Shown: positions 1-64,000 of the stretch, piece by piece
Numbering within the stretch: the stretch's first letter is position 1
How the letters are laid out: every line of letters starts with the position of its first letter
From: Candidatus Vecturithrix granuli
GTDB lineage: Bacteria > Moduliflexota > Moduliflexia > Moduliflexales > Moduliflexaceae
NCBI GenBank assembly: GCA_000739535.1
Contig: DF820477.1
Coordinates: 1 to 64,000, forward strand
Reading direction: 5' to 3'
DNA: 64,000 bases
Notes under the pieces: generated by a model
Told to the model about the DNA's origin: nothing
Databases searched by the model: none
Seen by the model: the letters and a program-made list of their open reading frames with translations, nothing else
Made by a program: the position numbers and the translations under genes

Positions 1-53
1 CGCCACGCCGGTGACCGTTATGTTCTGCCTGCATTGATAAAGGAGGTATACGC

Positions 54-827
54 ATGGACATGTGGAAGTTCTACGACATCACGCATCGGGAGCACATTCT
101 CTGCAATCCGATGAGTCTTGAGAAACTTGAACAGCTCATCACACTTCTGTCTCTGAAACCTGAGGCGCGCGTGCTTGATATCGCCACTGGAAAAGGCGAG
201 TTTCTTATCGGGCTTGCGGAGCGATACCCACAAATAACAGGAACGGGGATTGATCTCTCCCCCTACTTTATTGCTGATGTCCGCAAAAAGCATCAAGCAC
301 GTATTCCGGATGCCCAACTCCATTTCCTGGAGATGGACGGGGCCAAGTATGTCCCGGAGACCCCGGAGAGCTTCGATCTGATAGCCTGCATCGGTGCGAG
401 TTGGATTTATGGCGGGCATCGAGGGACGTTGAACGCGTTATACAAGATGGCAGCCCCAGAAAGTTGGATCGTCGTGGGAGAGCCGTACTGGCGGCACGAA
501 CCGGAAAGAGAGTATTTAGAAGCTATCGGAGTGACACAGAACGACTTCGGAACACATTATCAAAATGCAGAGGTCGGGCGGGAGCAGGGATTGGAGGCGG
601 TCTACACACTCGTAAGCAGCCAGGATGACTGGGATAGATATGAAGGGTTACAGTGGTATGCTGCGGAAACCTGGGCGAGTGATCATCGGGATGATCCAGA
701 TGTGAAGACCGTGCTGAAGCGAGTGCGTGAGAGTAAGACAGCGTATCTGAGGTGGGGACGAGAAACGCTGGGGTGGGCGATTTATGTGTTCAAGAAAGGG
801 GGGTATAGCACATTTATAGTTGGCTAA
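54..827 (+). CDS. class I SAM-dependent methyltransferase
   Basis: A 257-residue protein with the Rossmann methyltransferase signature. Motif I is VLDIATGKGEF at about residues 40-50, followed by the acidic ribose-binding strand GTGIDLSP near residue 65 and a motif-IV-like strand FDLIACIGASW near residue 108. This is the fold that transfers a methyl group from S-adenosylmethionine; the substrate cannot be read from the sequence. It has no membrane segment, so it is cytosolic. The start is supported by AAGGAGG about 7 bases before the ATG. The next gene is on the other strand, so it is probably transcribed alone or with genes left of the window. Fold assignment is firm; function is unknown. 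Confidence 0.85.
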   Translation: MDMWKFYDITHREHILCNPMSLEKLEQLITLLSLKPEARVLDIATGKGEFLIGLAERYPQITGTGIDLSPYFIADVRKKHQARIPDAQLHFLEMDGAKYVPETPESFDLIACIGASWIYGGHRGTLNALYKMAAPESWIVVGEPYWRHEPEREYLEAIGVTQNDFGTHYQNAEVGREQGLEAVYTLVSSQDDWDRYEGLQWYAAETWASDHRDDPDVKTVLKRVRESKTAYLRWGRETLGWAIYVFKKGGYSTFIVG

Positions 828-1071
828 CGCGCCTTATTGGGCATGCCCATGACGAGCCAGAAACAGAAGCATCAGCAGGTCAGGTTGACAGCCCAACACT
901 ATCACCACGAATTCGGGCGGTTTTGCGCAAATCACGCCGGGAGTTCACCATGGTGCAAGAAGTGAACCTGACAAAATAGAACTAAGGGATCATTCAATAC
1001 AAAGAAAAGATGGATCCCGCTTCGGGAACGGGTTCCATCACGATCCTGACTCATCCTGGATGTTTCTCTCA
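828..1071. repeat. intergenic stretch with inverted repeat and a 30-nt dispersed repeat
   Basis: No gene is visible. GTCAGGTT at 879-886 is repeated inverted as AACCTGAC at 965-972, giving a loose palindrome of about 95 bp. Bases 956-985 (CAAGAAGTGAAC.., ending TAGAACTAA) recur with three mismatches at 61154-61183, inside another palindromic element. It is probably a degraded member of the window's palindromic element population. Confidence 0.4.
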
Positions 1072-2454
1072 TCACAGGGCAATTACGCGAATATTCATTA
1101 GCTCGCAAAAGGCTTTGATGTCTTCATACAGGTGAGCGCCATAGCCGAGCACTGCATATTCATTATTCCAAACTTCGAGCAAACGTTCAATATCAGCATG
1201 TACCGTGACAAAGGCATGCGGCCAAAATGGAATACCACACTCGTTTCTGCGGGCTTCTAACTGCTCTGCGGTCGGTTCAAATACCGAACAACGCGCCAGA
1301 ACCATTTCGAATTCTCCATTAGTGCGTCCTAAGCGCGCTAAGATGCCCTCACCGGGTTTACACACCAGTTCCACCGATAATCCTCCGGCTTCTCCCTCGG
1401 TGGGAATGCCATGTTCGGCAAATCTAGCCGGAACAAGATCGCCGGCAAGAGAGGGTGGACATGCGCCATCTCCGATAATCTTGATTTCTTGTGTGCTTTT
1501 ATCAATGTGCTGGAGATCGCCGTAATATACCCGTTCAGAACTCAAATCGGTGAGCAGCTTGACGGTCAGACACGTGTTGAAATCGCTGAGGGTCGAGGTC
1601 GCTATGCCGTCATTCAAAATCATGCTCTGGGCAAAACATGTGGCGCTGTAGTCATCAGCTAAGCCCGGAAAGGACTGGATCGTATAAAAATCCCATGCTT
1701 CTTGTGCAAGTATTTTTTTGATAGCCAGATACAATCTGATCGATCGGTCCGCTGTTTCGCCCTCAGGAATCGGTTCACTGAAATACGGTTGAATCTGTTC
1801 TCTCGCCTTCAGCAGTTCTTCCCTGGTAACGGTTCTGGCGGTTTCTAACAACGCCGTTGTATCCCGCGAGTCAATATCAATGCCGAACATTTTCATCCAT
1901 TGCGATGGATCCGCCACGCCGCAGGTCTGTCCCATCCCTCTGCCGCCAAAGACTCCAAGCGTGCTCATATTCAAACTATTTTTTATATGGCTGGCGCGGC
2001 AATAGGAAACAATTCTTTCGATCGCCTGAGAATCCTCAGCACTTCCATACACAAAACGGTGGGGAATGTTGACCTCTTTGAGCGCGCCATGCAGCACTAA
2101 GCCGCCAACCGGACGCCAGCCTTGTGAACCGGGATGAGTCCAGACGACAATTCCCTTCCCAGTCAATGAAAAATCGCGAAGGGCCGCTATGATGTGTGAA
2201 GCCCACACCCAGGTTCCGGAAAAAAGCACGATCCCATCGAGATCATCCATTTTTTTGAATTTTGCAAAACATGCTTTGGCTTCCTGTTTGGACGCAATAA
2301 TCAGCTCATGTTCAACGAGTTGGAGGCCGGCATCCACTAACGCTTGTTTTGACGAATTCAGCACCTGTTCATCAATAAACGGCGTTCCCATCGGATCTCG
2401 CAGGCCATCCTTATGCACCCCATACACAATAAACGCAATTTCAGGTCTAATCAC
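1072..2454 (-). CDS. L-fucose/L-arabinose isomerase-family protein
   Basis: A 460-residue protein resembling the large sugar-isomerase fold (FucI/AraA-type) and related uncharacterised fucose isomerase-like proteins. The N-terminal half has alternating Rossmann-like segments (DLDGIVLFSGTWVWASH; TLGVFGGRGMGQTCG near residue 170). The C-terminal half has the ACPPSLAGDLVPARFAEHG region and a GEGILARLGRTNGEFEM strand. Such enzymes interconvert aldose and ketose using a divalent metal; the exact sugar is not predictable. It is the last gene of a sugar-import operon, 60 bp after the binding-protein gene, so it probably acts on the imported sugar. The start is GTG, with AAGGAGG about 7 bases upstream. 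Family confidence is moderate, substrate unknown. Confidence 0.65.
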   Translation of the reverse strand: MIRPEIAFIVYGVHKDGLRDPMGTPFIDEQVLNSSKQALVDAGLQLVEHELIIASKQEAKACFAKFKKMDDLDGIVLFSGTWVWASHIIAALRDFSLTGKGIVVWTHPGSQGWRPVGGLVLHGALKEVNIPHRFVYGSAEDSQAIERIVSYCRASHIKNSLNMSTLGVFGGRGMGQTCGVADPSQWMKMFGIDIDSRDTTALLETARTVTREELLKAREQIQPYFSEPIPEGETADRSIRLYLAIKKILAQEAWDFYTIQSFPGLADDYSATCFAQSMILNDGIATSTLSDFNTCLTVKLLTDLSSERVYYGDLQHIDKSTQEIKIIGDGACPPSLAGDLVPARFAEHGIPTEGEAGGLSVELVCKPGEGILARLGRTNGEFEMVLARCSVFEPTAEQLEARRNECGIPFWPHAFVTVHADIERLLEVWNNEYAVLGYGAHLYEDIKAFCELMNIRVIAL

Positions 2455-2470
2455 GACTATCCTCCTTTTG

Positions 2471-2500
2471 CAGGGGATTCAAACATGATTGAATCCCCTG
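2471..2500 (-). other. intercistronic stem-loop between binding protein and isomerase genes
   Basis: A perfect 12-bp inverted repeat (CAGGGGATTCAA with a 6-base loop) lies just after the binding-protein stop and overlaps the approach to the isomerase ribosome-binding site. On the transcribed strand it has no U-tract after it, so it is more likely an mRNA-stabilising or attenuating hairpin than a full terminator. Confidence 0.6.
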
Positions 2501-2513
2501 TGCTACGCTCAAT

Positions 2514-3800
2514 TTACCGCACGAGTGTTTTTCCATCCACGGGTTTGCCTTCCAGAAAATCAGCGATTTCATCAGCCGCTTCTTGAACCGATTTCGATCC
2601 TAATAATGCCCCCTGCACGGAGACAATCGCCTGCTGCACCAGTTCATCGTACCATTCCACTTGAGGAAGCGCCCTGGCCACCGCCGATTGTGCGCCGAAT
2701 TGTTTCCAATAGGGATATAATTTCAGGAGTTCCTCATCAGTATAAAGATCTGTGAACAGGGGTAAACTCCCAATTTCTAACGCACGTTCCTTATCCTTTT
2801 CCTTTGAAATCATGAACTCGATAAATTTCCAGGCCGCCTCTTTATTTTTACTCGTTTTGGGAATGGCAAACGCTTCCGGGAGCGTCAGCGTTGCCTGAAA
2901 TTCGGGGGATTGAGCCGGCAGCCACGAAGCCACGCCTACCTGTCCCACGATGTTTGACTTTGTCGCATCATTTGCATAGTTAAAGGTTCCCGGAGGGCCC
3001 TGGATGAAAAATGTGGTTGAACCTCGATAAAACAGATCCCCCACCGCTTCCTGCGATAAGGTAATACTGGAAGGATGAGCCAGGGCGTTTGTGGTCAACA
3101 TATCCACCATAAACTGCAAGGCATCTATGGCAGGGGATTGATTGATCGTGATTTTCCCCTCAGCATTGAAATAATCCCCTCCGAAACTGTAGAGATAAAA
3201 GGCAATAGAATTTGCCAAAGCCCAGCCCTGTTCCCAGTATTGGGCCGTAGGATATTCACAAACTCCTCGTTCTTTCAAAACCTTTGCTTGTTCTATCATC
3301 TCAGCCCAGGTCTTCGGCGGTGCGTCAATTCCTGCTTTTTCGAGATGGGCGGTATTGTAAAAGAAGAAGCGCGTATCGTTATTCCACGGAATGCCCAGAA
3401 CGTCGTCGCCTCGGGAAAATGTACTCACCAATCCTGGCAATAAGCTGTTGATATAGTCCTGACTGGCAAAACTGTTCAACGGTTCCACCCAATCAGCCGC
3501 CACGAATTTCGCCACCCAGCCATTGTCGAACTCGATCACATCATAGGATCCTCCCCCGGCAGCCAGATCGGTAAGCACCTTGTCGGCGACTTCATCCCAG
3601 GACATCTGAATCAGTTCCACCTGAATGCCCGTCTGTTGTTCGAATTCAGCAGTCTGTTTTTCCCAGATGCCCTTCAAATCCATCTCATGCCGGGGCATGA
3701 TCACCATGATAGATTCTTGTGCGATCAGTGTTACCGGAAAAATGAAACTCAAGGCCAGAAAGAATATCGTCGCTACTTTTACATGTTTCAACGTTTTCAT
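2514..3800 (-). CDS. sugar ABC transporter substrate-binding protein (family 1)
   Basis: A 428-residue extracellular solute-binding protein of the maltose/multiple-sugar type. A signal peptide spans about residues 1-27 (hydrophobic ATIFFLALSFIFPVTLIA, then QES). Mature motifs typical of the family are FEQQTGIQVELIQMSWDE, YDVIEFDNGW, LGIPWNNDTRFFFYN and NKEAAWKFIEFM. It would capture a sugar or oligosaccharide outside the membrane and deliver it to the two permeases encoded immediately upstream (4020-5807). The start has AAGGAGG about 9 bases upstream. It is followed by a hairpin and the isomerase gene. The ligand is unknown. Confidence 0.9.
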   Translation of the reverse strand: MKTLKHVKVATIFFLALSFIFPVTLIAQESIMVIMPRHEMDLKGIWEKQTAEFEQQTGIQVELIQMSWDEVADKVLTDLAAGGGSYDVIEFDNGWVAKFVAADWVEPLNSFASQDYINSLLPGLVSTFSRGDDVLGIPWNNDTRFFFYNTAHLEKAGIDAPPKTWAEMIEQAKVLKERGVCEYPTAQYWEQGWALANSIAFYLYSFGGDYFNAEGKITINQSPAIDALQFMVDMLTTNALAHPSSITLSQEAVGDLFYRGSTTFFIQGPPGTFNYANDATKSNIVGQVGVASWLPAQSPEFQATLTLPEAFAIPKTSKNKEAAWKFIEFMISKEKDKERALEIGSLPLFTDLYTDEELLKLYPYWKQFGAQSAVARALPQVEWYDELVQQAIVSVQGALLGSKSVQEAADEIADFLEGKPVDGKTLVR

Positions 3801-3821
3801 AGGTCAATCCTCCTTTGAAGC

Positions 3822-3885
3822 AAACTACAAGGATTTCTCATAAGCAAGGATTTTTATCCCTGGTTATGTGAAATCCCTGTAGTTT
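3822..3885. repeat. palindromic hairpin of the ACTACAAGGATTT family
   Basis: AAACTACAAGGATTTCTCAT is mirrored by ATGTGAAATCCCTGTAGTTT. A close relative is at 45099-45148 (AACTACGAGGATTTCACAT and its complement). It sits in the 219-bp gap between the MalG-like permease and the binding-protein gene, just upstream of the binding protein's ribosome-binding site. It may process or attenuate the transcript there, or be a mobile palindrome. The rest of the gap (3886-4019) shows nothing recognisable. Confidence 0.55.
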
Positions 3886-4019
3886 CATTATGTTGGGTAA
3901 ACGCCTGCTCATAACAACTCTCTTGTTAAATCGTATCGTGCATGAACCTGTTTCGCATTTCTCAACTGGTCTCCTGCCTGCTTAGCCAGGCATACGCATC
4001 ACCTCCGATCTCTTGAATG

Positions 4020-4877
4020 TTACCCCTTCACCGCACCCGCGGTAAGGCCCTGAACAATATACTTCTGAAAAAACAACGCTAAAATCACCGGCGGAAGGCT
4101 GGCAATGACTCCGGCAGCCGCCATAGCCACATAATCTACCCCAACCTTGCTGGAATACTCTGAAATTAAGACACTGATGGTTTTCGAGCGTAAGGTTGAT
4201 GTCAGTATCAGTGCCGTAAAAAATTCATTCCAGGCGATGATAAAGGCAAAAATCCCGCTTGCCGCAAGTCCTGGGGTTGAAAGAGGCAGCACAATTCGAA
4301 CGATCACGCCAAGCCGCGAACACCCGTCTATACGGGCCACCTCTTCCAGGTCTTTGGGCACGCTTTCAAAATATCCGCGCATCAGCCAAATCACTAAGGG
4401 TAAAATAAAGGAACAATTGGAAATAATTAAGGCTAAACGGGTATTCAAAAGACTCAACCAACGCATGATCATGTATAATGGAATCATTAAGGCGACGATG
4501 GGGAGGAATTGCGTGGACAGGATCATCGAAAAGAAAACGTTTTTTCCGCGAAATCTCATGCGGGAAAAGGTATAAGCTGCGAGAGAACCTGCAATGAGAC
4601 ACACAATCGTTGATGTTCCCGCGACGATCAAGCTGTTATAGACGCCATATTTCAAGTTCCGATTTGCACTGCTGGCAGAATCCCCTCCGAAGATTTCCCG
4701 ATAATTTTGGAGATTGATCTGCCTGGGCAACCAGCGTAATGGGACTGTCGTGAGATCGATCCGCTGGGAGATACTGCTGATGATCAGCCAGGTATAGGGA
4801 GCCAGGATACCCACGCATAAGACAATCACCGCTGAATAAATGCACACTTTCTCGATCACGTTTGCTCTCTTTTTCAT
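4020..4877 (-). CDS. carbohydrate ABC transporter permease, MalG-like
   Basis: A 285-residue inner-membrane permease with about six transmembrane helices, the first at residues 12-35. The cytoplasmic EAA loop is at about residues 182-200 (EEVARIDGCSRLGVIVRIVLPL), where the family docks the ATPase. The C-terminus GLTAGAVKG matches the usual TxGAVKG ending of MalG/AraQ-type permeases. It pairs with the MalF-like permease 15 bp upstream. The operon has no nucleotide-binding subunit, so a shared MsmX/UgpC-type ATPase elsewhere must power it (inference). Confidence 0.9.
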   Translation of the reverse strand: MKKRANVIEKVCIYSAVIVLCVGILAPYTWLIISSISQRIDLTTVPLRWLPRQINLQNYREIFGGDSASSANRNLKYGVYNSLIVAGTSTIVCLIAGSLAAYTFSRMRFRGKNVFFSMILSTQFLPIVALMIPLYMIMRWLSLLNTRLALIISNCSFILPLVIWLMRGYFESVPKDLEEVARIDGCSRLGVIVRIVLPLSTPGLAASGIFAFIIAWNEFFTALILTSTLRSKTISVLISEYSSKVGVDYVAMAAAGVIASLPPVILALFFQKYIVQGLTAGAVKG

Positions 4878-4892
4878 AAGCTTTCTCTATGC

Positions 4893-5807
4893 TCACGCTT
4901 CGACATCTAAGCCTGACCGTAAGTTTTTCATATATAACATGGCTAAAAGACATGCTGTCAACGTCAGCAAATAGGCTAAGGCCGACCCATACCCGAATTT
5001 GAGAAACTTAAAGGTATTCTGATAAATATGATAGGTCAGCATTTTGGTTGCATCTGCCGGCCCGCCTTTGGTGATGATGTAAATGAGATCGAATTCTTTG
5101 AGGGCCCAGATCGTTTTGATCACCACAGTTGCTGTAAACACAGGCTTCAGCATGGGTAAGGTAATGTTGAGGAAGCTTTGCCATCTGTTGGCCCCATCTA
5201 CCCGGGCCGCCTCGTACAATGGTTTGGGAATTGATTGTAAGGCCGCCAGAAAAAGAATAACTGCGACCGGAGTTTCTTTCCAGATATTGGCGACGATCAC
5301 CAGGTGCATGGCGGTCAGGGGTTCTCCAAGCCAAATCCGGTATGAATCAATCAGGTGAGTCTGAACGAGTAAGGCGTTCATGGCGCCATAATTTGCGTCG
5401 AAAATCCATTTCCACATCATCCCATTGACAACATACGGGAGCGCCCACGGTAAAATGATCAAGCCTCGGACAAAACCGCGACCGATAAATTGCTGATGTA
5501 AAAGCAATGCGATTGCCAGCCCCAGGCTGACTTCGAAAACAACCGTGATCACAGCAAAATAGACTGTCCGTCCGAAAGCTGCCCAAAAAGAGGAGGTTCG
5601 CAGGGCATCCCAATAATTTGCCAGTCCGATAAAGACCCCGCTTTCCGGTTTTGTTAAAACCAGATCCGTAAAACTTAACACAAGCGCAGAGAGCATCGGA
5701 AAAACCAGGATACCGAGCACAATAATCCCTGCCGGTGCGAGTAATATCGCCGCAAGTATTCCGGAGTTTTCCAACATATTTCTGCGGCTCTTCGCATGTT
5801 TCAGCAT
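4893..5807 (-). CDS. carbohydrate ABC transporter permease, MalF-like
   Basis: A 304-residue integral membrane protein with six predicted helices, the first at about residues 15-40. The EAA motif is YEAARVDGANRWQSFLNITL near residue 200. It would form the heterodimeric channel with the MalG-like partner and import the sugar bound by the 2514-3800 product. It is the first gene of the operon (permease, permease, binding protein, isomerase). A perfect 10-bp palindrome GTCAGCTGAC at 5826-5835 lies upstream of the start codon and could be part of an operator, but the support is only its position. Confidence 0.9.
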   Translation of the reverse strand: MLKHAKSRRNMLENSGILAAILLAPAGIIVLGILVFPMLSALVLSFTDLVLTKPESGVFIGLANYWDALRTSSFWAAFGRTVYFAVITVVFEVSLGLAIALLLHQQFIGRGFVRGLIILPWALPYVVNGMMWKWIFDANYGAMNALLVQTHLIDSYRIWLGEPLTAMHLVIVANIWKETPVAVILFLAALQSIPKPLYEAARVDGANRWQSFLNITLPMLKPVFTATVVIKTIWALKEFDLIYIITKGGPADATKMLTYHIYQNTFKFLKFGYGSALAYLLTLTACLLAMLYMKNLRSGLDVEA

Positions 5808-5950
5808 AGGGCATCTCCTCTTCTAGTCAGCTGACAAAGGTAGGTATTGGGCAGAACAGCCTCCGGATTCCACTCCTGGGAGGGGTGAGGGGTGGGTTGC
5901 CGACGTTGGCGACATGCTCCCGTCGAAAACCCACCCCTACCCCTCCCAGG

Positions 5951-6068
5951 CAATGTTGTTGACTGAAGCGTCTGTATCCCTTTCAGGGAATGGTATTCGG
6001 TGGACGTTCGATCTGTTCCCCTGAAAGGGGTAGAGAAGACATTCTCTCGCCTTAAGTCAACAGTATTG
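5951..6068. mobile_element. 118-bp palindromic element, CAATGTTGTTGACT ends
   Basis: The ends CAATGTTGTTGACTGAAG and CTTAAGTCAACAGTATTG are inverted repeats. The core has a second palindrome (CCCTTTCAGGGAA and TTCCCCTGAAAGGGG). Both sides are flanked by the same 11 bases CCCCTCCCAGG (5940-5950 and 6069-6079), read as a target duplication. There is no coding capacity, so it would be non-autonomous. Confidence 0.6.
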
Positions 6069-6083
6069 CCCCTCCCAGGAGGG

Positions 6084-6184
6084 CAGGGCTGTTAATTTCG
6101 GAAAAATTCGGAGCGTGAAAGCTCTGCTTTCACGGCCAAAGCAGAGCTTTGGCACTCCGGATCATCGAGAACCTAACAGCCCTG
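6084..6184. mobile_element. 101-bp palindromic element, CAGGGCTGTTAA ends (copy 1)
   Basis: It begins CAGGGCTGTTAA and ends CTAACAGCCCTG. The core is a GAAAGCTCTGCTTTC-type double hairpin that recurs at 47059-47113. The flanks CCTCCCAGGAGGG (6071-6083) and CCTCCCAGGAAGG (6185-6197) agree at 12 of 13 bases. Other copies with the same ends are at 31919, 40228 and 48504. Confidence 0.65.
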
Positions 6185-6283
6185 CCTCCCAGGAAGGGGG
6201 TGTGCTGCTTCGCAGCGAACATACCTACCCTTGTCAGCTTCTTGCCAGGACATCTTTCATGGCATATCGCACATTCATTTTTT

Positions 6284-7291
6284 TTAGCGCCGCTGACAGG
6301 AGCCTCGAATCACCATACTCGGGCGCAGCACAATATGCTGGGGGATTTTAATGCGTTCCTTCACCAGGTCAAGTAAAAGCAGCATGGCGTTTCGTCCCAT
6401 TTCGAGTGCGGGCTGCGAGACAGTCGTCAGTGAAATAATAGAAGAAAATTGAATGTCATCATACCCCACCAGCGACACGTCCTCGGGAATCCGTTTTCCT
6501 TGTTCTTCCAAGGCCAGCTTCGCTCCGAAGGCCATCATGTCATTGGTGGCAAATACGGCTGTAAATTCTACGCCGCGCCGGAGTAACGTCATGACCTCTC
6601 GATACGCCTCTTCAAGGCGATAATTGCCGCAAAGCATCAATTCAGGCTGCCCAGGAATTCCCTCTTCAGCCAGGGCGCGTTGAAACCCTTTTAACCGAGC
6701 TTTCTCCGTGTTCAAATCCTGCGGACCAGCCAGATTCACAATCCACTGGTGTCCTAATTTTAATAAATACCGAACCGCCTGATACGCGCCATCCTCATTA
6801 TCCGAAATCACGTAACTCGCCGCTTCAGATTCAACCATCCGATCTAATAACACCAGCGGAAAGTCGCTGAGAATTAACTCTCGGATCGGGCTTTCTGACC
6901 TGGAAGGGATCAAGATAATGCCATTGACACCGCGTTGATAAAGGTTGTTGATATGTTGGGTTTCAAGCTCCAGGTCATTTTCCGAATCGCACAGAATCAG
7001 ATGATACCCATGAATTCGTGAAACCTGTTCAACCCCTTTAATTAAAAGCGGGAAAAAGGGATTGAGAATATCAGGAACGATCAGGCCGACAGAATGAGGT
7101 GCTTCGATGAGTTTGTCGTCATCAACAGATTTCGGACGTTCATAGTGCAATTCCCTGACAGCAGTTTCAACGCGTTCGCGTGTATGCGGACTGACCGAGG
7201 CATAATCATTGAGCACGCGTGAAACAGTGGAAAGAGACACGCCTGCGCGTTGAGCAACATCATGAATAGTTGGCGATTTAAGCGGATCCAT
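6284..7291 (-). CDS. LacI/GalR-family transcriptional regulator
   Basis: 335 residues from the ATG at 7291; a GTG at 7327 would add 12 residues, and neither start has a clear ribosome-binding site. The N-terminal LacI helix-turn-helix is TIHDVAQRAGVSLSTVSRVL (residues 7-26), followed by the hinge helix. A periplasmic-binding-like ligand domain follows (SVGLIVPDILNPFFPLL; GVNGIILIPS; FATNDMMAFGAKLALEEQG; ISLTTVSQP). It is the last gene of the ribose-type importer operon, 10 bp after the permease, so it most likely represses that operon in response to its sugar and perhaps the neighbouring sugar operon too. The regulatory target is inferred from position. Confidence 0.9.
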   Translation of the reverse strand: MDPLKSPTIHDVAQRAGVSLSTVSRVLNDYASVSPHTRERVETAVRELHYERPKSVDDDKLIEAPHSVGLIVPDILNPFFPLLIKGVEQVSRIHGYHLILCDSENDLELETQHINNLYQRGVNGIILIPSRSESPIRELILSDFPLVLLDRMVESEAASYVISDNEDGAYQAVRYLLKLGHQWIVNLAGPQDLNTEKARLKGFQRALAEEGIPGQPELMLCGNYRLEEAYREVMTLLRRGVEFTAVFATNDMMAFGAKLALEEQGKRIPEDVSLVGYDDIQFSSIISLTTVSQPALEMGRNAMLLLLDLVKERIKIPQHIVLRPSMVIRGSCQRR

Positions 7292-7336
7292 AAAACAACT
7301 CAGAGATGCGCAAAATTTCGATTTCACGCTGCAATG

Positions 7337-8314
7337 TTACGAATATTGAAATTTAATTGATAGTTTCGCGCGATAGGTATCAAGCACCACCGCCGCAACA
7401 ATGATAAACCCGGTCACCATCTGGCGGGCAAAATCCCCCATGCCGATCAGGAGCAGTCCATTATTGAGCACACCCATGATACAGGCACCCAGAAATGTGC
7501 CGATTAACGACCCTTTTCCGCCGCTCATGCTCGTGCCGCCGATCACAACGGCCGCGATCGCGTTGAGTTCAAATCCAACTCCCAGGATCGGACTGGCAAT
7601 ATTGAGACGCAGCATATACATAATCGCCGCAATTCCGACGGTTGCGCCGCAGAGCACAAAGGCGATTACTTTATAGAGCGCGGTATTATGGCCTGATAAG
7701 CGCACCGCTTCTTCGTTGTTGCCAATCGCATAAATCATGCGGCCAAACACCGAGCGACTCAGAATAAAACTTCCGATAAGAACGAGCGCGAGGGCCATAA
7801 GAAAAATAACCGGGATGCCCAATACCGTCTTGGTGCCAAAACGATTAAAGGCGGCCGGAAACATAAAAATCGTACGCGACTCGCTGATTTGCAAGGCCGC
7901 GCCCCGCGCAATATTGAGCATGCCCAACGTTACGATAAAAGAATGAATTTTCCAGGTTTCCGCCACAAACCCGTTAAATAGGCCGCACAATGCACTGACA
8001 ACAATACTGAACAAGATAGCGAGCACAATCGCCAGCCATACAGGCAGGGTCTCGGAAGCAATCGTTTTCCCGGCGACAATGGTCGCCAGCGCCAGCACCG
8101 AACCGACCGAGAGATCAATCCCGCCTAACAAAATCACAAAGGTCATGCCGACGGAAATCACCGTGTTAATACTGATCTGTGTCAGAATATTGGTGAAATT
8201 GAGCGGGGACGCAAATTTCGGCGCGGCAATCATAAAAAAGATACAAATCAGCACCAGAGCGACCCCAATCCCGGCTTCTCGCACCAGGGCATACAAAATT
8301 CTTTTGGCGTTCAT
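7337..8314 (-). CDS. ribose-type sugar ABC transporter permease
   Basis: A 325-residue RbsC-family permease with about eight to ten hydrophobic helices. Hallmarks are FVILLGGIDLSVGSVLALAT near residue 60, the loop YAIGNNEEAVRLSGHN near residue 195, and GIAAIMYMLR then GGTSMSGGKGSLIGTFLGA near residue 260. It forms the membrane channel for the sugar captured by the 9935-10867 product. Its ATG overlaps the stop of the ATPase gene (ATGA), showing translational coupling. Confidence 0.92.
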   Translation of the reverse strand: MNAKRILYALVREAGIGVALVLICIFFMIAAPKFASPLNFTNILTQISINTVISVGMTFVILLGGIDLSVGSVLALATIVAGKTIASETLPVWLAIVLAILFSIVVSALCGLFNGFVAETWKIHSFIVTLGMLNIARGAALQISESRTIFMFPAAFNRFGTKTVLGIPVIFLMALALVLIGSFILSRSVFGRMIYAIGNNEEAVRLSGHNTALYKVIAFVLCGATVGIAAIMYMLRLNIASPILGVGFELNAIAAVVIGGTSMSGGKGSLIGTFLGACIMGVLNNGLLLIGMGDFARQMVTGFIIVAAVVLDTYRAKLSIKFQYS

Positions 8315-9843
8315 ACGTTCATTCTCCTCTTTTCCCCATTCGATTGAATATATTCTTTGTACGCGAGTGATAAAATGCGTTCCTGGTTAAACTCATTGCG
8401 AGGAACCTCCCCGGCAATTTTCCCATTCGAAAACACAATAATGCGATGACAAATCCCCAATAATTCAGGTAAATCGGAGGATACAATAATAATGGACTTC
8501 CCTATAGCCGCCAGTTTCCAGAGTAATAAATAAATCTCATACTTTGCTCCCACATCAATCCCGCGCGTGGGTTCGTCAAAAATCAGAATGTCCGTATTGC
8601 GAAACAGCCATTTCGCGACGACCACTTTTTGCTGATTCCCTCCAGACAGATTTCTGACCCATTGATTCACCGAAGGCGTTTTCACGGCTAAATCTTCTAC
8701 TAACTTTTCTGAAACCCGTTTCTCTTCAGCGCGTTGCAATAACCCGGATTTTGACACCCGGGCCAAATCCGTCAGGGTGATATTCACAAACGTGGGCATG
8801 TCCAGAATCAAACCCTGGCTTTTCCGATCCTCGGTCAGAAGACAAATCCCGCACTGTACAGCGTCGCGCGGACTGGCAATGTTGACTTCCTGACCGTTGA
8901 CGAACACCGCGCCGCCATCTTTGGCGTCTGCGCCAAAAATCGCCCGCATAGTTTCCGTTCTTCCTGATCCGACCAGACCGGAAATTCCCAGCAATTCCCC
9001 TTTTTTCGCAATAAACGACAGGCCGTGCGGATTGCCTTTATAGCGTAATTCTTTGACTTCCAAAATAGTTTCCCGCGGCTCAATCTCGCTGTGAAACGGG
9101 TATTCTTCTTCCATCGAGCGGCCGACCATCATGCGCACAATGTCCGGAATCGTCACCTCCGTTGTCGTCTTTGTGCCGACTTTCGCGCCATTTCGCAAGA
9201 CCGTAATTCGGTCGCCGATCTCGAAAATTTCTTGTAAGCGGTGAGAAATATAAATCACCGTAACCCCTTGCTGCTTGAGATTGCGGATAATCGCAAATAA
9301 GGTGTCAATTTCTTTTGAGGTCAGCGTTGCCGTCGGCTCATCTAGAATCAGCACTTTGCTTGCGCTGGAAAGGGCTTTAGCGATTTCAATCAATTGGAGC
9401 TGCGCGACTCCTAAGAGTTCTATCGGCGTTTTCGGAGAAATGGTTAAGCCAACGGCGTCTAACAGTGTTTCAGTCTCGCTATACAGTTTCCGAAAATCCA
9501 CAAACCCGAATTTACGCGGCAGGCGTTCAAAAAAGATATTCTCTGCCACCGATAAATAGGACAGGAGGTTAAATTCCTGATACACCACGCGAATGCCAGC
9601 TTTGATGGCGTCAAGCGGGGAATGAGGGACATAACTATTGCCGGAGTAAAGCATCTCGCCTTCATCAGGTTTATAAATGCCACACAGCAGCTTAATCAAC
9701 GTGGATTTTCCAGCCCCATTCTCTCCGACGAGCACGTGCACTTCGCCCTGCTGAATGTCTAAATTGATGTCTTTCAGAGCCACAACGCCCGGAAAGGTTT
9801 TGGTAATCTGTCGTAATTCAAGGATATGGTTGATCGCATTCAT
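8311..9843 (-). CDS. ribose-type sugar ABC transporter ATP-binding protein
   Basis: 510 residues from the ATG at 9843, a tandem two-NBD ATPase of the RbsA/MglA type. The first NBD has Walker A GENGAGKST, LSVAENIF and Walker B VLILDEPTATLT. The second NBD keeps a degenerate Walker A (GISGLVGSGRTE) and has the signature LSGGNQQKVVVAKWL with DILIFDEPTRGIDVG. I chose 9843 because an upstream reading would place 52 unrelated residues across an intercistronic hairpin and the end of rbsB. It couples ATP hydrolysis to sugar import with the adjacent permease. Confidence 0.92.
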   Translation of the reverse strand: MNAINHILELRQITKTFPGVVALKDINLDIQQGEVHVLVGENGAGKSTLIKLLCGIYKPDEGEMLYSGNSYVPHSPLDAIKAGIRVVYQEFNLLSYLSVAENIFFERLPRKFGFVDFRKLYSETETLLDAVGLTISPKTPIELLGVAQLQLIEIAKALSSASKVLILDEPTATLTSKEIDTLFAIIRNLKQQGVTVIYISHRLQEIFEIGDRITVLRNGAKVGTKTTTEVTIPDIVRMMVGRSMEEEYPFHSEIEPRETILEVKELRYKGNPHGLSFIAKKGELLGISGLVGSGRTETMRAIFGADAKDGGAVFVNGQEVNIASPRDAVQCGICLLTEDRKSQGLILDMPTFVNITLTDLARVSKSGLLQRAEEKRVSEKLVEDLAVKTPSVNQWVRNLSGGNQQKVVVAKWLFRNTDILIFDEPTRGIDVGAKYEIYLLLWKLAAIGKSIIIVSSDLPELLGICHRIIVFSNGKIAGEVPRNEFNQERILSLAYKEYIQSNGEKRRMNV

Positions 9844-9880
9844 GACTCTGTTCTCATCTGCGGTTCTGAGCTTGAAACAA

Positions 9881-9913
9881 AACAGGCAGTAGATCGGGGA
9901 TCTACTGCCTGTT
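9881..9913 (-). other. intercistronic hairpin between binding protein and ATPase genes
   Basis: AACAGGCAGTAGAT pairs perfectly with ATCTACTGCCTGTT around a short loop. On the transcribed strand it is followed by TTTTGTTT, so it can act as a partial terminator or 3' stabiliser. That would let the binding protein be made in excess over the ATPase and permease, as is known for such operons. Confidence 0.7.
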
Positions 9914-9934
9914 GAATGTGGTCCCCGTCCAATT

Positions 9935-10867
9935 TTACAAATCTGCTTTGGTGATGAGCTTAATCGGGGTGGTTTGCCAGCCGGTGAGAGCTTCGCCATT
10001 CAGAATTCGGAATCCGACTTTAATGGCGTTGGCTGCCATTTTAGGGCCAAACTGATCGATCGTTGCCAGGATTTTCCCTTCTTTGATCAAGCCCTGAACT
10101 GCGCCGATGTTATCGAAACCAACAATCTGGATTGCGCCGGTTTTGCCAGCCGCGGCAATCGCTTTTTCCACGCCCAGGGCCATGGAATCATTGGCGCACA
10201 TCACGCCCTGCACATCCGGGAAACTAGTCAGCAGGTTCGTCATGACCGTATTGGCTTCTTCGGTTTCCCAGTGCGCGGTTCTGGAATCTAACAGGTTCAG
10301 TTCGTATTTTGCTACGGAACGCATAAATCCTTCTTTGCGCTGTTTGGCGTTATCTGCACCCGGATTGCCTTCAAGGATGATCACTTTCGCGCCTTTGCCC
10401 AGGGTCTCGCCTAAATGGTCGCCGACCATTTCCGCGCCAGCCGCATTATCCGGGCCGACAAACAGAAAATCTTCCGGCAATCCATTGTCAACAAGGGCTT
10501 TCTTGTCCAGGGTCACATCAAAATTCACGACCACGATGCCCGCATCCACCGCTTTTTTCACAAAGGGCACCAACCCAACAGAATCAGCCGGAGCCAGACA
10601 AATAATATCTACCTGCTGCGTAATGAAATTTTCGATCGCGCTGATCTGCGTATCAATGTCCGTTTCCGAGTTCATGCCAACCGGAATCAGTTCAAACGTG
10701 CCGTCTTCTGCGGCAAATTTTCTGGCGCCTTCTTCCATCGTCTTGAAGAATTCATTTGCCAGCGATTTCATCACCAGGCCAACAACTGGTTTATCCGCTG
10801 CCAGAACCGGAGTCGCTAATAAACTCAGCACAAGCAGCATTCCCAATAACCCTTTCACCATTTTCAT
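9935..10867 (-). CDS. ribose-type sugar-binding periplasmic protein
   Basis: 310 residues from the ATG at 10867, which has GGAGGT about 8 bases upstream; an earlier in-frame start would add 24 non-signal residues. The signal peptide is at residues 1-23 (MVKGLLGMLLVLSLLATPVLA, cut after ALA). The mature part is an RbsB-type binding fold: VVGLVMKSLANEFFKTMEEG, the hinge region ICLAPADSVG, VVNFDVTLDK, VIILEGNPGADNAKQR and VMCANDSMALGVEKA. It is the first gene of the rbsBAC-lacI operon. The ligand is probably a pentose or similar sugar; the exact one is unknown. Confidence 0.92.
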   Translation of the reverse strand: MKMVKGLLGMLLVLSLLATPVLAADKPVVGLVMKSLANEFFKTMEEGARKFAAEDGTFELIPVGMNSETDIDTQISAIENFITQQVDIICLAPADSVGLVPFVKKAVDAGIVVVNFDVTLDKKALVDNGLPEDFLFVGPDNAAGAEMVGDHLGETLGKGAKVIILEGNPGADNAKQRKEGFMRSVAKYELNLLDSRTAHWETEEANTVMTNLLTSFPDVQGVMCANDSMALGVEKAIAAAGKTGAIQIVGFDNIGAVQGLIKEGKILATIDQFGPKMAANAIKVGFRILNGEALTGWQTTPIKLITKADL

Positions 10868-10934
10868 CCTGCTACCTCCATGTAAAAAATTAAGATTGAA
10901 TATTGAAAAATCATGCCTACACCAACATCTTGTT

Positions 10935-10963
10935 TTCATGGAAATATTTCAAATATTTGTCAA
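10935..10963 (-). promoter_or_regulatory. possible promoter of the ribose-type operon
   Basis: On the minus strand a perfect -35 TTGACA (10963-10958) is followed after 17 bases by CATGAA, a poor -10 match. The spacer is AT-rich and carries repeated AAATATTT blocks that form a small palindrome, a plausible repressor site. Only the -35 is convincing. Confidence 0.35.
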
Positions 10964-11143
10964 GATATTTTTGTATTTTCAAATATTTTCTGAAAATTTT
11001 TGAAAAACATGACATCCTTCATTTTTGGTTAAAAGCAGCGGGCGACAAATGGTCTTCACGGCTGTCGTGAGCTGGTATTCCCAGGGTGTCCAGCAAATCT
11101 AAGAGATACTGTTCATTAAAAAATTCCATAATATCAGACATTG

Positions 11144-11350
11144 TGAGAAATTATAGATCAAAAAAGTGAAGACTATCCGAAAATATTTACAAAAATTCAC
11201 TTGAACTTTCTGTTCACAGGGCGTAACCTGAAAGAAAAAGATGTGGAGCGAGCCATTGAACTGGCGCGCACCAAATATTGCCCGGTCTGGGCGATGTTGA
11301 AAGACGCAGTCGAGATTATGTATGCTTACGAAATTCGTGCAAGCGAATAA
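11144..11350 (+). pseudogene. OsmC-family peroxide reductase, 3' remnant
   Basis: Frame 3 reads EIIDQKSEDYPKIFTKIHLN, then FLFTGRNL, VERAIELARTKYCPVWAML and ends EIMYAYEIRASE plus stop. This matches the C-terminal half of OsmC/Ohr-type proteins, including the conserved second cysteine in the KYC motif. A TGA at 11144 and the lack of the N-terminal half (about 70 residues, with the first catalytic cysteine) show it is truncated. It ends 15 bp before the selenoprotein gene, so the pair may once have been a peroxide or thiol-redox operon. The upstream 10868-11143 stretch is AT-rich and holds no other gene. Confidence 0.6.
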
Positions 11351-11365
11351 CAGGAGGGTCATGTT

Positions 11366-12010
11366 ATGGCAATTTTAAAAAAACGCGATCAAAAAGCCGT
11401 TGCAAAAGAATTTGAAAAGCTTGTGGAACCCGTGAAGATCGTCTATTTCACGCAGGAGATGGAATGTCAATTTTGCGAGCAAACCCGTGAATTGCTGCAA
11501 GAAGTGGCTGAACTTTCCGACAAGCTCAGCCTGGAAGTCTATGACTTTGTGAAAGATAAGGACAAAGCCTTGCAGTATCGCATTGATAAAATTCCTGCCA
11601 CAGTTATTGAAGGAAAAAAGGATCATGGCATCCGTTTTTTTGGCGTGCCCTCGGGCTATGAATTTTCAACCCTGTTAGGAAGCATGATCGAGGTTTCTAC
11701 AGGGGAATCCGGACTTTCCGAGAAAACGAAGTCCCTGATCGCAAAGATTAACACGCCCATTCATATCCAGGTCTTTGTGACCCCCACCTGACCGTATTGC
11801 CCGGGTGCCGTCAGTTTGGCGCACAAATTAGCGTTAGCAAGCGATGCGATTCAGGGCGACATGGTCGAAGCGATTGAATTTCCGCATTTAGCCGCGAAAT
11901 ATGGCGTGATGGGCGTTCCCAAAACCGTGATTAACGACGAAATCGAATTTGAAGGGGCTGTGCCGGAAGAGATTTTCGTCTCGCACCTGATGAGCGCGTT
12001 AAGCAGCTAA
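11366..12010 (+). CDS. selenocysteine-containing thioredoxin-fold oxidoreductase (PDO/glutaredoxin-like)
   Basis: Read with the TGA at 11789-11791 as selenocysteine, one frame gives 214 residues with two thioredoxin folds. Domain 1 has FTQEMECQFCEQT with C34 and C37, and a cis-proline in IDKIPATVI. Domain 2 has FVTPT-Sec142-PYC145, and its own cis-proline in GVMGVPKTVI. The UGA sits exactly where homologous protein disulfide oxidoreductases have the first cysteine of CPYC, and both sides are in frame and family-like. The likely role is cytosolic thiol-disulfide exchange. AGGAGG 8 bases upstream fixes the start. An annotation that stops at 11791 would lose the second active site. It needs SelA/SelB/SelC/SelD, which are not in this window. 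Confidence 0.88.
11805..11822 (+). promoter_or_regulatory. candidate bacterial SECIS stem-loop
   Basis: Starting 13 bases after the UGA, GTGCC pairs with GGCGC (one G-U) around the 8-base loop GTCAGTTT. The loop begins with G about 18 bases downstream of the UGA. Bacterial SECIS hairpins recognised by SelB lie inside the coding region just after UGA and usually have a G among the first loop bases, so this fits. The stem is short and not tested by folding. Confidence 0.6.
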
Positions 12011-12023
12011 ACAGATACACCGT

Positions 12024-12060
12024 AAAAAACCAGGTTTTTCTCAAAAACCTGGTTTTTTAT
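12024..12060. terminator. rho-independent terminator after the selenoprotein gene
   Basis: AAAAACCAGGTTTTT and its complement form a hairpin with a CTC-type loop, followed by a T-run on both strands. It separates two convergent genes (ends at 12010 and 12189). The same 36 bases occur at 25135-25170. The remaining 12061-12188 holds nothing recognisable. Confidence 0.85.
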
Positions 12061-12188
12061 GTTCTCGTTGTAATCGCAAATAAATCTCTTTGACTTTTGT
12101 TTGGCAAAACCCGATAGTATCAAGCAGAAGTTCGGAAATTCTTGCTTATATATTATTCTTGTAGTTACCCAAGAGCGTGGCTTCTTTG

Positions 12189-13067
12189 CTAAAGTTGTAA
12201 AATATCAATCACCTTATCATACGTAAAATCCGGAGAAATGCCAAGCTGTTGTCGTAACATCTCTTCGGTCATCGCCCCGGAACGCACAAAGACCGTCGCG
12301 ATACCCGTGTGCTGTCCGGCAAGCATATCAGTATCCATATCTCCGACAATGACACAGTCTTCCGGTTTCAATCCCGTTCGATCCAACGCCATTTGCACGA
12401 TGTGAGGGGTTGGTTTGCCGATGATCGCATCTGGCTGACGTTCCAGCATATAACTCAGGGCCCCGATAACCGCGCCGGTGTCAGGAATAACGCCTCCTTT
12501 GGTCGGGAGCATGCGATCCGGATTCGCCGCGATAAATTTTGCTTTGGCGTAGTATAATGCTTGTAACGCGTCGGTAATACGTCGGCTGTTTTCTTCGGAA
12601 ATTTTCCCGTTTCCATCAAATACCGTGCCGACCACCACATATTGCGCTTGAAACGGATCATCAATCAGATTCAAACCGGCCAGTTCTAATTCTTTACGCA
12701 ACCCCGCCGCACCTAACATATACACCCTGGCTCCGGGGTGTTCCTGCGCGACATACCGGGCGGTGGCATACGTAGATAGCACCAAATCCTGCTCTGTTAT
12801 CGGAATACCCAGCCGTTCGAATTTACTGATGTAATCTACCCGGGATTTGGTGGAGTTATTGGAAATAAATATCACGCTTTTGCCGCCCTGACGCAGACGG
12901 GCAATCGCTTCAGGCGAACCTGGAACAATGTCTTCGTCCCAACACAACACGCCATCCACATCAAAAATAAATCCTTTGCGTAACAACGGGTGATCGCGCC
13001 CTTCTGAATAAAATGTCCGGAGTTTCTGCTCTGTCCCTGCATCCGGATAGAGGTGAACCTGAGTCAT
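12189..13067 (-). CDS. HAD-superfamily phosphatase, NagD/p-nitrophenyl phosphatase-like
   Basis: 292 residues from the ATG at 13067, which has AAGGAGAC upstream; longer readings add a basic non-homologous stretch. HAD motif I is FIFDVDGVLCWDE near residue 33, motif II is VIFISNNSTKSR, the K motif is IIGKPTPH, and motif IV is CVIVGDMDTDMLAGQ. The inserted C2 cap has YMLGAAGL and YVVVGTVFDGNG. It hydrolyses small phosphomonoesters in the cytosol, with an aspartyl-phosphate intermediate on the first Asp of DVD. The substrate is unknown. Confidence 0.88.
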   Translation of the reverse strand: MTQVHLYPDAGTEQKLRTFYSEGRDHPLLRKGFIFDVDGVLCWDEDIVPGSPEAIARLRQGGKSVIFISNNSTKSRVDYISKFERLGIPITEQDLVLSTYATARYVAQEHPGARVYMLGAAGLRKELELAGLNLIDDPFQAQYVVVGTVFDGNGKISEENSRRITDALQALYYAKAKFIAANPDRMLPTKGGVIPDTGAVIGALSYMLERQPDAIIGKPTPHIVQMALDRTGLKPEDCVIVGDMDTDMLAGQHTGIATVFVRSGAMTEEMLRQQLGISPDFTYDKVIDILQL

Positions 13068-13215
13068 AACATGTCTCCTTTCCCTGTTTCTGATGTTTAC
13101 GCAAATTTCAACTGGTATGCTTCCACACAACACGACAACACGAAATCTGTCAAGGTTTGAAAAGAATGTCGTTATCCTGCGTGGTATTCTAAGCCTATCA
13201 AAGGGGTGAAATGTT

Positions 13216-13282
13216 CGTGGAAAGCAGAAGTTTTTTCTTGACGGATTATGCCGCAAGAATCAAGATTCACAGTGACATGATG
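13216..13282. repeat. 67-bp direct repeat, copy 1, with TA operator-like palindrome
   Basis: It matches 14142-14208 base for base in length, with the first 45 bases nearly identical and scattered changes after. Within it, TTCTTGACGG and CCGCAAGAA flank ATTATG, an imperfect palindrome suited to antitoxin autoregulation. It lies directly upstream of the UPF0175 gene. Confidence 0.7.
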
Positions 13283-13313
13283 AACATTATAAAACAGAGA
13301 AGGAGATGTCACC

Positions 13314-13586
13314 ATGATGCAAGCCGTACATAGTGCCTATAATACGTTGGAGATTTCACAAGATGTACTTGATTCGGCACGGTTGACCCTGCATGATCTC
13401 AAAGTCGAATTGGCGGTCAGTTTGTATGCGCAAGGACGCCTTGGGATTGGCAAAGCGCGTGAATTGGCTGAGATGTCACTGTGGACATTCCGGCAGTTAT
13501 TGGCCTTTCGGCATATTTCTCCCCATTACGACGAAACCGATCTGCAAGAAGATGTCGCCACGTTGAAGGAGTTAGGACGAATATGA
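13314..13586 (+). CDS. UPF0175-family antitoxin
   Basis: A 90-residue protein with the UPF0175 pattern: an N-terminal swapped strand region, then LKVELAVSLYAQGRLGIGKARELAEMSLWTF, a helix-turn-helix-like segment where small residues lead the recognition helix. Members pair with DUF3368 PIN-domain toxins, as here, where the next ATG overlaps this stop (ATGA at 13583-13586). It would neutralise the toxin and repress the operon through the palindrome at 13216-13282. AAGGAG precedes the double ATG. Confidence 0.8.
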   Translation: MMQAVHSAYNTLEISQDVLDSARLTLHDLKVELAVSLYAQGRLGIGKARELAEMSLWTFRQLLAFRHISPHYDETDLQEDVATLKELGRI

Positions 13587-14071
13587 TTGTTGTCAGCAAT
13601 ACCTCGCCCTTAACCAATCTGGCAGCAATTCATCAATTCGAATTGCTGCATCGATTGTATGATCAGATTCATATTTCTGACGCGGTCTGGGACGAATTGA
13701 ACAGTGAAGGCAAACGATGGCCGGGAAGAGCTGAAGTCTCGACTGCTGATTGGATTGAAACCCATGCCGTTCGCAATCGTTCACTGGTCGATGTGCTTCG
13801 ACGTGACCTGGATGCAGGAGAATCCGAAAGCATCGCGTTAGCCTTAGAACTTGGGGCAGACATGATACTGGTGGATGAAAAAGAAGGGCGGCACGCTGCA
13901 CAACGCTTAGGGTTGAAGGTGGTCGGCGTAATTGGTGTGCTGTTAGAGGCCAAGTCACGCGGTTTCATCGAACATGTTCGTACTCAGCTTGATGCCCTGA
14001 GGCAAATTGCCGGATTTTATATGAAGGACTCTTTGTACCACGCTGTCCTTGTGTTAGCATCCGAAGAGTAG
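13583..14071 (+). CDS. DUF3368 PIN-domain toxin
   Basis: 162 residues, translationally coupled to the antitoxin by a 4-base overlap. PIN-fold acidic residues are visible: D/S-NTSPLTNLA at the N-terminus, DAVWDEL near residue 35, DAGESESIALALELGADMILVDEKEGR near residues 75-105, and the LGLKVVGVIGVLLEAK segment. PIN toxins are metal-dependent RNases. An upstream in-frame start inside the antitoxin gene is less likely. The gene appears intact. Confidence 0.82.
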   Translation: MIVVSNTSPLTNLAAIHQFELLHRLYDQIHISDAVWDELNSEGKRWPGRAEVSTADWIETHAVRNRSLVDVLRRDLDAGESESIALALELGADMILVDEKEGRHAAQRLGLKVVGVIGVLLEAKSRGFIEHVRTQLDALRQIAGFYMKDSLYHAVLVLASEE

Positions 14072-14141
14072 GCATAAGGACAAAATTTTCGTGAATTTTG
14101 TGGATGCGCTCTGAACGGATTCGAAGAGTTTCGTAATTATG

Positions 14142-14208
14142 CGTGGAAAGCAGAAGTTTTTTCTTGATGGATTATGCCGCAAGAATCAATGATAGCAGTA
14201 ACATGATG
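14142..14208. repeat. 67-bp direct repeat, copy 2, upstream of second TA module
   Basis: A duplicate of 13216-13282, including the TTCTTGATGG..CCGCAAGAA palindrome. It precedes the antitoxin at 14303 by about 95 bp. Two neighbouring but unrelated toxin-antitoxin modules therefore share a control sequence. Confidence 0.7.
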
Positions 14209-14302
14209 CAAGACTGAACAACGTATGAATCCATACCGGAAGGAGCAAGCAGAATGCAAGCCATTCAGATTGAAATTCCACGCTTTACCCCAGGAGGAAA
14301 CC

Positions 14303-14572
14303 ATGTCAACCTTGACCATTGAATTACCAGAGACACTCAGCAAACAGATTCAGAGGAAAAGGATCTCGCAGCAGCAATTAGAAACTATATTTTCCAGGGT
14401 GCTTCAACTCTACCTCAATGAAATCCCGCTAACCACGATGAATACAGAGAGGACGCCATCTCATCCTCCGAAAACATTGCGAGATCTACGAGGAAGCATT
14501 CCGGTCACAGGTCCCCAGGATTTTGATGCCATCCGCCAGCAAGTGATTAGTACACAGATTCGCCTTTATTGA
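14303..14572 (+). CDS. small ribbon-helix-helix-like antitoxin
   Basis: An 89-residue protein starting MSTLTIELPETLSKQIQ, a pattern typical of RHH/VapB-type antitoxins (beta strand with ELPE, then helix), with RISQQQLETIFSRVLQLYL as the second helix. The C-terminal half is proline- and arginine-rich and would bind the toxin. AGGAGGAAACC directly before the ATG decides the start. It is followed by a damaged PIN reading frame that overlaps its last codons, so it is probably an orphan antitoxin. Confidence 0.7.
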   Translation: MSTLTIELPETLSKQIQRKRISQQQLETIFSRVLQLYLNEIPLTTMNTERTPSHPPKTLRDLRGSIPVTGPQDFDAIRQQVISTQIRLY

Positions 14573-14710
14573 TACGAATCTCTTTCTTCGTTATTTGACT
14601 AATTATGTGCCGGAACAATCTGGTGCTGGTGTGATGAGCTTCTTAAAAGAACGACTGGTGGAGACTGTATCAAACGCCTGCGGGAATTGATTGAAACCCT
14701 TGAGCAGTAA
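14559..14710 (+). pseudogene. PIN-domain (VapC-like) toxin remnant
   Basis: Codons from 14559 read FAFIDTNLFLRYLTNYVPEQ, the N-terminal PIN strand with its first catalytic Asp, then diverge and stop at 14688. A different frame then gives IKRLRELIETLEQ and stops at 14710. About 43 plus 13 codons remain of a normal 130-140, there is no start codon, and the middle is missing. This is an inactivated toxin next to its surviving antitoxin. Confidence 0.65.
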
Positions 14711-14810
14711 AACAGTTTCCTAAATTTCTTATGTTTCGTGTGTCTATCCTACGCTTTTCGCTGGATAACTTCACTATCTCTCCAAACATACATTTTTTCT
14801 CAAAACAAAG

Positions 14811-14839
14811 TTGACAAAGACTTTGAACTCTGCCATATT
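14811..14839 (+). promoter_or_regulatory. probable sigma-70 promoter of the defence operon
   Basis: TTGACA at 14811-14816, then 17 bases, then CATATT at 14834-14839 (four of six -10 bases). It is 41 bases before the methyltransferase ATG. The position at the head of a run of same-strand genes supports it. Confidence 0.5.
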
Positions 14840-14879
14840 TATAGTTATAATTACTACGTACAAGGAGAATATAATTCCG

Positions 14880-16064
14880 ATGCATTTAATTAAATCTATT
14901 CATCCTTTTCCAGCGCGAATGGCTCCGGAAATTGCGTTAGCTGCTTTATCTGATTTACCTGCGGGGTCAATTGTTCTTGATCCTATGATGGGATCAGGGA
15001 CGGTTTTACGTATGGCATCCGAATGTCAGCATACAGGAATTGGTTTCGACACAGATCCGTTAGCGGTGTTGCTGACAAGGGTATGGACAGCACCAATAGA
15101 TGGAAAAATTTTTCAGGAGACGGCAAGAGAGATAATAACTCAAGCAAAGGAGATGCAAGCAGACAATTGTTTTCTTCCCTGGATTGATAATGATGAAGAA
15201 ACCGGAAAATTTATCGACTTTTGGTTTGCCCAGGAGCAGCAAGGTGATCTCCGAAAGCTCGCTAACATTATTTATCCATTGCGTGATCCTATAGGTGATG
15301 CATTACGAGTAGCTATGAGTAGGCTTATTATTACTAAGAAACATGGTGCATCATTAGCCTGGGATGTGTCACACGGCCGCCCACATCGAGTTCGGCAAGA
15401 AAATGATTTCAATGTACTGGAGGAATTTCAAAAGTCAGTAGATTTTTTAGCGACACGTTTACAATCTCAACAGCCAAAAGGGCATGTAAATGTAAAACTT
15501 GGAGATGCTCGTTGTTTAGAGGATATACCGGCATCCTATATTGATGTGATGATTACCTCACCACCATACTTAAATGCAATAGATTATGTCCGCGCTCATA
15601 AATTCTCGCTGGTTTGGTTTGGTTATAACATCCCTGAACTACGATGTATTCGGGCGAATAATATTGGAGCAGAGCGTTCCTATGAATCTGACGCCAATCT
15701 TACATTAGCTGAAAAACTGACCGTTTCAATGGGAGAATTGGGATGTCTTAAACAGAACCACAGGAAGATGATTGCCAGGTATGTATTAGACCTGTTTCAC
15801 ATGCTGAAAGAGACAGGTCGCGTATTGAAGTCACAGGGAAAAGCGATATTCGTTGTTGGGAATTCATGCCTGTCTGACGTGTTCATAAAAAACACGCAGG
15901 CAGTAAAAAATGCGGCTCAACTTCTTGGATTAGAACTGCTCGAAGAGCAAAAACGTGAACTTCCTCCGAATCGCAGATACTTGCCGCCCCCAACACAACA
16001 GAAGGGATCTGCTCTCAGAAAGCGTATGAGAACGGAGTCTGTACTGACTTTTATGAAACCATAG
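14880..16064 (+). CDS. site-specific DNA methyltransferase (N4-C or N6-A type)
   Basis: 394 residues from the ATG at 14880 (AAGGAG upstream); an earlier TTG falls inside the promoter. The order is HPFPARMAPEIALAAL, motif I LDPMMGSGTVL at residues 33-43, GIGFDTDPLAVLL, then a long insert and motif IV TSPPYLNAIDYVRAH at about 226-240. The SPPY tetrapeptide marks amino-methyltransferases of DNA. The insert between I and IV may hold the target-recognition region. It heads a run of six same-strand genes ending in a HerA ATPase, so it probably marks self DNA for that system. Confidence 0.82.
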   Translation: MHLIKSIHPFPARMAPEIALAALSDLPAGSIVLDPMMGSGTVLRMASECQHTGIGFDTDPLAVLLTRVWTAPIDGKIFQETAREIITQAKEMQADNCFLPWIDNDEETGKFIDFWFAQEQQGDLRKLANIIYPLRDPIGDALRVAMSRLIITKKHGASLAWDVSHGRPHRVRQENDFNVLEEFQKSVDFLATRLQSQQPKGHVNVKLGDARCLEDIPASYIDVMITSPPYLNAIDYVRAHKFSLVWFGYNIPELRCIRANNIGAERSYESDANLTLAEKLTVSMGELGCLKQNHRKMIARYVLDLFHMLKETGRVLKSQGKAIFVVGNSCLSDVFIKNTQAVKNAAQLLGLELLEEQKRELPPNRRYLPPPTQQKGSALRKRMRTESVLTFMKP

Positions 16065-16095
16065 GTAAAAGGAGGCATTATCTAATACAGGAACT

Positions 16096-16704
16096 ATGGC
16101 ATCAGCAACGGATTACGAACGACAATTGCACGAACGACTGTTGCAGAAAGAGGAAACCGCATCGGCTGAATTGTGTTGCCATTTTCTGGAACCCCTGATA
16201 CAGCGTTTCAAAAGGATATTCTGGGATGTTGCCTTGCGGGATGAAACTCTAATATGCGATGCCGTTACCGATGCCCTCTTGAATTATATTGACAATCCCT
16301 CCCAATACGATCCGCAACGCAGAAGTTTAGAAGGCTATCTTAAAATGTCTGCCGAAGGCGATCTGAAAAATGCCCTAGACAAAGAAAAGCGACGGCAAGA
16401 ACATTTTGAAAAAAAACCTGTCGAGCTTTCATTAATTTCTCGGAAAGGAATCATGAAAGGAGAAAGTACTCCTGAACAACAGATCGTCACCAAAGAAATA
16501 CAGGAACAACTCCAAAGAATTTTTCCAGAAAAATCCGATCAGGGGCTTGCAGATGCAATTTTGTCAGGCGTACGAGAGACAAGCCATTATGTAGAGATTC
16601 TTGGCATTACTCACCTCCCGGAACATGAACAAAGAATTCAGGTGAAACGGGCAAAAGATCGAATCAAAGTAAAACTTAAACGGACAAATTGGAACAAGTT
16701 GTAG
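16096..16704 (+). CDS. RNA polymerase sigma-factor-like protein
   Basis: A 202-residue protein with a sigma-70-like plan. A region-2-like helical part contains DAVTDALLNYIDNPSQYDP, RSLEGYLKMSAEGDLKNAL and DKEKRRQEHF (residues 50-110), comparable to the segment of ECF factors that binds core and the -10. A shorter C-terminal helical part (YVEILGITHLPEHEQRIQVK, then RAKDRIKVKLKR) resembles region 4. Similarity is by pattern only. The ribosome-binding site is weak: AGGAGG lies 22 bases away. The next genes follow with 10-bp spacing and a 4-bp overlap, so it belongs to a three-gene unit with the small protein and the metallopeptidase. Confidence 0.6.
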   Translation: MASATDYERQLHERLLQKEETASAELCCHFLEPLIQRFKRIFWDVALRDETLICDAVTDALLNYIDNPSQYDPQRRSLEGYLKMSAEGDLKNALDKEKRRQEHFEKKPVELSLISRKGIMKGESTPEQQIVTKEIQEQLQRIFPEKSDQGLADAILSGVRETSHYVEILGITHLPEHEQRIQVKRAKDRIKVKLKRTNWNKL

Positions 16705-16714
16705 GATTACAACT

Positions 16715-17116
16715 ATGGGCAACAAAATAACACATCAGAAATTTTTAATAAAGAAAGTATCGTCGCGAAGAGACTATTTTGCGTTCTTTATTGTACAATA
16801 TCAACAGCATGAACAGTTGGATGACGATCAGATAAAGTCCTTCCTTGAGTGTTCTGATGAGAATTTCTTTCGCCTTGCTCTTTGCCGTGTTTCTGACATA
16901 CAGGCTGACACATTTGCTGAAAAAATTCAAAAAATTGCAGATTTTACAACAATTCCTGTCATGAAACTTGCCCAGATACTCAAGCGAGTTTCAGGTTTAG
17001 AAGTTATACAACAAGCTGAAGAAAAGTCTTATGAAGAAAGTTTTCTCTTAGCTGCGCGGCAAAAAGCTGAAAACGAAAAAGATACAAACAACGAGCCTGA
17101 GCACGAGGAGTCGTGA
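16715..17116 (+). CDS. hypothetical protein between sigma-like and ImmA/IrrE genes
   Basis: A 133-residue protein I do not recognise. The N-terminus is basic (KITHQKFLIKKVSSRRDYF), the middle is helical (LDDDQIKSFLECSDENFFRL), and the C-terminus is acidic and probably disordered (KDTNNEPEHEES). No signal or membrane segment. Its stop overlaps the GTG of the metallopeptidase gene (GTGA, 17113-17116), so the two are coupled. By analogy with ImmA-ImmR pairs it could be the protein cleaved by the peptidase, or an anti-sigma; this is inference from position only. Confidence 0.6.
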   Translation: MGNKITHQKFLIKKVSSRRDYFAFFIVQYQQHEQLDDDQIKSFLECSDENFFRLALCRVSDIQADTFAEKIQKIADFTTIPVMKLAQILKRVSGLEVIQQAEEKSYEESFLLAARQKAENEKDTNNEPEHEES

Positions 17117-17874
17117 ATTTCCTTCCATTAACAGCGCATATTTCTGATATTGCTGAATCTTTCTGGAAAAAAGCAGGTGGTGTAACCTGTTGGCCCTGCG
17201 ATCTTGAGCGAGCCATTGCTCTGGTGTTGCCGCTTGATATTGTTCTCCTTTCCGACCTTACGATCAAAAGAATAGAAGAGTGGTTCCATCAGCGGCACAC
17301 CTATTACCAATTTCCTGGCAAACGAACACGATTACATGGATGTTTACTTGTGTATCGAGGTGTTGGATTTGTGTTCATTGATGGCTCTGATTCCAAAGAA
17401 GAACGGTTGTTTACGCTAGCTCATGAAGTCAGCCATTTTATCGTAGAATATGTACAGCCAAGATTAAAGGCCTGTGAATTATTGGGCGAGGAGATTATCG
17501 AGGTGTTAGATGGACTACGCCCGCCATCTGTAGAGGAGCGTATAGAGAGTATCATGAGCGCAATAAATATTAAACCCCATGTTCACCTTTTAGAACATGG
17601 GGGTACCGGAGCATCTGCCCGATCCTCCATCTGGCAGGCGGAAGATCGCGCCGACGAACTTGCTCTTGAATTGGTGGCTCCTGCTGAAATCGTTCTTAGT
17701 GACTTAAAAGCTACTTTCGACAGCATGTCATATTTTGAGTGTTGCCATGTAGCAGCAGATATACTGACTCAAAAATTTGGCCTTCCGGGGAATGTCGCTA
17801 AAACCTATGCTCGCCAGCTTGCTCAAGCACTTACTGGCGGACCTTCTGTTCTGTCATCATTAGGACTTGAATAA
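17113..17874 (+). CDS. ImmA/IrrE-family metallopeptidase
   Basis: 253 residues from a GTG that overlaps the preceding stop. The zinc motif is FTLAHEVSHFI (HEVSH at 104-108), and a downstream EDRADELALELVAP near residue 190 supplies the third ligand-region glutamate, as in ImmA/IrrE (DUF955) peptidases. Family members cleave a repressor or regulator to switch on mobile-element or stress genes. Here the obvious targets are the neighbouring sigma-like and small proteins. Cytosolic. The fold is clear; the target is inferred. Confidence 0.85.
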   Translation: MNFLPLTAHISDIAESFWKKAGGVTCWPCDLERAIALVLPLDIVLLSDLTIKRIEEWFHQRHTYYQFPGKRTRLHGCLLVYRGVGFVFIDGSDSKEERLFTLAHEVSHFIVEYVQPRLKACELLGEEIIEVLDGLRPPSVEERIESIMSAINIKPHVHLLEHGGTGASARSSIWQAEDRADELALELVAPAEIVLSDLKATFDSMSYFECCHVAADILTQKFGLPGNVAKTYARQLAQALTGGPSVLSSLGLE

Positions 17875-17984
17875 AAAATCAAAAAATGTGTCGAACTTTT
17901 GCGAGTGCATTGGAATAGGTTTATAAAAGAGGAAATAAAAACTCAAACACACACAAACCATTAAAAGAAGGATCGCATAATACA

Positions 17985-19190
17985 ATGGAACAACCAGCAT
18001 ATACAATAGTCAACAATGAGAGTAGCAAAAGCGTTGATGTCCAGGAAGAGTTTGAAAACGCTATTATTGAGACGCTTGATCTCGATACCTGGTCATACGG
18101 TGAAAATCTGCTCGAACAATATGCGCGGTTAGAACGAGAAGTTCGAGACGCTGTTGCAGATGAAGAGAACGTTATTAAGCAAATTCGTGAAAATGTGTTT
18201 CCAAGAATAGCGAAAGGAAGACGGAGTGTCGAAAATTCAGGATTACACAAATTTGATACCGAAATGATTGAACAAGCCCATAAAGGCTTATTATTCAATG
18301 GTGGTGTTGAAGCATGTGATGGGACTGTGGTGATACATGATACACTTCCTCTCACAATTACACAAGTTGGAGTTTGCCTGACCTCATATCATGGGCAGCA
18401 AGGGAGTTACGTGCATCGCTTATATCGTCGTGATTTCAGAGTGCGTGGCGAGGACCCTGTGAAAGAAGCCCTGGACATGCTTGAGAGACGAAGTAAACGG
18501 GAAGCTTATAATAGTAATGATGACGCTGATCCGTTAAGTAGTTTAGCAAGACGTGGGGTTATGGCGTATGCAGAACGCGCAATTCTTCTTCAAAGGTCTC
18601 AGGCACGATGGCGTATGGGACATGGAAATCCGGCTCCGTATGAATTGCTGACAGGATTTTGGGCGAGTCGTCCAGAAATGACCAAGGCAGCGCTTGACAT
18701 TATGCGTCGTATGGTTCTCGAACATCAGCGTTTTGTTTTTATCCCAAGCGCTCCGCGACAGCGGGAGCTTTTAACGCTCGGAAACGCCCTGAGACCTCTT
18801 GAGTACTTGATTCTATTTACTCTTGAAAAAGATTTGGAGAGAATGATTGAAAGTGGAGGCGCTCGGAAACGAAATATGATCCGTGATGACATGTTTACAT
18901 TTGCAAGAGAAGTCGGTTCTCAAATAGTGATTGGACTGTATCGGGCCTCAAAATTTTCTCCTGCCTATCTGTTTTATGCACATAAAGATCATGCAAAAAC
19001 GGCTGCTCTCATTGCGATGGCGGATAGTTGCCTGCAAGAACACCGAGGTTTCCCAATGTTAATTGATATTGCAGATCATCTTTGCCGGAGTACGTTTGGT
19101 GCAGACGGTTTTATTTCCTCAGTACAAGAAGCGTATGCCGATGCGGGACAACCCTTCCGGTATCTACCAGAGCGAGAAACACGCCGTTAA
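17985..19190 (+). CDS. NurA-like nuclease candidate paired with HerA
   Basis: A 401-residue protein without membrane segments. An N-terminal helical part leads into NGGVEACDGTVVIHDTLPL near residue 103, comparable to the VDGS strand of NurA that carries a metal-binding Asp. The later block GHGNPAPYELLTGFW and the C-terminal GFPMLIDIADHLCRSTFG also have NurA-like placement. It is immediately upstream of a HerA ATPase, the usual partner of NurA in DNA-end resection and in several antiphage systems. The family call rests on pattern plus context; it could be another HerA-associated effector. Confidence 0.5.
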   Translation: MEQPAYTIVNNESSKSVDVQEEFENAIIETLDLDTWSYGENLLEQYARLEREVRDAVADEENVIKQIRENVFPRIAKGRRSVENSGLHKFDTEMIEQAHKGLLFNGGVEACDGTVVIHDTLPLTITQVGVCLTSYHGQQGSYVHRLYRRDFRVRGEDPVKEALDMLERRSKREAYNSNDDADPLSSLARRGVMAYAERAILLQRSQARWRMGHGNPAPYELLTGFWASRPEMTKAALDIMRRMVLEHQRFVFIPSAPRQRELLTLGNALRPLEYLILFTLEKDLERMIESGGARKRNMIRDDMFTFAREVGSQIVIGLYRASKFSPAYLFYAHKDHAKTAALIAMADSCLQEHRGFPMLIDIADHLCRSTFGADGFISSVQEAYADAGQPFRYLPERETRR

Positions 19191-19274
19191 TATTCTCCGT
19201 CAATAATACTCGTTTAGAGGTAATCACCACAAACGATTGATTCAGTGAAATGATACAATGAATGAGGTAACACT

Positions 19275-21164
19275 ATGGAAACACAAAATGGAACTATAAG
19301 ACTGGCATATAAACGTGATGATGATATAGCTGCTGAACTTCCGGATGATATTTTCAAAGAATCATTAGCCCGTGAGATTGAGTCTGCCGGAGGGGAATAT
19401 CAAGAAGATCCGGCATTTGAAGGATCCGTTGGCATCACAATGTTTGATGTGCCGAACAGCAAAGATAATGTGTTGTCAGTTCTGGTTCCGTTCAAGGATG
19501 TTCGGAACATCCCCTCCCAATCTATTGTTGAGATCAGAAGTCGAAGTCGAGATAATGGTGGTGATGGCCGGGTGTATCGTGGTGTAGTCGTAGAAGGACC
19601 ATTCTATGAGCCTGACGGGCTCCGCGCTGATGCGCCTATCATTGTCACAACTTCGGTCAGAGGAACGATGTTCATGCCGAGATTTCATGGCAAACTTTCT
19701 ATAGAAGTGATCGGAGAAATCATTGATGGAACTATCGTTCCACCACGTTTCCGACCACTTCCAAACAGTCCAGTATTTGTGCTTGATGCTTCCCAAACAG
19801 CAGAGGCTCTGGGGATCGGTGGAAACATCACGTTGGGTTTGGCAATTGGACATGATGACATTGAGGTACAAATCCCCTCTGATAAAAAAATGGTTTTCGC
19901 ACGTCATTTTGGCATTCTAGGGACAACCGGAGGCGGGAAATCGACAACCGTATCAGGACTTATTAACCAATATCAACAAGCCGGAGTCAGTACCATTCTC
20001 ATAGACACTGAGGGAGAATACACTGCCCTGGATCAAAAAACAGAAGATCCAAATATGATAACAGCCCTTAAACGACGAGGCAAGGGACCCAAAGGCGTGA
20101 ATAATACGTATGTCTATCATCTTATCGGACGAGAGACAAACAATCCCGATCATCCCAATCTTATCCCATTTTCCCTTGAATTCGAACGATTATCGCCCTA
20201 TGCCGTCATGGAAATCCTGGGACTCAATGAAGCTCAACAACAGCGTTACCTTAAAGCGTATGATTTAGCCAAGCAGCTTCTGATGAAGCTCAAGATTTAT
20301 CCATCCACAGAGCAAGAACAAGAGGAATTAATGGAACTTGATGAAATGGAAAGAGGGTTTCCTCGTCTTTCTCTTGAGCTAATGTACGATGTTGTCCGAG
20401 CATGTGCAATGAGAGAGGCAAAAGAATTAAGAAACGAGAACAATGAGCCGAATTTTTATATTAGAACCAAATTCTTGTTTCAAGAAAAAGAGAAATTTCT
20501 GAATCTTATAGAGACTGCTGATTTACCCCATCATGTTTGGAGTTGGCGTAAAGTACAGGGACGCTTAAGTCAATTGCTTCGGCTCAAAATTTTTGATCAT
20601 TCAGCGGTACAGCCACTTAACTATCAAGAACTCACAACATCTGGTCGAATATCAATAATAGATCTGAGTGATACTGATTCACCTCAGATCAACAATCTTG
20701 TGATTGCTGAATTGTTGCGTGGAATGATGGACCAACAGAATGAAAATTATAAACAGATGCAAACGAATAACGAGCAACCAAATAAAGTCATGGTGATCAT
20801 CGAAGAAGCTCATGAATTTCTCTCCTCAGAGAGAATTAAACAAATGCCCGTCTTATGGCAACAGGTCGCCCGTATCGCCCGTCGGGGAAGGAAACGGTGG
20901 CTTGGATTGACATTTGTGACCCAACTTCCGCAGCATCTTCCAAATGAAGTATTGGGATTGATCAACAGTTATGTGTTACACAAAATAAACGACGCAGACG
21001 TGATTAGCCGCTTAAAACGCTCTATCGGTGGAATTGATGACAGTTTGTGGAGACGCCTGCCTAATCTTGCGGCCGGTCAGGCGATTGTCACCACGCCAAG
21101 TTTAACTCGACCTCTGCTTGTAGCAATTGATCCGACTCCCTGTAAGTTGCTCATGGTGGAATAA
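19275..21164 (+). CDS. HerA-type hexameric ATPase/helicase
   Basis: A 629-residue protein with an N-terminal HAS-barrel-like domain to about residue 190, then the FtsK/HerA ATPase core. Walker A is GTTGGGKST at 216-224, with a following IDTEGEYTAL strand. Walker B is VMVIIEEAHEFLS near residue 508. The arginine-rich segment RIARRGRKRW, then TFVTQLPQHLPNEV and the C-terminal ITTPSLTRPLLVAID are typical of HerA. It would be a DNA translocase driving the adjacent NurA-like protein. GAGGT precedes the ATG. It ends 46 bp before a convergent STAND gene. Confidence 0.92.
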   Translation: METQNGTIRLAYKRDDDIAAELPDDIFKESLAREIESAGGEYQEDPAFEGSVGITMFDVPNSKDNVLSVLVPFKDVRNIPSQSIVEIRSRSRDNGGDGRVYRGVVVEGPFYEPDGLRADAPIIVTTSVRGTMFMPRFHGKLSIEVIGEIIDGTIVPPRFRPLPNSPVFVLDASQTAEALGIGGNITLGLAIGHDDIEVQIPSDKKMVFARHFGILGTTGGGKSTTVSGLINQYQQAGVSTILIDTEGEYTALDQKTEDPNMITALKRRGKGPKGVNNTYVYHLIGRETNNPDHPNLIPFSLEFERLSPYAVMEILGLNEAQQQRYLKAYDLAKQLLMKLKIYPSTEQEQEELMELDEMERGFPRLSLELMYDVVRACAMREAKELRNENNEPNFYIRTKFLFQEKEKFLNLIETADLPHHVWSWRKVQGRLSQLLRLKIFDHSAVQPLNYQELTTSGRISIIDLSDTDSPQINNLVIAELLRGMMDQQNENYKQMQTNNEQPNKVMVIIEEAHEFLSSERIKQMPVLWQQVARIARRGRKRWLGLTFVTQLPQHLPNEVLGLINSYVLHKINDADVISRLKRSIGGIDDSLWRRLPNLAAGQAIVTTPSLTRPLLVAIDPTPCKLLMVE

Positions 21165-21191
21165 ACGCCTGAATATCAACCTTTGATTGAT

Positions 21192-21236
21192 ACAAAGAAG
21201 TAGACACGGCTAAATGCTGTCTGCTTCTTTGTTTTT
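21192..21236. terminator. bidirectional terminator between HerA and STAND genes
   Basis: ACAAAGAAGTAGACA pairs with TGTCTGCTTCTTTGT (one mismatch) and is followed by TTTTT on the plus strand. The stop codon of the convergent STAND gene (21210) lies in its loop, so the hairpin serves both genes. Confidence 0.75.
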
Positions 21237-24050
21237 CAAAGCTTCAGTCAATTCTTCAACCTCCTTATCTCGTCGGTGATAACCCATTTCATCTATCATG
21301 GTTTTAGCAGTACTGAGATGTTGTTGGGCGTCATCGAGTTTCCTTTCAGCTAAACAAAGTCGGCAGGCTTCCAGATGATAATCAGCTATATAAAGTCTCA
21401 TACTGCCCCGCTCTGCAATTTCTTGCACTTCTTCAAGATCTTCCCTTGCTTTAACGAATTTATGCTGTAGTCGATGTAAAGTTGCCCTTGCCAATAATCC
21501 TTGTGGTAGGTGATGTTGTGTACCAGCATTTCTAAAGTCCTCTACCGCTTGTTTTAAATATTCCTCTACTTGAAAGAAATTATCACTTTCCTCTTCCTGT
21601 AATTGGAGCATAGAAGATTTTCCCAGGGAGAGTTTATCAAGAGCAATATCTAAAAGACGGCCATCTGGTTCCGATTTTTTATTCAATGATTGGAAAGCCC
21701 GGTTTTGTACTTCCTGATATCGTCCCAGACTTAGGAGTAAATCGCAGAATCTAAAACCTTGAACAGAATAGAGATAAGGATAGCCAGGTAGTCTCTCCTT
21801 TTGCATGGATTCCGCTTCTATAAATAGATTTTCTGCTTCTTTATATTTTCCTGCATTATGAAGTATATTGGCTAAAACTGTGCGTTTACTATCTCGTTCA
21901 AAACCATCTCCGCTAAGATCAGCGAAATTTACACTTTGCTGCGCATATTTTAGAGCTATGTTCACATTTCCCATTGTCAAACAAAGTTCGCTGAGATTAC
22001 CAGTAGTTACTGCTGCTCCTTTCCAATTTTCCTGTTTGATGCGAACGTCTATTGCTAATTCCATCGCCTGTCGAGCTTCTCGTAACCGACCTAATGCTCG
22101 AAGACGGAAACCTGCCAATCCCAGAATCTTACCTTTGTCTTTCTCTTTTAGGTCAGATATTGGATAAGACCATCGGAGAATACTGTTTTCAAAAAAATTG
22201 GAAAGGGCTTGCAAGTCTATACCAAAAGCCCCTAGTTTTTTCGTGCTATAATGTCCTTTACCTTCTCCTTCTCTTAAAATTCTTTGCCAATAAACAGTAT
22301 CAAATGTCTCTTGATATCTTCCAGCCTGACAGCCATGTGTCACCGCAGTAAAAAGTGGTTCCATCTCTTCTAACGTATCTGGAAAGCGTTTCTCTGGAAG
22401 ATTCTTGTAATATTCATACAGGCGACTGTGTGCTTCTTTCCAGGCATCAGGATTACTATTTCGGAGTTTCTCACTAAAATGCTCGCGTATTAACGGATGA
22501 CAGTCTAAGGTGTCAGGACTATTTTCATTTTTTTCTGACAGTAGACGCAAATCCCTCAAATGCTTCACCGCATACAACCATTTAGCAGGGATGAGTTGGT
22601 GTAACTCAGATGTCAATCCCTTTATTGGTGGCTCAATCTTCAGGGCTTCGATAGCTCCATTTGTGGCGGGACGATCAAACAGTCCCATCATATAGAGAAT
22701 ATTTAGTTCCGAAGTCCCAGATAGCCAACATTCATAGGATTCCATAACTCGGCGGGCATGACCACCTTGCTCTTCCTCTTCGGTTAAATTAGGAATCAAA
22801 TCTCGCTTGCGAATATCACCGTCATGCGCAACTGCCAAATATCGCCCCAAAAGATTTAAGGCTAAAGCATGGCCTTTAAATTCGTTTGCGGTCTGATGAA
22901 GTTCGGCAGTAGCTCCTTTAACTCCCAATGTCTCTAACAGTTTTGCGCCCGCTTCAGAAGAAAGATGTTCCAGAAAAACACGTTTAACCGAAGATTTCGT
23001 CGCATGTTCAAGGTCTTTAACCGCTAGACGAGTTGTCAGGATACACAAACCGGATTGAAAACGAGCTAGTTCTTTCAACAATGCCTGTAATCCCTGATCT
23101 CTCAGGCGTCCCTGCATTTCTCCCGGTGGATATTGCAACGGTTCCACTCCATCCAAAATCAGCAAGGTTCGATGCTGGCGAATCAATCCGGCAAGCCGCA
23201 CACCCCTGTCCCAGGATGAACCTTGTGTCGGATCGGAATCGCCAAACCAGGAAAGCGCATGAAAGATGAACTCATCTGCTGAAATTTGACGATCTTCGCG
23301 AGTTCCCTGGCTGTAAAACGACCAACCGTACACGCGCTCTGCGCCGCGATAATTGTCTCGCCCCATACGATTCAGCCATTCATTCACCAATGCCGTTTTC
23401 CCCACTCCGCCCCAGGCGACAATACTGACAATATGCGTATGCGGATCAGTCCAGGCGTTGTCCAACAATTCTAACTCTTCTTCTCTGCCAAAAAGCTCAC
23501 TTCCGGTCGTCGGCAACTTTGCGAGAAAAATTTTCTCAGGCGAGAGAACAACATTTCTTGCAGTTTGCGAGCGCTTTCGTAGCTGACCAGCTATGGGTTT
23601 CGTAGTTTTGTGTTGGTCGGTCAACCTCCAATAAAGTTGATCATAACCTTCTTCTGAATTAAGGCAGTAATAGGTGCTACCTTGTAAAGGGCGGGGAATA
23701 TGGCAAAAATCTCCGGGAGCAAAGAGCACGGGAATAAATTTGGTGTTCAAGGAATCATTGGTATAGATATGGTTATAGGTTAACACACTTTCCCATTTGA
23801 CCCCGCGCCCGATTCCGGCCTGTTCTTTGCCCATGACGCGATTATGATAGGTTTCCGTGTAGATCATCAGCACGTAATCCGCTTGCTCGATTTGGCGATC
23901 CATCCATAGCGGCCACCCTTCCGACGGGTCACCTTCATATTGGTCAAGAATACAATCGAGACCATCCTGAATGAGACGATCGGCCAATGCAAGCACACGC
24001 GCAGCGTGTTCAGAAGAGTCATGGCTATAGCTAATAAACACTTTGGGCAT
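21210..24050 (-). CDS. SEFIR/NB-ARC/TPR STAND (NLR-like) protein
   Basis: A 946-residue three-part signalling protein. Residues 1-145 are a SEFIR/TIR-like domain (KVFISYSHDSSEHA, DCILDQYEGDPSEGWPLWM, DYVLMIYTETYHNR). Residues 185-500 are an NTPase of the NB-ARC/STAND class: P-loop WGGVGKTAL at 213-221, Walker B TLLILDGVEPLQ near 293. Residues 560-946 are helical TPR-like repeats (GDGFERDSKRTVLANILHNAGKY and similar). Such proteins sense a ligand with the repeat part, oligomerise with ATP, and use the N-terminal domain as effector. It converges on the HerA operon, consistent with a defence island. Confidence 0.88.
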   Translation of the reverse strand: MPKVFISYSHDSSEHAARVLALADRLIQDGLDCILDQYEGDPSEGWPLWMDRQIEQADYVLMIYTETYHNRVMGKEQAGIGRGVKWESVLTYNHIYTNDSLNTKFIPVLFAPGDFCHIPRPLQGSTYYCLNSEEGYDQLYWRLTDQHKTTKPIAGQLRKRSQTARNVVLSPEKIFLAKLPTTGSELFGREEELELLDNAWTDPHTHIVSIVAWGGVGKTALVNEWLNRMGRDNYRGAERVYGWSFYSQGTREDRQISADEFIFHALSWFGDSDPTQGSSWDRGVRLAGLIRQHRTLLILDGVEPLQYPPGEMQGRLRDQGLQALLKELARFQSGLCILTTRLAVKDLEHATKSSVKRVFLEHLSSEAGAKLLETLGVKGATAELHQTANEFKGHALALNLLGRYLAVAHDGDIRKRDLIPNLTEEEEQGGHARRVMESYECWLSGTSELNILYMMGLFDRPATNGAIEALKIEPPIKGLTSELHQLIPAKWLYAVKHLRDLRLLSEKNENSPDTLDCHPLIREHFSEKLRNSNPDAWKEAHSRLYEYYKNLPEKRFPDTLEEMEPLFTAVTHGCQAGRYQETFDTVYWQRILREGEGKGHYSTKKLGAFGIDLQALSNFFENSILRWSYPISDLKEKDKGKILGLAGFRLRALGRLREARQAMELAIDVRIKQENWKGAAVTTGNLSELCLTMGNVNIALKYAQQSVNFADLSGDGFERDSKRTVLANILHNAGKYKEAENLFIEAESMQKERLPGYPYLYSVQGFRFCDLLLSLGRYQEVQNRAFQSLNKKSEPDGRLLDIALDKLSLGKSSMLQLQEEESDNFFQVEEYLKQAVEDFRNAGTQHHLPQGLLARATLHRLQHKFVKAREDLEEVQEIAERGSMRLYIADYHLEACRLCLAERKLDDAQQHLSTAKTMIDEMGYHRRDKEVEELTEALKNKEADSI

Positions 24051-24092
24051 ACTTCATCATCCCTTCTTACAAGATTCGCATTTCACTGACGC

Positions 24093-24133
24093 TTGCATGA
24101 ATAGATATTTCACTAAAATATCTATTCATGCAA
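24093..24133. promoter_or_regulatory. perfect 18-bp inverted repeat upstream of the STAND gene
   Basis: TTGCATGAATAGATATTT at 24093-24110 is exactly mirrored at 24116-24133 around a 5-base loop. It lies 43 bases before the STAND start codon and 41 bases after the end of the HEPN gene. With no U-tract it may be an operator or 5' UTR hairpin rather than a terminator. It is unlike the GC-rich palindromes elsewhere in the window. Confidence 0.65.
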
Positions 24134-24173
24134 AGTTCCGTGTGCCTGTTCTCTTCTATAGCAGATTAATGCG

Positions 24174-24641
24174 TCAAGGTGTTCCGATAATCAGCGTATC
24201 GAGAAATGCATGCAGCTCATGTTTGACCTGTTCCCAAACTTCCGGCAACGGGATCACCAGTTTTTCCAATTCGTCCCATTCCAAAATAAACGAATAGGAA
24301 TGGCGGTAGAAATGCCGAAATGCCAGGTATTCAGTTAATCGAAGGAAGGTTTCATGCGAGAGTATCGGGTCCCGAAAATCTGTGCTTTCCGTCATTTTGG
24401 TCAGTATGTCACGATGCCAGCGATCTCCGGTCGGAATGTCAGCATCAATTTCTCTGGCAATCGAACGAAAGATGTTTTCTAACCCATTATAAAACGAATG
24501 CATGACTGAGGCAATCGCCGTAATTTCTATCATACCGGGAGTTTCTCGTCGAACCCGTTCGAGCAACCCGGAGTACGTTTCGAAAAGCTGCTCAATCTGC
24601 TGTATTTCGAATCTTATTTGTGAAATCGCCTTGTTACGCAA
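24174..24641 (-). CDS. HEPN-domain toxin (HepT-like RNase)
   Basis: A 155-residue, all-helical protein with the HEPN active-site motif RX4HXY, seen as RHFYRHSY near residue 108. Earlier helices contain SVMHSFYNGLENIFRSIA, also family-typical. HepT-type proteins are RNases inhibited when the partner MNT protein attaches AMP groups near the RX4HXY motif. Its start overlaps the end of the MNT gene by 8 bases, so the two are co-translated. Confidence 0.87.
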   Translation of the reverse strand: MRNKAISQIRFEIQQIEQLFETYSGLLERVRRETPGMIEITAIASVMHSFYNGLENIFRSIAREIDADIPTGDRWHRDILTKMTESTDFRDPILSHETFLRLTEYLAFRHFYRHSYSFILEWDELEKLVIPLPEVWEQVKHELHAFLDTLIIGTP

Positions 24642-24933
24642 TTTGTACCAGATCTCCTTCTTGTGTTAAATAGTGGGCAAAAGGGTCACGGCTTTCCAAA
24701 TTGACTAAATCTACCGGGACATCAAGTTCGATTAACAACTTGCCTAATACCTGAAAAAATTTCCCTTTCGGACATCCCCGAATGGCCAAATCAATATCTG
24801 AATGTTGATTCACCTTATTGGCTGCCAGGGAGCCAAACACAAAAATGTCAGTACATCCGCTCTGCTTGAGGATTCGGATAGCTTTTTGTAAATTCTGCTG
24901 GTATAATTCAGAACTCGTGTTGATGTTTTGCAT
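24634..24933 (-). CDS. MNT-family nucleotidyltransferase antitoxin (MntA-like)
   Basis: A 99-residue minimal nucleotidyltransferase. The GSX10DXD motif is visible as GSLAANKVNQHSDIDLA near residue 32, with the third acidic strand VPVDLVNLES near residue 73. It would adenylylate and silence the HEPN toxin encoded next. It is the first gene of the pair; upstream 24934-25134 shows no further gene. Confidence 0.87.
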   Translation of the reverse strand: MQNINTSSELYQQNLQKAIRILKQSGCTDIFVFGSLAANKVNQHSDIDLAIRGCPKGKFFQVLGKLLIELDVPVDLVNLESRDPFAHYLTQEGDLVQIA

Positions 24934-25134
24934 GATTTCCCCTCGTATGCCAGAATCTCCCGGTCAAGCGAATCCGTTAACAACAGTAAAAATATCTCGA
25001 AGATTTTTCAATTTTCAGGTTAGACAATAAAATCGTCAAGCATTTTTTATGCAACATCTGAAATCTGATAGCGGTATTTCACGTTTTTCTTATGATGGGA
25101 ATGAAGGCGATTCCGATCCGGAGCAATTTCAGAC

Positions 25135-25170
25135 AAAAACCAGGTTTTTCTCAAAAACCTGGTTTTTTAT
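25135..25170. terminator. terminator after the glycerophosphodiesterase gene
   Basis: A CCAGGTTTTT hairpin with T-runs on both sides, identical over 36 bases to 12025-12060. It lies 12 bp beyond the stop of the minus-strand gene at 25182. Confidence 0.85.
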
Positions 25171-25181
25171 TCTCTTTTTTG

Positions 25182-25937
25182 CTAATTTCCGGAACGGTTT
25201 TTCACAATCCCGGCCAGGACGTCCGGAAAATCCGAAGCGATCCCATCAACGCCATAATCAATCCACCGCTGCATATCTTCAGCGGAATTAATGGTCCAGG
25301 GATGCACCGGATACCCGCGTTGATGCGCTGCCTCAATTATATCCGCCAGGGTATAATCATATTCGGGATGCAGTGCATCTGCGCCTACAGTTTCGGCCAC
25401 GGACCAGGGCTCCACAAGTCCTGCGGCGTATAAAATCCCGGTTGTAATCTCAGGATTATATTCTTTGATTTTTTTCAGGGAAGGATGATAAAAGGCAATG
25501 ACAATGACATTGTCCACCAGATCGTTTTTTTCAATCAGCCGGACAAGTTTTTTCTCGATGTCAGGATAGAGGATCGGACAGTTTTTGATTTCTATGGCAA
25601 AGGTCGCCCGTTCTTTGGCAAAATCAAACACTTCTTGCAGCGTGGGGATGCGTTCGCCGCGATACACCTCAAATTTCTTTGCTGCGTCAAATTGCTTGAG
25701 TTCTTTGACCGTATAATCTTTAATATAGCCGCTGCCATTCGTGGTGCGTTCCAATCTGGGATCGTGCATGACGATTAATTCGCCATCTTTGGACATGTGA
25801 ATATCGAGTTCTAACATATCAGCCCCGAATTCTAAGCCTTTTTGAAACGAAGCCAGCGTGTTTTCAGGAGCATGGCCTGCGGCCCCGCGATGGCCGATGA
25901 CTCTGAACATTTTTTGCTTTACTGACAGGGATTGCAT
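25182..25937 (-). CDS. glycerophosphodiester phosphodiesterase
   Basis: A 251-residue GDPD TIM-barrel enzyme without a signal peptide, so cytosolic (UgpQ-like). Catalytic motifs are RVIGHRGAAGHAPENTLASF at 12-31 (the HR and E-N residues), ADMLELDIHMSKDGELIVMHDPRLERTTNGSG (E-D metal ligands and the second His), ATFAIEIKN near 113, and the C-terminal VHPWTINSAEDM and GVDGIASDFPDV. It hydrolyses glycerophosphodiesters to glycerol-3-phosphate and an alcohol, recycling phospholipid headgroups. A second start at 25910 is possible; neither has a strong ribosome-binding site. Upstream 25938-26107 holds no gene. Confidence 0.93.
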   Translation of the reverse strand: MQSLSVKQKMFRVIGHRGAAGHAPENTLASFQKGLEFGADMLELDIHMSKDGELIVMHDPRLERTTNGSGYIKDYTVKELKQFDAAKKFEVYRGERIPTLQEVFDFAKERATFAIEIKNCPILYPDIEKKLVRLIEKNDLVDNVIVIAFYHPSLKKIKEYNPEITTGILYAAGLVEPWSVAETVGADALHPEYDYTLADIIEAAHQRGYPVHPWTINSAEDMQRWIDYGVDGIASDFPDVLAGIVKNRSGN

Positions 25938-26107
25938 AGATTCTTTTTCAAGAGCGATTCATCACAGACACACGTCATATCAGTTGAAGTCAGCTCTGAA
26001 TTCCTTTTTCTCATAGAGTTTATTATTCAAAACTTCTGCTTACACTTTTCTGTGCCATGTTTGCTTTGTGGGAAATAAGTCAATAAGAAAATACAACAAT
26101 TGGGGAC

Positions 26108-28093
26108 CTAAGACTGAAAAACCGTTCCTTCCCGATAAGTTTGCCACACGGTTTCAAACCAGAACTCTTCCTGCGGAATTGGGCGGCGCGGCTTGAATTC
26201 ACTCTGATACCTTCCGTCAGCGCCTATCACGGTTTCTAACACCTGTTCCCGAAATTTCGGGACTTCCGGGGCATATTTCCAGAGTGTTCCTGTTTGGGTC
26301 AAAATTTCCTGCCCTTGTTCACTAAGCACCAAATACGATCCACGACTGCCGCCCCCGGCTTCCAGATAGGTTTTAATTGCTTGCAGATACGCGGCATGGG
26401 CAATTGCGAGCTGCCGGTTCGCCAGGGCTGTCGAGAGTTCCTCTCGACTGGACAACGATTGCTGCGAAGCGCGTTGTATTTGCTGATACGCGGCTTCCAG
26501 AGCTTCTTTGACCTTATCAAGCTTGCGAATATGAGCAGCAGTATTCGTCATCCGCTCCTGAAATTCCTGGCGAAAATCTGAGATGCTGACATTTTGCGCT
26601 GAATTGCGCAACAGTTCCTCGATCAACGTCAACATATCCTGAACCTTGCGTTCAGCTAGGGGCGTAAAGCTTTCAAACGAAGTATGACGCTCCTGATAAC
26701 AATGGGCGATTTTCTGCGCAGTGCGGAGCGCTCCAACCTGTCCGGAATTCAACGCGCTGCCTCCGGGACGATACACGCCATGCGAACCGCTCACCTCACC
26801 GATTGGAAATAAATGGGCGATATTCGATTCCCACCACAAGTCACCTGACAGGCCGCCGTTGTTATGCTGAGCGCAAACGGCGATTTCCAACGGCTCTGAG
26901 CATAAATCAATACCATGCTGCCTGTAAAGGTCAATCGCCAGCGGATTCATTTTCGCAAGCCGCTCAATCGGCGTCCCAAAGAGCGCTTCGGAGCGTTGGA
27001 GATAAGCGTAAGCTTCTGGTTCTAACTCTTTGAAACAGAACGGCGTCAGGCCATCGCCTCTGAGATTTTCACGAAAATCCATAAACACGCGCCGACCTTT
27101 TTGAACAGTTTCAATATAAACGAGCACGTCTATAAGCGAAGACCCGTAATTCGGAATTTTGCGCGGATCAAAAGGCCACTGATAACCTTTCAGAAAAATC
27201 GCGGTTCCTAATTTCCCCGTTGAAGGAAAGTATTCGTTTAAGAATTCCTGCTCATCCTCGCCGGCCTGGTTTGTACTGATATAGCGCGGAATTACCTGTT
27301 GATAGGTACCGGAAACGTTCCAGCGGAATTTGGTCGAAGCCAGTCCGTATTGCGATTCTGTTAAATTGACCGCTTTCGCTCCGGCCTCTAAGGCCAGACC
27401 AATCGCGCCCAGATGACATGCAGGATACACCGAAGTCTGGTATAATCCGCCTGGCCCGCCAACGCCAAACACCACATTTTCCGCCTGAAAAATGACCAGA
27501 CCGTAATGCTCAGTCGAGAGTTGCGTTTTGTCTATAGCGATTACGCCGAAAATTCTATCGCACTCAACAATCAGAGCGATGACATCATGTAGGTCAAAAA
27601 TCGGAATCTCCCGGCGTTTGACTTCGCACAGAAGGCATTCCACCATCTGTTTTGAGGTCCAGGGACCCACCGAGGTCGCTCGCTGCAAGGGATCGTGATC
27701 GGTTTTGTAGCCCACATACGCGCCTAGATAATTATGTGGAAAAGGCACGCCAATTGAAGCAAGGTGATAAAAGCCTTCAAGCGAGCCGAGCGCTTCAATC
27801 AACGCCAGATCGCCGTGCATTGAACCACCATTGAACAACGCTTTCGCCATTTCGTAGGGTGAATCCGGTTCCGGCCCGGCCACTGCGAGCTTGTAATAGG
27901 TTTGTTTATCAGACCCGGTGTTATAGGACGTTCCACCTTTGAGGTCTTCCGTCACAATCGCCAGATCGCGCTGTCCGTATTGGTGTAAACGGTCGGCGCA
28001 ATTAAGTGATGCAGCCCCTGATCCCACAATCAGTGTTGTCACCGAGATCACAGGCAGCGTTTTTCCATTGATGTGCAAACTGTGTTTTTCCAT
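26108..28093 (-). CDS. FAD-dependent oxidoreductase (fumarate reductase/SDH flavoprotein-like)
   Basis: 661 residues from the ATG at 28093. The dinucleotide fold is TTLIVGSGAASLNCADRLHQYG near residue 18, and the flavoprotein-subunit-like elements GGTSYNTGSDKQTYY, ENVVFGVGGPGGLYQTSVYP and LFPIGEVSGSHGVYRPGGSALNSGQVGALRTA match the FAD-binding ends of the succinate dehydrogenase/fumarate reductase superfamily. A helical C-terminal domain of about 170 residues follows. The substrate is unknown; no iron-sulfur or membrane-anchor subunit lies nearby, which argues for a soluble stand-alone enzyme. Confidence 0.8.
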   Translation of the reverse strand: MEKHSLHINGKTLPVISVTTLIVGSGAASLNCADRLHQYGQRDLAIVTEDLKGGTSYNTGSDKQTYYKLAVAGPEPDSPYEMAKALFNGGSMHGDLALIEALGSLEGFYHLASIGVPFPHNYLGAYVGYKTDHDPLQRATSVGPWTSKQMVECLLCEVKRREIPIFDLHDVIALIVECDRIFGVIAIDKTQLSTEHYGLVIFQAENVVFGVGGPGGLYQTSVYPACHLGAIGLALEAGAKAVNLTESQYGLASTKFRWNVSGTYQQVIPRYISTNQAGEDEQEFLNEYFPSTGKLGTAIFLKGYQWPFDPRKIPNYGSSLIDVLVYIETVQKGRRVFMDFRENLRGDGLTPFCFKELEPEAYAYLQRSEALFGTPIERLAKMNPLAIDLYRQHGIDLCSEPLEIAVCAQHNNGGLSGDLWWESNIAHLFPIGEVSGSHGVYRPGGSALNSGQVGALRTAQKIAHCYQERHTSFESFTPLAERKVQDMLTLIEELLRNSAQNVSISDFRQEFQERMTNTAAHIRKLDKVKEALEAAYQQIQRASQQSLSSREELSTALANRQLAIAHAAYLQAIKTYLEAGGGSRGSYLVLSEQGQEILTQTGTLWKYAPEVPKFREQVLETVIGADGRYQSEFKPRRPIPQEEFWFETVWQTYREGTVFQS

Positions 28094-28118
28094 AGTTATT
28101 TTCCCAATGTAAAGCACA

Positions 28119-28150
28119 AGAAACCGGGTTTTTCAAAAACCCGGTTTCTA
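28119..28150 (-). terminator. hairpin terminator between cytidylyltransferase and flavoprotein genes
   Basis: AGAAACCGGGTTTTT is mirrored by AAAAACCCGGTTTCT around a 1-2 base loop. It lies 14 bp after the stop of the 28165-29094 gene and just before the flavoprotein start, so it probably separates the two transcripts. Confidence 0.65.
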
Positions 28151-28164
28151 CAACGTTTGACTTC

Positions 28165-29094
28165 TTATGAAAGATAGGCTTCAATCTGCTGAATATGGTC
28201 AATAATCGCATGAGGCCCTGCTGAACGAGACCAGCGTATTGGCTCTGCCCAGCGAGATCGCAGCCAAAGGGTCTTACAATTCAGTTCTCGTCCTAATTGA
28301 ATATCCTCCACCTGACTGCTCATAATGATGCTTTTCGCCAGAACCAAATCGAATACCTCCGCCGCCCGGAAAATGATGTCGCGTTTCGGTTGACGCAAGG
28401 GATATATAATTATTTGTGGCGGGAGTTCTATGAAACCGATATTTTTTTCCTCTTTTTCCTCAGTAAAAATAAAGAGTTGAAATCCCTGAGAAATCAAGCG
28501 ATGAAGTGAAGAAATTGCGGATTCGGAAACCTGCGAGCTGCTTGAAGAACTGCTCAAATCTTCAATAAGGTCTGAGGCATTGAGAAAAATCCCGCGGCCA
28601 GGTGGATGAGATGTCGCATCTATAATACGCTGAATAAGCTGCGTGGTGGACATGTCTTCTACTAATCGCGCCAGATGAATACGCCCACCATGGCGTTCCA
28701 CCGTCTCGCGTTCAACGCACTCTTTACCATGTTCCGGTGAGTTCACATGAATGTGCGGTCGAATGATTTCTAATAATCCTATAGGCGTCAGTTCGTCAAA
28801 AATCGTGATATAATCCGTACACGCTAAGGCCGCCAGCATCCCGGCACGGTGCTGCTGCGGGCAGATTGGACGATATTTGCCTTTATAACGTTTGATGCTA
28901 TTGTCGCTGTTCAACCCAACGATCAGCACATCTCCCAGGGATTTCGCTTCCTCCAGCATGATCACGTGGCCGATGTGCAGCAGATCGAAACTGCCGTTCG
29001 TGGTGACAATTGTCTTGCCCTGCTTTTTTAACTCTTTGACGAGCGATGCTAGTTTGTTACACGGCACGATTTTTTCAAATGGGGATATTTTCAT
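28165..29094 (-). CDS. RfaE/HldE-type cytidylyltransferase fused to a degenerate HAD domain
   Basis: A 309-residue fusion. Residues 1-150 are a nucleotidyltransferase of the ADP-heptose-synthase C-terminal type: TTNGSFDLLHIGHVIMLEEA with the HIGH motif, and GLNSDNSIKRYKG. Residues 165-309 look like a GmhB-type HAD phosphatase that has lost catalysis: the expected DxD strand reads GIFLNASDLIEDL, and the late VGD motif reads SSQVEDIQLGREL. A serine run SSSSSS sits in between. The active half would make nucleotide-activated sugar for lipopolysaccharide or a related glycan; the second half is probably structural or regulatory. Confidence 0.78.
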   Translation of the reverse strand: MKISPFEKIVPCNKLASLVKELKKQGKTIVTTNGSFDLLHIGHVIMLEEAKSLGDVLIVGLNSDNSIKRYKGKYRPICPQQHRAGMLAALACTDYITIFDELTPIGLLEIIRPHIHVNSPEHGKECVERETVERHGGRIHLARLVEDMSTTQLIQRIIDATSHPPGRGIFLNASDLIEDLSSSSSSSQVSESAISSLHRLISQGFQLFIFTEEKEEKNIGFIELPPQIIIYPLRQPKRDIIFRAAEVFDLVLAKSIIMSSQVEDIQLGRELNCKTLWLRSRWAEPIRWSRSAGPHAIIDHIQQIEAYLS

Positions 29095-29136
29095 GGAATT
29101 AAATAATTATAATATACTTGTTGCACTTTTCCAGAA

Positions 29137-29217
29137 CCTCCCCCCAACCCTTCTCCAAAGGAGAAAGGAGATTCCCTCCCCTCGGGGAGGGCCAGAGAGA
29201 GGCCAGGGGTGGGGTGA
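29137..29217. repeat. palindromic element, CCCCTCGGGGAGGG core
   Basis: The stretch contains nested hairpins: CTTCTCCAAAGGAGAAAGG and CCCTCCCCTCGGGGAGGG, with outer arms CCTCCCCCCAACCC and AGGGGTGGGGTGAG. It fills most of the 142-bp gap between two minus-strand genes. It is related in style to the outer palindromes at 5875 and 48477. Confidence 0.55.
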
Positions 29218-29236
29218 GTAACGTGAGTTATGTGAT

Positions 29237-29527
29237 TCAGGAGGATTTTGCAGATTGCGGACGGAGTCGGAGGATTTCTCCGCGAACTCCTCCGTCATGC
29301 GATGTAATCATAACAGTATCGCCGGCTTCTTCGTAATTGCCGAAATCCTGCAAGTCAATATCGTTTTCAAGGATATGGTGCCGCGATGCGCATTCCTGCG
29401 AACAGTAGCCATATCCAGTGGGAAATGTCGCGGCAGGAATGGTTTTCGGATTGAGGATGCGTCGTTCCACATAAAACCCTTTTCGTGCATCAAACACTTT
29501 TTTACACTCATAGCATTTGATTTTCAT
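29237..29527 (-). CDS. small protein with two Cys pairs (zinc-binding candidate)
   Basis: 96 residues from the ATG at 29527. Cysteine pairs KCYECKKVF (residues 4-11) and YGYCSQECASRHH (near 42-53) would bind one zinc ion in a ribbon. The C-terminal part has a beta-rich stretch (GDTVMITSHDGGVRGEIL) and no membrane segment. I do not recognise the family. It stands alone between repeat-filled gaps. Confidence 0.55.
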   Translation of the reverse strand: MKIKCYECKKVFDARKGFYVERRILNPKTIPAATFPTGYGYCSQECASRHHILENDIDLQDFGNYEEAGDTVMITSHDGGVRGEILRLRPQSAKSS

Positions 29528-29814
29528 ACAAAACGTCTCTATAATAAAATACACAATAAAACTCAACGCCTCTGATTAAGCATGGTGAGGGTCGAGTTCA
29601 TTGTGTTCTTGATGTCAATGATGAAATAGTAACGAGCGAAAGACTCTTTTCGCTTTACATACCCAATAGTGTCATGTATAAAAACAGGGAAGGACGTGCA
29701 ATATATTTTTACAGCAAAAAACAAAAACTGTCGGAAACCTTTCCAATAAATAGCTTTTTTGTGAAAGCTGCGGAAAGCTACATGAATGAGGAATAAGCAA
29801 GAATTATTTTTCCT

Positions 29815-30117
29815 TGTACCAGGTTTTCGCCGTAGTGGTTTCATAGTAAGTGATGCGTTCCCTGAGCGGAGTCGAAGGGAACGGTGAACGGCTCGTTTCG
29901 ACTTCGCTCAACGAGCGGGCATCACTTCCTATTTAACCACTACCGTTTTCGCCGCAGGCGATAGAGTATTGTAGCAATGAGTAACGCCACCATCCCTTCT
30001 CCTCCCTACCGCGTAGCGGTTGTGTTGTGGATCGCCTACGGTGAATGCAGGATGGAAGTAATGCTTATCTTTATCTACAATACCGTATCGCCTACGGCGA
30101 AAAGATATGGTAAATAG
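29815..30117. repeat. GTATTGTAG-type palindromic element (copy 1, interrupted)
   Basis: The left arm is TTTTCGCCGCAGGCGATAGA followed by GTATTGTAG, and the right arm CTACAATACCGTATCGCC followed by TACGGCGAAAAG; they are inverted. Inside are CCGCGTAGCGG and GGATCGCCTACGG. Copies 2 and 3 are at 31813-32114 and 38974-39120. The GGTAGTGG element has split the left arm. Confidence 0.65.
29831..29944. mobile_element. 114-bp palindromic element, GGTAGTGGTT ends (copy 1)
   Basis: It begins (C)GTAGTGGTT..TAGTAAGTGATG and ends CATCACTT..AACCACTACC. The core has CTGAGCGGAGTCGAAG and its mirror CTTCGACTTCGCTC. The flanks are the identical 8 bases GTTTTCGC (29823-29830 and 29945-29952). The second copy at 55862-56046 also has an 8-bp flanking duplication. 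Confidence 0.72.
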
Positions 30118-30148
30118 TTACCAAATTTTTACTTTATGAGGTGTAATT

Positions 30149-31753
30149 ATGGAATACAAAGATGTTGTGGTTGCAAAAGTCAGTGAGATTCAACCGGGCG
30201 ATATGAAACAGATCGCGGTTGAGGGCGGAGAAATTTTGCTCGTGAACATAGATGGGCAGGTTTCGGCCCTGGGAGCGCATTGTACCCATTACGGTGCGGA
30301 ATTAGCCAAGGGGACCTTAGTCGGCGACACCATTGTGTGCCCCTGGCATCAAGCCTGTTTTTGCGCCAAAAGCGGCGACCTCAAGGAGCCGCCGGCCTTG
30401 AATGCGCTGCCGAGTTATGACGTGACCATTCAGGGAGATGATATTGTGGTCAAACTCCCGGAAAAATTGAAAAAAAGCCGAATTCCTGATATGGCTTCCT
30501 ACAATCCGCAAAACGACATTCGCACCTTCGTGATTGTCGGTGCGGGGGCGGCCGGTAACGCCGCAGCGCAGACCTTACGGGAAGACGGATTTCAAGGACG
30601 GATTATCATGATTTCGCATGAGCCGTATCTGCCTTACGATCGCCCGAATCTGGATAAAGCCTATCTTCAGGGAGAAGCCCCCAAAGAATGGCTACCCTTG
30701 CGATCCGAAAAATTCTATCAAAATCGCGATATTGAATTGATGTTATCAAAAACCGTGATCAAGGTTGATGTGACGACCAAAACGATCACCTTCCAGGATC
30801 AGGAAACCTTGCAATACGATAAAGTGTTACTCGCAACTGGCGGCATTCCCAGACGCTTAGATGTGCCCGGCGCAGATTTGCCCAATGTTGTCACCCTGCG
30901 TAGTTTGGATGATGCGGATGCGTTGATCCACGATTGCGAACATGCTTCGCGCATCGTCGTGATTGGCGCAAGTTTCATCGGCCTGGAATCGGCCTTCAGT
31001 CTTAAAAAACGCGGACTTGATGTGACTGTTGCTGCCCCTGAAAAAGTCCCCTTTGCTTCGATTTTCGGAGAAGAAATTGGAACGATGATTCAACAGTCTT
31101 ATGTTGAACAGGGGATTCAATTTCAACTTGGAAAGGAAATTTTCGCTTTTGAAGGGCAAAACTATGCCCGGGCAATTGTGTTCAGGGATGGCGATCAGAT
31201 TGAAGCGGATTTGTTTTTGTTAGGCGTCGGCGTCATCCCAAATACCGGTTATTTGCAAGGAATTGACGTACAGCCAGACGGCAGCATCCAGGTTGATGAA
31301 TATTTTCAGGCCGCAGCCGATGTGTATGCCGCCGGCGATATTGCCCGTTTCCCTGATTGGCGTTCCTTCGACAAGGCTCAGGACAAGTCCCGTGACGGTA
31401 TTCGTATTGAACACTGGCGCACGGCCGAACAGCAAGGACGCGACGCTGCACATAATATGGCAGGCAAACAGGTCGCAAATCAGAGCGTGCCCTTCTTCTG
31501 GTCGAAACAGACCGATTTTAATATTCGCTATGTGGGGTACGCCAAAGATTGGGAAGAAGTTATTCTTGACGGCGATCTGGCATCCAAAAAGTTTCTGGCC
31601 TTCTACATCAAACACGGCAAAGTCTATGCCGTCGCCGGGGCCAAACGGGATCAGGAAATGGCCGCTATTCACGAACTAATGCGATTGAACAAGATGCCAA
31701 CTCCTGACGAACTGCGCGGAAAACCGCTCAATATTCTGGATCTCGTAAAATAG
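30149..31753 (+). CDS. Rieske-domain FAD/NAD(P)H oxidoreductase (AIFM3-like)
   Basis: A 534-residue fusion. Residues 1-105 are a Rieske [2Fe-2S] domain with C45-T-H47 and C64-P-W-H67. Residues 125-534 are a pyridine-nucleotide-disulfide-type reductase: FAD fold IVGAGAAGNAAAQTLRE, NAD fold IVVIGASFIGLESAFSL, and VYAAGDIARFPD. Between ARFPDWR and IRIEHWR lies SFDKAQDKSRDG (about residues 406-417), which homologues lack and which matches the repeat core TTCGACAAGGCTCAGGACAA. It looks like an in-frame repeat insertion. The enzyme would move electrons from NAD(P)H to the cluster or a partner; the acceptor is unknown. Cytosolic. Confidence 0.85.
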   Translation: MEYKDVVVAKVSEIQPGDMKQIAVEGGEILLVNIDGQVSALGAHCTHYGAELAKGTLVGDTIVCPWHQACFCAKSGDLKEPPALNALPSYDVTIQGDDIVVKLPEKLKKSRIPDMASYNPQNDIRTFVIVGAGAAGNAAAQTLREDGFQGRIIMISHEPYLPYDRPNLDKAYLQGEAPKEWLPLRSEKFYQNRDIELMLSKTVIKVDVTTKTITFQDQETLQYDKVLLATGGIPRRLDVPGADLPNVVTLRSLDDADALIHDCEHASRIVVIGASFIGLESAFSLKKRGLDVTVAAPEKVPFASIFGEEIGTMIQQSYVEQGIQFQLGKEIFAFEGQNYARAIVFRDGDQIEADLFLLGVGVIPNTGYLQGIDVQPDGSIQVDEYFQAAADVYAAGDIARFPDWRSFDKAQDKSRDGIRIEHWRTAEQQGRDAAHNMAGKQVANQSVPFFWSKQTDFNIRYVGYAKDWEEVILDGDLASKKFLAFYIKHGKVYAVAGAKRDQEMAAIHELMRLNKMPTPDELRGKPLNILDLVK

Positions 31754-31812
31754 TTCTTGTCAATAATTCTGTGTTTAACTACAGGGAAAAGAGATAAGAA
31801 AAGGATGTCTGA

Positions 31813-32114
31813 TTAGCCCGTAGGGTTTCAAGTATTGTAGAAATGGGCAACGCCGCCCCGTTCCCACTACCGCGTAGCAGTTGCGGACAGTGGATCGCCT
31901 ACGGCGAATGCAGAATGGCAGGGCTGTTAAGTTCTCGCAGGAATAACCTGTGCCCCCCCTTTATTTCCCCCGCAAGCGGGGGGAAACGGAATGACTTCCC
32001 CCGCTTGCGTGAGACTAAGGGGGTAGAACTTAACAGCCCTGGAATGCAGAACGGGGGATTGCTCATCATTTCTACAATACTGTATCACCTATGGCGAAAA
32101 AGCCTGGTAAATAG
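31813..32114. repeat. GTATTGTAG-type palindromic element (copy 2, interrupted)
   Basis: The left end TTAGCCCGTAGGGTTTCAAG leads into TATTGTAGAAATG; the right end has TTTCTACAATACTGTATC and GGCGAAAAAGCCTGGTAAAT. The inner motifs CCGCGTAGCAG and TGGATCGCCTACGGCGAATG match copy 1. Without the insert it would be about 165 bp. Confidence 0.65.
31919..32041. mobile_element. 123-bp palindromic element, CAGGGCTGTTAAG ends (copy 2)
   Basis: It begins CAGGGCTGTTAAGTTCT and ends AGAACTTAACAGCCCTG, with a core CCCCCGCAAGCGGGGG shared with the elements at 44978 and 59636. The flanks GAATGCAGAATGG (31906-31918) and GAATGCAGAACGG (32042-32054) agree at 12 of 13 bases, while the uninterrupted copy 1 of the host element has this sequence once. 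This is direct evidence for insertion. Confidence 0.75.
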
Positions 32115-32150
32115 CTATACACAAATTATATTTCACAAAGAGGAGAAAGT

Positions 32151-32993
32151 ATGAACGGAATACCTATTCTGCATGTCGAAGGCGATTGCATTGCCCGAGC
32201 CTGGGAGAATTCGCTGATAGCATTATATGAGAAAGGATGTGACATTAAAACTCAATATGACAAACCGGGCGATCCGTCCAGCAAAGATGCTACCATGATC
32301 ATGACGATTCTCGATCCGCTCAAAGAACCGATGATTCATCGGGATTTTCCCGGAGGACCTGAGGATCTGCAAGAATATGTGATGGAAGTCTGCGAGGGGA
32401 TTAAAGATCATTTAGTGCGCGATCCGAACGACCCTGAAGACACGCGCTGGGAATACACTTATCACCAACGTCTGTTTGCATATACTGTGCCGACCTTTCA
32501 GCCTTTTGACCAGATTGAGATGCTCTGTCAAAAGTTGGCAGAAACGCCCTACACGCGACGGGCCCAGGCCATCACCTGGAAAGTGTGGGAAGATAACACC
32601 TGTTATGACCCGGCCTGTATGCAAAGCATCTGGGGGCGCATCACGGAAGAAGAGGGGCAGCAGGTGCTCAGTATGAACGTACGCTTTCGCTCGAACGACG
32701 CTTATAAAGCCGCGTTTATGAACATTTTCGCGCTGGTGCAACTCCAAAAACGAATAGCAGGGCGCATCGCTGAATTGTCAGGCAAAGCGGTGAAATTCGG
32801 GCGCTATTGCCATATTGTGGATAGTTATCATCTGTATGGCTCGTATTTCGAGGAATTCGAACGCCGCTTTCTGAACTTGTTAAAAAAACGCAGCTTTGAA
32901 AAACGCACCGTGCGCTACGAAGATTGGCGCGACATGATGGAAGCCGCCCGCCCCGCCATCCTGGAAAAAGCCAAAAACATGGGACGAAAGTAA
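32151..32993 (+). CDS. thymidylate-synthase-fold protein
   Basis: A 280-residue protein with the thymidylate synthase motif order: TPYTRRAQAITWKVW (the Arg pair), CYDPACMQSIWGRI (catalytic Cys position), LSMNVRFRSNDAYKAAFMNI (RSxD and the Asn), and HIVDSYHLYGSY (the His/Tyr that hold the sugar). The usual PCH reads ACM, so the His after the catalytic Cys is replaced. The length is near ThyA. It may methylate or hydroxymethylate a pyrimidine nucleotide, or be a divergent ThyA. GAGGAG precedes the ATG. It has no co-oriented partner nearby, so context gives no clue. Confidence 0.72.
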   Translation: MNGIPILHVEGDCIARAWENSLIALYEKGCDIKTQYDKPGDPSSKDATMIMTILDPLKEPMIHRDFPGGPEDLQEYVMEVCEGIKDHLVRDPNDPEDTRWEYTYHQRLFAYTVPTFQPFDQIEMLCQKLAETPYTRRAQAITWKVWEDNTCYDPACMQSIWGRITEEEGQQVLSMNVRFRSNDAYKAAFMNIFALVQLQKRIAGRIAELSGKAVKFGRYCHIVDSYHLYGSYFEEFERRFLNLLKKRSFEKRTVRYEDWRDMMEAARPAILEKAKNMGRK

Positions 32994-33007
32994 CATATTT
33001 GAGAACA

Positions 33008-33050
33008 TACTTACGCATCAAAAAATTCGGTTTTACGGCGATGCCGTAAG
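33008..33050. other. hairpin after the thymidylate-synthase-like gene
   Basis: ACTTACGCATC is mirrored by GATGCCGTAAGT with an inner ACGGCGATGCCGT hairpin. The ACTTACGCA arm is like the end of the 44978-45091 element. It may terminate the gene ending at 32993 and the convergent broken gene. Confidence 0.4.
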
Positions 33051-33089
33051 TGGGGCGTCATCTGTGTAGATGATGCCCGACATAAGGTT

Positions 33090-33930
33090 TTATGGCTGGG
33101 TTTGTTCCGGCTGGGGTTCGGAGGGTTCTTCTGGCGTTTTCTCTTCTTCAGAAGCCGCAATCAGGCTAAATACGGCGGTCAGCGTGGTATCTTTGCTGAT
33201 TTCCAGCGGGCTTTCTATCGCCGTACCATCTTCCAACAGCACCCAGCCTTTGAATTCTGGTCCTTCGGCTGCGACGACATGGAGATAGACAGTGGTACCT
33301 TCGGTGTAGGTCGCGCTGCCGCAATCAAGTCCGACCAATGCCACCGGCAACTCTTCGGCTCCGGCATAGAAGCTGAAGAGTTCCAGGCAGCTTGCATCTC
33401 CGGCTTCGCAGGCAGCATCGCTATCGGTCACTGCGCCGGTTCCGGTGCCGACCATTGCTATGGTCAACGTGTATTACTTCGGTGGGATTTCCTCGAATAC
33501 GGCTGTCACGGTCGTATCCTCCTTGATCACCAGCCGGTCGCTGAGCGACTGCCCATCTACCAGCCAGCCTTCGAAGGTGGAATATTCGTCGCTATCCGCT
33601 TTCAGCCAGACGGAGGTACTCCTCACCGCAGTCAATTCCGCTGCCTGTGACAGCGCCGTTGCCTGTACCGATTTTTTCAACTCTTAAGCCATGTTTAGGA
33701 GCAAGAAGAGCAGAAACTGGCTTGCCTATCTGGAGGAATAACGTAATATTAGCCGTGATTGCTTCATCCAAAGTCAACTGACTTAACATATATTGTGAAC
33801 CGAATTTAACAAAATAAAAAGAAACAAACCCTGGCTCAGAGTTATCTTGATAATAAGCACTTATCAAACAAAAGAATCCTTCTTTATGATCAAACCCAAG
33901 TAACACATCCATTCCAATAAACGCCTTCAT
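33090..33930 (-). pseudogene. broken gene with InlB B-like repeat domains
   Basis: Reading from 33930, the frame first gives an unrecognised 85-residue part (MKAFIGMDVLLGFDHKEGFF..), then VEKIGTGNGAVTGSGIDCG, a start of a divergent InlB B-repeat. A frameshift near 33600 moves to STSVWLKADSDEYSTFEGWL and DTTVTAVFEEIPPK. A TAA at 33474-33476 follows, and the same frame resumes YTLTIAMVGTGTGAV.. FKGWVLLEDG.. TTLTAVF and ends in a Pro/Glu-rich tail. Such repeats occur in secreted or surface proteins. At least two lesions make it non-functional, unless the sequence has errors. Confidence 0.6.
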
Positions 33931-33977
33931 ATACTTTATGAAGCGTTCGAATTCATCAACACCTGCTGGTAAAGCGG

Positions 33978-34205
33978 CTATAAGCTGGAAAGATTCAAGT
34001 TACACAGGGTATAGCAAAGCAAATCTGTAATCTGCCATAATTCCTGGAAAAAATCAAACGGGGGACGCAATAATACCAGAAGATCAAGATCGCTTGCAGC
34101 AGTAGCTTCTTTTCTTGCTGTAGAACCGTATAAAATTACTCCTTGCAATCGCTCTCCATAATATTCTGCAAGGGTTTCCCTACATTTTTGGGGAATATCA
34201 TTCAT
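33978..34205 (-). pseudogene. MNT-type nucleotidyltransferase, frameshifted at its C-terminus
   Basis: 75 residues with GSX10DXD (GSTARKEATAASDLDLLVLL near residue 27). Family members continue with a LLYPxQLES..LxxALPA segment. Here the expected LESFQLIAALPAGVDEFERF appears in the neighbouring frame right after ITDLLCYTL, behind a TAA where a Gln codon would be. The C-terminal part is therefore disconnected. No HEPN partner is adjacent. It may still fold as a minimal MNT domain. Confidence 0.55.
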
Positions 34206-34253
34206 AATTCACCATCAGGTTGCTGACAAGTATGTCGCGTTATCTATTTGTCC

Positions 34254-35009
34254 TTATGGCTTGCGACACGCAAATACTCGTAGATGGTATTCGCCTTCGC
34301 CAGGCATGAAACGGTCATAAGAATGTTCCATCTTATCTTGTTCTAATTCAAATCCCACATCAGTCAAAAGAGAAACCCAGGTTGTCAGTGGAAAAAGACC
34401 TAGTGTATGGCGGTCGAAAAACACTTCCAGGTTGCCTTTGCGACGGATCAGATAGGCAAAGGTTGCTTCATACATTGTGGGTTGAAATTCGCAGAAGTAA
34501 TTATTCTCAAAAATAGTGACTTCTATATCTCCCCTGGAACCGGTATAGACAAAGTTGTTGCTTCTGAAATCTTCACTGATAAGGGCGACAATTAAGAGGA
34601 TTCCCCCTGGTTTGAGGTGCTTGTATGCTGTCATGATCGCCTGTCGGAGGTCTTCTTGCGTGATCATATATCCGATGCTATCAGGAATCGCGACAGCGTC
34701 AAAGGTTTCCTTTAGTTGTATGTTTCGCATATCACCGCCAATATAGCGAACTTCCGGATTGAGCCTACGAGCGATTGCGAGCATACCTTCACTGATATCT
34801 ACCCCTGTCACCTTGAAATGTTTCTTGAAGGTGCCATCATTACCCCCTGCCCCGCAACCCAGGTGCAATAGGGTTTTTGCTTCAATTCGGGAATTGTCAT
34901 TGATGATCTTTCCGAAATATTCAGTGTCTTCCGCATACTCTGCAGGAGATGTAATAATTGATTCGGTCCAGGCAAGATCATGATATGCCAGCCATGTTGG
35001 TTGTTTCAT
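34254..35009 (-). CDS. class I SAM-dependent methyltransferase
   Basis: 251 residues from the ATG at 35009, which has GAGGAG upstream; a longer reading overlaps the preceding gene and adds non-homologous residues. Motif I is TLLHLGCGAGGND near residue 47, then VTGVDISEGMLAIARRL, DMRNIQLKETFDAVAIPDSIGY (motif IV) and a CGxL-type HLKPGGILLIVALIS. Small-molecule methyltransferase fold, substrate unknown. It follows the nucleotide-sugar dehydrogenase by 110 bp on the same strand. Confidence 0.85.
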   Translation of the reverse strand: MKQPTWLAYHDLAWTESIITSPAEYAEDTEYFGKIINDNSRIEAKTLLHLGCGAGGNDGTFKKHFKVTGVDISEGMLAIARRLNPEVRYIGGDMRNIQLKETFDAVAIPDSIGYMITQEDLRQAIMTAYKHLKPGGILLIVALISEDFRSNNFVYTGSRGDIEVTIFENNYFCEFQPTMYEATFAYLIRRKGNLEVFFDRHTLGLFPLTTWVSLLTDVGFELEQDKMEHSYDRFMPGEGEYHLRVFACRKP

Positions 35010-35119
35010 GTCCGGTTGCTCCTCTTGATGTTTTGATAACGCCGCATCAAGCCCAAAAAAGATGGGGGCCGCGTTGAAAGCGGCCTCCATCCAAACCCCC
35101 TCCTTAAAAGTTCTCGCAC

Positions 35120-36763
35120 TCAATGGCCGCGCACTTCTTTTTTGATGCGCTCGATATGGCCGCGTCCCAGGGCCTTGACTTCGCAGCCGAGTTCAAAGTA
35201 GCGGCGAATCTTATCGTCGGTAAGAATGCCGAAACAGTCGATCACAGCCAGAGGCTGGCCGGCCCAGGCGACCACATCGTCAGGATCGAGTTTAAGATAC
35301 GGTTCGTGCGGCACTGCAAGAATCATGACTTCTGCGTCTTTGAGCACCGTTTCTAAATCCTGCTCGACCCGGATGTGCTGCAATTCTTCCTGATTGCGGA
35401 AAAACCGTTTCCAGGAATGCCCTGGCGCAGGGTATTCATCCTGATTTTCCAGTTCATACCAGTGCGGCACATACGGATCATGCACGCGAATTTCCGCGCC
35501 CATCTCAACCAGCTTACGCACGACCATCTCGCTGCCGCTGTAGCGGGTATCGCCGACATCCTGGCGGTAACTTGCGCCGCAGAGCACAACGTCGGAGCCG
35601 GCAATATAGCGTCCCATGTTGTGCAGCGCGTCGCGCGTCAATTGCGCCACATGCAACCCACGCGTATCATTAATATCAATTGCGGTCGGCGTGATTTTAA
35701 AAACGCTGTCGCCGTCTTCAAATCCTAGGATATGACGATAGGCCCAGTAGCCCAATCCGCCGTCTTTCGGCAGGCAATAGCCGCCGATGCCGGGGCCTGG
35801 AAAAATGATATTACTGTGAGTCGGCCGCATCTTAATGGCATTGATTACTTTCATCAAATCCACGCCGTTGCGCTCGGCAAACAGACTCCATTCATTCAAA
35901 AACGCCAGAATGGTCGCACGATAGGAATTTTCGACAATTTTGGTGGTTTCGGATTCAATCGGGCGATCCATCACAGTCAAAGGGAAGTCTTTGGTATTCA
36001 ACACTTCCGTCAGAAATTTGATAACCCGCTCGCGGGCTTGCTGATCGCATCCGGCGCATACGCGCCAGAAATCGCGAATACTGGCCACATAATGCCGCCC
36101 TGGCATGACGCGCTCAAAACTATGCGCCAGAATCGGTTCTGAGGCAATGCCGCGTTTGGCAAAAGCTTTTTTGAGTATGGGCCAGGCCACAAATTCGGTC
36201 GTTCCTGGCGCAACGGTCGTTTCAATCAACACCAGACATTCCGGCAGAATATTCAGGCCAATTGTGCGCATTGTGGCCTCAAGCGCCGCCATATCTGCCT
36301 CTCCGCTGCGCATGTTGCCAAGCTCCGTTTTGGAGTAATCACACTGTACATCAACCACCACACAGTCAGCTAATCCTAAACAATCGCTGTTATACGTGGC
36401 CGTCAAGGTTTTCTGCTCATTCACGCAGCGTTGAATTAACACATCCACTTCAGGGTCTTCCGCTTTGACCGGCGAAACTCCACGATTCAATAAAGGAATT
36501 TTCCAATAACTGCGCGTACTCGGACGCTGACACCCGATCACAAATTTACTGTACTCCCCCTTATCATTTTTGGTGTTAGCGACAATAGCCGCCATCACCG
36601 CGCCGACAAATCCGACGCCCATCACCACCACAACCTCTTTACCTGCCTGACGAGCTTGTTCCGCCAACTGTTTCACGCGCTCAAACTCAAGCGCATATTC
36701 TTCCGGTTTGGGAAGAGGAAATTTTTCTCCGGAAGGGCTTATTGAATACTCGACATGAGCCAT
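35120..36763 (-). CDS. nucleotide-sugar dehydrogenase (UDP-glucose/GDP-mannose family)
   Basis: A 547-residue member of the family that oxidises a nucleotide sugar to the uronate with two NAD. The N-terminal Rossmann fold is VVVVMGVGFVGAVMAAIVAN near residue 45. The catalytic Cys lies in PGPGIGGYCLPKDGG near residue 330. The C-terminal domain has VVLCGASYRQDVGDTRYSGSEM and IRVHDPYVPHW. It is longer than typical (430-450 residues), with an insert after the first strand. It would feed polysaccharide or glycan synthesis, but no such cluster is adjacent. Confidence 0.85.
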   Translation of the reverse strand: MAHVEYSISPSGEKFPLPKPEEYALEFERVKQLAEQARQAGKEVVVVMGVGFVGAVMAAIVANTKNDKGEYSKFVIGCQRPSTRSYWKIPLLNRGVSPVKAEDPEVDVLIQRCVNEQKTLTATYNSDCLGLADCVVVDVQCDYSKTELGNMRSGEADMAALEATMRTIGLNILPECLVLIETTVAPGTTEFVAWPILKKAFAKRGIASEPILAHSFERVMPGRHYVASIRDFWRVCAGCDQQARERVIKFLTEVLNTKDFPLTVMDRPIESETTKIVENSYRATILAFLNEWSLFAERNGVDLMKVINAIKMRPTHSNIIFPGPGIGGYCLPKDGGLGYWAYRHILGFEDGDSVFKITPTAIDINDTRGLHVAQLTRDALHNMGRYIAGSDVVLCGASYRQDVGDTRYSGSEMVVRKLVEMGAEIRVHDPYVPHWYELENQDEYPAPGHSWKRFFRNQEELQHIRVEQDLETVLKDAEVMILAVPHEPYLKLDPDDVVAWAGQPLAVIDCFGILTDDKIRRYFELGCEVKALGRGHIERIKKEVRGH

Positions 36764-36800
36764 ATACTTTCTCCTTCTGATAATGAGTTTTTCCGTGATC

Positions 36801-37574
36801 TCAATTCAGTTTCAACACTTCCGGCGGAAGCGTTTTTCCCGGAAACCACTTGTGATAAATTTCTTCAAACGTCCCATCCTGCTTCATCGCGTTTAATTTT
36901 TCCTGCCAGACTGCGACCGTGCCATCAGGGGTTGCCTCAGAAAATGCAATATAAAATAATTCTTCGCTGACGGTCAGTACTGCTTCAACATCGTTTGGGG
37001 CATAACCGGCTTCTCGTAAAATTGGCCCAGTGCCCGGTTCAACATTGATCCAGAGATCAACTTCACCCTCCATAAGCTTTTGGGCAGCCTCGATCGGGTT
37101 TTCAACAGATACGAAATTCGTAAACCTTTGTTTTTTTAAGAATTGTTCCTCGTAAGTTTTGTGATAGGTACTAATCCTGTGTCCCTGCTTTGCCTCTTCA
37201 ATCGAAGCAAGCGTGATTCCGGAACCTTTGCGGGCATAAAATTTGGTCGCACCCACCGCAATCGCGCCAATCATTTTGAATTGTTTTGCCCGTTCTTCGG
37301 TGTACACCATACTAAAAAGCAACACGTTCGGCTCGGAGCTTGCCAGTTCCCATCCAAGATTCCAGGGAATCACATGCACCTGCGCCGGAATCCGGACGCG
37401 ATTCAACAATTCTTCGACAATTTCGACCGCCATGCCCCTGGGTTCCCCATTATCGAGGTAACTTAACGGCGGCCAGTCTTCCGTAATCACGCGCAGTTGC
37501 AGGGCATGAACATCGGGTTGAGCGGTAATGAACGTCAGCAACGCGATCAAAAGTACTGTGCAACTTCGTTTCAT
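36801..37574 (-). CDS. family 3 solute-binding protein (amino-acid type)
   Basis: 257 residues with a signal peptide (residues 1-24, RSCTVLLIALLTFITAQPDVHA). The mature part matches SBP_bac_3: LRVITEDWPPLSYLDNGEPRGMAVEIV, a second-lobe stretch GEVDLWINVEPGTGPIL and AFSEATPDGTVAVWQEKLNAM. It would bind an amino acid or similar small solute in the periplasm. No permease or ATPase is adjacent, so it may be an orphan binding protein or sensor input. Confidence 0.85.
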   Translation of the reverse strand: MKRSCTVLLIALLTFITAQPDVHALQLRVITEDWPPLSYLDNGEPRGMAVEIVEELLNRVRIPAQVHVIPWNLGWELASSEPNVLLFSMVYTEERAKQFKMIGAIAVGATKFYARKGSGITLASIEEAKQGHRISTYHKTYEEQFLKKQRFTNFVSVENPIEAAQKLMEGEVDLWINVEPGTGPILREAGYAPNDVEAVLTVSEELFYIAFSEATPDGTVAVWQEKLNAMKQDGTFEEIYHKWFPGKTLPPEVLKLN

Positions 37575-37602
37575 AATTCATCTCCTTCAAATCACCAGAC
37601 AT

Positions 37603-37631
37603 AAAAAGCCAGGTTCTATGAACCTGGCTTT
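37603..37631 (-). terminator. rho-independent terminator of the rsgA gene
   Basis: AAAGCCAGGTTC mirrored by GAACCTGGCTTT, with TTTTT following on the minus strand. It lies 15 bp past the rsgA stop. Confidence 0.8.
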
Positions 37632-37645
37632 GCTTTCTGAGTCAT

Positions 37646-38740
37646 TCAACGTTTCAACGAAATCCGAGAATATTCCCGCTGCCATTTCGCAATCTGTTTC
37701 CACTTTTTGCGTTCCAGATAATCGGCGCTGGAATCCTGACGCTGTTCCAGATAGGCCACTTCCTGCGTTAATTTACGATAACTTTGCAAACGGCTGGCGT
37801 CAAGCTCACCAGTTTCGACGGCTGCGCGCACGGCGCATCCCGGCTCCGATTCGTGCTGACAATCGGCAAACCGGCATCGAACCGCCAGAGTTTCAATATC
37901 CTCAAAACTCCCTTTCAGATTCTCTTCACTGCTCCATAATTGGAGCTCGCGCATACCGGGAGTATCAATCAGCAACCCTCCGGTGGGCACTGGGATCAAC
38001 TCACGCTCTGTGGTCGTATGCTGGCCTTTTCCGACCTGTGCGCTGACGACCTGCACCCGCTGACGTTCATAGCCCAGCAAGGCGTTCATGATCGTAGATT
38101 TCCCCACTCCTGAAGAACCGAGTAAAGCTGCGGTTTTCCCGGGTTGAAGATAATTACGTAAAGCATCCAGGCCATTCTGCGTTTTGGCGCTGATGGGATG
38201 AATCGGCGCGTCAAACGCGATCGCTTTGACTTCAGCCACGCAATATTCCCAATCGTCGCACACATCCGCTTTGTTCAGGACGATCACGGGCGTCGCGCCG
38301 CTGTTATATACAAGCGTGAGATAGCGTTCGATCCGTCGCAAATTGAATTCCCGGTCCAGGCCACTCACTAAAAACACGGTATCCACATTCGCCGCAAGCA
38401 CCTGTTCTTCAGGGCGTCCGCCTGAACGCCGGTCTCTGCCGCTTGCCATTTTGCGGGAAAAACAACTTTTGCGGGGCAAGATGGCGTGAATAATGGCTAA
38501 TCCTCCATTTTCTGGAGAATTCACGGCCACCCAATCGCCCACCGCCGGAAAATCGCTGCGCGAATCGGCCAAATAAAGCATTTTACCTGACACTTCCGCC
38601 GGATACTCGCCTGACTCCGTATAGACCTGATATTGCTGTTTGTGTTCGCTGCAAATTCGCGCCGGCATGAATCCGGCTGCGCTATATTCTGAAAAATGAG
38701 CTTCAAAAAACGGATTCCACCCGAATTGTGCTAAATTCAT
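37646..38740 (-). CDS. rsgA: ribosome small subunit-dependent GTPase A
   Basis: 364 residues from the ATG at 38740, with AGAGGA upstream. It has the circularly permuted GTPase order G4-G1-G3: VIVLNKADVCDD (G4), LLGSSGVGKSTIMNALLG (G1), and LIDTPGMRELQLW (G3). An OB-fold precedes (VGDWVAVN). The zinc-binding C-terminal domain has CRFADCQHESEPGCAV. RsgA acts in late 30S ribosome maturation. Its own terminator is downstream and no co-oriented partner is close. Confidence 0.95.
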   Translation of the reverse strand: MNLAQFGWNPFFEAHFSEYSAAGFMPARICSEHKQQYQVYTESGEYPAEVSGKMLYLADSRSDFPAVGDWVAVNSPENGGLAIIHAILPRKSCFSRKMASGRDRRSGGRPEEQVLAANVDTVFLVSGLDREFNLRRIERYLTLVYNSGATPVIVLNKADVCDDWEYCVAEVKAIAFDAPIHPISAKTQNGLDALRNYLQPGKTAALLGSSGVGKSTIMNALLGYERQRVQVVSAQVGKGQHTTTERELIPVPTGGLLIDTPGMRELQLWSSEENLKGSFEDIETLAVRCRFADCQHESEPGCAVRAAVETGELDASRLQSYRKLTQEVAYLEQRQDSSADYLERKKWKQIAKWQREYSRISLKR

Positions 38741-38973
38741 TGTGCATTTCCTCTGTGAGAAATAAAAAGTCATTGTGAAACTTACAGAGGAATCGGAGCA
38801 CAATAAGCTGGCATTATGCTACACGACTACCACTGTAAGTATGTTTTGCAACAAAAGACAATGTGCATCAGTGGTAATGAGAGCAGTCATAGGCCACCTC
38901 CTTATCATTCATGGTGCTTGTTTCGAGAAGAAGAACCATACTCTTCTCAATTCATACCATTCACCTATCGTAA

Positions 38974-39120
38974 CTATTTAGCACGTAGTGCTTCAAGTAT
39001 TGTAGAAAAAAACAGCATCCCCCCCCCCTTATTATCCTACCGCGAGATCGCCTACGGCGAAAAAAAAAGGGGAGAGGGATTCCTTTCTTGCTACAATACT
39101 CTATCGCCTACGGCGAAAAG
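38974..39120. repeat. GTATTGTAG-type palindromic element (copy 3)
   Basis: From CTATTTAGCACGTAGTGCTT followed by CAAGTATTGTAG, to CTACAATACTCTATCGCCTA followed by CGGCGAAAAG. This 147-bp copy has a short core with CCGCGAGATCGCCTACGGCG. The left end matches copy 2 and the right end matches copies 1 and 2. The preceding 38741-38973 stretch shows no gene. Confidence 0.65.
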
Positions 39121-39406
39121 ATGAGCTCCTCAGTAATTGATACAATTACTTCTTGATGGCAGGGGGAAATATTATCCCCCGGAGCCGCTAACTAGTAACC
39201 CTTTATATAGACTTTAAAAACAGCTTCTAAAAGAACTTGTCGGACTCTGGCGAACAAGTCTGAGTTGTCCGACAAAACCGCCACAGCCAGGGCTTTCCAA
39301 AGGACTAAAAACTTCTGTCTCAGGGAAGCACATCATGAAAATATCAATATGAAAAGACTCACATTTACGCAAGAAAATTTTTCCGGTTTTTATGATTTTC
39401 GTCTCC
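39121..39406. other. 286-bp gene-free gap with one small hairpin
   Basis: GGGGGAAATATTATCCCCC at 39162-39180 is a compact hairpin. Bases 39230-39290 contain a partial mirrored pair (ACTTGTCGGACT, AGTTGTCCGAC). Nothing else is recognised. Confidence 0.4.
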
Positions 39407-40207
39407 CTACTCCTTAATATACGGAGCAAGCAAGGTGCTCCAGCTTTTCATGATTTGGGCGTATTCCTCTTCACAGCGTTCAGCTCGATCTTTGCCCATC
39501 CCCGAATCTACCAGCACCTGTTCGAACTCCTCAGGGTCGTTGCCGTAACACCAGCACACCAGGTTATAATAGCGTTGTTCATCCAGAGCATGTTCATTCC
39601 AGAGTTCTTCATCACTGATTTCTTGCTTGCTCATCGAAATCAGATCATAGAAATCGGCGGCCGAGGTCAAAATGTCAGGTTCTTCAAGAACTTCCACTAA
39701 CATAACGGCCGAAAGCGCATCAACCGCATCTTCTTCACGACCGGTAATCGGAATGTCCAGCACATGCACCAGCGCATGTCCGACTTCATGAAACAAAACA
39801 TACTCCAGCGTATCAATCGTCGCGGCGGCGACATTCTCTGGCGAATCAAGATAGATGTCATAGGGCGCATCCGCAAATACTTCGAAAATCAGGGCTGCGA
39901 ATTCATAACTCAGCACAACCTCATGCTCAGCAGGATTGTAATAGGCTTCTCCCGGCTCTCCGGAGCGAAAATGAATAGTAATATCGGTTGGCAGGACAAT
40001 TTCATTCAAGATCGCCAGCAACTCATCAAAACGTCCCTCTTCCAATAAAAACTGTCGAACCGCCTGCCCATTCTCATCCTCCACGTCTTCAAAAATCAGC
40101 AAGAAATCACCGTCATCCTCAATCGCTGTTTCCTGCGCTTGAATTGCTGTTCCCAGCAATCCGATTAACAATACAGCCAACATTCCCACCAGACACTTTT
40201 GTTTCAT
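39407..40207 (-). CDS. secreted DUF4344-like zinc metallopeptidase
   Basis: 266 residues with a signal peptide (QKCLVGMLAVLLIGLLGTAI, cut near residue 24). The zinc motif is LFHEVGHALVHVLDIP near residue 145 with HEVGH, followed by REEDAVDALSAVML, where the Glu/Asp is the usual third ligand in DUF4344 proteins. The mature protein is very acidic. It probably acts in the periplasm or outside the cell; the substrate is unknown. Confidence 0.78.
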   Translation of the reverse strand: MKQKCLVGMLAVLLIGLLGTAIQAQETAIEDDGDFLLIFEDVEDENGQAVRQFLLEEGRFDELLAILNEIVLPTDITIHFRSGEPGEAYYNPAEHEVVLSYEFAALIFEVFADAPYDIYLDSPENVAAATIDTLEYVLFHEVGHALVHVLDIPITGREEDAVDALSAVMLVEVLEEPDILTSAADFYDLISMSKQEISDEELWNEHALDEQRYYNLVCWCYGNDPEEFEQVLVDSGMGKDRAERCEEEYAQIMKSWSTLLAPYIKE

Positions 40208-40227
40208 ATTGTCTCCCTGTCACATAA

Positions 40228-40338
40228 CAGGGCTGTTAAGTTCTCAGGAACCATCGTTCTCTCAATTTCGTTTGAAGCGGATTTCCGTTCACTGAGCGAA
40301 GTCGAAGTGAACTTCAGGGAGAGATTTTAACAGCCATG
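40228..40338. mobile_element. 111-bp palindromic element, CAGGGCTGTTAAG ends (copy 3)
   Basis: It begins CAGGGCTGTTAAGTTCT and ends TTTTAACAGCCATG. The core TTCACTGAGCGAAGTCGAAG with TGAA is a hairpin of the module seen at 29831, 48504 and 52345. The flanks show no clear duplication, so this is probably an older copy. Confidence 0.55.
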
Positions 40339-40399
40339 CCCCATCAATAGAGAAAAAATTGTCAATTTCCAGTTTATTCGCGTCCGAAAACATCAAGCA

Positions 40400-40918
40400 T
40401 CAAGGCTCCTGTTCATGCTGCGCCAGATACTCTGCTGAAATTTTTTCAATCAGCGCGTTAAGGGTCGGAACGCCGACAAACTCCTGTTGGTGGATTTGCT
40501 CCTGTGCAAGGCGATCTTGTTCCCAAGCCAGACGCACGTTTTCGTCCACGGTGTTGTTATCTTCAGCCCATTCTTCGTTCTCTTCCTCCCAGATGTCCTC
40601 GTATAGATCCGAAGCAATAGGCTCATGCTCATGATCCTCCACGGCGTTGAATTCGTCTTGTTTGCAGCCGGGTTCAGGAATCATCTCATCATCAAGAATC
40701 GGCTGACCAAAGGCTTCGGCCATCATGACCCAGGCATGGCGCAATTCCTGCACCGTGTCGCCGGAAGGCCCCACCGGATCGCAGGTAATTGCGCCGACAT
40801 GCCCTTCGCTGTCATAAAAAGCTTCATAAATACCATACTTATAACTGGCACGCTCGACATGGCTGCGTTCATCAAACCAGGTGTGCTTTTGACGCACAAT
40901 GCGATAATTCCAACTCAT
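40400..40918 (-). CDS. hypothetical acidic protein
   Basis: 172 residues from the ATG at 40918 (a GTG directly before it is also possible); GGAGGAAATC is upstream. The N-terminus MSWNYRIVRQ and YGIYEAFYDSEGHVGAITCDPV form a beta-rich domain of a kind often seen in small uncharacterised bacterial proteins. A long Glu/Asp-rich helical tail follows (EDIWEEENEEWAEDNNTVDE). No catalytic motif, signal or membrane segment. Function unknown. Confidence 0.65.
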   Translation of the reverse strand: MSWNYRIVRQKHTWFDERSHVERASYKYGIYEAFYDSEGHVGAITCDPVGPSGDTVQELRHAWVMMAEAFGQPILDDEMIPEPGCKQDEFNAVEDHEHEPIASDLYEDIWEEENEEWAEDNNTVDENVRLAWEQDRLAQEQIHQQEFVGVPTLNALIEKISAEYLAQHEQEP

Positions 40919-40994
40919 CACGATTTCCTCCGTGTCAATCTCATCTAAAGCATGGTGTTTCGGGAATTCATTTCTTATTTTCGAAACATTATTC

Positions 40995-41987
40995 TTACCC
41001 TTTAATCAAAGGAAAATGGCAGCGCATGAAATGCCCTGCTCGGATTTCTCGCATGTCCGGCGGATCGGTTTTACAGCGCGCTTGCACGTAAGGGCAGCGC
41101 GTATGAAAGCGGCAGCCTTTCGGCGGGTTCACCGGGCTGGGAATTTCGCCGCGTGACAGGATGCGTTCTTTGCGTTTGCGCGGATCCGGGTGCGGAATCG
41201 AGTCGAGCAACAAATAGGTATAAGGATGCGCCGGATTGCCAAACAGGTCTTTTTTCGCGCCGACTTCCACCAATTCTCCCAGGTACATGACCGCCACATG
41301 ATCGGCCATGTAATCAATGATCGCCAGATCGTGCGTAATGAACATATAAGTTAGTGAAAATTCCCGTTTTAAATCCTTGAGCATCTTCAGAATCACAGCC
41401 TGCACAGAGACGTCCAGAGCTGAGGTCGGTTCATCCAGAATCAGGAATTCCGGGCGCAGCACCAGGGCCCGCGCTACAGCGATGCGCTGGCGTTGTCCGC
41501 CGCTGAACTCATGCGGATAACGAAACATGTGTTCTTCCCGTAGCCCAACTTCTTCCAGAATAGCTTTGACTTTGCTGTAAACCACGTCAGAGGCGTCGTG
41601 AAAATGGATTTTTAAGCCTTCGCCAATGATATTTTTAATCAACTTGCGCGGATGCAGAGAGTTATAAGGGTCTTGCTGCACAATCTGCATTTTGCGCCGG
41701 AATACCAGGAGTTGTTTGCTGTCCAGTGCGGTTAAGTCTGTGTCTTGATAATGAATTCTTCCGGCGGTCGGCTCAATCAGGCGCAGCAAGGTTCGCGCCA
41801 GAGTGGTTTTCCCGGAACCGGATTCGCCTACCACGCCAAAGGTGCTATTGCGGGGAATATCCAGCGAGACGTCATCAATCGCCTTGACATACAGATTCGA
41901 AGCGAAAAATCCGCGTTTAATCGGAAAATATTGCTTCAAGTGCTCAATCCGAATAAAGGCGCTGCCGGCTGCGTGTTCAGTTTGCAT
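40995..41987 (-). CDS. peptide ABC transporter ATP-binding protein, OppF/DppF-like
   Basis: 330 residues from the ATG at 41987, which has AAGGAGG upstream and overlaps the stop of the preceding ATPase gene. Walker A GESGSGKTTLART, Q-loop VQQDPYNSLHPR, signature EFSGGQRQRIAVARAL, and Walker B FLILDEPTSALDVS are intact. The C-terminal oligopeptide-transporter extension has CRFHTRCPYVQARCKTDPP, a cysteine cluster known in DppD/DppF. It is the last gene of a five-gene peptide importer operon. Confidence 0.93.
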   Translation of the reverse strand: MQTEHAAGSAFIRIEHLKQYFPIKRGFFASNLYVKAIDDVSLDIPRNSTFGVVGESGSGKTTLARTLLRLIEPTAGRIHYQDTDLTALDSKQLLVFRRKMQIVQQDPYNSLHPRKLIKNIIGEGLKIHFHDASDVVYSKVKAILEEVGLREEHMFRYPHEFSGGQRQRIAVARALVLRPEFLILDEPTSALDVSVQAVILKMLKDLKREFSLTYMFITHDLAIIDYMADHVAVMYLGELVEVGAKKDLFGNPAHPYTYLLLDSIPHPDPRKRKERILSRGEIPSPVNPPKGCRFHTRCPYVQARCKTDPPDMREIRAGHFMRCHFPLIKG

Positions 41988-42972
41988 GGGTGTCGCCCTC
42001 CTTAAGATACAGATAGCAGGCCACGTGATGCCCGGGTTCAATCTCGATTAATGGCGGAAACGTCTGTTGACATTGCTCCATGCAATGCGGGCAGCGCGGA
42101 TGGAAACGGCAGCCTGAAGGCGGGGCGACCAGATCCGGCACAACGCCCGGGATCGTCGCCAGTTCATCAGTTCTGCCAATGTCGGGCACAGCTTTAAATA
42201 AACCTTGTGTATAGGGATGATACGGTTTTTCAAAGATATTCATGGTTTCAGAATGTTCGACCGTGTTACCGGCGTACATCACCGTGATTTTATCGCAAAA
42301 TTCAGCCGCCACTCCCATATCATGGGTAATGAGAATTGCCGCATACTGTAACTTTTTGACAAGTTCCTGGAGCAGTTCCAGAATCTGAATCTGAATCGTC
42401 ACGTCCAGGGCCGAGGTCGGTTCATCGGCAATCAGTAATTTCGGACGCGACGAGAGCGCGATGGCAATCATGATGCGCTGCGCCATGCCGCCGCTGAGTT
42501 CATGAGGATACAGATTAATGGTGCGGTCTGAATCTAAACCGACCAGTTCGAGCATTTTTCGCACTTCTTGATAGACCCGACGTTTGCTCTTCGCGTTGTC
42601 GCTGCGCCAGATACTCTCTGCAATCTGAAACCCGACTTTCATGACCGGATTCAACGCGGATTTCGGTTCTTGAAAAATCATGGCCATATCCCGGCCGCGA
42701 ATCTTATTCAGGGCGTCTTCGTCGAGTTTGGCTAAATCTTGCCCATCAAAGCGAATCGAGCCGGACAGAATTTCGCCGGGTTGCTCAATCAGGCGCATCA
42801 TAGCCAGCGAGGTCACGGATTTGCCGCAGCCGCTTTCGCCCACAATGCCCAGTTTTTCGCCGCTGTTTAACCAGAGTTCGACTCCATTCAGGGCTTGAAT
42901 CAGGCCGCGATAGGTATAGAACACCACCCGTAGATCGCTCACGTCTAACAAATTTCCTCGCATCACTTTCAT
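41977..42972 (-). CDS. peptide ABC transporter ATP-binding protein, OppD/DppD-like
   Basis: 331 residues. Walker A GESGCGKSVTSLAMM, Q-loop IFQEPKSALNPVM, signature ELSGGMAQRIMIAIAL, Walker B LLIADEPTSALDVT, and the C-terminal CRFHPRCPHCMEQCQQTFPP. It pairs with the OppF-like subunit to power peptide import. An alternative start at residue 4 would be MRGNLL. It lies 8 bp after the permease stop. Confidence 0.93.
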   Translation of the reverse strand: MKVMRGNLLDVSDLRVVFYTYRGLIQALNGVELWLNSGEKLGIVGESGCGKSVTSLAMMRLIEQPGEILSGSIRFDGQDLAKLDEDALNKIRGRDMAMIFQEPKSALNPVMKVGFQIAESIWRSDNAKSKRRVYQEVRKMLELVGLDSDRTINLYPHELSGGMAQRIMIAIALSSRPKLLIADEPTSALDVTIQIQILELLQELVKKLQYAAILITHDMGVAAEFCDKITVMYAGNTVEHSETMNIFEKPYHPYTQGLFKAVPDIGRTDELATIPGVVPDLVAPPSGCRFHPRCPHCMEQCQQTFPPLIEIEPGHHVACYLYLKEGDTHAN

Positions 42973-42979
42973 CTGTGCG

Positions 42980-43882
42980 CTACCTCCTGATCCTGGGATC
43001 TAAAATATCTCTGATGCCGTCGCCAAGCAGATTAAAACCCAGTACGACCACGCCAATAGCCATTCCCGGAAATGTGGTAATCCACCAGTGTTGGATGAAA
43101 TAACTGCGACCGTCGCTCACAATCGCCCCCCATTCAGGGGTTGGCGGCTGCGCGCCGAGACCGAGGAATCCGAGTCCGGCGGCGGTCAGGATAATTGTGC
43201 CCATGCGCAAAGTCAGTTGCACAATGACCGGCGAAATTGCCATGGGCAGCACGTGTAACAGCATAATCCGCAATTTACCGGCTCCAAGCGATTGAATGGC
43301 CTCAATGTAGGGCTGACCTTTGATTTTAATCGTTTCAGCGCGGGCCAGCCGGGCAAAAACAGTCCAATCCACCAGGCCGATGGCCAGGATGGTATTCGTC
43401 AGGTTCGGTCCGAGGGCGGCGGTGAAAGCCATCGCCAGCACTAACTGAGGAAAGGCCAGAAACATATCAGTAATTCGCATGAGCACCTGATCCACAGCGC
43501 CGCCGAAATACCCGGAAGGAATGCCGACCAGCAGTCCGATACCGACGCTCACGACCGAAACAATAAAAATAATCCAAACTTCCACTCTGGCGCCGTACAT
43601 CACGCGGCTGAAAATATCGCGGCCGTATTGATCCGTGCCAAAAAAATGCGTTGAACTGGGAGGCAGCAGGTGTTCCCCATGGGCCAGCGGATCGTGGGTT
43701 GCCAGAAGCGGCGCAAAGATCGCCATGAGTAAAAAACCGGCAATCATCAGTGTGCCGATCAACGCTAAAGGCGTCCGCTTCCACAGATAGAGCGTATGCT
43801 TCAGGTCTTCAAGGATCGGCTTACTATGTTCAAGAAACAGCGTGAAGCGCGAGATGCGCGATTGGACTTGAACTTCCGCCAT
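42980..43882 (-). CDS. peptide ABC transporter permease, OppC/DppC-like
   Basis: 300 residues from the ATG at 43882, which has GGAGGAAATTG upstream; a longer reading would run through the intercistronic hairpin. The N-terminal OppC segment (LWKRTPLALIGTLMIAGFLL) and LATHDPLAHGEHLLPPSSTHFFGTDQYGRDIFSRV are characteristic. The EAA-like loop is YIEAIQSLGAGKLRIMLLHVLP. Six membrane helices expected. Confidence 0.92.
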   Translation of the reverse strand: MAEVQVQSRISRFTLFLEHSKPILEDLKHTLYLWKRTPLALIGTLMIAGFLLMAIFAPLLATHDPLAHGEHLLPPSSTHFFGTDQYGRDIFSRVMYGARVEVWIIFIVSVVSVGIGLLVGIPSGYFGGAVDQVLMRITDMFLAFPQLVLAMAFTAALGPNLTNTILAIGLVDWTVFARLARAETIKIKGQPYIEAIQSLGAGKLRIMLLHVLPMAISPVIVQLTLRMGTIILTAAGLGFLGLGAQPPTPEWGAIVSDGRSYFIQHWWITTFPGMAIGVVVLGFNLLGDGIRDILDPRIRR

Positions 43883-43902
43883 AATCAATTTCCTCCATGC
43901 TG

Positions 43903-43937
43903 AAAAACCGAGTTGTTTCAAAAAACTCGGCTTTTTT
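43903..43937 (-). terminator. intraoperon hairpin between the two peptide permease genes
   Basis: GCCGAGTTTTTT and AACTCGGTTTTT form a stem on the transcribed strand followed by U's. It lies between the stop of the OppB-like gene and the start of the OppC-like gene, so it probably causes partial termination or sets the processing end. Confidence 0.55.
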
Positions 43938-43962
43938 GAAACAACCATTTCAACAATCGCTC

Positions 43963-44970
43963 TTACACGTGCATACGTGGATCCAGAGCCACATACAGAA
44001 TATCAACCACTAAATTGGCCAGCGAATAGACAAAGGCAAAAAATAAGGTGCCGCCCACAACCGCCGGGTAATCCAGAAAAAGGAGCGCGTGGACAATATA
44101 GCGTCCGACCCCGGGCCAGCTAAACACGGTTTCTGTTAACACCGCGCCGCTCAGGAGACTTCCAAAGGAAATGCCGATGACTGTCACGACCGGAATCAGG
44201 GCGTTTTTCAGGGCATGGCGATAAATCACGATGCGTTTTGACAGCCCTTTGGCCTTGGCGGTGCGGATAAAATCCTGACTCAAGACATCCAGCATACTGG
44301 CGCGCATAATTCGCGCCACGGAAGCGGTTGAGGCGTAACCCAGCACAAACGCCGGTAAAACCAGGTGGCGCAGCGCATCCCAGAGCGTCGCCCAATCGCC
44401 GGCGATCAGACAATCAACCACTACCATTCCCGTATAATGCGGCGGAAAAACAAAGAGGCTGTGCCGTCCGCTGCCAGGCAGCCATTCCAACACATAATAA
44501 AAGAGCAGCAGCAACAACAGCCCCATCCAGAACACCGGCATGGATACCCCCATAATCGCAAAGACCCGCATCACGTGATCGATCAATTTATTACGGTGAA
44601 CCGCCGAAAGGATGCCGAACACAATGCCAAACACAATCGTAATCAGAATTGAGGCGATCGCCAATTCCAGGGTTGCCGGGAAAAATTCTTTGAGATCGTT
44701 AGTCACAGGCCGGTTTGTTTTCAGCGATACGCCAAAATCGCCGTGGACGATGCCGTTGAGATAATCCACGAATTGAAGATGAATCGGCTTATCCAGACCG
44801 AGTTGGTGCCGCATCTTATCCACCAATTCGATGGGTGCGTTGCCGCCTAAAATCGCACCGACCGGATCGGCAGGAATTACGCGCGTGATAAAAAAGACCA
44901 TTGTAGCGACACCCGCCATCACCAGCAGCATGAAGAGTAAACGCTTGAGGATATATGAGAGCAGTTTCAT
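43963..44970 (-). CDS. peptide ABC transporter permease, OppB/DppB-like
   Basis: 335 residues. The N-terminal helix YILKRLLFMLLVMAGVATM begins the OppB pattern, followed by VIPADPVGAILGGNAP and the later EAA loop FIRTAKAKGLSKRIVIYRHA. The C-terminus has LNALLFLDYP-type sequence and ends LDPRMHV. Six helices expected. It is transcribed after the binding-protein gene. Confidence 0.92.
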   Translation of the reverse strand: MKLLSYILKRLLFMLLVMAGVATMVFFITRVIPADPVGAILGGNAPIELVDKMRHQLGLDKPIHLQFVDYLNGIVHGDFGVSLKTNRPVTNDLKEFFPATLELAIASILITIVFGIVFGILSAVHRNKLIDHVMRVFAIMGVSMPVFWMGLLLLLLFYYVLEWLPGSGRHSLFVFPPHYTGMVVVDCLIAGDWATLWDALRHLVLPAFVLGYASTASVARIMRASMLDVLSQDFIRTAKAKGLSKRIVIYRHALKNALIPVVTVIGISFGSLLSGAVLTETVFSWPGVGRYIVHALLFLDYPAVVGGTLFFAFVYSLANLVVDILYVALDPRMHV

Positions 44971-44977
44971 TATATTT

Positions 44978-45091
44978 AGGACTTACGCATACCCCCCTTT
45001 ATCTCCCCGCAAGCGGGGAGAAGAGACGCGACGCTCTTTTGTGAACTTCCCCCCGTTTACGGGGGGATTGAGAGGGTATTGCGTAAGTCCT
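44978..45091. repeat. 114-bp palindromic element, AGGACTTACGCA ends
   Basis: It begins AGGACTTACGCATACCCCCC and ends GGGTATTGCGTAAGTCCT. The core CTCCCCGCAAGCGGGGAG and a second mirrored block CCCCCCGTTTACGGGGGG match the module in the elements at 31919 and 59636. ATATTT occurs at both flanks, a possible short duplication. It sits between the dppA- and dppB-like genes. Confidence 0.65.
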
Positions 45092-45098
45092 GATATTT

Positions 45099-45148
45099 AA
45101 CTACGAGGATTTCACATCATCCCTTTCTTATGTGAAATCCTCGTAGTT
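45099..45148. repeat. hairpin of the ACTACAAGGATTT family
   Basis: AACTACGAGGATTTCACAT is perfectly mirrored by ATGTGAAATCCTCGTAGTT, about 19 bp of stem. It is related to 3822-3885. Downstream, GGGTTTCAGGTT and AACCCTGAAACCC (45159-45205) make a further hairpin. All lie in the 354-bp gap after the peptide-binding protein gene. Confidence 0.65.
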
Positions 45149-45255
45149 ACAAAAAAAGGGTTTCAGGTTGGAACATTCACGTATTTTCCCGAACCCTGAA
45201 ACCCCATCTATTCCCATCACACGTTAAGCACAAGTTCATACATTTCCAGGCAGGA

Positions 45256-45286
45256 AACACCGGGTTTTTGAGAAAAACCCGGTGTT
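45256..45286 (-). terminator. hairpin after the peptide-binding-protein gene
   Basis: AACACCGGGTTTTT is mirrored by AAAAACCCGGTGTT around a short loop; an outer CAGGCA/TGCCTG pair extends it. It lies 39 bp past the stop and can limit read-through into the permease genes, so the binding protein is made in excess. Confidence 0.65.
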
Positions 45287-45324
45287 GAGGATGCCTGAAA
45301 ACTTCCAGCCAGGCATTCACAAGG

Positions 45325-46890
45325 CTACTTCGAAAGTCTGGTAAAGTCGCAATGGACAGAATACCCCTCAAAGGCTTCTTCCGCACCTTTGAGTTCATTT
45401 CTGACGCCCCAATATTGCACTGGTTGATACATCATGGCAAAGGGTCCGTTTTCATGCCAGTATTGCGTCAGTTCCCGGTAGAGTTGGAAACGTTTTTCTT
45501 CATCTAACTCTTTATTGGCCGCTTCCGCCAAATCTGCGGCATGATCATCGAGCCAGGCCAGACGCCAGGCTAATTGATTGACGCGATGATTAGCGAACGG
45601 GTCGGCTAAGGCGGCGGCATCAGGATAATCAACGCCCCAGCCAGCCACGATCAAATTAATGCCTTGTTGTCTGAATTTGGCGTACATCTGAGAAGCCTGC
45701 ATAATGTTTACTGTGGCTTTGATGCCGATTTTCGCCAGATTCTCCTGCACAATGATCGCTTCATTTTTACGAATCTCAGTGGTATTCGTCACCAGTTCGA
45801 CTTCAAATCCATCAGCATAGCCAGCCTCAGCCATCAACGCTTTGGCTTTTTCAAGATCCTGTGTGAAGGGGTTATCTTCAACATAAGCGAAATATCCGAC
45901 CGGCAGGAACTGCTGATTGTTAATCGCGAATCCGGCGCGCACTTTTTCGATAATGGCGTCGTAATCAATCGCATATTTCACGGCCTGCCGCACGCGATTA
46001 TCCTGGAACGGCCCCCATCCGGCGTTCATACCGACATATTCGTCAGACTGACCGGGAGTGGTCACAACGCGCACATCCGTCGCACTTTTTAATTCATTCG
46101 CCTGTTCAGCAGTCAAATTGTGAGCCACGTCAATCTCACCTTTTTTGAGCAAGAGGAACTGATCTGCAGCTTCTGGCACGTCACGAAAGATCACGGTTTT
46201 CAACGCTGGTTCGCCGCCCCAGTAATTCGGGTTGGCTGTCAGCAGAATCATCATGTTGCGTTTCCACTCTTTCAGCACATACGGCCCGGCCCCGGCGCTG
46301 TGATCCGTTAACCAGACTTCCCCCATATCTCCTTCTTTTTCATTCGCCATGACCACTTTTTGGTTGAGAATTCCGCCGTTTGACCCTCCGAGGTTGGTTA
46401 ACACGATATTCGGCGGAGCGCCATTGGTCACAATCTGAACCGTCTTGTCATCAATCGCTGTCACACTCTCTTCCGTTAAGCCGAGCACATCTGTGAACAG
46501 CCAGGCCGGCGATTTTTGCAGCTTGACTACCCGCGTTAATGAGAAGACCACGTCCTGAGCAGTCACAGGATCGCCGTTATCAAATACAAGTCCATCGCGC
46601 AGATAAAATGTCCAGGTTTTTCCATCGTCGGCCATTTCCCATTTTTCCGCGAGATCCGGCACCACCACAAATTTTCCGTCTTCAAGCTTAACCTCTACTA
46701 ACTTGGCATAGATATTTTTGACTATGGCACTAGGCAGCACTTCAAAACAGATGCCAGGATCCAGGGTGATAAAAATATCCGTATTCGCCCCATGAACTAT
46801 GGTATCTTTGGGGATCTGGGACTGCGCTGTTCCGGCAGCAAACACCAACGCCGCGAAAACCACGAGAATGACTCCTGTTCTCTTCAACAT
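45325..46890 (-). CDS. peptide ABC transporter substrate-binding protein (family 5)
   Basis: 521 residues with a signal peptide (TGVILVVFAALVFAAGTAQS, residues 4-23). Family 5 motifs: VHGANTDIFITLDPGICFE, NIYAKLVEV, WTFYLRDGLVFDNGDPVTAQDVVFSL near residue 100, and RVNQLAWRLAWLDD. The usual region for peptide or nickel binding is intact. It is the first gene of the operon and captures peptides (or a similar solute) in the periplasm. Confidence 0.92.
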   Translation of the reverse strand: MLKRTGVILVVFAALVFAAGTAQSQIPKDTIVHGANTDIFITLDPGICFEVLPSAIVKNIYAKLVEVKLEDGKFVVVPDLAEKWEMADDGKTWTFYLRDGLVFDNGDPVTAQDVVFSLTRVVKLQKSPAWLFTDVLGLTEESVTAIDDKTVQIVTNGAPPNIVLTNLGGSNGGILNQKVVMANEKEGDMGEVWLTDHSAGAGPYVLKEWKRNMMILLTANPNYWGGEPALKTVIFRDVPEAADQFLLLKKGEIDVAHNLTAEQANELKSATDVRVVTTPGQSDEYVGMNAGWGPFQDNRVRQAVKYAIDYDAIIEKVRAGFAINNQQFLPVGYFAYVEDNPFTQDLEKAKALMAEAGYADGFEVELVTNTTEIRKNEAIIVQENLAKIGIKATVNIMQASQMYAKFRQQGINLIVAGWGVDYPDAAALADPFANHRVNQLAWRLAWLDDHAADLAEAANKELDEEKRFQLYRELTQYWHENGPFAMMYQPVQYWGVRNELKGAEEAFEGYSVHCDFTRLSK

Positions 46891-46963
46891 AACTTACACC
46901 TCCGTAGTTACTCACTGATTTGTGAATGAATACATGCAGCTTTCCTCAACAAGTAAGTAATCC

Positions 46964-46992
46964 GTGTATTGTAAAAAAGACGAATCTGTCAA
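46964..46992 (-). promoter_or_regulatory. possible promoter of the peptide importer operon
   Basis: TTGACA on the minus strand at 46992-46987, with ATACAC 17 bases on, a weak -10. It is about 75 bases before the binding-protein ATG. The -35 is exact, the -10 is not. Confidence 0.35.
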
Positions 46993-47058
46993 GAAAATTC
47001 TGACATTTCGCTTATGAGGTGCAGGAGAGTCAACGCCCAGCTTTGGTTTCTCGCATCT

Positions 47059-47113
47059 TCAGGAGTGCGAAAGCTCTGCTTTCGCTGTCAAAGACGAGCT
47101 TTGACGCTCCTGA
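47059..47113. repeat. palindrome with GAAAGCTCTGCTTTC core
   Basis: TCAGGAGTGCGAAAGCTCTG and the mirrored GACGCTCCTGA enclose the hairpins GCGAAAGC..GCTTTCGC and TCAAAG..CTTTGA. The core is close to that of the 6084-6184 element but here it has no CAGGGCTG ends. Confidence 0.6.
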
Positions 47114-47122
47114 AATCTCGCG

Positions 47123-48460
47123 CTAATTAATGCCATATTCCTTCAATTTCATCTGTAAACTGCGGCGGCTGATCCCCAGGGTTTCAGCGGTTTTACTGCG
47201 GTTGTCGTCAAATTGTTTGAGCGTAGCAAGGATTAACTGTTTTTCCATTTCTTTAAGAGTCATTCCGGATTCAATGCCAGGCTTATCTATCTCGCCTTCA
47301 GCGGCCAGCGACTGAATTGTCGCGGGAAGGTGCTGTGGGGCGATCAACTCTTCCCGGCAAAGGATCACGCTGCGTTCAACGGTATTTTCCAGTTCACGAA
47401 TGTTGCCTTTCCATTCATAGCGCATGAACAGGTTAAGGGCACGTGGACTAAAGCCCCTGATCGGGCGTTTATGTTTCTCGCTGAATTTTGTGAGAAAGTG
47501 CTCGGCCAGAAGTTGAATATCTTCTTTGCGTTCGCGCAGCGGGGGAACGTGGATCGGGAACACATTCAGACGATAAAAAAGATCTTCGCGAAAACGCCCT
47601 TGTTCCACTTCTTGTTCGAGACGGCGATTCGTGGCGGCGATCACGCGCACATCCACCGACATGGTTTTGGAACTCCCGACCGGCTCAAATTGCTGTTCTT
47701 GCAGAACGCGCAAGAGTTTGACCTGCACAGACAGTGGAATGTCGCCGATTTCATCCAAAAAAATCGCGCCGCTGTCGGCGGTTTCAAACCGTCCTTTGCG
47801 TTTGGCGATCGCGCCGGTAAACGCGCCTTTCTCATGGCCGAATAGCTCGCTTTCCAATAAATTTTCCGGCAAGGCGGCGCAATTCACCTTGACAAACGGT
47901 TTTTTGGCCCGTTCGCTGTTGGCGTGCACCGCATCTGCCACCAGTTCCTTGCCTGTTCCGCTTTCGCCAAGAATCAGTACGGTTGTATCGGTCGGCGCAA
48001 CCAGCGCGATGCTTTCCAACAAACGCCTCATGTTCTGGCTCTTCCCGATCAGGTTTGCCGCTTCAACCGGCAGGGCTGGCGGTTGATCCTCTTTCGCCGG
48101 AACATGTCCTAAGAGTTTCGCAATCCGCAGCCGGAGTTCATCGGTATCCAACGGTTTGGTCAGATAATCCCAGGCCCCGAGTTTCATAGCTTTGACCGCG
48201 ACCGGGACTTCAGGATAGGCGGTCATCATCAAAACCGGAACTCCGGGATGAAGGCGTTTTATTTCTTCCAGAGCCTCAATACCGTCCATTTCGGTCATGC
48301 GCACATCCATGAGGATCAGATCGAACAATGTATCTTGTACAGCCTTCACCGCCGTTACGCCATCATCCGCTTCTGCGACCGCATAGCCTTCATCAGTTAA
48401 CACTGCCCGCAGCATCAGGCGGTGAGCCATATCATCATCAACAACCAGAAGTTTTTGCAT
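47123..48460 (-). CDS. NtrC-family sigma-54-dependent response regulator
   Basis: 445 residues from the ATG at 48460. The receiver domain (1-120) has the phosphorylation site LILMDVRM at D52. The AAA+ domain has Walker A GESGTGKELVADAV near 173 and HEKGAFTGAIAKRKGRF, including the GAFTGA loop that contacts sigma-54, then FLDEIGDIPLSVQVKLLRVLQ. The C-terminal Fis-type helix-turn-helix is NRSKTAETLGISRRSLQMKL. It activates sigma-54 promoters when phosphorylated. No histidine kinase is adjacent, so its signal is unknown. A GG-N10-GC site upstream of the nearby PEP-CTERM gene is a candidate target. Confidence 0.93.
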   Translation of the reverse strand: MQKLLVVDDDMAHRLMLRAVLTDEGYAVAEADDGVTAVKAVQDTLFDLILMDVRMTEMDGIEALEEIKRLHPGVPVLMMTAYPEVPVAVKAMKLGAWDYLTKPLDTDELRLRIAKLLGHVPAKEDQPPALPVEAANLIGKSQNMRRLLESIALVAPTDTTVLILGESGTGKELVADAVHANSERAKKPFVKVNCAALPENLLESELFGHEKGAFTGAIAKRKGRFETADSGAIFLDEIGDIPLSVQVKLLRVLQEQQFEPVGSSKTMSVDVRVIAATNRRLEQEVEQGRFREDLFYRLNVFPIHVPPLRERKEDIQLLAEHFLTKFSEKHKRPIRGFSPRALNLFMRYEWKGNIRELENTVERSVILCREELIAPQHLPATIQSLAAEGEIDKPGIESGMTLKEMEKQLILATLKQFDDNRSKTAETLGISRRSLQMKLKEYGIN

Positions 48461-48503
48461 ACGTTTAAATGACCCTATCCCCGGCCCCGCCCCCAAAGGA
48501 GAG

Positions 48504-48614
48504 CAGGGCTGTTAAGTGCTACGAATGATTGTCATCTCGACTTCGCTCGATGACCGGGAACTCGTTCGTCGAGCGAAGTCGAGACGGATGCTATGCGAGA
48601 ACTTAACAGCCTTG
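48504..48614. mobile_element. 111-bp palindromic element, CAGGGCTGTTAAG ends (copy 4)
   Basis: Ends CAGGGCTGTTAAG and CTTAACAGCCTTG. The core TCTCGACTTCGCTCGA is mirrored by TCGAGCGAAGTCGAGA. It sits inside a larger mirrored pair (48477-48503 and 48615-48637: CCCCAAAGGAGAG against CTCTCCTTTGGGG), so it has either inserted in an older palindrome or the arms were extended. Confidence 0.65.
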
Positions 48615-48699
48615 CTCTCCTTTGGGGAGTGGCCGGGAGTGGAATTTTATGAGGACACTTTTATCCTGCATGAACAACGCTGTCAAGCTTTTCGTACCG

Positions 48700-50676
48700 T
48701 CAATTTTGTGCACTGTCACCGCACTTTTTGGATTTTAAAAGATACAGGGCGGTTTGCAGGTGGCTGCGCATGGTGGTTTGCATTTCTTCCGCAATCTGCT
48801 GCGCCTCTTCCGATGTGCCTATCAGGTTTATGGTGCGTCGGTGTGGAACGCGATAGTTATACAGCAGTGTGTTGACCCCGAGATCTTCAATCAAGTAATG
48901 GGAACGATTGATGATCCCGATTTGCCGATCGCTTGCCAGGATCGCAAACCCCTCGTCCTCATCGAGTTTGAGCAAATCGCGTCCAAAAGAGGCGTGAACA
49001 TAGTCAAACTTCAACAACCCCATAATCGTTGGCAGAATATCTACCTGAGACCCGATCACGCGTTGTACCCCAGGTTCAAGAATGTCAGGCGCATACAGGA
49101 GCAAGGGAACTCTGAAACGGTCTAAATTCAGGGCATATTCTGCTCCTTTATAAGCTTCGCCATGATCGCCGAGCACGATAAAGATCGTATTCTTAAAATA
49201 GGTTTCCTGGCGGGCGAGTTTGAAAAATTGTCCTAAGGCATAGTCTGAATATTTGAAGGCATTGAGAATATTAGCATCTTTGACCGATGCATCAACTCGC
49301 TCAAAGTCAGCAGACTCGGGCACAAGATAGGGCGAATGATTGCTCAAGGTCAAGATTGCCCCTAAGAATGGGGCTTTTTGCTGCCGGAATAACTCGTTGG
49401 CTTTGGTAAAAACTTGTTCATCGGTTGCGCCCCATTTGGTGAGAAATTGCGATTGATCGTATTGGGTTTCATCCACAAATTGCTCAAAACCGATATTGCG
49501 TAAAAATCCTTCCATATTATCGAATTCCAGGTCGCCGCCGTACACAAAGAGCGAGGTGTAGCCGTGAGGTTTGAGCATATTCGCTAAAGAATGAAAATAT
49601 TGCTGCCCCTCAGCGCGTTTCATAATCGAGGCCCCCGGTAAATTCGGAAATCCGCAGAATGTACTGGGCAGCGCCCGGTTTGTTCTGACGCCGGTTGAAA
49701 AGAATTTCTGAAAGAGCACGCCCTCGCGGGCTAAGGCATCAAATTCGGGCGTAAGATTCATTTCTGCTCTCAAGATCCCCACATGTTCCGCAGCAAAGCT
49801 TTCCAGGAGGATCACTACCACGTTATAAGGGGTTGCCGGCTCCTGGAACTGGTGAAATCTGACCAGAGGAGCCTGGATAGTGCTGAAGGTTTCATGATCC
49901 ATTGTCACTTGCTGCCTCACTGTAGAAATCGCCTGATCGATGTCATAAAAATCTAAAAATTGCTCTGCTCGTTGGCTTTCCAATTCATACTTTGTTGAGC
50001 GAATAAGGGTATAAATGCCGTTCAACGCCAATTGATTCGCAAACGTATAGTTTGAAAAATAGGCATCGCCCCAATTTAACTGGCCGATGCCGATACTCCC
50101 TCTGGCCCCAATCACAAGCAAGCCGCTGCACACCGCTGCATAGCCCACACGCTGAAACCAGGCGGTATGATTCTGAGAAGAAAATATCTGAAGCTTTTTT
50201 TCAATGACATGCAAAATTCCCAGGTAGCTGAATAAAAACAGAGCGATGAATGTCAGGTATTTGAACATCGGATACCCTTGCCACAGCATCGGCAGCACAA
50301 TTCCCGGCTTGTCAAAATATTCAAAGTAGGTATAATCTAAACGCGTGCGATATTCTTCAAAAAATCCGATTTCAGAGATCAACAAGAAAAACACTATCGA
50401 AAATGTAATCAACATGCTATATTTTCCTAAAGCTTTGATGATCTTCAGAGGAATTTGCATAAGAATGAAGGCGAAGGCGATCCCATAGCACGCAATCGCT
50501 ACGTCGAACCGTAAACCAATAAAAAATGCTTTGAACAGGGTGATCTCCGGAATATCCCGCGCCATATCAGCAAATTTCAAAAGCATCAATGAACGGCACA
50601 CTTGAAAATACAATAACGTGATAATAAACACGCTAAGCAGATATAATATGGTGTATGGAGGTAAAAATTTTTTCAT
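48700..50676 (-). CDS. membrane sulfatase, LTA synthase/phosphoglycerol transferase-like
   Basis: A 658-residue protein. Five or so N-terminal helices (LYLLSVFIITLLYFQVCRS to about residue 200) are followed by a sulfatase domain. Its metal and nucleophile region is VVILLESFAAEHVG near residue 285 and FFSTGVRTNRALPSTFCG near 330, where the Thr/Ser nucleophile of LtaS/OpgB-type enzymes lies. Later IFIVLGDHGEAYK gives the DHG ligands. Such enzymes transfer phosphoglycerol or similar groups onto envelope glycans. No other glycan gene is adjacent. Confidence 0.87.
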   Translation of the reverse strand: MKKFLPPYTILYLLSVFIITLLYFQVCRSLMLLKFADMARDIPEITLFKAFFIGLRFDVAIACYGIAFAFILMQIPLKIIKALGKYSMLITFSIVFFLLISEIGFFEEYRTRLDYTYFEYFDKPGIVLPMLWQGYPMFKYLTFIALFLFSYLGILHVIEKKLQIFSSQNHTAWFQRVGYAAVCSGLLVIGARGSIGIGQLNWGDAYFSNYTFANQLALNGIYTLIRSTKYELESQRAEQFLDFYDIDQAISTVRQQVTMDHETFSTIQAPLVRFHQFQEPATPYNVVVILLESFAAEHVGILRAEMNLTPEFDALAREGVLFQKFFSTGVRTNRALPSTFCGFPNLPGASIMKRAEGQQYFHSLANMLKPHGYTSLFVYGGDLEFDNMEGFLRNIGFEQFVDETQYDQSQFLTKWGATDEQVFTKANELFRQQKAPFLGAILTLSNHSPYLVPESADFERVDASVKDANILNAFKYSDYALGQFFKLARQETYFKNTIFIVLGDHGEAYKGAEYALNLDRFRVPLLLYAPDILEPGVQRVIGSQVDILPTIMGLLKFDYVHASFGRDLLKLDEDEGFAILASDRQIGIINRSHYLIEDLGVNTLLYNYRVPHRRTINLIGTSEEAQQIAEEMQTTMRSHLQTALYLLKSKKCGDSAQN

Positions 50677-50687
50677 AAGGGTCCTCT

Positions 50688-50722
50688 AAAAACCCGGTTT
50701 CTTCAAGAACTCCGGTTTTTTT
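50688..50722. terminator. hairpin with CCGGTT arms upstream of the sulfatase gene
   Basis: AAAAACCCGGTTTCTT and GAACTCCGGTTTTTTT are mirrored with two mismatches. The plus-strand side ends in a T-run. It lies 11 bp before the sulfatase start, so it may act on antisense or be a relic of the terminator-like repeat family. Confidence 0.45.
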
Positions 50723-50892
50723 GCCTGGAAATATATGAACAAATCCTGATTCGCAACCTGATGAGGTTTCATATACCTTGTAGTGAAAAGCTGTAATTTT
50801 TGTGAAGATTTTTTCTCTAATTTTTTCGCATATTATGATGAAGTCAATGAATGATGATAATGAGATTTTTTTTATCACCTCATAAGGCAGAA

Positions 50893-50905
50893 AACAATTT
50901 TTGTC
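50893..50905. promoter_or_regulatory. GACAAWWWTTGTC-like palindrome, upstream copy
   Basis: AACAATTTTTGTC matches the reverse of the 51126-51138 palindrome at 12 of 13 bases and lies about 130 bases before the candidate -24/-12 site. It is a possible enhancer-binding site. The rest of 50723-51036 is AT-rich with no gene. Confidence 0.35.
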
Positions 50906-51037
50906 ACTTCCAGACGGAGAAGATGTTTTGTGTATGATGCAACTCATCAAAATGTTCTATTGACTTGAACTTTTTTCAAATGATTTTTGCCCTGCCTATC
51001 CACATCAAGTGTCAAAACTCTTCAAAAAAACTTGACT

Positions 51038-51055
51038 TTGGAATAAAGATTGCAT
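51038..51055 (+). promoter_or_regulatory. candidate sigma-54 (-24/-12) promoter
   Basis: TTTGGAATAAAGATTGCAT contains GG (51040-51041), exactly 10 bases, then GC (51052-51053), with the good -12 box ATTGCA but an imperfect -24 box (TTGGAA against TGGCAC). It lies about 155 bases before the PEP-CTERM ATG. An NtrC-family activator gene is 3 kb away. Confidence 0.45.
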
Positions 51056-51125
51056 TTTGTTAGGTATGAAGAACCCGATATGCTGATAACCTTGATCATC
51101 TCATGTCTTTTCAGAAAAAAGAACT

Positions 51126-51138
51126 GACAAAAATTGTC
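51126..51138. promoter_or_regulatory. GACAAAAATTGTC palindrome in the PEP-CTERM leader
   Basis: A perfect 5+5 palindrome around AAA, about 75 bases after the putative -12 element and 68 before the ATG. With the copy at 50893 it brackets the promoter. Confidence 0.35.
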
Positions 51139-51205
51139 TGTAGATGCGACATCCTTCGAAAGTCATAGCGGGGGTTGTCGGTCCACATGAAACCTGGAGG
51201 ATTTT

Positions 51206-51844
51206 ATGAAAAAAATGATAGGTATCGTTTGTGTGATGTTTGTTTTATTGAGCTTGAGCAATCCGACAAGTGCGCTGCAAGTCGGGAGTTGGACCCTGGC
51301 TGATGGGGAGCTTGAAAACGGATGGTTTTTGGAACAGCAGATTACGCTGCCATCCGGACAAACGACGTCCCTTCTTTCAGCGCAATCGGATGTGACTCAA
51401 TGGCAGATTTCCGATTTATTCATGGTCAGCATGCTTCCTAACCCTGACGGCACGCAAACTGCGACGTATATGGGGGGAACAGTGATGTTCGCCGAATCTC
51501 CTGGTCTGTGGGGAGAAGCAATTTCGTTAAACGTCAACGCTCAGGATGTGAATCAATATGTTTTTACTCCTGAAGGACAGCTTTACGGACTGAATGTGAA
51601 TATGCAGATTTTCGGAACCTACGATGATTTTGATATTCTCATCAGCGCTGAGTTTCACGGTATTCTCGGACAGAATTTTATCTATAATCCTTTTGATAAA
51701 TATATCAGCGGCCAGGGGTTCACAAGCCTTACGCTGAATATTTCCAGATCATCGGCTATTCCAGAACCAGGCACAATGCTTTTGCTTGGAACAGGTCTTT
51801 TCGGCGCTGTGGCTCTGGGTAAAAAGAAAGTCTCAAAACGTTAG
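51206..51844 (+). CDS. PEP-CTERM sorted exported protein
   Basis: 212 residues. The signal peptide is residues 1-23 (IGIVCVMFVLLSLSNPTSA). The C-terminal sorting signal is AIPEPGTMLLLGTGLFG followed by AVALGKKKVSKR: the PEP motif, a short hydrophobic helix and a basic tail. Exosortase (EpsH/XrtA-type) recognises this signal in Gram-negative biofilm formers. The middle (about 160 residues) is beta-rich, with YMGGTVMFAESPGLWGEA, and resembles no catalytic family I know. The exosortase is not in this window. CCTGGAGGATTTT precedes the ATG. Confidence 0.88.
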   Translation: MKKMIGIVCVMFVLLSLSNPTSALQVGSWTLADGELENGWFLEQQITLPSGQTTSLLSAQSDVTQWQISDLFMVSMLPNPDGTQTATYMGGTVMFAESPGLWGEAISLNVNAQDVNQYVFTPEGQLYGLNVNMQIFGTYDDFDILISAEFHGILGQNFIYNPFDKYISGQGFTSLTLNISRSSAIPEPGTMLLLGTGLFGAVALGKKKVSKR

Positions 51845-51872
51845 ATATTTCACTCATGGTGAAAATGCTGCC

Positions 51873-51907
51873 AACGCCGATTCAGTCATGAACCGGCGTT
51901 TTTTTTG
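51873..51907 (+). terminator. rho-independent terminator of the PEP-CTERM gene
   Basis: AACGCCG mirrored by CGGCGTT with an inner GATTCAGTCATGAAC loop, then TTTTTTTG. It lies 28 bp after the stop. Confidence 0.85.
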
Positions 51908-51975
51908 TTAAACGACAGAGATTGGGTACACAAGAGACGCAATGTACATTTTTTGTCTATTCAGGGGAGGAATTC

Positions 51976-52362
51976 ATGAAACGTATCCAATTTGTCTCAG
52001 ATCCTCTGGTCGAGCAAATTATTGAGGGTAAAAAAACGGCAAGTGTCGCCAAGGTCGGCGAAGTTGAGCATGATGAAGATGAATACAACAGTGCTCTTGT
52101 TGTAGGGGAATATTATGCCGTGTACGACAGCCAATTCATCCACAAATGCACAATTCGGATTGCCGCAATGGAACTCTGTCGCTGGAATGCAATTCCGGAA
52201 CGCTTATGGCGCGGCGAAACCAATGCTAGCGCAGAAGAGTTCAAACAAGATCACCTGGACTATTTTCATAATCCGCCGGAAGATTTTGAGTTTATCGCCT
52301 ATTATTTTGAATTGACAGAGATTGTGAACTCTGCATGTGTTGGATATAGCAATCTTACATGA
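51976..52362 (+). CDS. ASCH-domain protein with repeat-derived C-terminus
   Basis: 128 residues from the ATG at 51976, which has GGGGAGG 5 bases upstream. The ASCH (ASC-1 homology) pattern is a small beta barrel: VEQIIEGKKTASVAK, YYAVYDSQ, CTIRIAAMELCRWNAIPERLW and the closing EFIAYYFEL. ASCH domains bind RNA or nucleotides. The last residues, YSNLT, and the stop codon lie inside the palindromic element 52345-52446, so the native end has been replaced by repeat sequence. Confidence 0.8.
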   Translation: MKRIQFVSDPLVEQIIEGKKTASVAKVGEVEHDEDEYNSALVVGEYYAVYDSQFIHKCTIRIAAMELCRWNAIPERLWRGETNASAEEFKQDHLDYFHNPPEDFEFIAYYFELTEIVNSACVGYSNLT

Positions 52363-52446
52363 TTCGTGTCTCGACTCCGCTCGACAACCGCCCGGTTACT
52401 GAGCGGAGTCGAAGTGACCTATGACAAATGATTTAGAATTGCTATA
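52345..52446. repeat. 102-bp palindromic element, TATAGCAAT ends
   Basis: TATAGCAATCT and AGAATTGCTATA are the inverted ends. The core TCTCGACTCCGCTCGACA with GAGCGGAGTCGAAGTGA belongs to the same module as those at 29831, 40228 and 48504. It overlaps the 3' end of the ASCH gene and fills the gap to the M42 peptidase. Confidence 0.6.
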
Positions 52447-52507
52447 GAAGCCAAAATTCGAAAATCGAAGAGTTTTTCTCTAAATAACAGAGCACTCAGG
52501 AGGGAAT

Positions 52508-53539
52508 ATGCAACTGTTGCAAGAACTGTGCGAAGCTCCGGGTATTTCCGGGCGAGAGCAAAAGATTATTGATATTATGGCGCGGGAGTTGAGCCAGACG
52601 GCTGATAGCGTCACAGTTGATCAGATGGGGAACGTGATCGGCTTCAAAAAGGGCCGGAAGGACCCGGCAAAAAAAGTGATGATCGCCGGTCATCTGGATG
52701 AAATCGGATTTGTGGTGAGTTACGTTGATAAAAATGGGTACATTCGTTTTGCCCAACGCGGCGGTCATACTCCAAAAGTGCTGTTGTCGCAGCGAGTCAA
52801 AATTTTCGGAAAGCAGGAAGTCATCGGTGTTGTCGAAGGCGCGCCGGCGATGCTGCAAGAAGCCGAAGACCGCAAAAAGACACCGGAATTGAAAGATCTC
52901 TACATTGATACTGGCATGAACAAGGAGGAATTGGAAAAGATCGTTGAGATCGGCGATATAATCGTGTTAGATCGCGAATTTGTAGAACAGGGGCAAGTCT
53001 GTATCGCCAAAGCCTTTGATAATCGGGTTGGCTGCTATGTGGTGCTTGAAACCATGAAACGTTTGCAGCAAACGGATGTGGATGTCTATGCGGTCGGGAC
53101 GGCTCAGGAGGAAGTCGGAATTCGCGGCGCCATGAGCGCGGCCAGAGACGTGAACCCGGATTTCGGAATTGCAATTGACGTGACTGCGGCATTCGACACG
53201 CCGGATGTAAAGGAACATCAGCAGGTGACGCAGCTTGGCAAGGGCGTAGCGATCAAAATCAATGATCAAGCCAGTATTTCCAATCATGGCATTGTCGAAT
53301 TTCTGAAAGCTCTGGCGAAAAAGCACAAGATTCTGTATCAACTGGAAATTCTGCCTTTTGGCGGCACCGATGCTGCGGGAATGCAACGTTTTGGCAAGGG
53401 GCCGGTCTGTACTTTATCCGTGCCAACGCGCTATGTGCATTCTCCCAACGAAATGCTGCACAAAGACGACCTGGAAGCTACGATTGCACTGCTCGTGAAA
53501 TTTATCGAAGAATGTGAACAGTGTCAATTAGCCTTTTAA
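52508..53539 (+). CDS. M42-family zinc aminopeptidase (glutamyl/endoglucanase M type)
   Basis: 343 residues. Metal ligands are at VMIAGHLDEIGF (His, Asp), FDNRVGCYVVLE, TAQEEVGIRGA (the catalytic Glu pair), FGIAIDVTAAFDTP and ATIALLVKF with RYVHSPNEMLH supplying the last His. M42 peptidases are dodecameric cytosolic aminopeptidases that trim peptides. With the peptide importer upstream this fits a peptide-using life style. AGGAGGG precedes the ATG. Confidence 0.93.
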   Translation: MQLLQELCEAPGISGREQKIIDIMARELSQTADSVTVDQMGNVIGFKKGRKDPAKKVMIAGHLDEIGFVVSYVDKNGYIRFAQRGGHTPKVLLSQRVKIFGKQEVIGVVEGAPAMLQEAEDRKKTPELKDLYIDTGMNKEELEKIVEIGDIIVLDREFVEQGQVCIAKAFDNRVGCYVVLETMKRLQQTDVDVYAVGTAQEEVGIRGAMSAARDVNPDFGIAIDVTAAFDTPDVKEHQQVTQLGKGVAIKINDQASISNHGIVEFLKALAKKHKILYQLEILPFGGTDAAGMQRFGKGPVCTLSVPTRYVHSPNEMLHKDDLEATIALLVKFIEECEQCQLAF

Positions 53540-53598
53540 TTGACCTTTCAAAAACTAAATTTCTGAAATGAGATAACCAAAAAAGTATTGAATCTTCT

Positions 53599-53640
53599 CC
53601 GCAATCTTTCTCTCTTTATGGAAAAAGAGAAAGATTGCGG
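53599..53640. terminator. strong hairpin between M42 peptidase and mscL
   Basis: CCGCAATCTTTCTC is mirrored by GAGAAAGATTGCGG across a loop of TCTTTATGGAAAAA-type sequence. It lies between convergent genes and can stop both transcripts. Confidence 0.75.
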
Positions 53641-53650
53641 GCAGAGCTTT

Positions 53651-54073
53651 TTACGCGCCTTTTTGTTTTAACAAATCTCGGATTTCAATCAACAACTCTT
53701 GATCTTTAGTGAACACAGGGGCAGCCGGTTTCTCCTCCTCTGGCGCGGCTTTCTTTTTCATGAGCCAGCCGAGCATTTTGACAATTACGATAAAAACCGC
53801 GAGCGCCACGATCAGGAAGTTCACCACTTCGCCCAGGAACAAGCCATAGGGAATCTCTTTTTGCCCGATCACCCACTTCCAATTAATATAGCCCTGTTCC
53901 CCCGGCATAACCAGGCTGACGAGGGGCATAATAATGTCTTTCACCAGCGAATCAACAATTTTGCCAAACGCTCCGCCTATCACAACTGCAACGGCCAAAT
54001 CCACAACGTTCCCTTTCAGCGCAAACTTTTTGAACTCCTCAAAAAACGAAACACCGCTTTTCTGCACACTCAT
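53651..54073 (-). CDS. mscL: large-conductance mechanosensitive channel
   Basis: 140 residues from the ATG at 54073, with GGAGGT upstream; a longer reading adds an untypical 35-residue head. MscL pattern: FEEFKKFALKGNVVDLAVAV, then VVIGGAFGKIVDSLVKD (TM1), the periplasmic loop NWKWVIGQKEIPYGLFLGEV and VNFLIVALAVFIVIVKMLGW (TM2), with a charged C-terminal helix TKDQELLIEIRDLLKQ. It forms a pentameric pore that releases solutes on osmotic down-shock. Confidence 0.95.
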   Translation of the reverse strand: MSVQKSGVSFFEEFKKFALKGNVVDLAVAVVIGGAFGKIVDSLVKDIIMPLVSLVMPGEQGYINWKWVIGQKEIPYGLFLGEVVNFLIVALAVFIVIVKMLGWLMKKKAAPEEEKPAAPVFTKDQELLIEIRDLLKQKGA

Positions 54074-54197
54074 TTCTCTACCTCCATCTGTGAAACCAAC
54101 TCTTTCTTGAGAACGTATCCATAAATACCCTATTAACGTCTCGTTATGGATACGTTCTTCATGAAGTACAATATACATTCAATCCTGTTTGCGAGGT

Positions 54198-54482
54198 TTA
54201 TTTTTGGCCCATGGCGTTCTTGATGGCTCCAATAATCGCCATTAACACTCCGCCGCCAACACCGCCGCCGGCAATGCTGCCCACAATACTCGCCAAATCT
54301 ACCCCACCGGTGCTTGTCGCAATCCCCAATAATCCTAACAGTTGACCGCCGAGGCCGCCGCCAATAATTCCGGCGACCGAATTCCACAGCGTGCCCATCG
54401 AGAATTTTTTCATCAATGACCCGGCAAGATTACCGCCCACGGCGCCACTTATTAACTGAATAATCAACGGTAGAAGGCTCAT
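54198..54482 (-). CDS. small glycine-rich membrane protein
   Basis: 94 residues, almost entirely glycine- and alanine-rich hydrophobic helices (LPLIIQLISGAVGGNLAGSL; GLGGQLLGLLGIATST; GGGVGGGVLMAIIGAI). Similar small proteins of unknown function are common in bacteria. No catalytic residue is visible. It lies 125 bp from mscL on the same strand. A shifted frame in the same place is only a shadow of the Gly/Arg-rich codons. Confidence 0.65.
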   Translation of the reverse strand: MSLLPLIIQLISGAVGGNLAGSLMKKFSMGTLWNSVAGIIGGGLGGQLLGLLGIATSTGGVDLASIVGSIAGGGVGGGVLMAIIGAIKNAMGQK

Positions 54483-54666
54483 AATACATTCTCCTATTTT
54501 TTCTGGTTATTGTCAAATTTTGCTACACATAAACTACCCGCCAATTCGTCACATTCCCACAGCGTGAACATGACGTCAATCTGTTCACTGCGTCACAGGC
54601 ATAACACATCACCATCCCTTTTGCATACGCTACCTCGACCCCCTGGAGTGATAATGAGAAATGTAC

Positions 54667-55467
54667 CTAACGACGATACTTCCCGCCATCAAGTTCATCC
54701 TGGAGTTTGGTCAATGCACTCCAATCACCGTTTGCAGCCAACTCGGCCTGTTCCGGCCAGCTTTCCGGCTCGATCATCCTGAAGCGTGAACCGGCGTCTT
54801 GCAAAATTGTTCGTAATCTGTTCACATCAGTTTGCGCGAGCTGAGCAAAGGTGAGAATCCCACTCTCGTTTAATACCTGAGCTACCTTGGGGCCAACCCC
54901 CTCAATTTTCGTCAAATCATCGGGTTGCACAGCAGTTCCCGCCTCTTTCTCCATGATGGGCAAAGGTTCCTCCGATGCCGCCTCCGATTGGGTTCTTGCA
55001 ACGACAAGTTGTTCGCGTAAGGTTTGAATTTGGGCTTCAGCGGTGGATAACTGCTTCGTTTGGGTCTCAGCGTTGGTTTCTGCGACGGTGAGCTGGTCGC
55101 GCAGGCTGCGGATTTGGATTTCGGCGGTAGATAAATGCTTCGTTTGGGTCTCAACGTTGGTTTCTGCGACGGTGAGCTGGTCGCGCAGGCTGCGGATTTG
55201 GATTTCGGCGGTAGATAACTGTTCAGTGACCTGTTGGAGATCTTTCGTTTTTTTCTGCAACTCAGCCTGACATGCTGCTAATTTTTCTTCCTGGCGATTC
55301 AGGCCATCCAGTTGTGTGGTGAGATCATGGGTTTCACTCTCGGCATCAGCGAGTCGTTGTCGCAACATCCGTTCAGTTTTCCCGGTCTTTTGGGCCTTAC
55401 TTCGCCAGAAATAGTAAACGATACCACCGCCTACGATCATCCCTATCAAAAAACTCAGCCAGTTCAT
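54667..55467 (-). CDS. membrane-anchored coiled-coil protein with helix-hairpin-helix domain
   Basis: 266 residues: an N-terminal membrane helix (LSFLIGMIVGGGIVYYF, residues 4-20), a coiled coil to about residue 160, and a C-terminal helix-hairpin-helix module (LTKIEGVGPKVAQVLNESGI, TFAQLAQTDVNRLRTIL) of the kind in DUF4332-like and ribosomal-L21-associated proteins, with WPEQAELAANGDW at the end. The coiled coil contains 28-residue tandem repeats. HhH modules bind DNA or protein; here the membrane anchor suggests a scaffold. Function unknown. Confidence 0.78.
   Translation of the reverse strand: MNWLSFLIGMIVGGGIVYYFWRSKAQKTGKTERMLRQRLADAESETHDLTTQLDGLNRQEEKLAACQAELQKKTKDLQQVTEQLSTAEIQIRSLRDQLTVAETNVETQTKHLSTAEIQIRSLRDQLTVAETNAETQTKQLSTAEAQIQTLREQLVVARTQSEAASEEPLPIMEKEAGTAVQPDDLTKIEGVGPKVAQVLNESGILTFAQLAQTDVNRLRTILQDAGSRFRMIEPESWPEQAELAANGDWSALTKLQDELDGGKYRR
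55000..55230 (-). repeat. 84-bp tandem repeats inside the coiled-coil gene
   Basis: About 2.7 copies of an 84-bp unit encode LSTAEIQIRSLRDQL and TVAETNVETQTK (28 residues, four heptads). Two units are almost identical in DNA (for example AGCTGGTCGCGCAGGC at 55091 and 55175), the third diverged (55007). Recent slippage or unequal exchange is likely. Confidence 0.8.
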
Positions 55468-55861
55468 ACGAACCTCCTTTTTTGATAATAGAGCAATCTT
55501 CTGTGAAAGATGACGAACTCATCTCTGGCTCTGCATACTGAACAGAATCCATTATTTTAATATTGTCCACAATAAGAACTGTCAACTTTTTTCTTTTGAC
55601 AAATCTGTATTACTTTCAAAAACCTTTCCTCAAAACAGACATCTTTATACCTGAACCAATTCTTATTGATGTCATTTCTTCATAGTTAGCCTATCGCCTG
55701 CGTTCAGCGGCGTTGAAGGGGCGTGGCCACCAAAGCATGAAGAAAAGCAAGCAAATTTTCATGCCCACCCTTCAAAGTCGGCTTGTTAGGGAGGCGATCC
55801 GCGGTCGCATGTTTTACAAGTGGAGAAGTTGACTCTATCCCGCGCCCCGTTATCCGACAAT
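55468..55861. other. gene-free gap before the GGTAGTGG element
   Basis: Bases 55468-55690 are AT-rich without a recognisable signal. Bases 55690-55850 carry GC-rich, partly mirrored segments (GCCTATCGCCTGCG; GGGAGGCGATCCGCGG) that look like another decayed palindrome, but I cannot define its ends. Confidence 0.35.
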
Positions 55862-56046
55862 GGTAGTGGTTAAATAGTAAGTGATGACGCATGCGTCACG
55901 ATGCGGTCAGGAGTGCGACGAGGTCGTCGCAACGGCATCAGCGATGCCGCGCCTGTCAGGGCGTTGCCCTGATGCGATGACCTCATCGCCCTCCTGTGTG
56001 CTGAGCAGTGTTCCGGGTCCCCATCACTTACAATTTAACCACTACC
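55862..56046. mobile_element. 185-bp palindromic element, GGTAGTGGTT ends (copy 2)
   Basis: GGTAGTGGTTAAATAGTAAG then TGATG at the left, CATCACTT then AATTTAACCACTACC at the right. Inside are the hairpins GCGACGAGGTCGTCGC, CGGCATCAGCGATGCCG and CAGGGCGTTGCCCTG. The flanks are identical: CCGACAAT at 55854-55861 and 56047-56054. It shares its ends and target-duplication length with 29831-29944 but has a different core. Confidence 0.75.
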
Positions 56047-56077
56047 CCGACAATTTAGTGACAAACACATCATTTTT

Positions 56078-56111
56078 GACGCCTAATCCAGTCTTTTCAG
56101 AATCAGGCGTC
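56078..56111. terminator. hairpin after the aminotransferase gene
   Basis: GACGCCTAATCCAG and the mirrored CAGAATCAGGCGTC pair. It lies 14 bp past the aminotransferase stop; no long T-run follows, so termination strength is uncertain. Confidence 0.5.
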
Positions 56112-56125
56112 ACTTTTGACGTTTT

Positions 56126-57319
56126 TTACGCTCCGGTTCGTCTTAATTTCTTGCGTTCCATCTGTTTTGTGATGAAGCGCGAAAAGCGATCCAGGGCTTC
56201 TGTCAAGCGATCACAATCCACAGTAAACGCCATGCGCACGCACTTCTGTCCGGACGCGCCGAAGGCCCCACCGGGAATCACGACCACCTGTTCTTCATAC
56301 AGCAAATCAAGCGCAAACTGCTCGGTATTATCGGTAATGGCTTCAAGGTTCGGAAACGCGTAAAATGCTCCGGTAGGCTTATGAATTTTGACGCCGGGGA
56401 AATGACACAATTTTTCATACAGCAAGTCTCGCCTGGTCTGAAATTCTGCTGCCATAGCGTCAACCAGGGAAGCATCCTGGCGCAGAGCGGCAAGCCCGGC
56501 ACGTTGCGACACAGAAGGCGGGCAGGACGTATAGTGCGCCAGCACCTTGACCATTTCTTTGATCAACCACTCCGGGCCAAACGCATAACCGAGCCGCCAG
56601 CCAGTCATGGCAAAGGATTTGGAGAACGAACCGAGCACAGTTGTTCGTTCCCTCATACCGGGGCGATGGAAAATTGAATCGTGCCGGCGACCGTCAAACA
56701 CTAAACGATCATAGACTTCATCGCTCAGGACTAATAAATCCTTCTCTTCGGCCAGGCGAGCAAGGTCATCGAGGATTTCAGGAGGCGTAATCAAGCCGGT
56801 CGGATTATGGGGCGAATTGATCATCAGCACTTTTGTGCGCGTCGTAATCGCCCGTTCCACGGCTTCGGGCGTCAAAACAAATCCTTGCTCAAAGGAGGTC
56901 GGAACCGGGACAAGCTGCCCGCCGGCCCATTCGATCTGGGGGCGATAGGAAGGGAAATACGGCTCTGGCACTAACACTTCATCCCCTGGATTCAAGACGA
57001 CTCGGAAATAGGCAGTCAAGGCCCCCATGCCGCCGGACGTCACAGCGATCTGTTCGGGCGATACGCCATGTCCGAAATAGCGATTCAAATACTCGCACAA
57101 GGCTTCGACAAGATCTCCATAACCTTTTGACGGCGTATAGTGTGTATAGCCCGATTCAGCATCTTGCAACGCCAGGCGCGAAATCTCCGGCGCGGTGTGA
57201 AAATCCGGTTCTCCGATTCCTAAAGAAATCACATGATCCAACTTTTCGGCGCGTAAGGCCATGTCGCGGATAACAGAAGGACGAATACGACGAACAACAT
57301 CTGCGATTTTTGTTTGCAT
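56126..57319 (-). CDS. PLP-dependent class I/II aminotransferase
   Basis: 397 residues of fold-type I. HVISLGIGEPDFHTAPEISR near 30, PEPYFPSYRPQIEWAGG, NSPHNPTGLITP (substrate and PLP contacts), LLVLSDEVYDRLVF (the Asp-Tyr pair) and the Schiff-base lysine in GSFSKSFAMTGWRLGY near 239; the Arg binding the substrate carboxylate is in RMAFTVDC. It uses 2-oxo acids and amino acids. It is last in the same-strand set with a TRAP importer, so it may process the imported acid. Confidence 0.9.
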   Translation of the reverse strand: MQTKIADVVRRIRPSVIRDMALRAEKLDHVISLGIGEPDFHTAPEISRLALQDAESGYTHYTPSKGYGDLVEALCEYLNRYFGHGVSPEQIAVTSGGMGALTAYFRVVLNPGDEVLVPEPYFPSYRPQIEWAGGQLVPVPTSFEQGFVLTPEAVERAITTRTKVLMINSPHNPTGLITPPEILDDLARLAEEKDLLVLSDEVYDRLVFDGRRHDSIFHRPGMRERTTVLGSFSKSFAMTGWRLGYAFGPEWLIKEMVKVLAHYTSCPPSVSQRAGLAALRQDASLVDAMAAEFQTRRDLLYEKLCHFPGVKIHKPTGAFYAFPNLEAITDNTEQFALDLLYEEQVVVIPGGAFGASGQKCVRMAFTVDCDRLTEALDRFSRFITKQMERKKLRRTGA

Positions 57320-57334
57320 GTGCCACCCCTGAAA

Positions 57335-57399
57335 ATGTAGCGCGAAACTCCAGTTTCGCGCCTCGTTGATAGCCGCGAAACTGGAGTTTCGCGGTACAT
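57335..57399. repeat. 65-bp palindrome, GTAGCGCGAAACTCCAG type (copy 1)
   Basis: ATGTAGCGCGAAACTCCAG and CTGGAGTTTCGCGGTACAT are inverted ends, and each arm is itself palindromic (CGCGAAACTCCAGTTTCGCG). It lies just upstream of the aminotransferase start. A second copy of exactly the same length is at 58963-59027. Confidence 0.75.
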
Positions 57400-57568
57400 C
57401 CCATCTCCCCTGACCAGAAAATTTTCATTCGCCGTGGTGTGTTTGCCACAACACATGAATAACTCCTTTATAAATCTTGCATAGGAAACACACCAAATAC
57501 ACAAAAAAGATATGGTATTCTTTCGTGTCTTTTCGTGTCTTTGGTGGGCATTCTCTGATTTTCATCCG

Positions 57569-58849
57569 TTACACATACCCGAGTAATTTCGGAATAAACA
57601 TGATTAACCCTGGAAAATAGGTGACTAAAAATAAAACAAGAATTTCCAATACTAAAAAGGGCAGAACGGAACGCGTCAGTTTTGTCAAAGAAAGGTCGGT
57701 GATGCCGCAGACGACGAACAGACAGACGCCTAAGGGAGGCGTCAGAAGCCCCACCACAATATTCAAGACCATGACAAATCCAAAATGGATCGGGGTAATC
57801 CCTACTGCCTGAGCGACGGCCATCAAGGTGGGCGCTAAAATAATAATGGCGGCTCCGCCTTCCATGACCATGCCGACAAACAACAAGAAGATATTAATCA
57901 ACAATAAAATCAAATAGGGGTTCTGAGTGATAGAGAGCATTCCTGCGGCAATCCGTTGAGGAATTTGCTGGGAAGTGAGCACCCAGGCAAAAATATTCGC
58001 CGTTGCAATGATAAACAGTAAGACCGCCGTCGTCACGCCGCTGCTAATCAGTACGTGAATCACTTTGTTCCAGGTTAACTCCTTATAGACGACCATTCCA
58101 ATAAAAAATGCATAAAATACGACCACAACCGCAGCTTCCGTCGGAGTGAACACCCCGCCGAGAATCCCCCCTAAAATAATAACTGGCGCAAGCAGGGCCG
58201 GCCCCGCGAATTTCAAGGATTTCCACAGTCTGGAAAAACTGAACGGAATTTCATCACGCGGATAATCATGTTTCAGCGCCAGATAATACGATAACCCCAT
58301 CATCGAAAATCCTAACAGCACTCCCGGAATAAGCCCTGCGGCAAAGAGGGCCCCAATCGAAACTCCTGTAGTGACCCCCATAATGACCATAAAAATTGAG
58401 GGAGGAATAATAGGGCCCATAGTGGATGCGGCCGCGGTCACAGCCGCTGAAAATCCTTTTTCATAGCCTTTACTCGTCATGCCGGGAATCAGAATCGTTC
58501 CCATTGCAGAAGCATCAGCTACCGCCGAACCAGAAATTCCAGCCAAAAACATAGACGCCACAATATTCGTATGGGCCAGTCCTCCGCGAATCCGCCCCAC
58601 TAAGACATTAGCAAAATCAATTAAGCGTCCGGTTGTGCCTCCTTTATTCATCAATTCCCCGGCCAACACAAAAAATGGCACAGCCATTAACGGAAAGGAA
58701 TCAATACCGGTAAACATCCGCTGTGCTATCAACATCAACGGAACATCTGCCCAGAGTAATCCGGCTAAAGCAGTGAGACCAAGACAGAAGGCGACCGGAA
58801 AACCTAAAGCCAGCGTCAGAAAAAACACGATAGCAATCAATGGAATCAT
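57569..58849 (-). CDS. TRAP transporter large permease (DctM-like)
   Basis: 426 residues, about 12 hydrophobic helices from residue 1. DctM hallmarks: LALGFPVAFCLGLTALAGLL, FPLMAVPFFVLAGELMNKGG, GLAHTNIVASMFLAGISGSAVADASAMG and GGVFTPTEAAVVVVFYAFF. It carries the Na+-coupled transport step. Gap 57400-57568 to the aminotransferase gene shows no gene. Confidence 0.93.
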   Translation of the reverse strand: MIPLIAIVFFLTLALGFPVAFCLGLTALAGLLWADVPLMLIAQRMFTGIDSFPLMAVPFFVLAGELMNKGGTTGRLIDFANVLVGRIRGGLAHTNIVASMFLAGISGSAVADASAMGTILIPGMTSKGYEKGFSAAVTAAASTMGPIIPPSIFMVIMGVTTGVSIGALFAAGLIPGVLLGFSMMGLSYYLALKHDYPRDEIPFSFSRLWKSLKFAGPALLAPVIILGGILGGVFTPTEAAVVVVFYAFFIGMVVYKELTWNKVIHVLISSGVTTAVLLFIIATANIFAWVLTSQQIPQRIAAGMLSITQNPYLILLLINIFLLFVGMVMEGGAAIIILAPTLMAVAQAVGITPIHFGFVMVLNIVVGLLTPPLGVCLFVVCGITDLSLTKLTRSVLPFLVLEILVLFLVTYFPGLIMFIPKLLGYV

Positions 58850-58962
58850 GGATAACCTCTCAGAAGTTATAAAGTTCGTAGTTCTGCAGAGCGTTTACTA
58901 CAAACAGGCATTTTCAGAGGAGAGGTCATGAGCTGACGCTCCCCCGGTATAATGAACATGAG

Positions 58963-59027
58963 ATGTACCGTGAAACTCCAGTTTCGGGGCTGTCAACAAT
59001 GCGCGAAACTGGAATTTCGCACTACAT
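58963..59027. repeat. 65-bp palindrome, GTACCGTGAAACTCCAG type (copy 2)
   Basis: ATGTACCGTGAAACTCCAG and GAATTTCGCACTACAT, with the inner GCGAAACTGG. It agrees with copy 1 at most positions and fills the gap between dctQ- and dctM-like genes. The two copies bracket the large permease gene. Confidence 0.7.
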
Positions 59028-59041
59028 TTTCAAAAGGGTTA

Positions 59042-59581
59042 CTATGACTCAGATCCATCAAGCACTCGTGAAACAAGCGTCTTTTGCGCTCCGGCGGAAG
59101 TTGGGAAAAATTGGTGCAAGAGATCAGCGCACAGTTCGAGTACCATAAATATGGCCCCGACCGGAATCGCAAGATAGGGATAGAACATGGGAATTTCCAG
59201 GGCCGGGGAACGTTGAGTGGCATTGAACAACGCTAACGCAAAGCCTTGTTTAACAATAACAACCAGAAACCCGATCATAACCATTTGAATCATTGCGGTA
59301 AAATAGGGCGCGATGGCAGAGGGCATCCGTTCGGCAAGGATCGTCACGCCAATGTGACGTCCATGTCTGAGCGCCACGGCCGATCCCAACATCCCCATCC
59401 AAATCATTAAGTAGCGAGCGCTCTCTTCCGACCAGGGGAAAGGTACATAAATCACAAAGCGAAAAATAATCTGCAAAAACACGATAAGCGACATGGCTAC
59501 CCCAATGATCACGAGTCCCCATGTTGCGAGCTTATTTGTTCCATTCGCCAGTTGATTGATAAGATACGAAAGCGTTTTCAT
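59042..59581 (-). CDS. TRAP transporter small permease (DctQ-like)
   Basis: 179 residues with four helices (WGLVIIGVAMSLIVFLQIIF; MVMIGFLVVIVKQG; YPYLAIPVGAIFMVLELCAD). The DctQ signature FVIYVPFPWSEESARYLMIW near residue 50 and GRHIGVTIL are clear. It partners the large permease in a Na+-dependent uptake system. Confidence 0.9.
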   Translation of the reverse strand: MKTLSYLINQLANGTNKLATWGLVIIGVAMSLIVFLQIIFRFVIYVPFPWSEESARYLMIWMGMLGSAVALRHGRHIGVTILAERMPSAIAPYFTAMIQMVMIGFLVVIVKQGFALALFNATQRSPALEIPMFYPYLAIPVGAIFMVLELCADLLHQFFPTSAGAQKTLVSRVLDGSES

Positions 59582-59635
59582 AGCATTAACTACAAAAATG
59601 AAGAATAAACCAGAATTTCTAATAGCAATACTTCA

Positions 59636-59759
59636 GACAGTTTTCTTGTTACCCTCCTTTATCCCCCCGCAAGCGGGGGGAAAGCAGCGAACAAGACGGC
59701 GAAGAGTTCTTCCCCCCCCCGCTTGCGGGGAGATTGAGGGGGGTCAACTAAAAACTGTC
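59636..59759. repeat. palindromic element, GACAGTTTT ends
   Basis: GACAGTTTTCTTG and ACTAAAAACTGTC are inverted ends. The core CCCCCCGCAAGCGGGGGG and mirrored CCCCCGCTTGCGGGG matches those at 31919 and 44978. It lies between the TRAP binding-protein gene and dctQ-like gene. Confidence 0.65.
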
Positions 59760-59778
59760 CGAACTATTGAATAGGAAA

Positions 59779-59806
59779 AACCGGTGAAATACCCATTTCA
59801 CCGGTT
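59779..59806 (-). terminator. hairpin after the TRAP binding-protein gene
   Basis: AACCGGTGAAAT is mirrored by ATTTCACCGGTT around 4 bases, with TTTTTCC following on the transcribed strand. It lies 33 bp past the binding-protein stop; read-through would feed the permease genes. Confidence 0.7.
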
Positions 59807-59838
59807 GACTGTAACGCAGTTGAGAGCAGCAGCAGAAA

Positions 59839-60930
59839 TTATTGGGCCACAAGCTCCTGATACTTCTGATTTGCCAAGTCAATATGTTCCTGAATAATGG
59901 CATCGGCCTTATCGCCGATAGCCTCTTCAGCGGCCTTCGCAGCTTCGAGCGCTTTTTGCACCCACTCTTCGCCAGCCTTTTCTTTAATAAAAGCTAACGC
60001 CGCCGGTTGTGCGATTTCACGGTATTGAGCCAGTTCTTCTTTGGTCGGTTGATAGATTTCCATGCCCTGCGCCTTGAGCTTTTCGATGCCTTGAATATTG
60101 GCTTCTTGCGAAAATCCGTTATGCACTGCCGCCAGCACATTCGCCGCTTCCGCTACAACTTTCTGCTGTTCAGGAGTCAGTTTATTCTGATAGAAATTCT
60201 CGTTCATAAAAACAAATAACGGATTATAAAGATGCCCATCCAGCACCATATATTTCTGCACCTCATAGAACTTCATATCATGAATGAGTACAATCGGACA
60301 TTCCATGCCATCCACGACTTTCTGTTGCAGGGCCATATACAATTCCCCAAAGGCAATCGGAGTCGGATTGGCGCCAAGGGATTTCGTCATTTCCATGTGC
60401 GCCGGATTTTCCATGGTCCGAATCTTCAGTGCCTTCATATCCGCAGGGGTCTTGATCGGGCGAACGTTATTTGTAAAGTGCCGATAGCCATTTTCTGTAA
60501 TTGAGAGGATGCGCACCCCTGTTTCCTTTAAGAATGCCTCATTAAACTCCTGTCCGAACTGCCCATTGAAAGCATTCCAGGCCGCAGGAGCACTGGAAAA
60601 CAGGTAAGGAATATCAAACACCATCACTGGCGCAAAAAAGCCAGGCACCGGGCCGGAAGATAGTGTTGCCATTTCAATGGTTCCCATTTTCACGCCTTCT
60701 AAAGCTTCACGTTCATTCCCGAGTGAAGAAGCGTGATAGGCCTGAACTTCTATTTCGCCGTTTGTCCCTTTTTCAACCAACGCTTTAAAAATGTCTACAG
60801 CTTTTACGGTACGGTTATCCGGATTCGCCGGACCGGCATTCGCAACCTTAATAACCACTTTGGCCGAAGCCTGACCACAAATCAGAGCAATCAACAATAC
60901 GACCAGACACCATGTGGAATACTTTTTCAT
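59839..60930 (-). CDS. TRAP transporter solute-binding protein (DctP-like)
   Basis: 363 residues with a signal peptide (STWCLVVLLIALICGQASA, residues 5-23). DctP features: VEVQAYHASSLGNEREALEGVKMGTIEMA, KALKIRTMENPAHMEMTKSLGANPTPIAFGELYMALQQKVVDGMECP, where the Arg of KIR binds the ligand carboxylate. It captures an organic acid (or sugar acid) in the periplasm. First gene of the TRAP operon. Confidence 0.92.
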   Translation of the reverse strand: MKKYSTWCLVVLLIALICGQASAKVVIKVANAGPANPDNRTVKAVDIFKALVEKGTNGEIEVQAYHASSLGNEREALEGVKMGTIEMATLSSGPVPGFFAPVMVFDIPYLFSSAPAAWNAFNGQFGQEFNEAFLKETGVRILSITENGYRHFTNNVRPIKTPADMKALKIRTMENPAHMEMTKSLGANPTPIAFGELYMALQQKVVDGMECPIVLIHDMKFYEVQKYMVLDGHLYNPLFVFMNENFYQNKLTPEQQKVVAEAANVLAAVHNGFSQEANIQGIEKLKAQGMEIYQPTKEELAQYREIAQPAALAFIKEKAGEEWVQKALEAAKAAEEAIGDKADAIIQEHIDLANQKYQELVAQ

Positions 60931-61003
60931 CTCTTTTTACCTCCTGAAATAACAAAAGCTTGTTCATAATGGAAAAGACTGGTATCAAAGAAAACTCAAG
61001 AAA

Positions 61004-61032
61004 ATAACTCCGTATCCTTGAAGACATGTCAA
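61004..61032 (-). promoter_or_regulatory. possible promoter of the TRAP operon
   Basis: TTGACA on the minus strand at 61032-61027, then 17 bases and AGTTAT at 61009-61004, a fair -10. It is about 80 bases before the dctP-like ATG. Confidence 0.5.
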
Positions 61033-61049
61033 GAAAAAAACAAAATCTC

Positions 61050-61184
61050 CTGAATTTTACTTTGTCGCTACAAGGAGAAAAGATAAGAACAGGATAAGTT
61101 GTGATGCTCAATATTCCCAGAATATCCTTTTCTTCTCTCTTCTCCTTGTAGTTCAAGAAGTGAACTTGACAAAGTAGAATTAAA
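61050..61184. repeat. nested palindromic element upstream of the S9 peptidase gene
   Basis: The outer arms TTTTACTTTGTC (61055-61066) and GACAAAGTAGAATTAAA (61168-61184) enclose an inner hairpin 61068-61151, CTACAAGGAGAAAAGATAAG mirrored by CTTCTCCTTGTAG. Bases 61154-61183 recur at 956-985. The inner arm resembles a half copy near 31778. Confidence 0.6.
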
Positions 61185-61384
61185 GAGAACATGAAAAATA
61201 ACGACTCAACGGTGTTCTCAGAAATAATAAATTTTTGCGTTTAAAACTTGAGAATTCTCAGAGATGTTGATTATGATGTTCAGATTACCGATTGAACCCG
61301 ATCCTTCATTGCTCCATGTCACTTCTAAGACGCAGAACTGTATTTGTCACTTTACAATTTTGTGTCTTGGCGGTGAGGTTTTTT

Positions 61385-63406
61385 ATGCCCAGAAAAAAAC
61401 GCATAATCAGCGCAGAGGATTTATACAATTTTGAAATTATCAACGGCTGCGAATTGAGCCGTGATGGCAAGCAGATCGCATTTACTGTGCAGCGCGTCGA
61501 AAAAAAGAGCGAGAAAAAATATACGAATATCTGGATCGTTCCGGCGAAAGGCGGGCGCCCAAAACAGTTCACTTACGGTGATTGGGTTGATTCATCGCCG
61601 AAATGGTCGCCCGACGGATCGCAGATCGCTTTTCTTTCCACCCGTAAAGATGAAAAACAGGCGCAACTCTATCTGATTCCTTTTGACGGCGGCGAAGCCA
61701 GGCCGCTGACTGATTTGAAAGGGGAGTTCGGCGGCTTTGCATGGTCGCCCGACGGATCCACCCTTGTCTGCGAATTCACGAAAAAAGATCAGGAAGAGCT
61801 TGAACGCGAAGCAGATGAACAGAAAAAGAAATTAGGCATCGTTGCGCGCCATATTACCCGTGTATTTTATAAATTGGACGGCACCGGATTTCTGCCAAAG
61901 GAACGCAAACATTTATGGGTGATTGACGTGAAAACCGGGAAAGCCACACAATTAACCGATAGTGAAATCTTTGACGAATGGGAACCGCACTGGTCGCCGG
62001 ATAGTAAGGAGATTGTGTTTTTCTCAAATCGCAATAAAGACCCTGATCTCGACCCTGAAGTCATTGATTTGTATCTGATCCCTGTCCAGGGCGGCGAATT
62101 GCGCAAGATTGACGTACCGGTGGGCGAAAAATTCGGCGCGAGTTTTTCCCCTGATGGTCAATGGATCGCCTATATCGGCTATGAAGGGCGCGGTGAAAGC
62201 TGGCGGCAAAAAGGCGTCTGGATCGTTCCGGCCGATGGCAGCGCCCCGGCCAGAAATCTTACGGCAAAGTATGACTTTAATGTGGCTGGCTGGACCATTA
62301 ACGATCTGAACCAGATTCCACCAACCCCAGTGACCTGGGCGCATGATGGATCACATATCTTTTTTTTGATCGCGCAGCATGGAAACACGCTGCTGAAAGC
62401 CGTAACCGTTAATGCCGATGAACCGGCCGTGACAGACCTCGTTGATGATGAAGGCGTGGTCGGACAGTATGGACTTGATGCTGAGCAGACTTCTCTGGCT
62501 TTCTTTCATGCGGACATGACCAATTTCGGTCAAATCTGGGTCAAAAACCTCAAAACCGGTTCCCTGCACAAAGTCACGCATTTTAACGAAACCCTGCTGC
62601 GCAATATTGATCTGGGAACAGTAGAGGAGGTCTGGTTTAAAGGCGCGGCCGGCAATGATCTGCAAGGCTGGATTCTCAAACCGCCGGAATTCGACGCTTC
62701 TCAAAAATATCCTTCCATCCTGGAAATTCACGGCGGCCCGGTGGTGCAATATGGAAATATGTTCATGCACGAGTTCTATTATCTGGCCGCCCAGGGATAT
62801 GTGGTCTATTTTTGTAATCCGCGCGGCGGCGACGGCTATGGCGAGGCTCACGCCAAAGCGATTGACAATAACTGGGGGACTGTGGATTATGAGGATCTGA
62901 TGGCCTGGGCTGATTACATGATCCAGCAGCCTTATATCGATCCGAACCGCATGGGCGTGACAGGCGGGAGTTACGGCGGATTCATGACCAATTGGATTAT
63001 CGGCCATACCGACCGTTTCAAAGCCGCCGTAACCCAGCGCAGCGTCAGCAATCAGATCAGTATGTGGGGATCCAGCGACTTTAATTGGTACTTTCAAATG
63101 GAATTCGACAAAAAACCGCCGTGGGAAGACGACAACAGCTTGCAGAACTACTGGCGGCAATCACCCGTGAAGTATCTGAGACACGCCAAAACCCCCACTC
63201 TGGTGCTTCATAATGAAAACGATTTACGCTGTGATATGGAACAGGGGGAACAGGTGTATGTCGCCTTGAAAGTACTGGGGGTTGAGACGGAATTTGTGCG
63301 TTTTCCCGACGAACCGCACGGCCTCTCGCGCACCGGCCGCACCGACCGCCGCATCGCCCGTTTGAACCACATTGTTCGCTGGTTTGATAAGTATTTGAAG
63401 ATATAA
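61385..63406 (+). CDS. S9-family prolyl oligopeptidase-like peptidase
   Basis: 673 residues from the ATG at 61385, preceded by GGTGAGG; an upstream reading adds a hydrophobic stretch of uncertain value. Residues 1-400 form a beta propeller with repeated SPKWSPDGSQIAFLS-type blades (WSPDGSTLVCEF, WSPDSKEIVFFSN, FSPDGQWIAYIGYE). Residues 420-673 are the alpha/beta hydrolase: catalytic Ser in GGSYGGFMTNW, the Asp in HNENDLRCDMEQ, and the His in PDEPHGLSRTG. It cleaves peptides or acyl-peptides in the cytosol, consistent with the peptide importer and M42 peptidase elsewhere in the window. Confidence 0.92.
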   Translation: MPRKKRIISAEDLYNFEIINGCELSRDGKQIAFTVQRVEKKSEKKYTNIWIVPAKGGRPKQFTYGDWVDSSPKWSPDGSQIAFLSTRKDEKQAQLYLIPFDGGEARPLTDLKGEFGGFAWSPDGSTLVCEFTKKDQEELEREADEQKKKLGIVARHITRVFYKLDGTGFLPKERKHLWVIDVKTGKATQLTDSEIFDEWEPHWSPDSKEIVFFSNRNKDPDLDPEVIDLYLIPVQGGELRKIDVPVGEKFGASFSPDGQWIAYIGYEGRGESWRQKGVWIVPADGSAPARNLTAKYDFNVAGWTINDLNQIPPTPVTWAHDGSHIFFLIAQHGNTLLKAVTVNADEPAVTDLVDDEGVVGQYGLDAEQTSLAFFHADMTNFGQIWVKNLKTGSLHKVTHFNETLLRNIDLGTVEEVWFKGAAGNDLQGWILKPPEFDASQKYPSILEIHGGPVVQYGNMFMHEFYYLAAQGYVVYFCNPRGGDGYGEAHAKAIDNNWGTVDYEDLMAWADYMIQQPYIDPNRMGVTGGSYGGFMTNWIIGHTDRFKAAVTQRSVSNQISMWGSSDFNWYFQMEFDKKPPWEDDNSLQNYWRQSPVKYLRHAKTPTLVLHNENDLRCDMEQGEQVYVALKVLGVETEFVRFPDEPHGLSRTGRTDRRIARLNHIVRWFDKYLKI

Positions 63407-63412
63407 ACGTTG

Positions 63413-63445
63413 AAAAACCAGGTTTCTCCAGGAAACCTGGTTTTT
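63413..63445 (+). terminator. rho-independent terminator after the S9 peptidase gene
   Basis: AAAAACCAGGTTTC is mirrored by GAAACCTGGTTTTT with a TCCAG loop. It lies 8 bp past the stop and belongs to the CCAGGTTT hairpin family. Confidence 0.85.
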
Positions 63446-63579
63446 GATCTTTCGACTTGACAAGACAGCTTGAGCGTGGATAAAAGGTTCATCAGTAAAG
63501 AAAGCTTGTTGAACATCATGGCTGGTTTTGAAAATATGGCGATGTGATTGATTGAAAATTAGGAAAAGGAGATTGGGAA

Positions 63580-64000
63580 ATGGCTATTTTCCGGTGTAGT
63601 AAATGCGGACATTTGCGCGAAGTCTCGAATGAGCTTATAGGAACAACTGTGAGATGCCCTCAGTGCAAGCAACCTGCTCCAATTCATAATACGGTTGCAT
63701 TCATCGAAAAAGTTTTGGAAAGGTATATGAGCGTATACAAAGAGCTGCATCAATTGCAACAACAATTATCAAGCCCTCTTGCGCCCTCTATCAAGCCTGA
63801 AGCATCTACTGAAGAAAGGGATTTTGATATTCATAACACCAAAGCGATGACTTATGCTCATCAATATGAGCCAATTGTCCGGTGGTTTCAGCAGAAACAG
63901 ATCCAGTTGGAGGTTGATCAGAGCGCCGTTGATACGACCGGATTTTTTGACGAAGTTGCACTGAGCTTAGGAGACCAGTATGATCTCCTAAAAGAAGTTA
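63580..64000 (+). CDS. zinc-ribbon protein, N-terminal part (runs off the window)
   Basis: An open frame of 140 codons without a stop before the window edge. It starts MAIFRCSKCGHLREVSNELI and continues GTTVRCPQCKQPAPIHNTVA: two CxxC pairs form a zinc ribbon. A helical, glutamine-rich linker follows (LHQLQQQLSSPLAPS) and then KAMTYAHQYEPIVRWFQQKQ. AAGGAG lies about 9 bases before the ATG. I do not recognise the downstream domain, which is cut off. It could be a regulator or membrane sensor; unknown. Confidence 0.7.
   Translation, partial: MAIFRCSKCGHLREVSNELIGTTVRCPQCKQPAPIHNTVAFIEKVLERYMSVYKELHQLQQQLSSPLAPSIKPEASTEERDFDIHNTKAMTYAHQYEPIVRWFQQKQIQLEVDQSAVDTTGFFDEVALSLGDQYDLLKEV

Follow-up and report, generated by a model that had tools for sequence, protein, structure and literature searches.

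The window (64,000 nucleotides, on contig C7 of its genome) contains a forward-strand reading frame that begins with ATG at 11366, ends with TAA at 12008-12010 and has a single internal stop, a TGA at 11789-11791 that constitutes codon 142. The preliminary description had placed one frame at 11366-12010 broken by this TGA alone, and these coordinates proved exact in both sequence and translation. When the TGA is read as selenocysteine (Sec, U), the frame yields 214 residues, with VTPT-U-PYC surrounding the site. The program-made list of open reading frames closes this frame at 11791 after 141 aa; standard annotation would therefore truncate the gene, as had also been anticipated. The features of the locus, which we refer to as Sec-PDO, are as follows:

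11366..12010, + strand: Sec-PDO gene, predicted two-domain protein disulfide oxidoreductase (PDO) of 214 aa with Sec at residue 142 (from the frame and the TIGR02187 and 1a8l matches)
11465..11476, + strand: first redox motif CQFC, codons 34-37 (from translation and homologue alignment)
11789..11791, + strand: in-frame TGA, proposed Sec codon, position 1 of the second redox motif UPYC (from sequence and the alignments with 1a8l and homologues)
11798..11800, + strand: codon 145 (TGC), putative resolving Cys of UPYC (from translation and homologue alignment)
11353..11359, + strand: potential ribosome-binding site aggaggg, just 5' of the ATG (read from the sequence)
11805..11822, + strand: predicted SECIS-like hairpin, stem GTGCC/GGCGC, loop 18-19 nt past the TGA (model from PMC13188914; borderline)
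11167..11350, + strand: what is left of the osmC 3' end, a pseudogene; contig C20 of this genome carries osmC intact (from sequence comparison)

The translated product matches the TIGR02187 profile (NCBI name PDO_seleno_TRX, protein disulfide oxidoreductase) over residues 6-210 with 292.9 bits against a curated cut-off of 185 (E=1e-87), and a PDO of solved structure (PDB 1a8l) over residues 2-213 (E=2e-61). Judged by these scores, both matches are far beyond chance. Each thioredoxin fold carries one redox motif (CQFC at 34-37, with both cysteines retained, and UPYC at 142-145), and the 1a8l segment vtptCpyCp aligns over VTPT-U-PYCP such that the TGA falls opposite its first Cys. The full-length match with a redox motif in each half agrees with the earlier reading of a two-domain thioredoxin-fold protein, and the alignments with 1a8l and the homologues bear out that the TGA takes the place of the first Cys in a C-terminal CPYC. 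Sec-PDO resembles the Pyrococcus-type PDO (PDB 1a8l, 1j08) across both domains, with both redox motifs in register, but would carry Sec at position 1 of the second motif where the Pyrococcus-type proteins have Cys. The N-terminal domain of AhpF (PDB 1zyn, 1hyu) likewise consists of tandem thioredoxin folds, although that match is much weaker (E about 1e-11) and, unlike AhpF, Sec-PDO comprises the domain pair alone, without the reductase part.

Scanning the genomes of 84,980 species for homologues returned 80 relatives and, once copies from the window's own phylum were added, 82 rows were readable at codon 142. The codon is TGC in 39 rows, TGT in 30 and TGA in 13; the Cys that the preliminary description expected PDO proteins to have at this position is thus found in 1a8l and in 69 of the 82 homologues. 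Since one TGA row (L117, PDSJ01000022.1) is the same gene as another (L023), the 13 rows represent 12 distinct genes, which belong to Chloroflexota (six), KSB3 (three), TA06, Spirochaetota and Actinomycetota (one each). The aligned part contains no further stop in the TGA rows and none in the Cys rows. Going by G003, a relative at family level, the window's genome belongs to KSB3. A full-length PDO copy is present in two of the three other genomes of the phylum; at 74% and 54% protein identity, each of these copies has TGA as codon 142, while the third genome, G002, gave a weak partial match only; the TGA is retained in three KSB3 genomes, including that of the window. A tree of 80 rows requires 8 changes between Sec and Cys, in either direction, of which at least five are forced by well-supported branches. 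Compared with G003, nucleotide differences at codon positions 1/2/3 number 26/12/80 before the TGA and 16/11/36 after it, giving third-position shares of 80/118 and 36/63, respectively (dS against G003 was saturated, and codon-position counts were used instead of dN/dS). The dominance of third-position differences past the TGA indicates that the downstream part evolves as protein.

These comparisons bear directly on whether the TGA could have arisen through faulty sequencing or assembly, or whether a nonsense mutation has recently struck a PDO gene of the ordinary Cys type. Such an origin would suit the Cys codon of those 69/82 homologues and the fact that selB was not seen in the assembly, and the adjacent osmC pseudogene and a broken second PDO copy demonstrate that decay does occur at the locus. 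However, two other KSB3 genomes, assembled separately, have the same TGA, as do nine more genes; a chance stop is not expected to fall on the catalytic Cys every time, and the remaining frame is intact and evolving as protein. We therefore consider error or recent mutation very unlikely. On this comparative evidence, the TGA is conserved and no accident.

Profile searches of the window's genome located selA on contig C20 (631 bits; cut-off 268) and selD on C16 (383 bits; cut-off 125), where yedF adjoins it, and a tRNA-Sec (selC) with a UCA anticodon lies on C17 (69.7 bits). The selD gene itself has an in-frame TGA at its catalytic Sec site (TTAAG-U-AAKMD; L021:2404-2406, minus strand, contig C16), so that a second gene in this genome appears to use the same code. 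Within the window, an Rfam scan at gathering thresholds gave no match and a tRNA scan found no tRNA. The preliminary description had named selA, selB, selC and selD as the genes to look for, and the lack of both selB and a Sec tRNA as evidence against selenocysteine. In the event selA, selC (UCA) and selD are present, and selB was not found in this assembly.

No TIGR00475 match exceeded the cut-off in the assembly (93.8% complete), and two sub-threshold matches checked as possible SelB proved to be CysN and TypA. The SelB wing domain is absent from the assembly, and the SelB of a relative, used as query, recovered general translation-type GTPases only. Full SelB is present in all three phylum relatives, and the assembly is a gapped draft (8.38 Mb in 21 contigs, contamination estimate 10.75%), with 28,797 N in the 864 kb read (3.3%). 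Given the gaps and the SelB of the relatives, we read the absence as missing sequence, the gene most likely lying in an assembly gap. Neighbours of selB were also sought by synteny at 40 contig ends of the genome; as even G003 and G001 differ in gene order around selB, this gave no information. Across the wider family, a strict-cut-off search was positive for selB in 6/10 TGA genomes and 18/35 Cys genomes, proportions that do not discriminate as to whether TGA tracks with selB. Among the four TGA genomes failing the strict search, in that of L070 SelB is cut off by a 100-N gap after its first 42 residues, and that of L085 has SelB split across two contig ends. The TGA genome of L084 holds only a weak contig-edge SelB piece, which may be another GTPase, and that of L120 showed no SelB. 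A lineage that truly lacks selB while keeping selA, selC, a Sec-type selD and Sec-PDO, and in which another elongation factor would deliver Sec to UGA, seems to us highly improbable.

A further tRNA (C16:163011-163105; L004:1498-1594, minus strand) lies beside yedF and selD. At 58 bits it scores above the Rfam cut-off for tRNA-Sec, but ARAGORN calls it a tRNA-Cys (anticodon GCA). It is similar to the selC* tRNA-Cys reported from Firmicutes, Thermodesulfobacteria, Nitrospirae and Proteobacteria, KSB3 not being among them (PMC7609411).

Decoding without selenium, in which a selC*-type tRNA that reads UGA would insert Cys or near-cognate pairing would insert Trp, could draw on this selC*-like tRNA-Cys next to yedF and selD, on the selC* tRNAs with UCA anticodon known in other bacteria (PMC7609411) and on selB not having been seen. 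Against it, the anticodon of the C16 tRNA is read as GCA and a standard tRNA-Sec (UCA) is encoded on C17, the genome has both selA and yedF, and its selD has UGA at the classical Sec site; we regard such decoding as extremely improbable. That translation ends at the TGA, the functional product being a 141-residue N-terminal single-domain protein with CQFC, is scarcely credible: a start-to-stop ORF of 141 aa does exist, but in KSB3 the 72 codons past the TGA show conservation at the protein level, most differences falling on third positions, which implies that translation beyond the TGA is needed.

We compared the sequence shortly after the UGA with a published bSECIS model, which asks for a loop of 3-9 nt that has G among its first two bases, a stem of 4-16 bp, a distance of 16-37 nt from the UGA and an energy of -7.5 kcal/mol or lower (PMC13188914). 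The predicted hairpin at 11805-11822 lies within this model in stem, loop size and spacing (18-19 nt). With a closing G-U pair it reaches -7.6 kcal/mol with no G at the loop start, and without that pair it has the G at -6.6 kcal/mol; in the isolated hairpin the G and the energy thus occur in alternative stem forms, never both together. The generic fold of 11780-11840 is not unusual (z -0.87), and the case for a SECIS element consequently rests on position and comparison. Across the family, hairpins 3' of the codon average -8.3 kcal/mol in TGA genes (n=12) compared to -4.7 in Cys genes (n=69; Mann-Whitney p=2e-4, kinship not corrected), and the loop has a G among its first two bases in 10/12 TGA genes versus 28/69 Cys genes. 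Taken as predictions, these features amount to moderate evidence for a SECIS element in Sec-PDO.

Directly upstream of the PDO gene of G003, on the same strand, stands an intact osmC, an arrangement suggestive of a common redox operon. The window's osmC has lost its 5' part and is a pseudogene; the intact osmC is on C20, beside a PDO copy without its middle and end. The two loci share a duplicated osmC-PDO segment of 91% identity (window 11167-11675 and L050, C20:894630-895190). Each duplicate has lost the half that the other retains, and the genome is left with one intact osmC and one intact Sec-PDO at separate places. Because this segment is common to both, it argues that C7, which holds the window, and C20, which holds selA, belong to a single organism, the estimated contamination of 10.75% notwithstanding. 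Elsewhere in the window, at 14811-21164, four + strand ORFs (417, 202, 253 and 401 aa) have no Pfam match at 1e-8 and are followed by a HerA-type ATPase at 19275-21164; this region is possibly an uncharacterised multi-gene system.

Taking the sequence evidence as a whole, the gene very probably encodes a PDO with two fused thioredoxin folds in which the UGA at codon 142 is decoded as selenocysteine. The Cys-to-Sec replacement at a redox centre that had been proposed at the outset gains support from the recurrent TGA/Cys exchange at one codon, together with selA, selC and a Sec-encoding selD. We postulate that SelA would convert Ser-tRNA-Sec using selenophosphate made by SelD, and that SelB, bound to the hairpin right after the UGA, would bring Sec-tRNA to the ribosome. 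In the protein, by analogy with the family, Sec142 would be the nucleophile attacking substrate disulfides and would form a selenenylsulfide with Cys145 as the resolving residue. The Sec142 centre could then exchange electrons with the CQFC centre, probably fed by a thioredoxin reductase, such that disulfides would be reduced or rearranged.

The family is already catalogued. TIGR02187 has been predicted with high confidence as a selenoprotein family and is listed as UxxC, 'Homolog of AhpF N-terminal domain (Grx-like domain protein)', with ABB15282.1 as representative (PMC13188914, Table 1). The same family had been listed in Carboxydothermus and Symbiobacterium (PMC1794560, 2006), and a glutaredoxin-like TGA cluster is represented by Carboxydothermus CHY_0740 (PMC1914089). 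Sec-PDO is likened to the catalogued Sec members (ABB15282.1) by family model and motif, sharing TIGR02187, UxxC and a single Sec, but differs from them in host group. In the literature library covered, a full-text search combining KSB3 with selenocysteine found no paper, and Sec-PDO, while belonging to a known selenoprotein family, is apparently unreported in KSB3. Gene callers will cut genes of this type at the catalytic residue. Our analysis credits the little-studied KSB3 group with a probable selenocysteine redox protein, and it indicates that the Sec form of the PDO family is scattered across at least five bacterial lineages, with Sec and Cys having been exchanged repeatedly at one codon.
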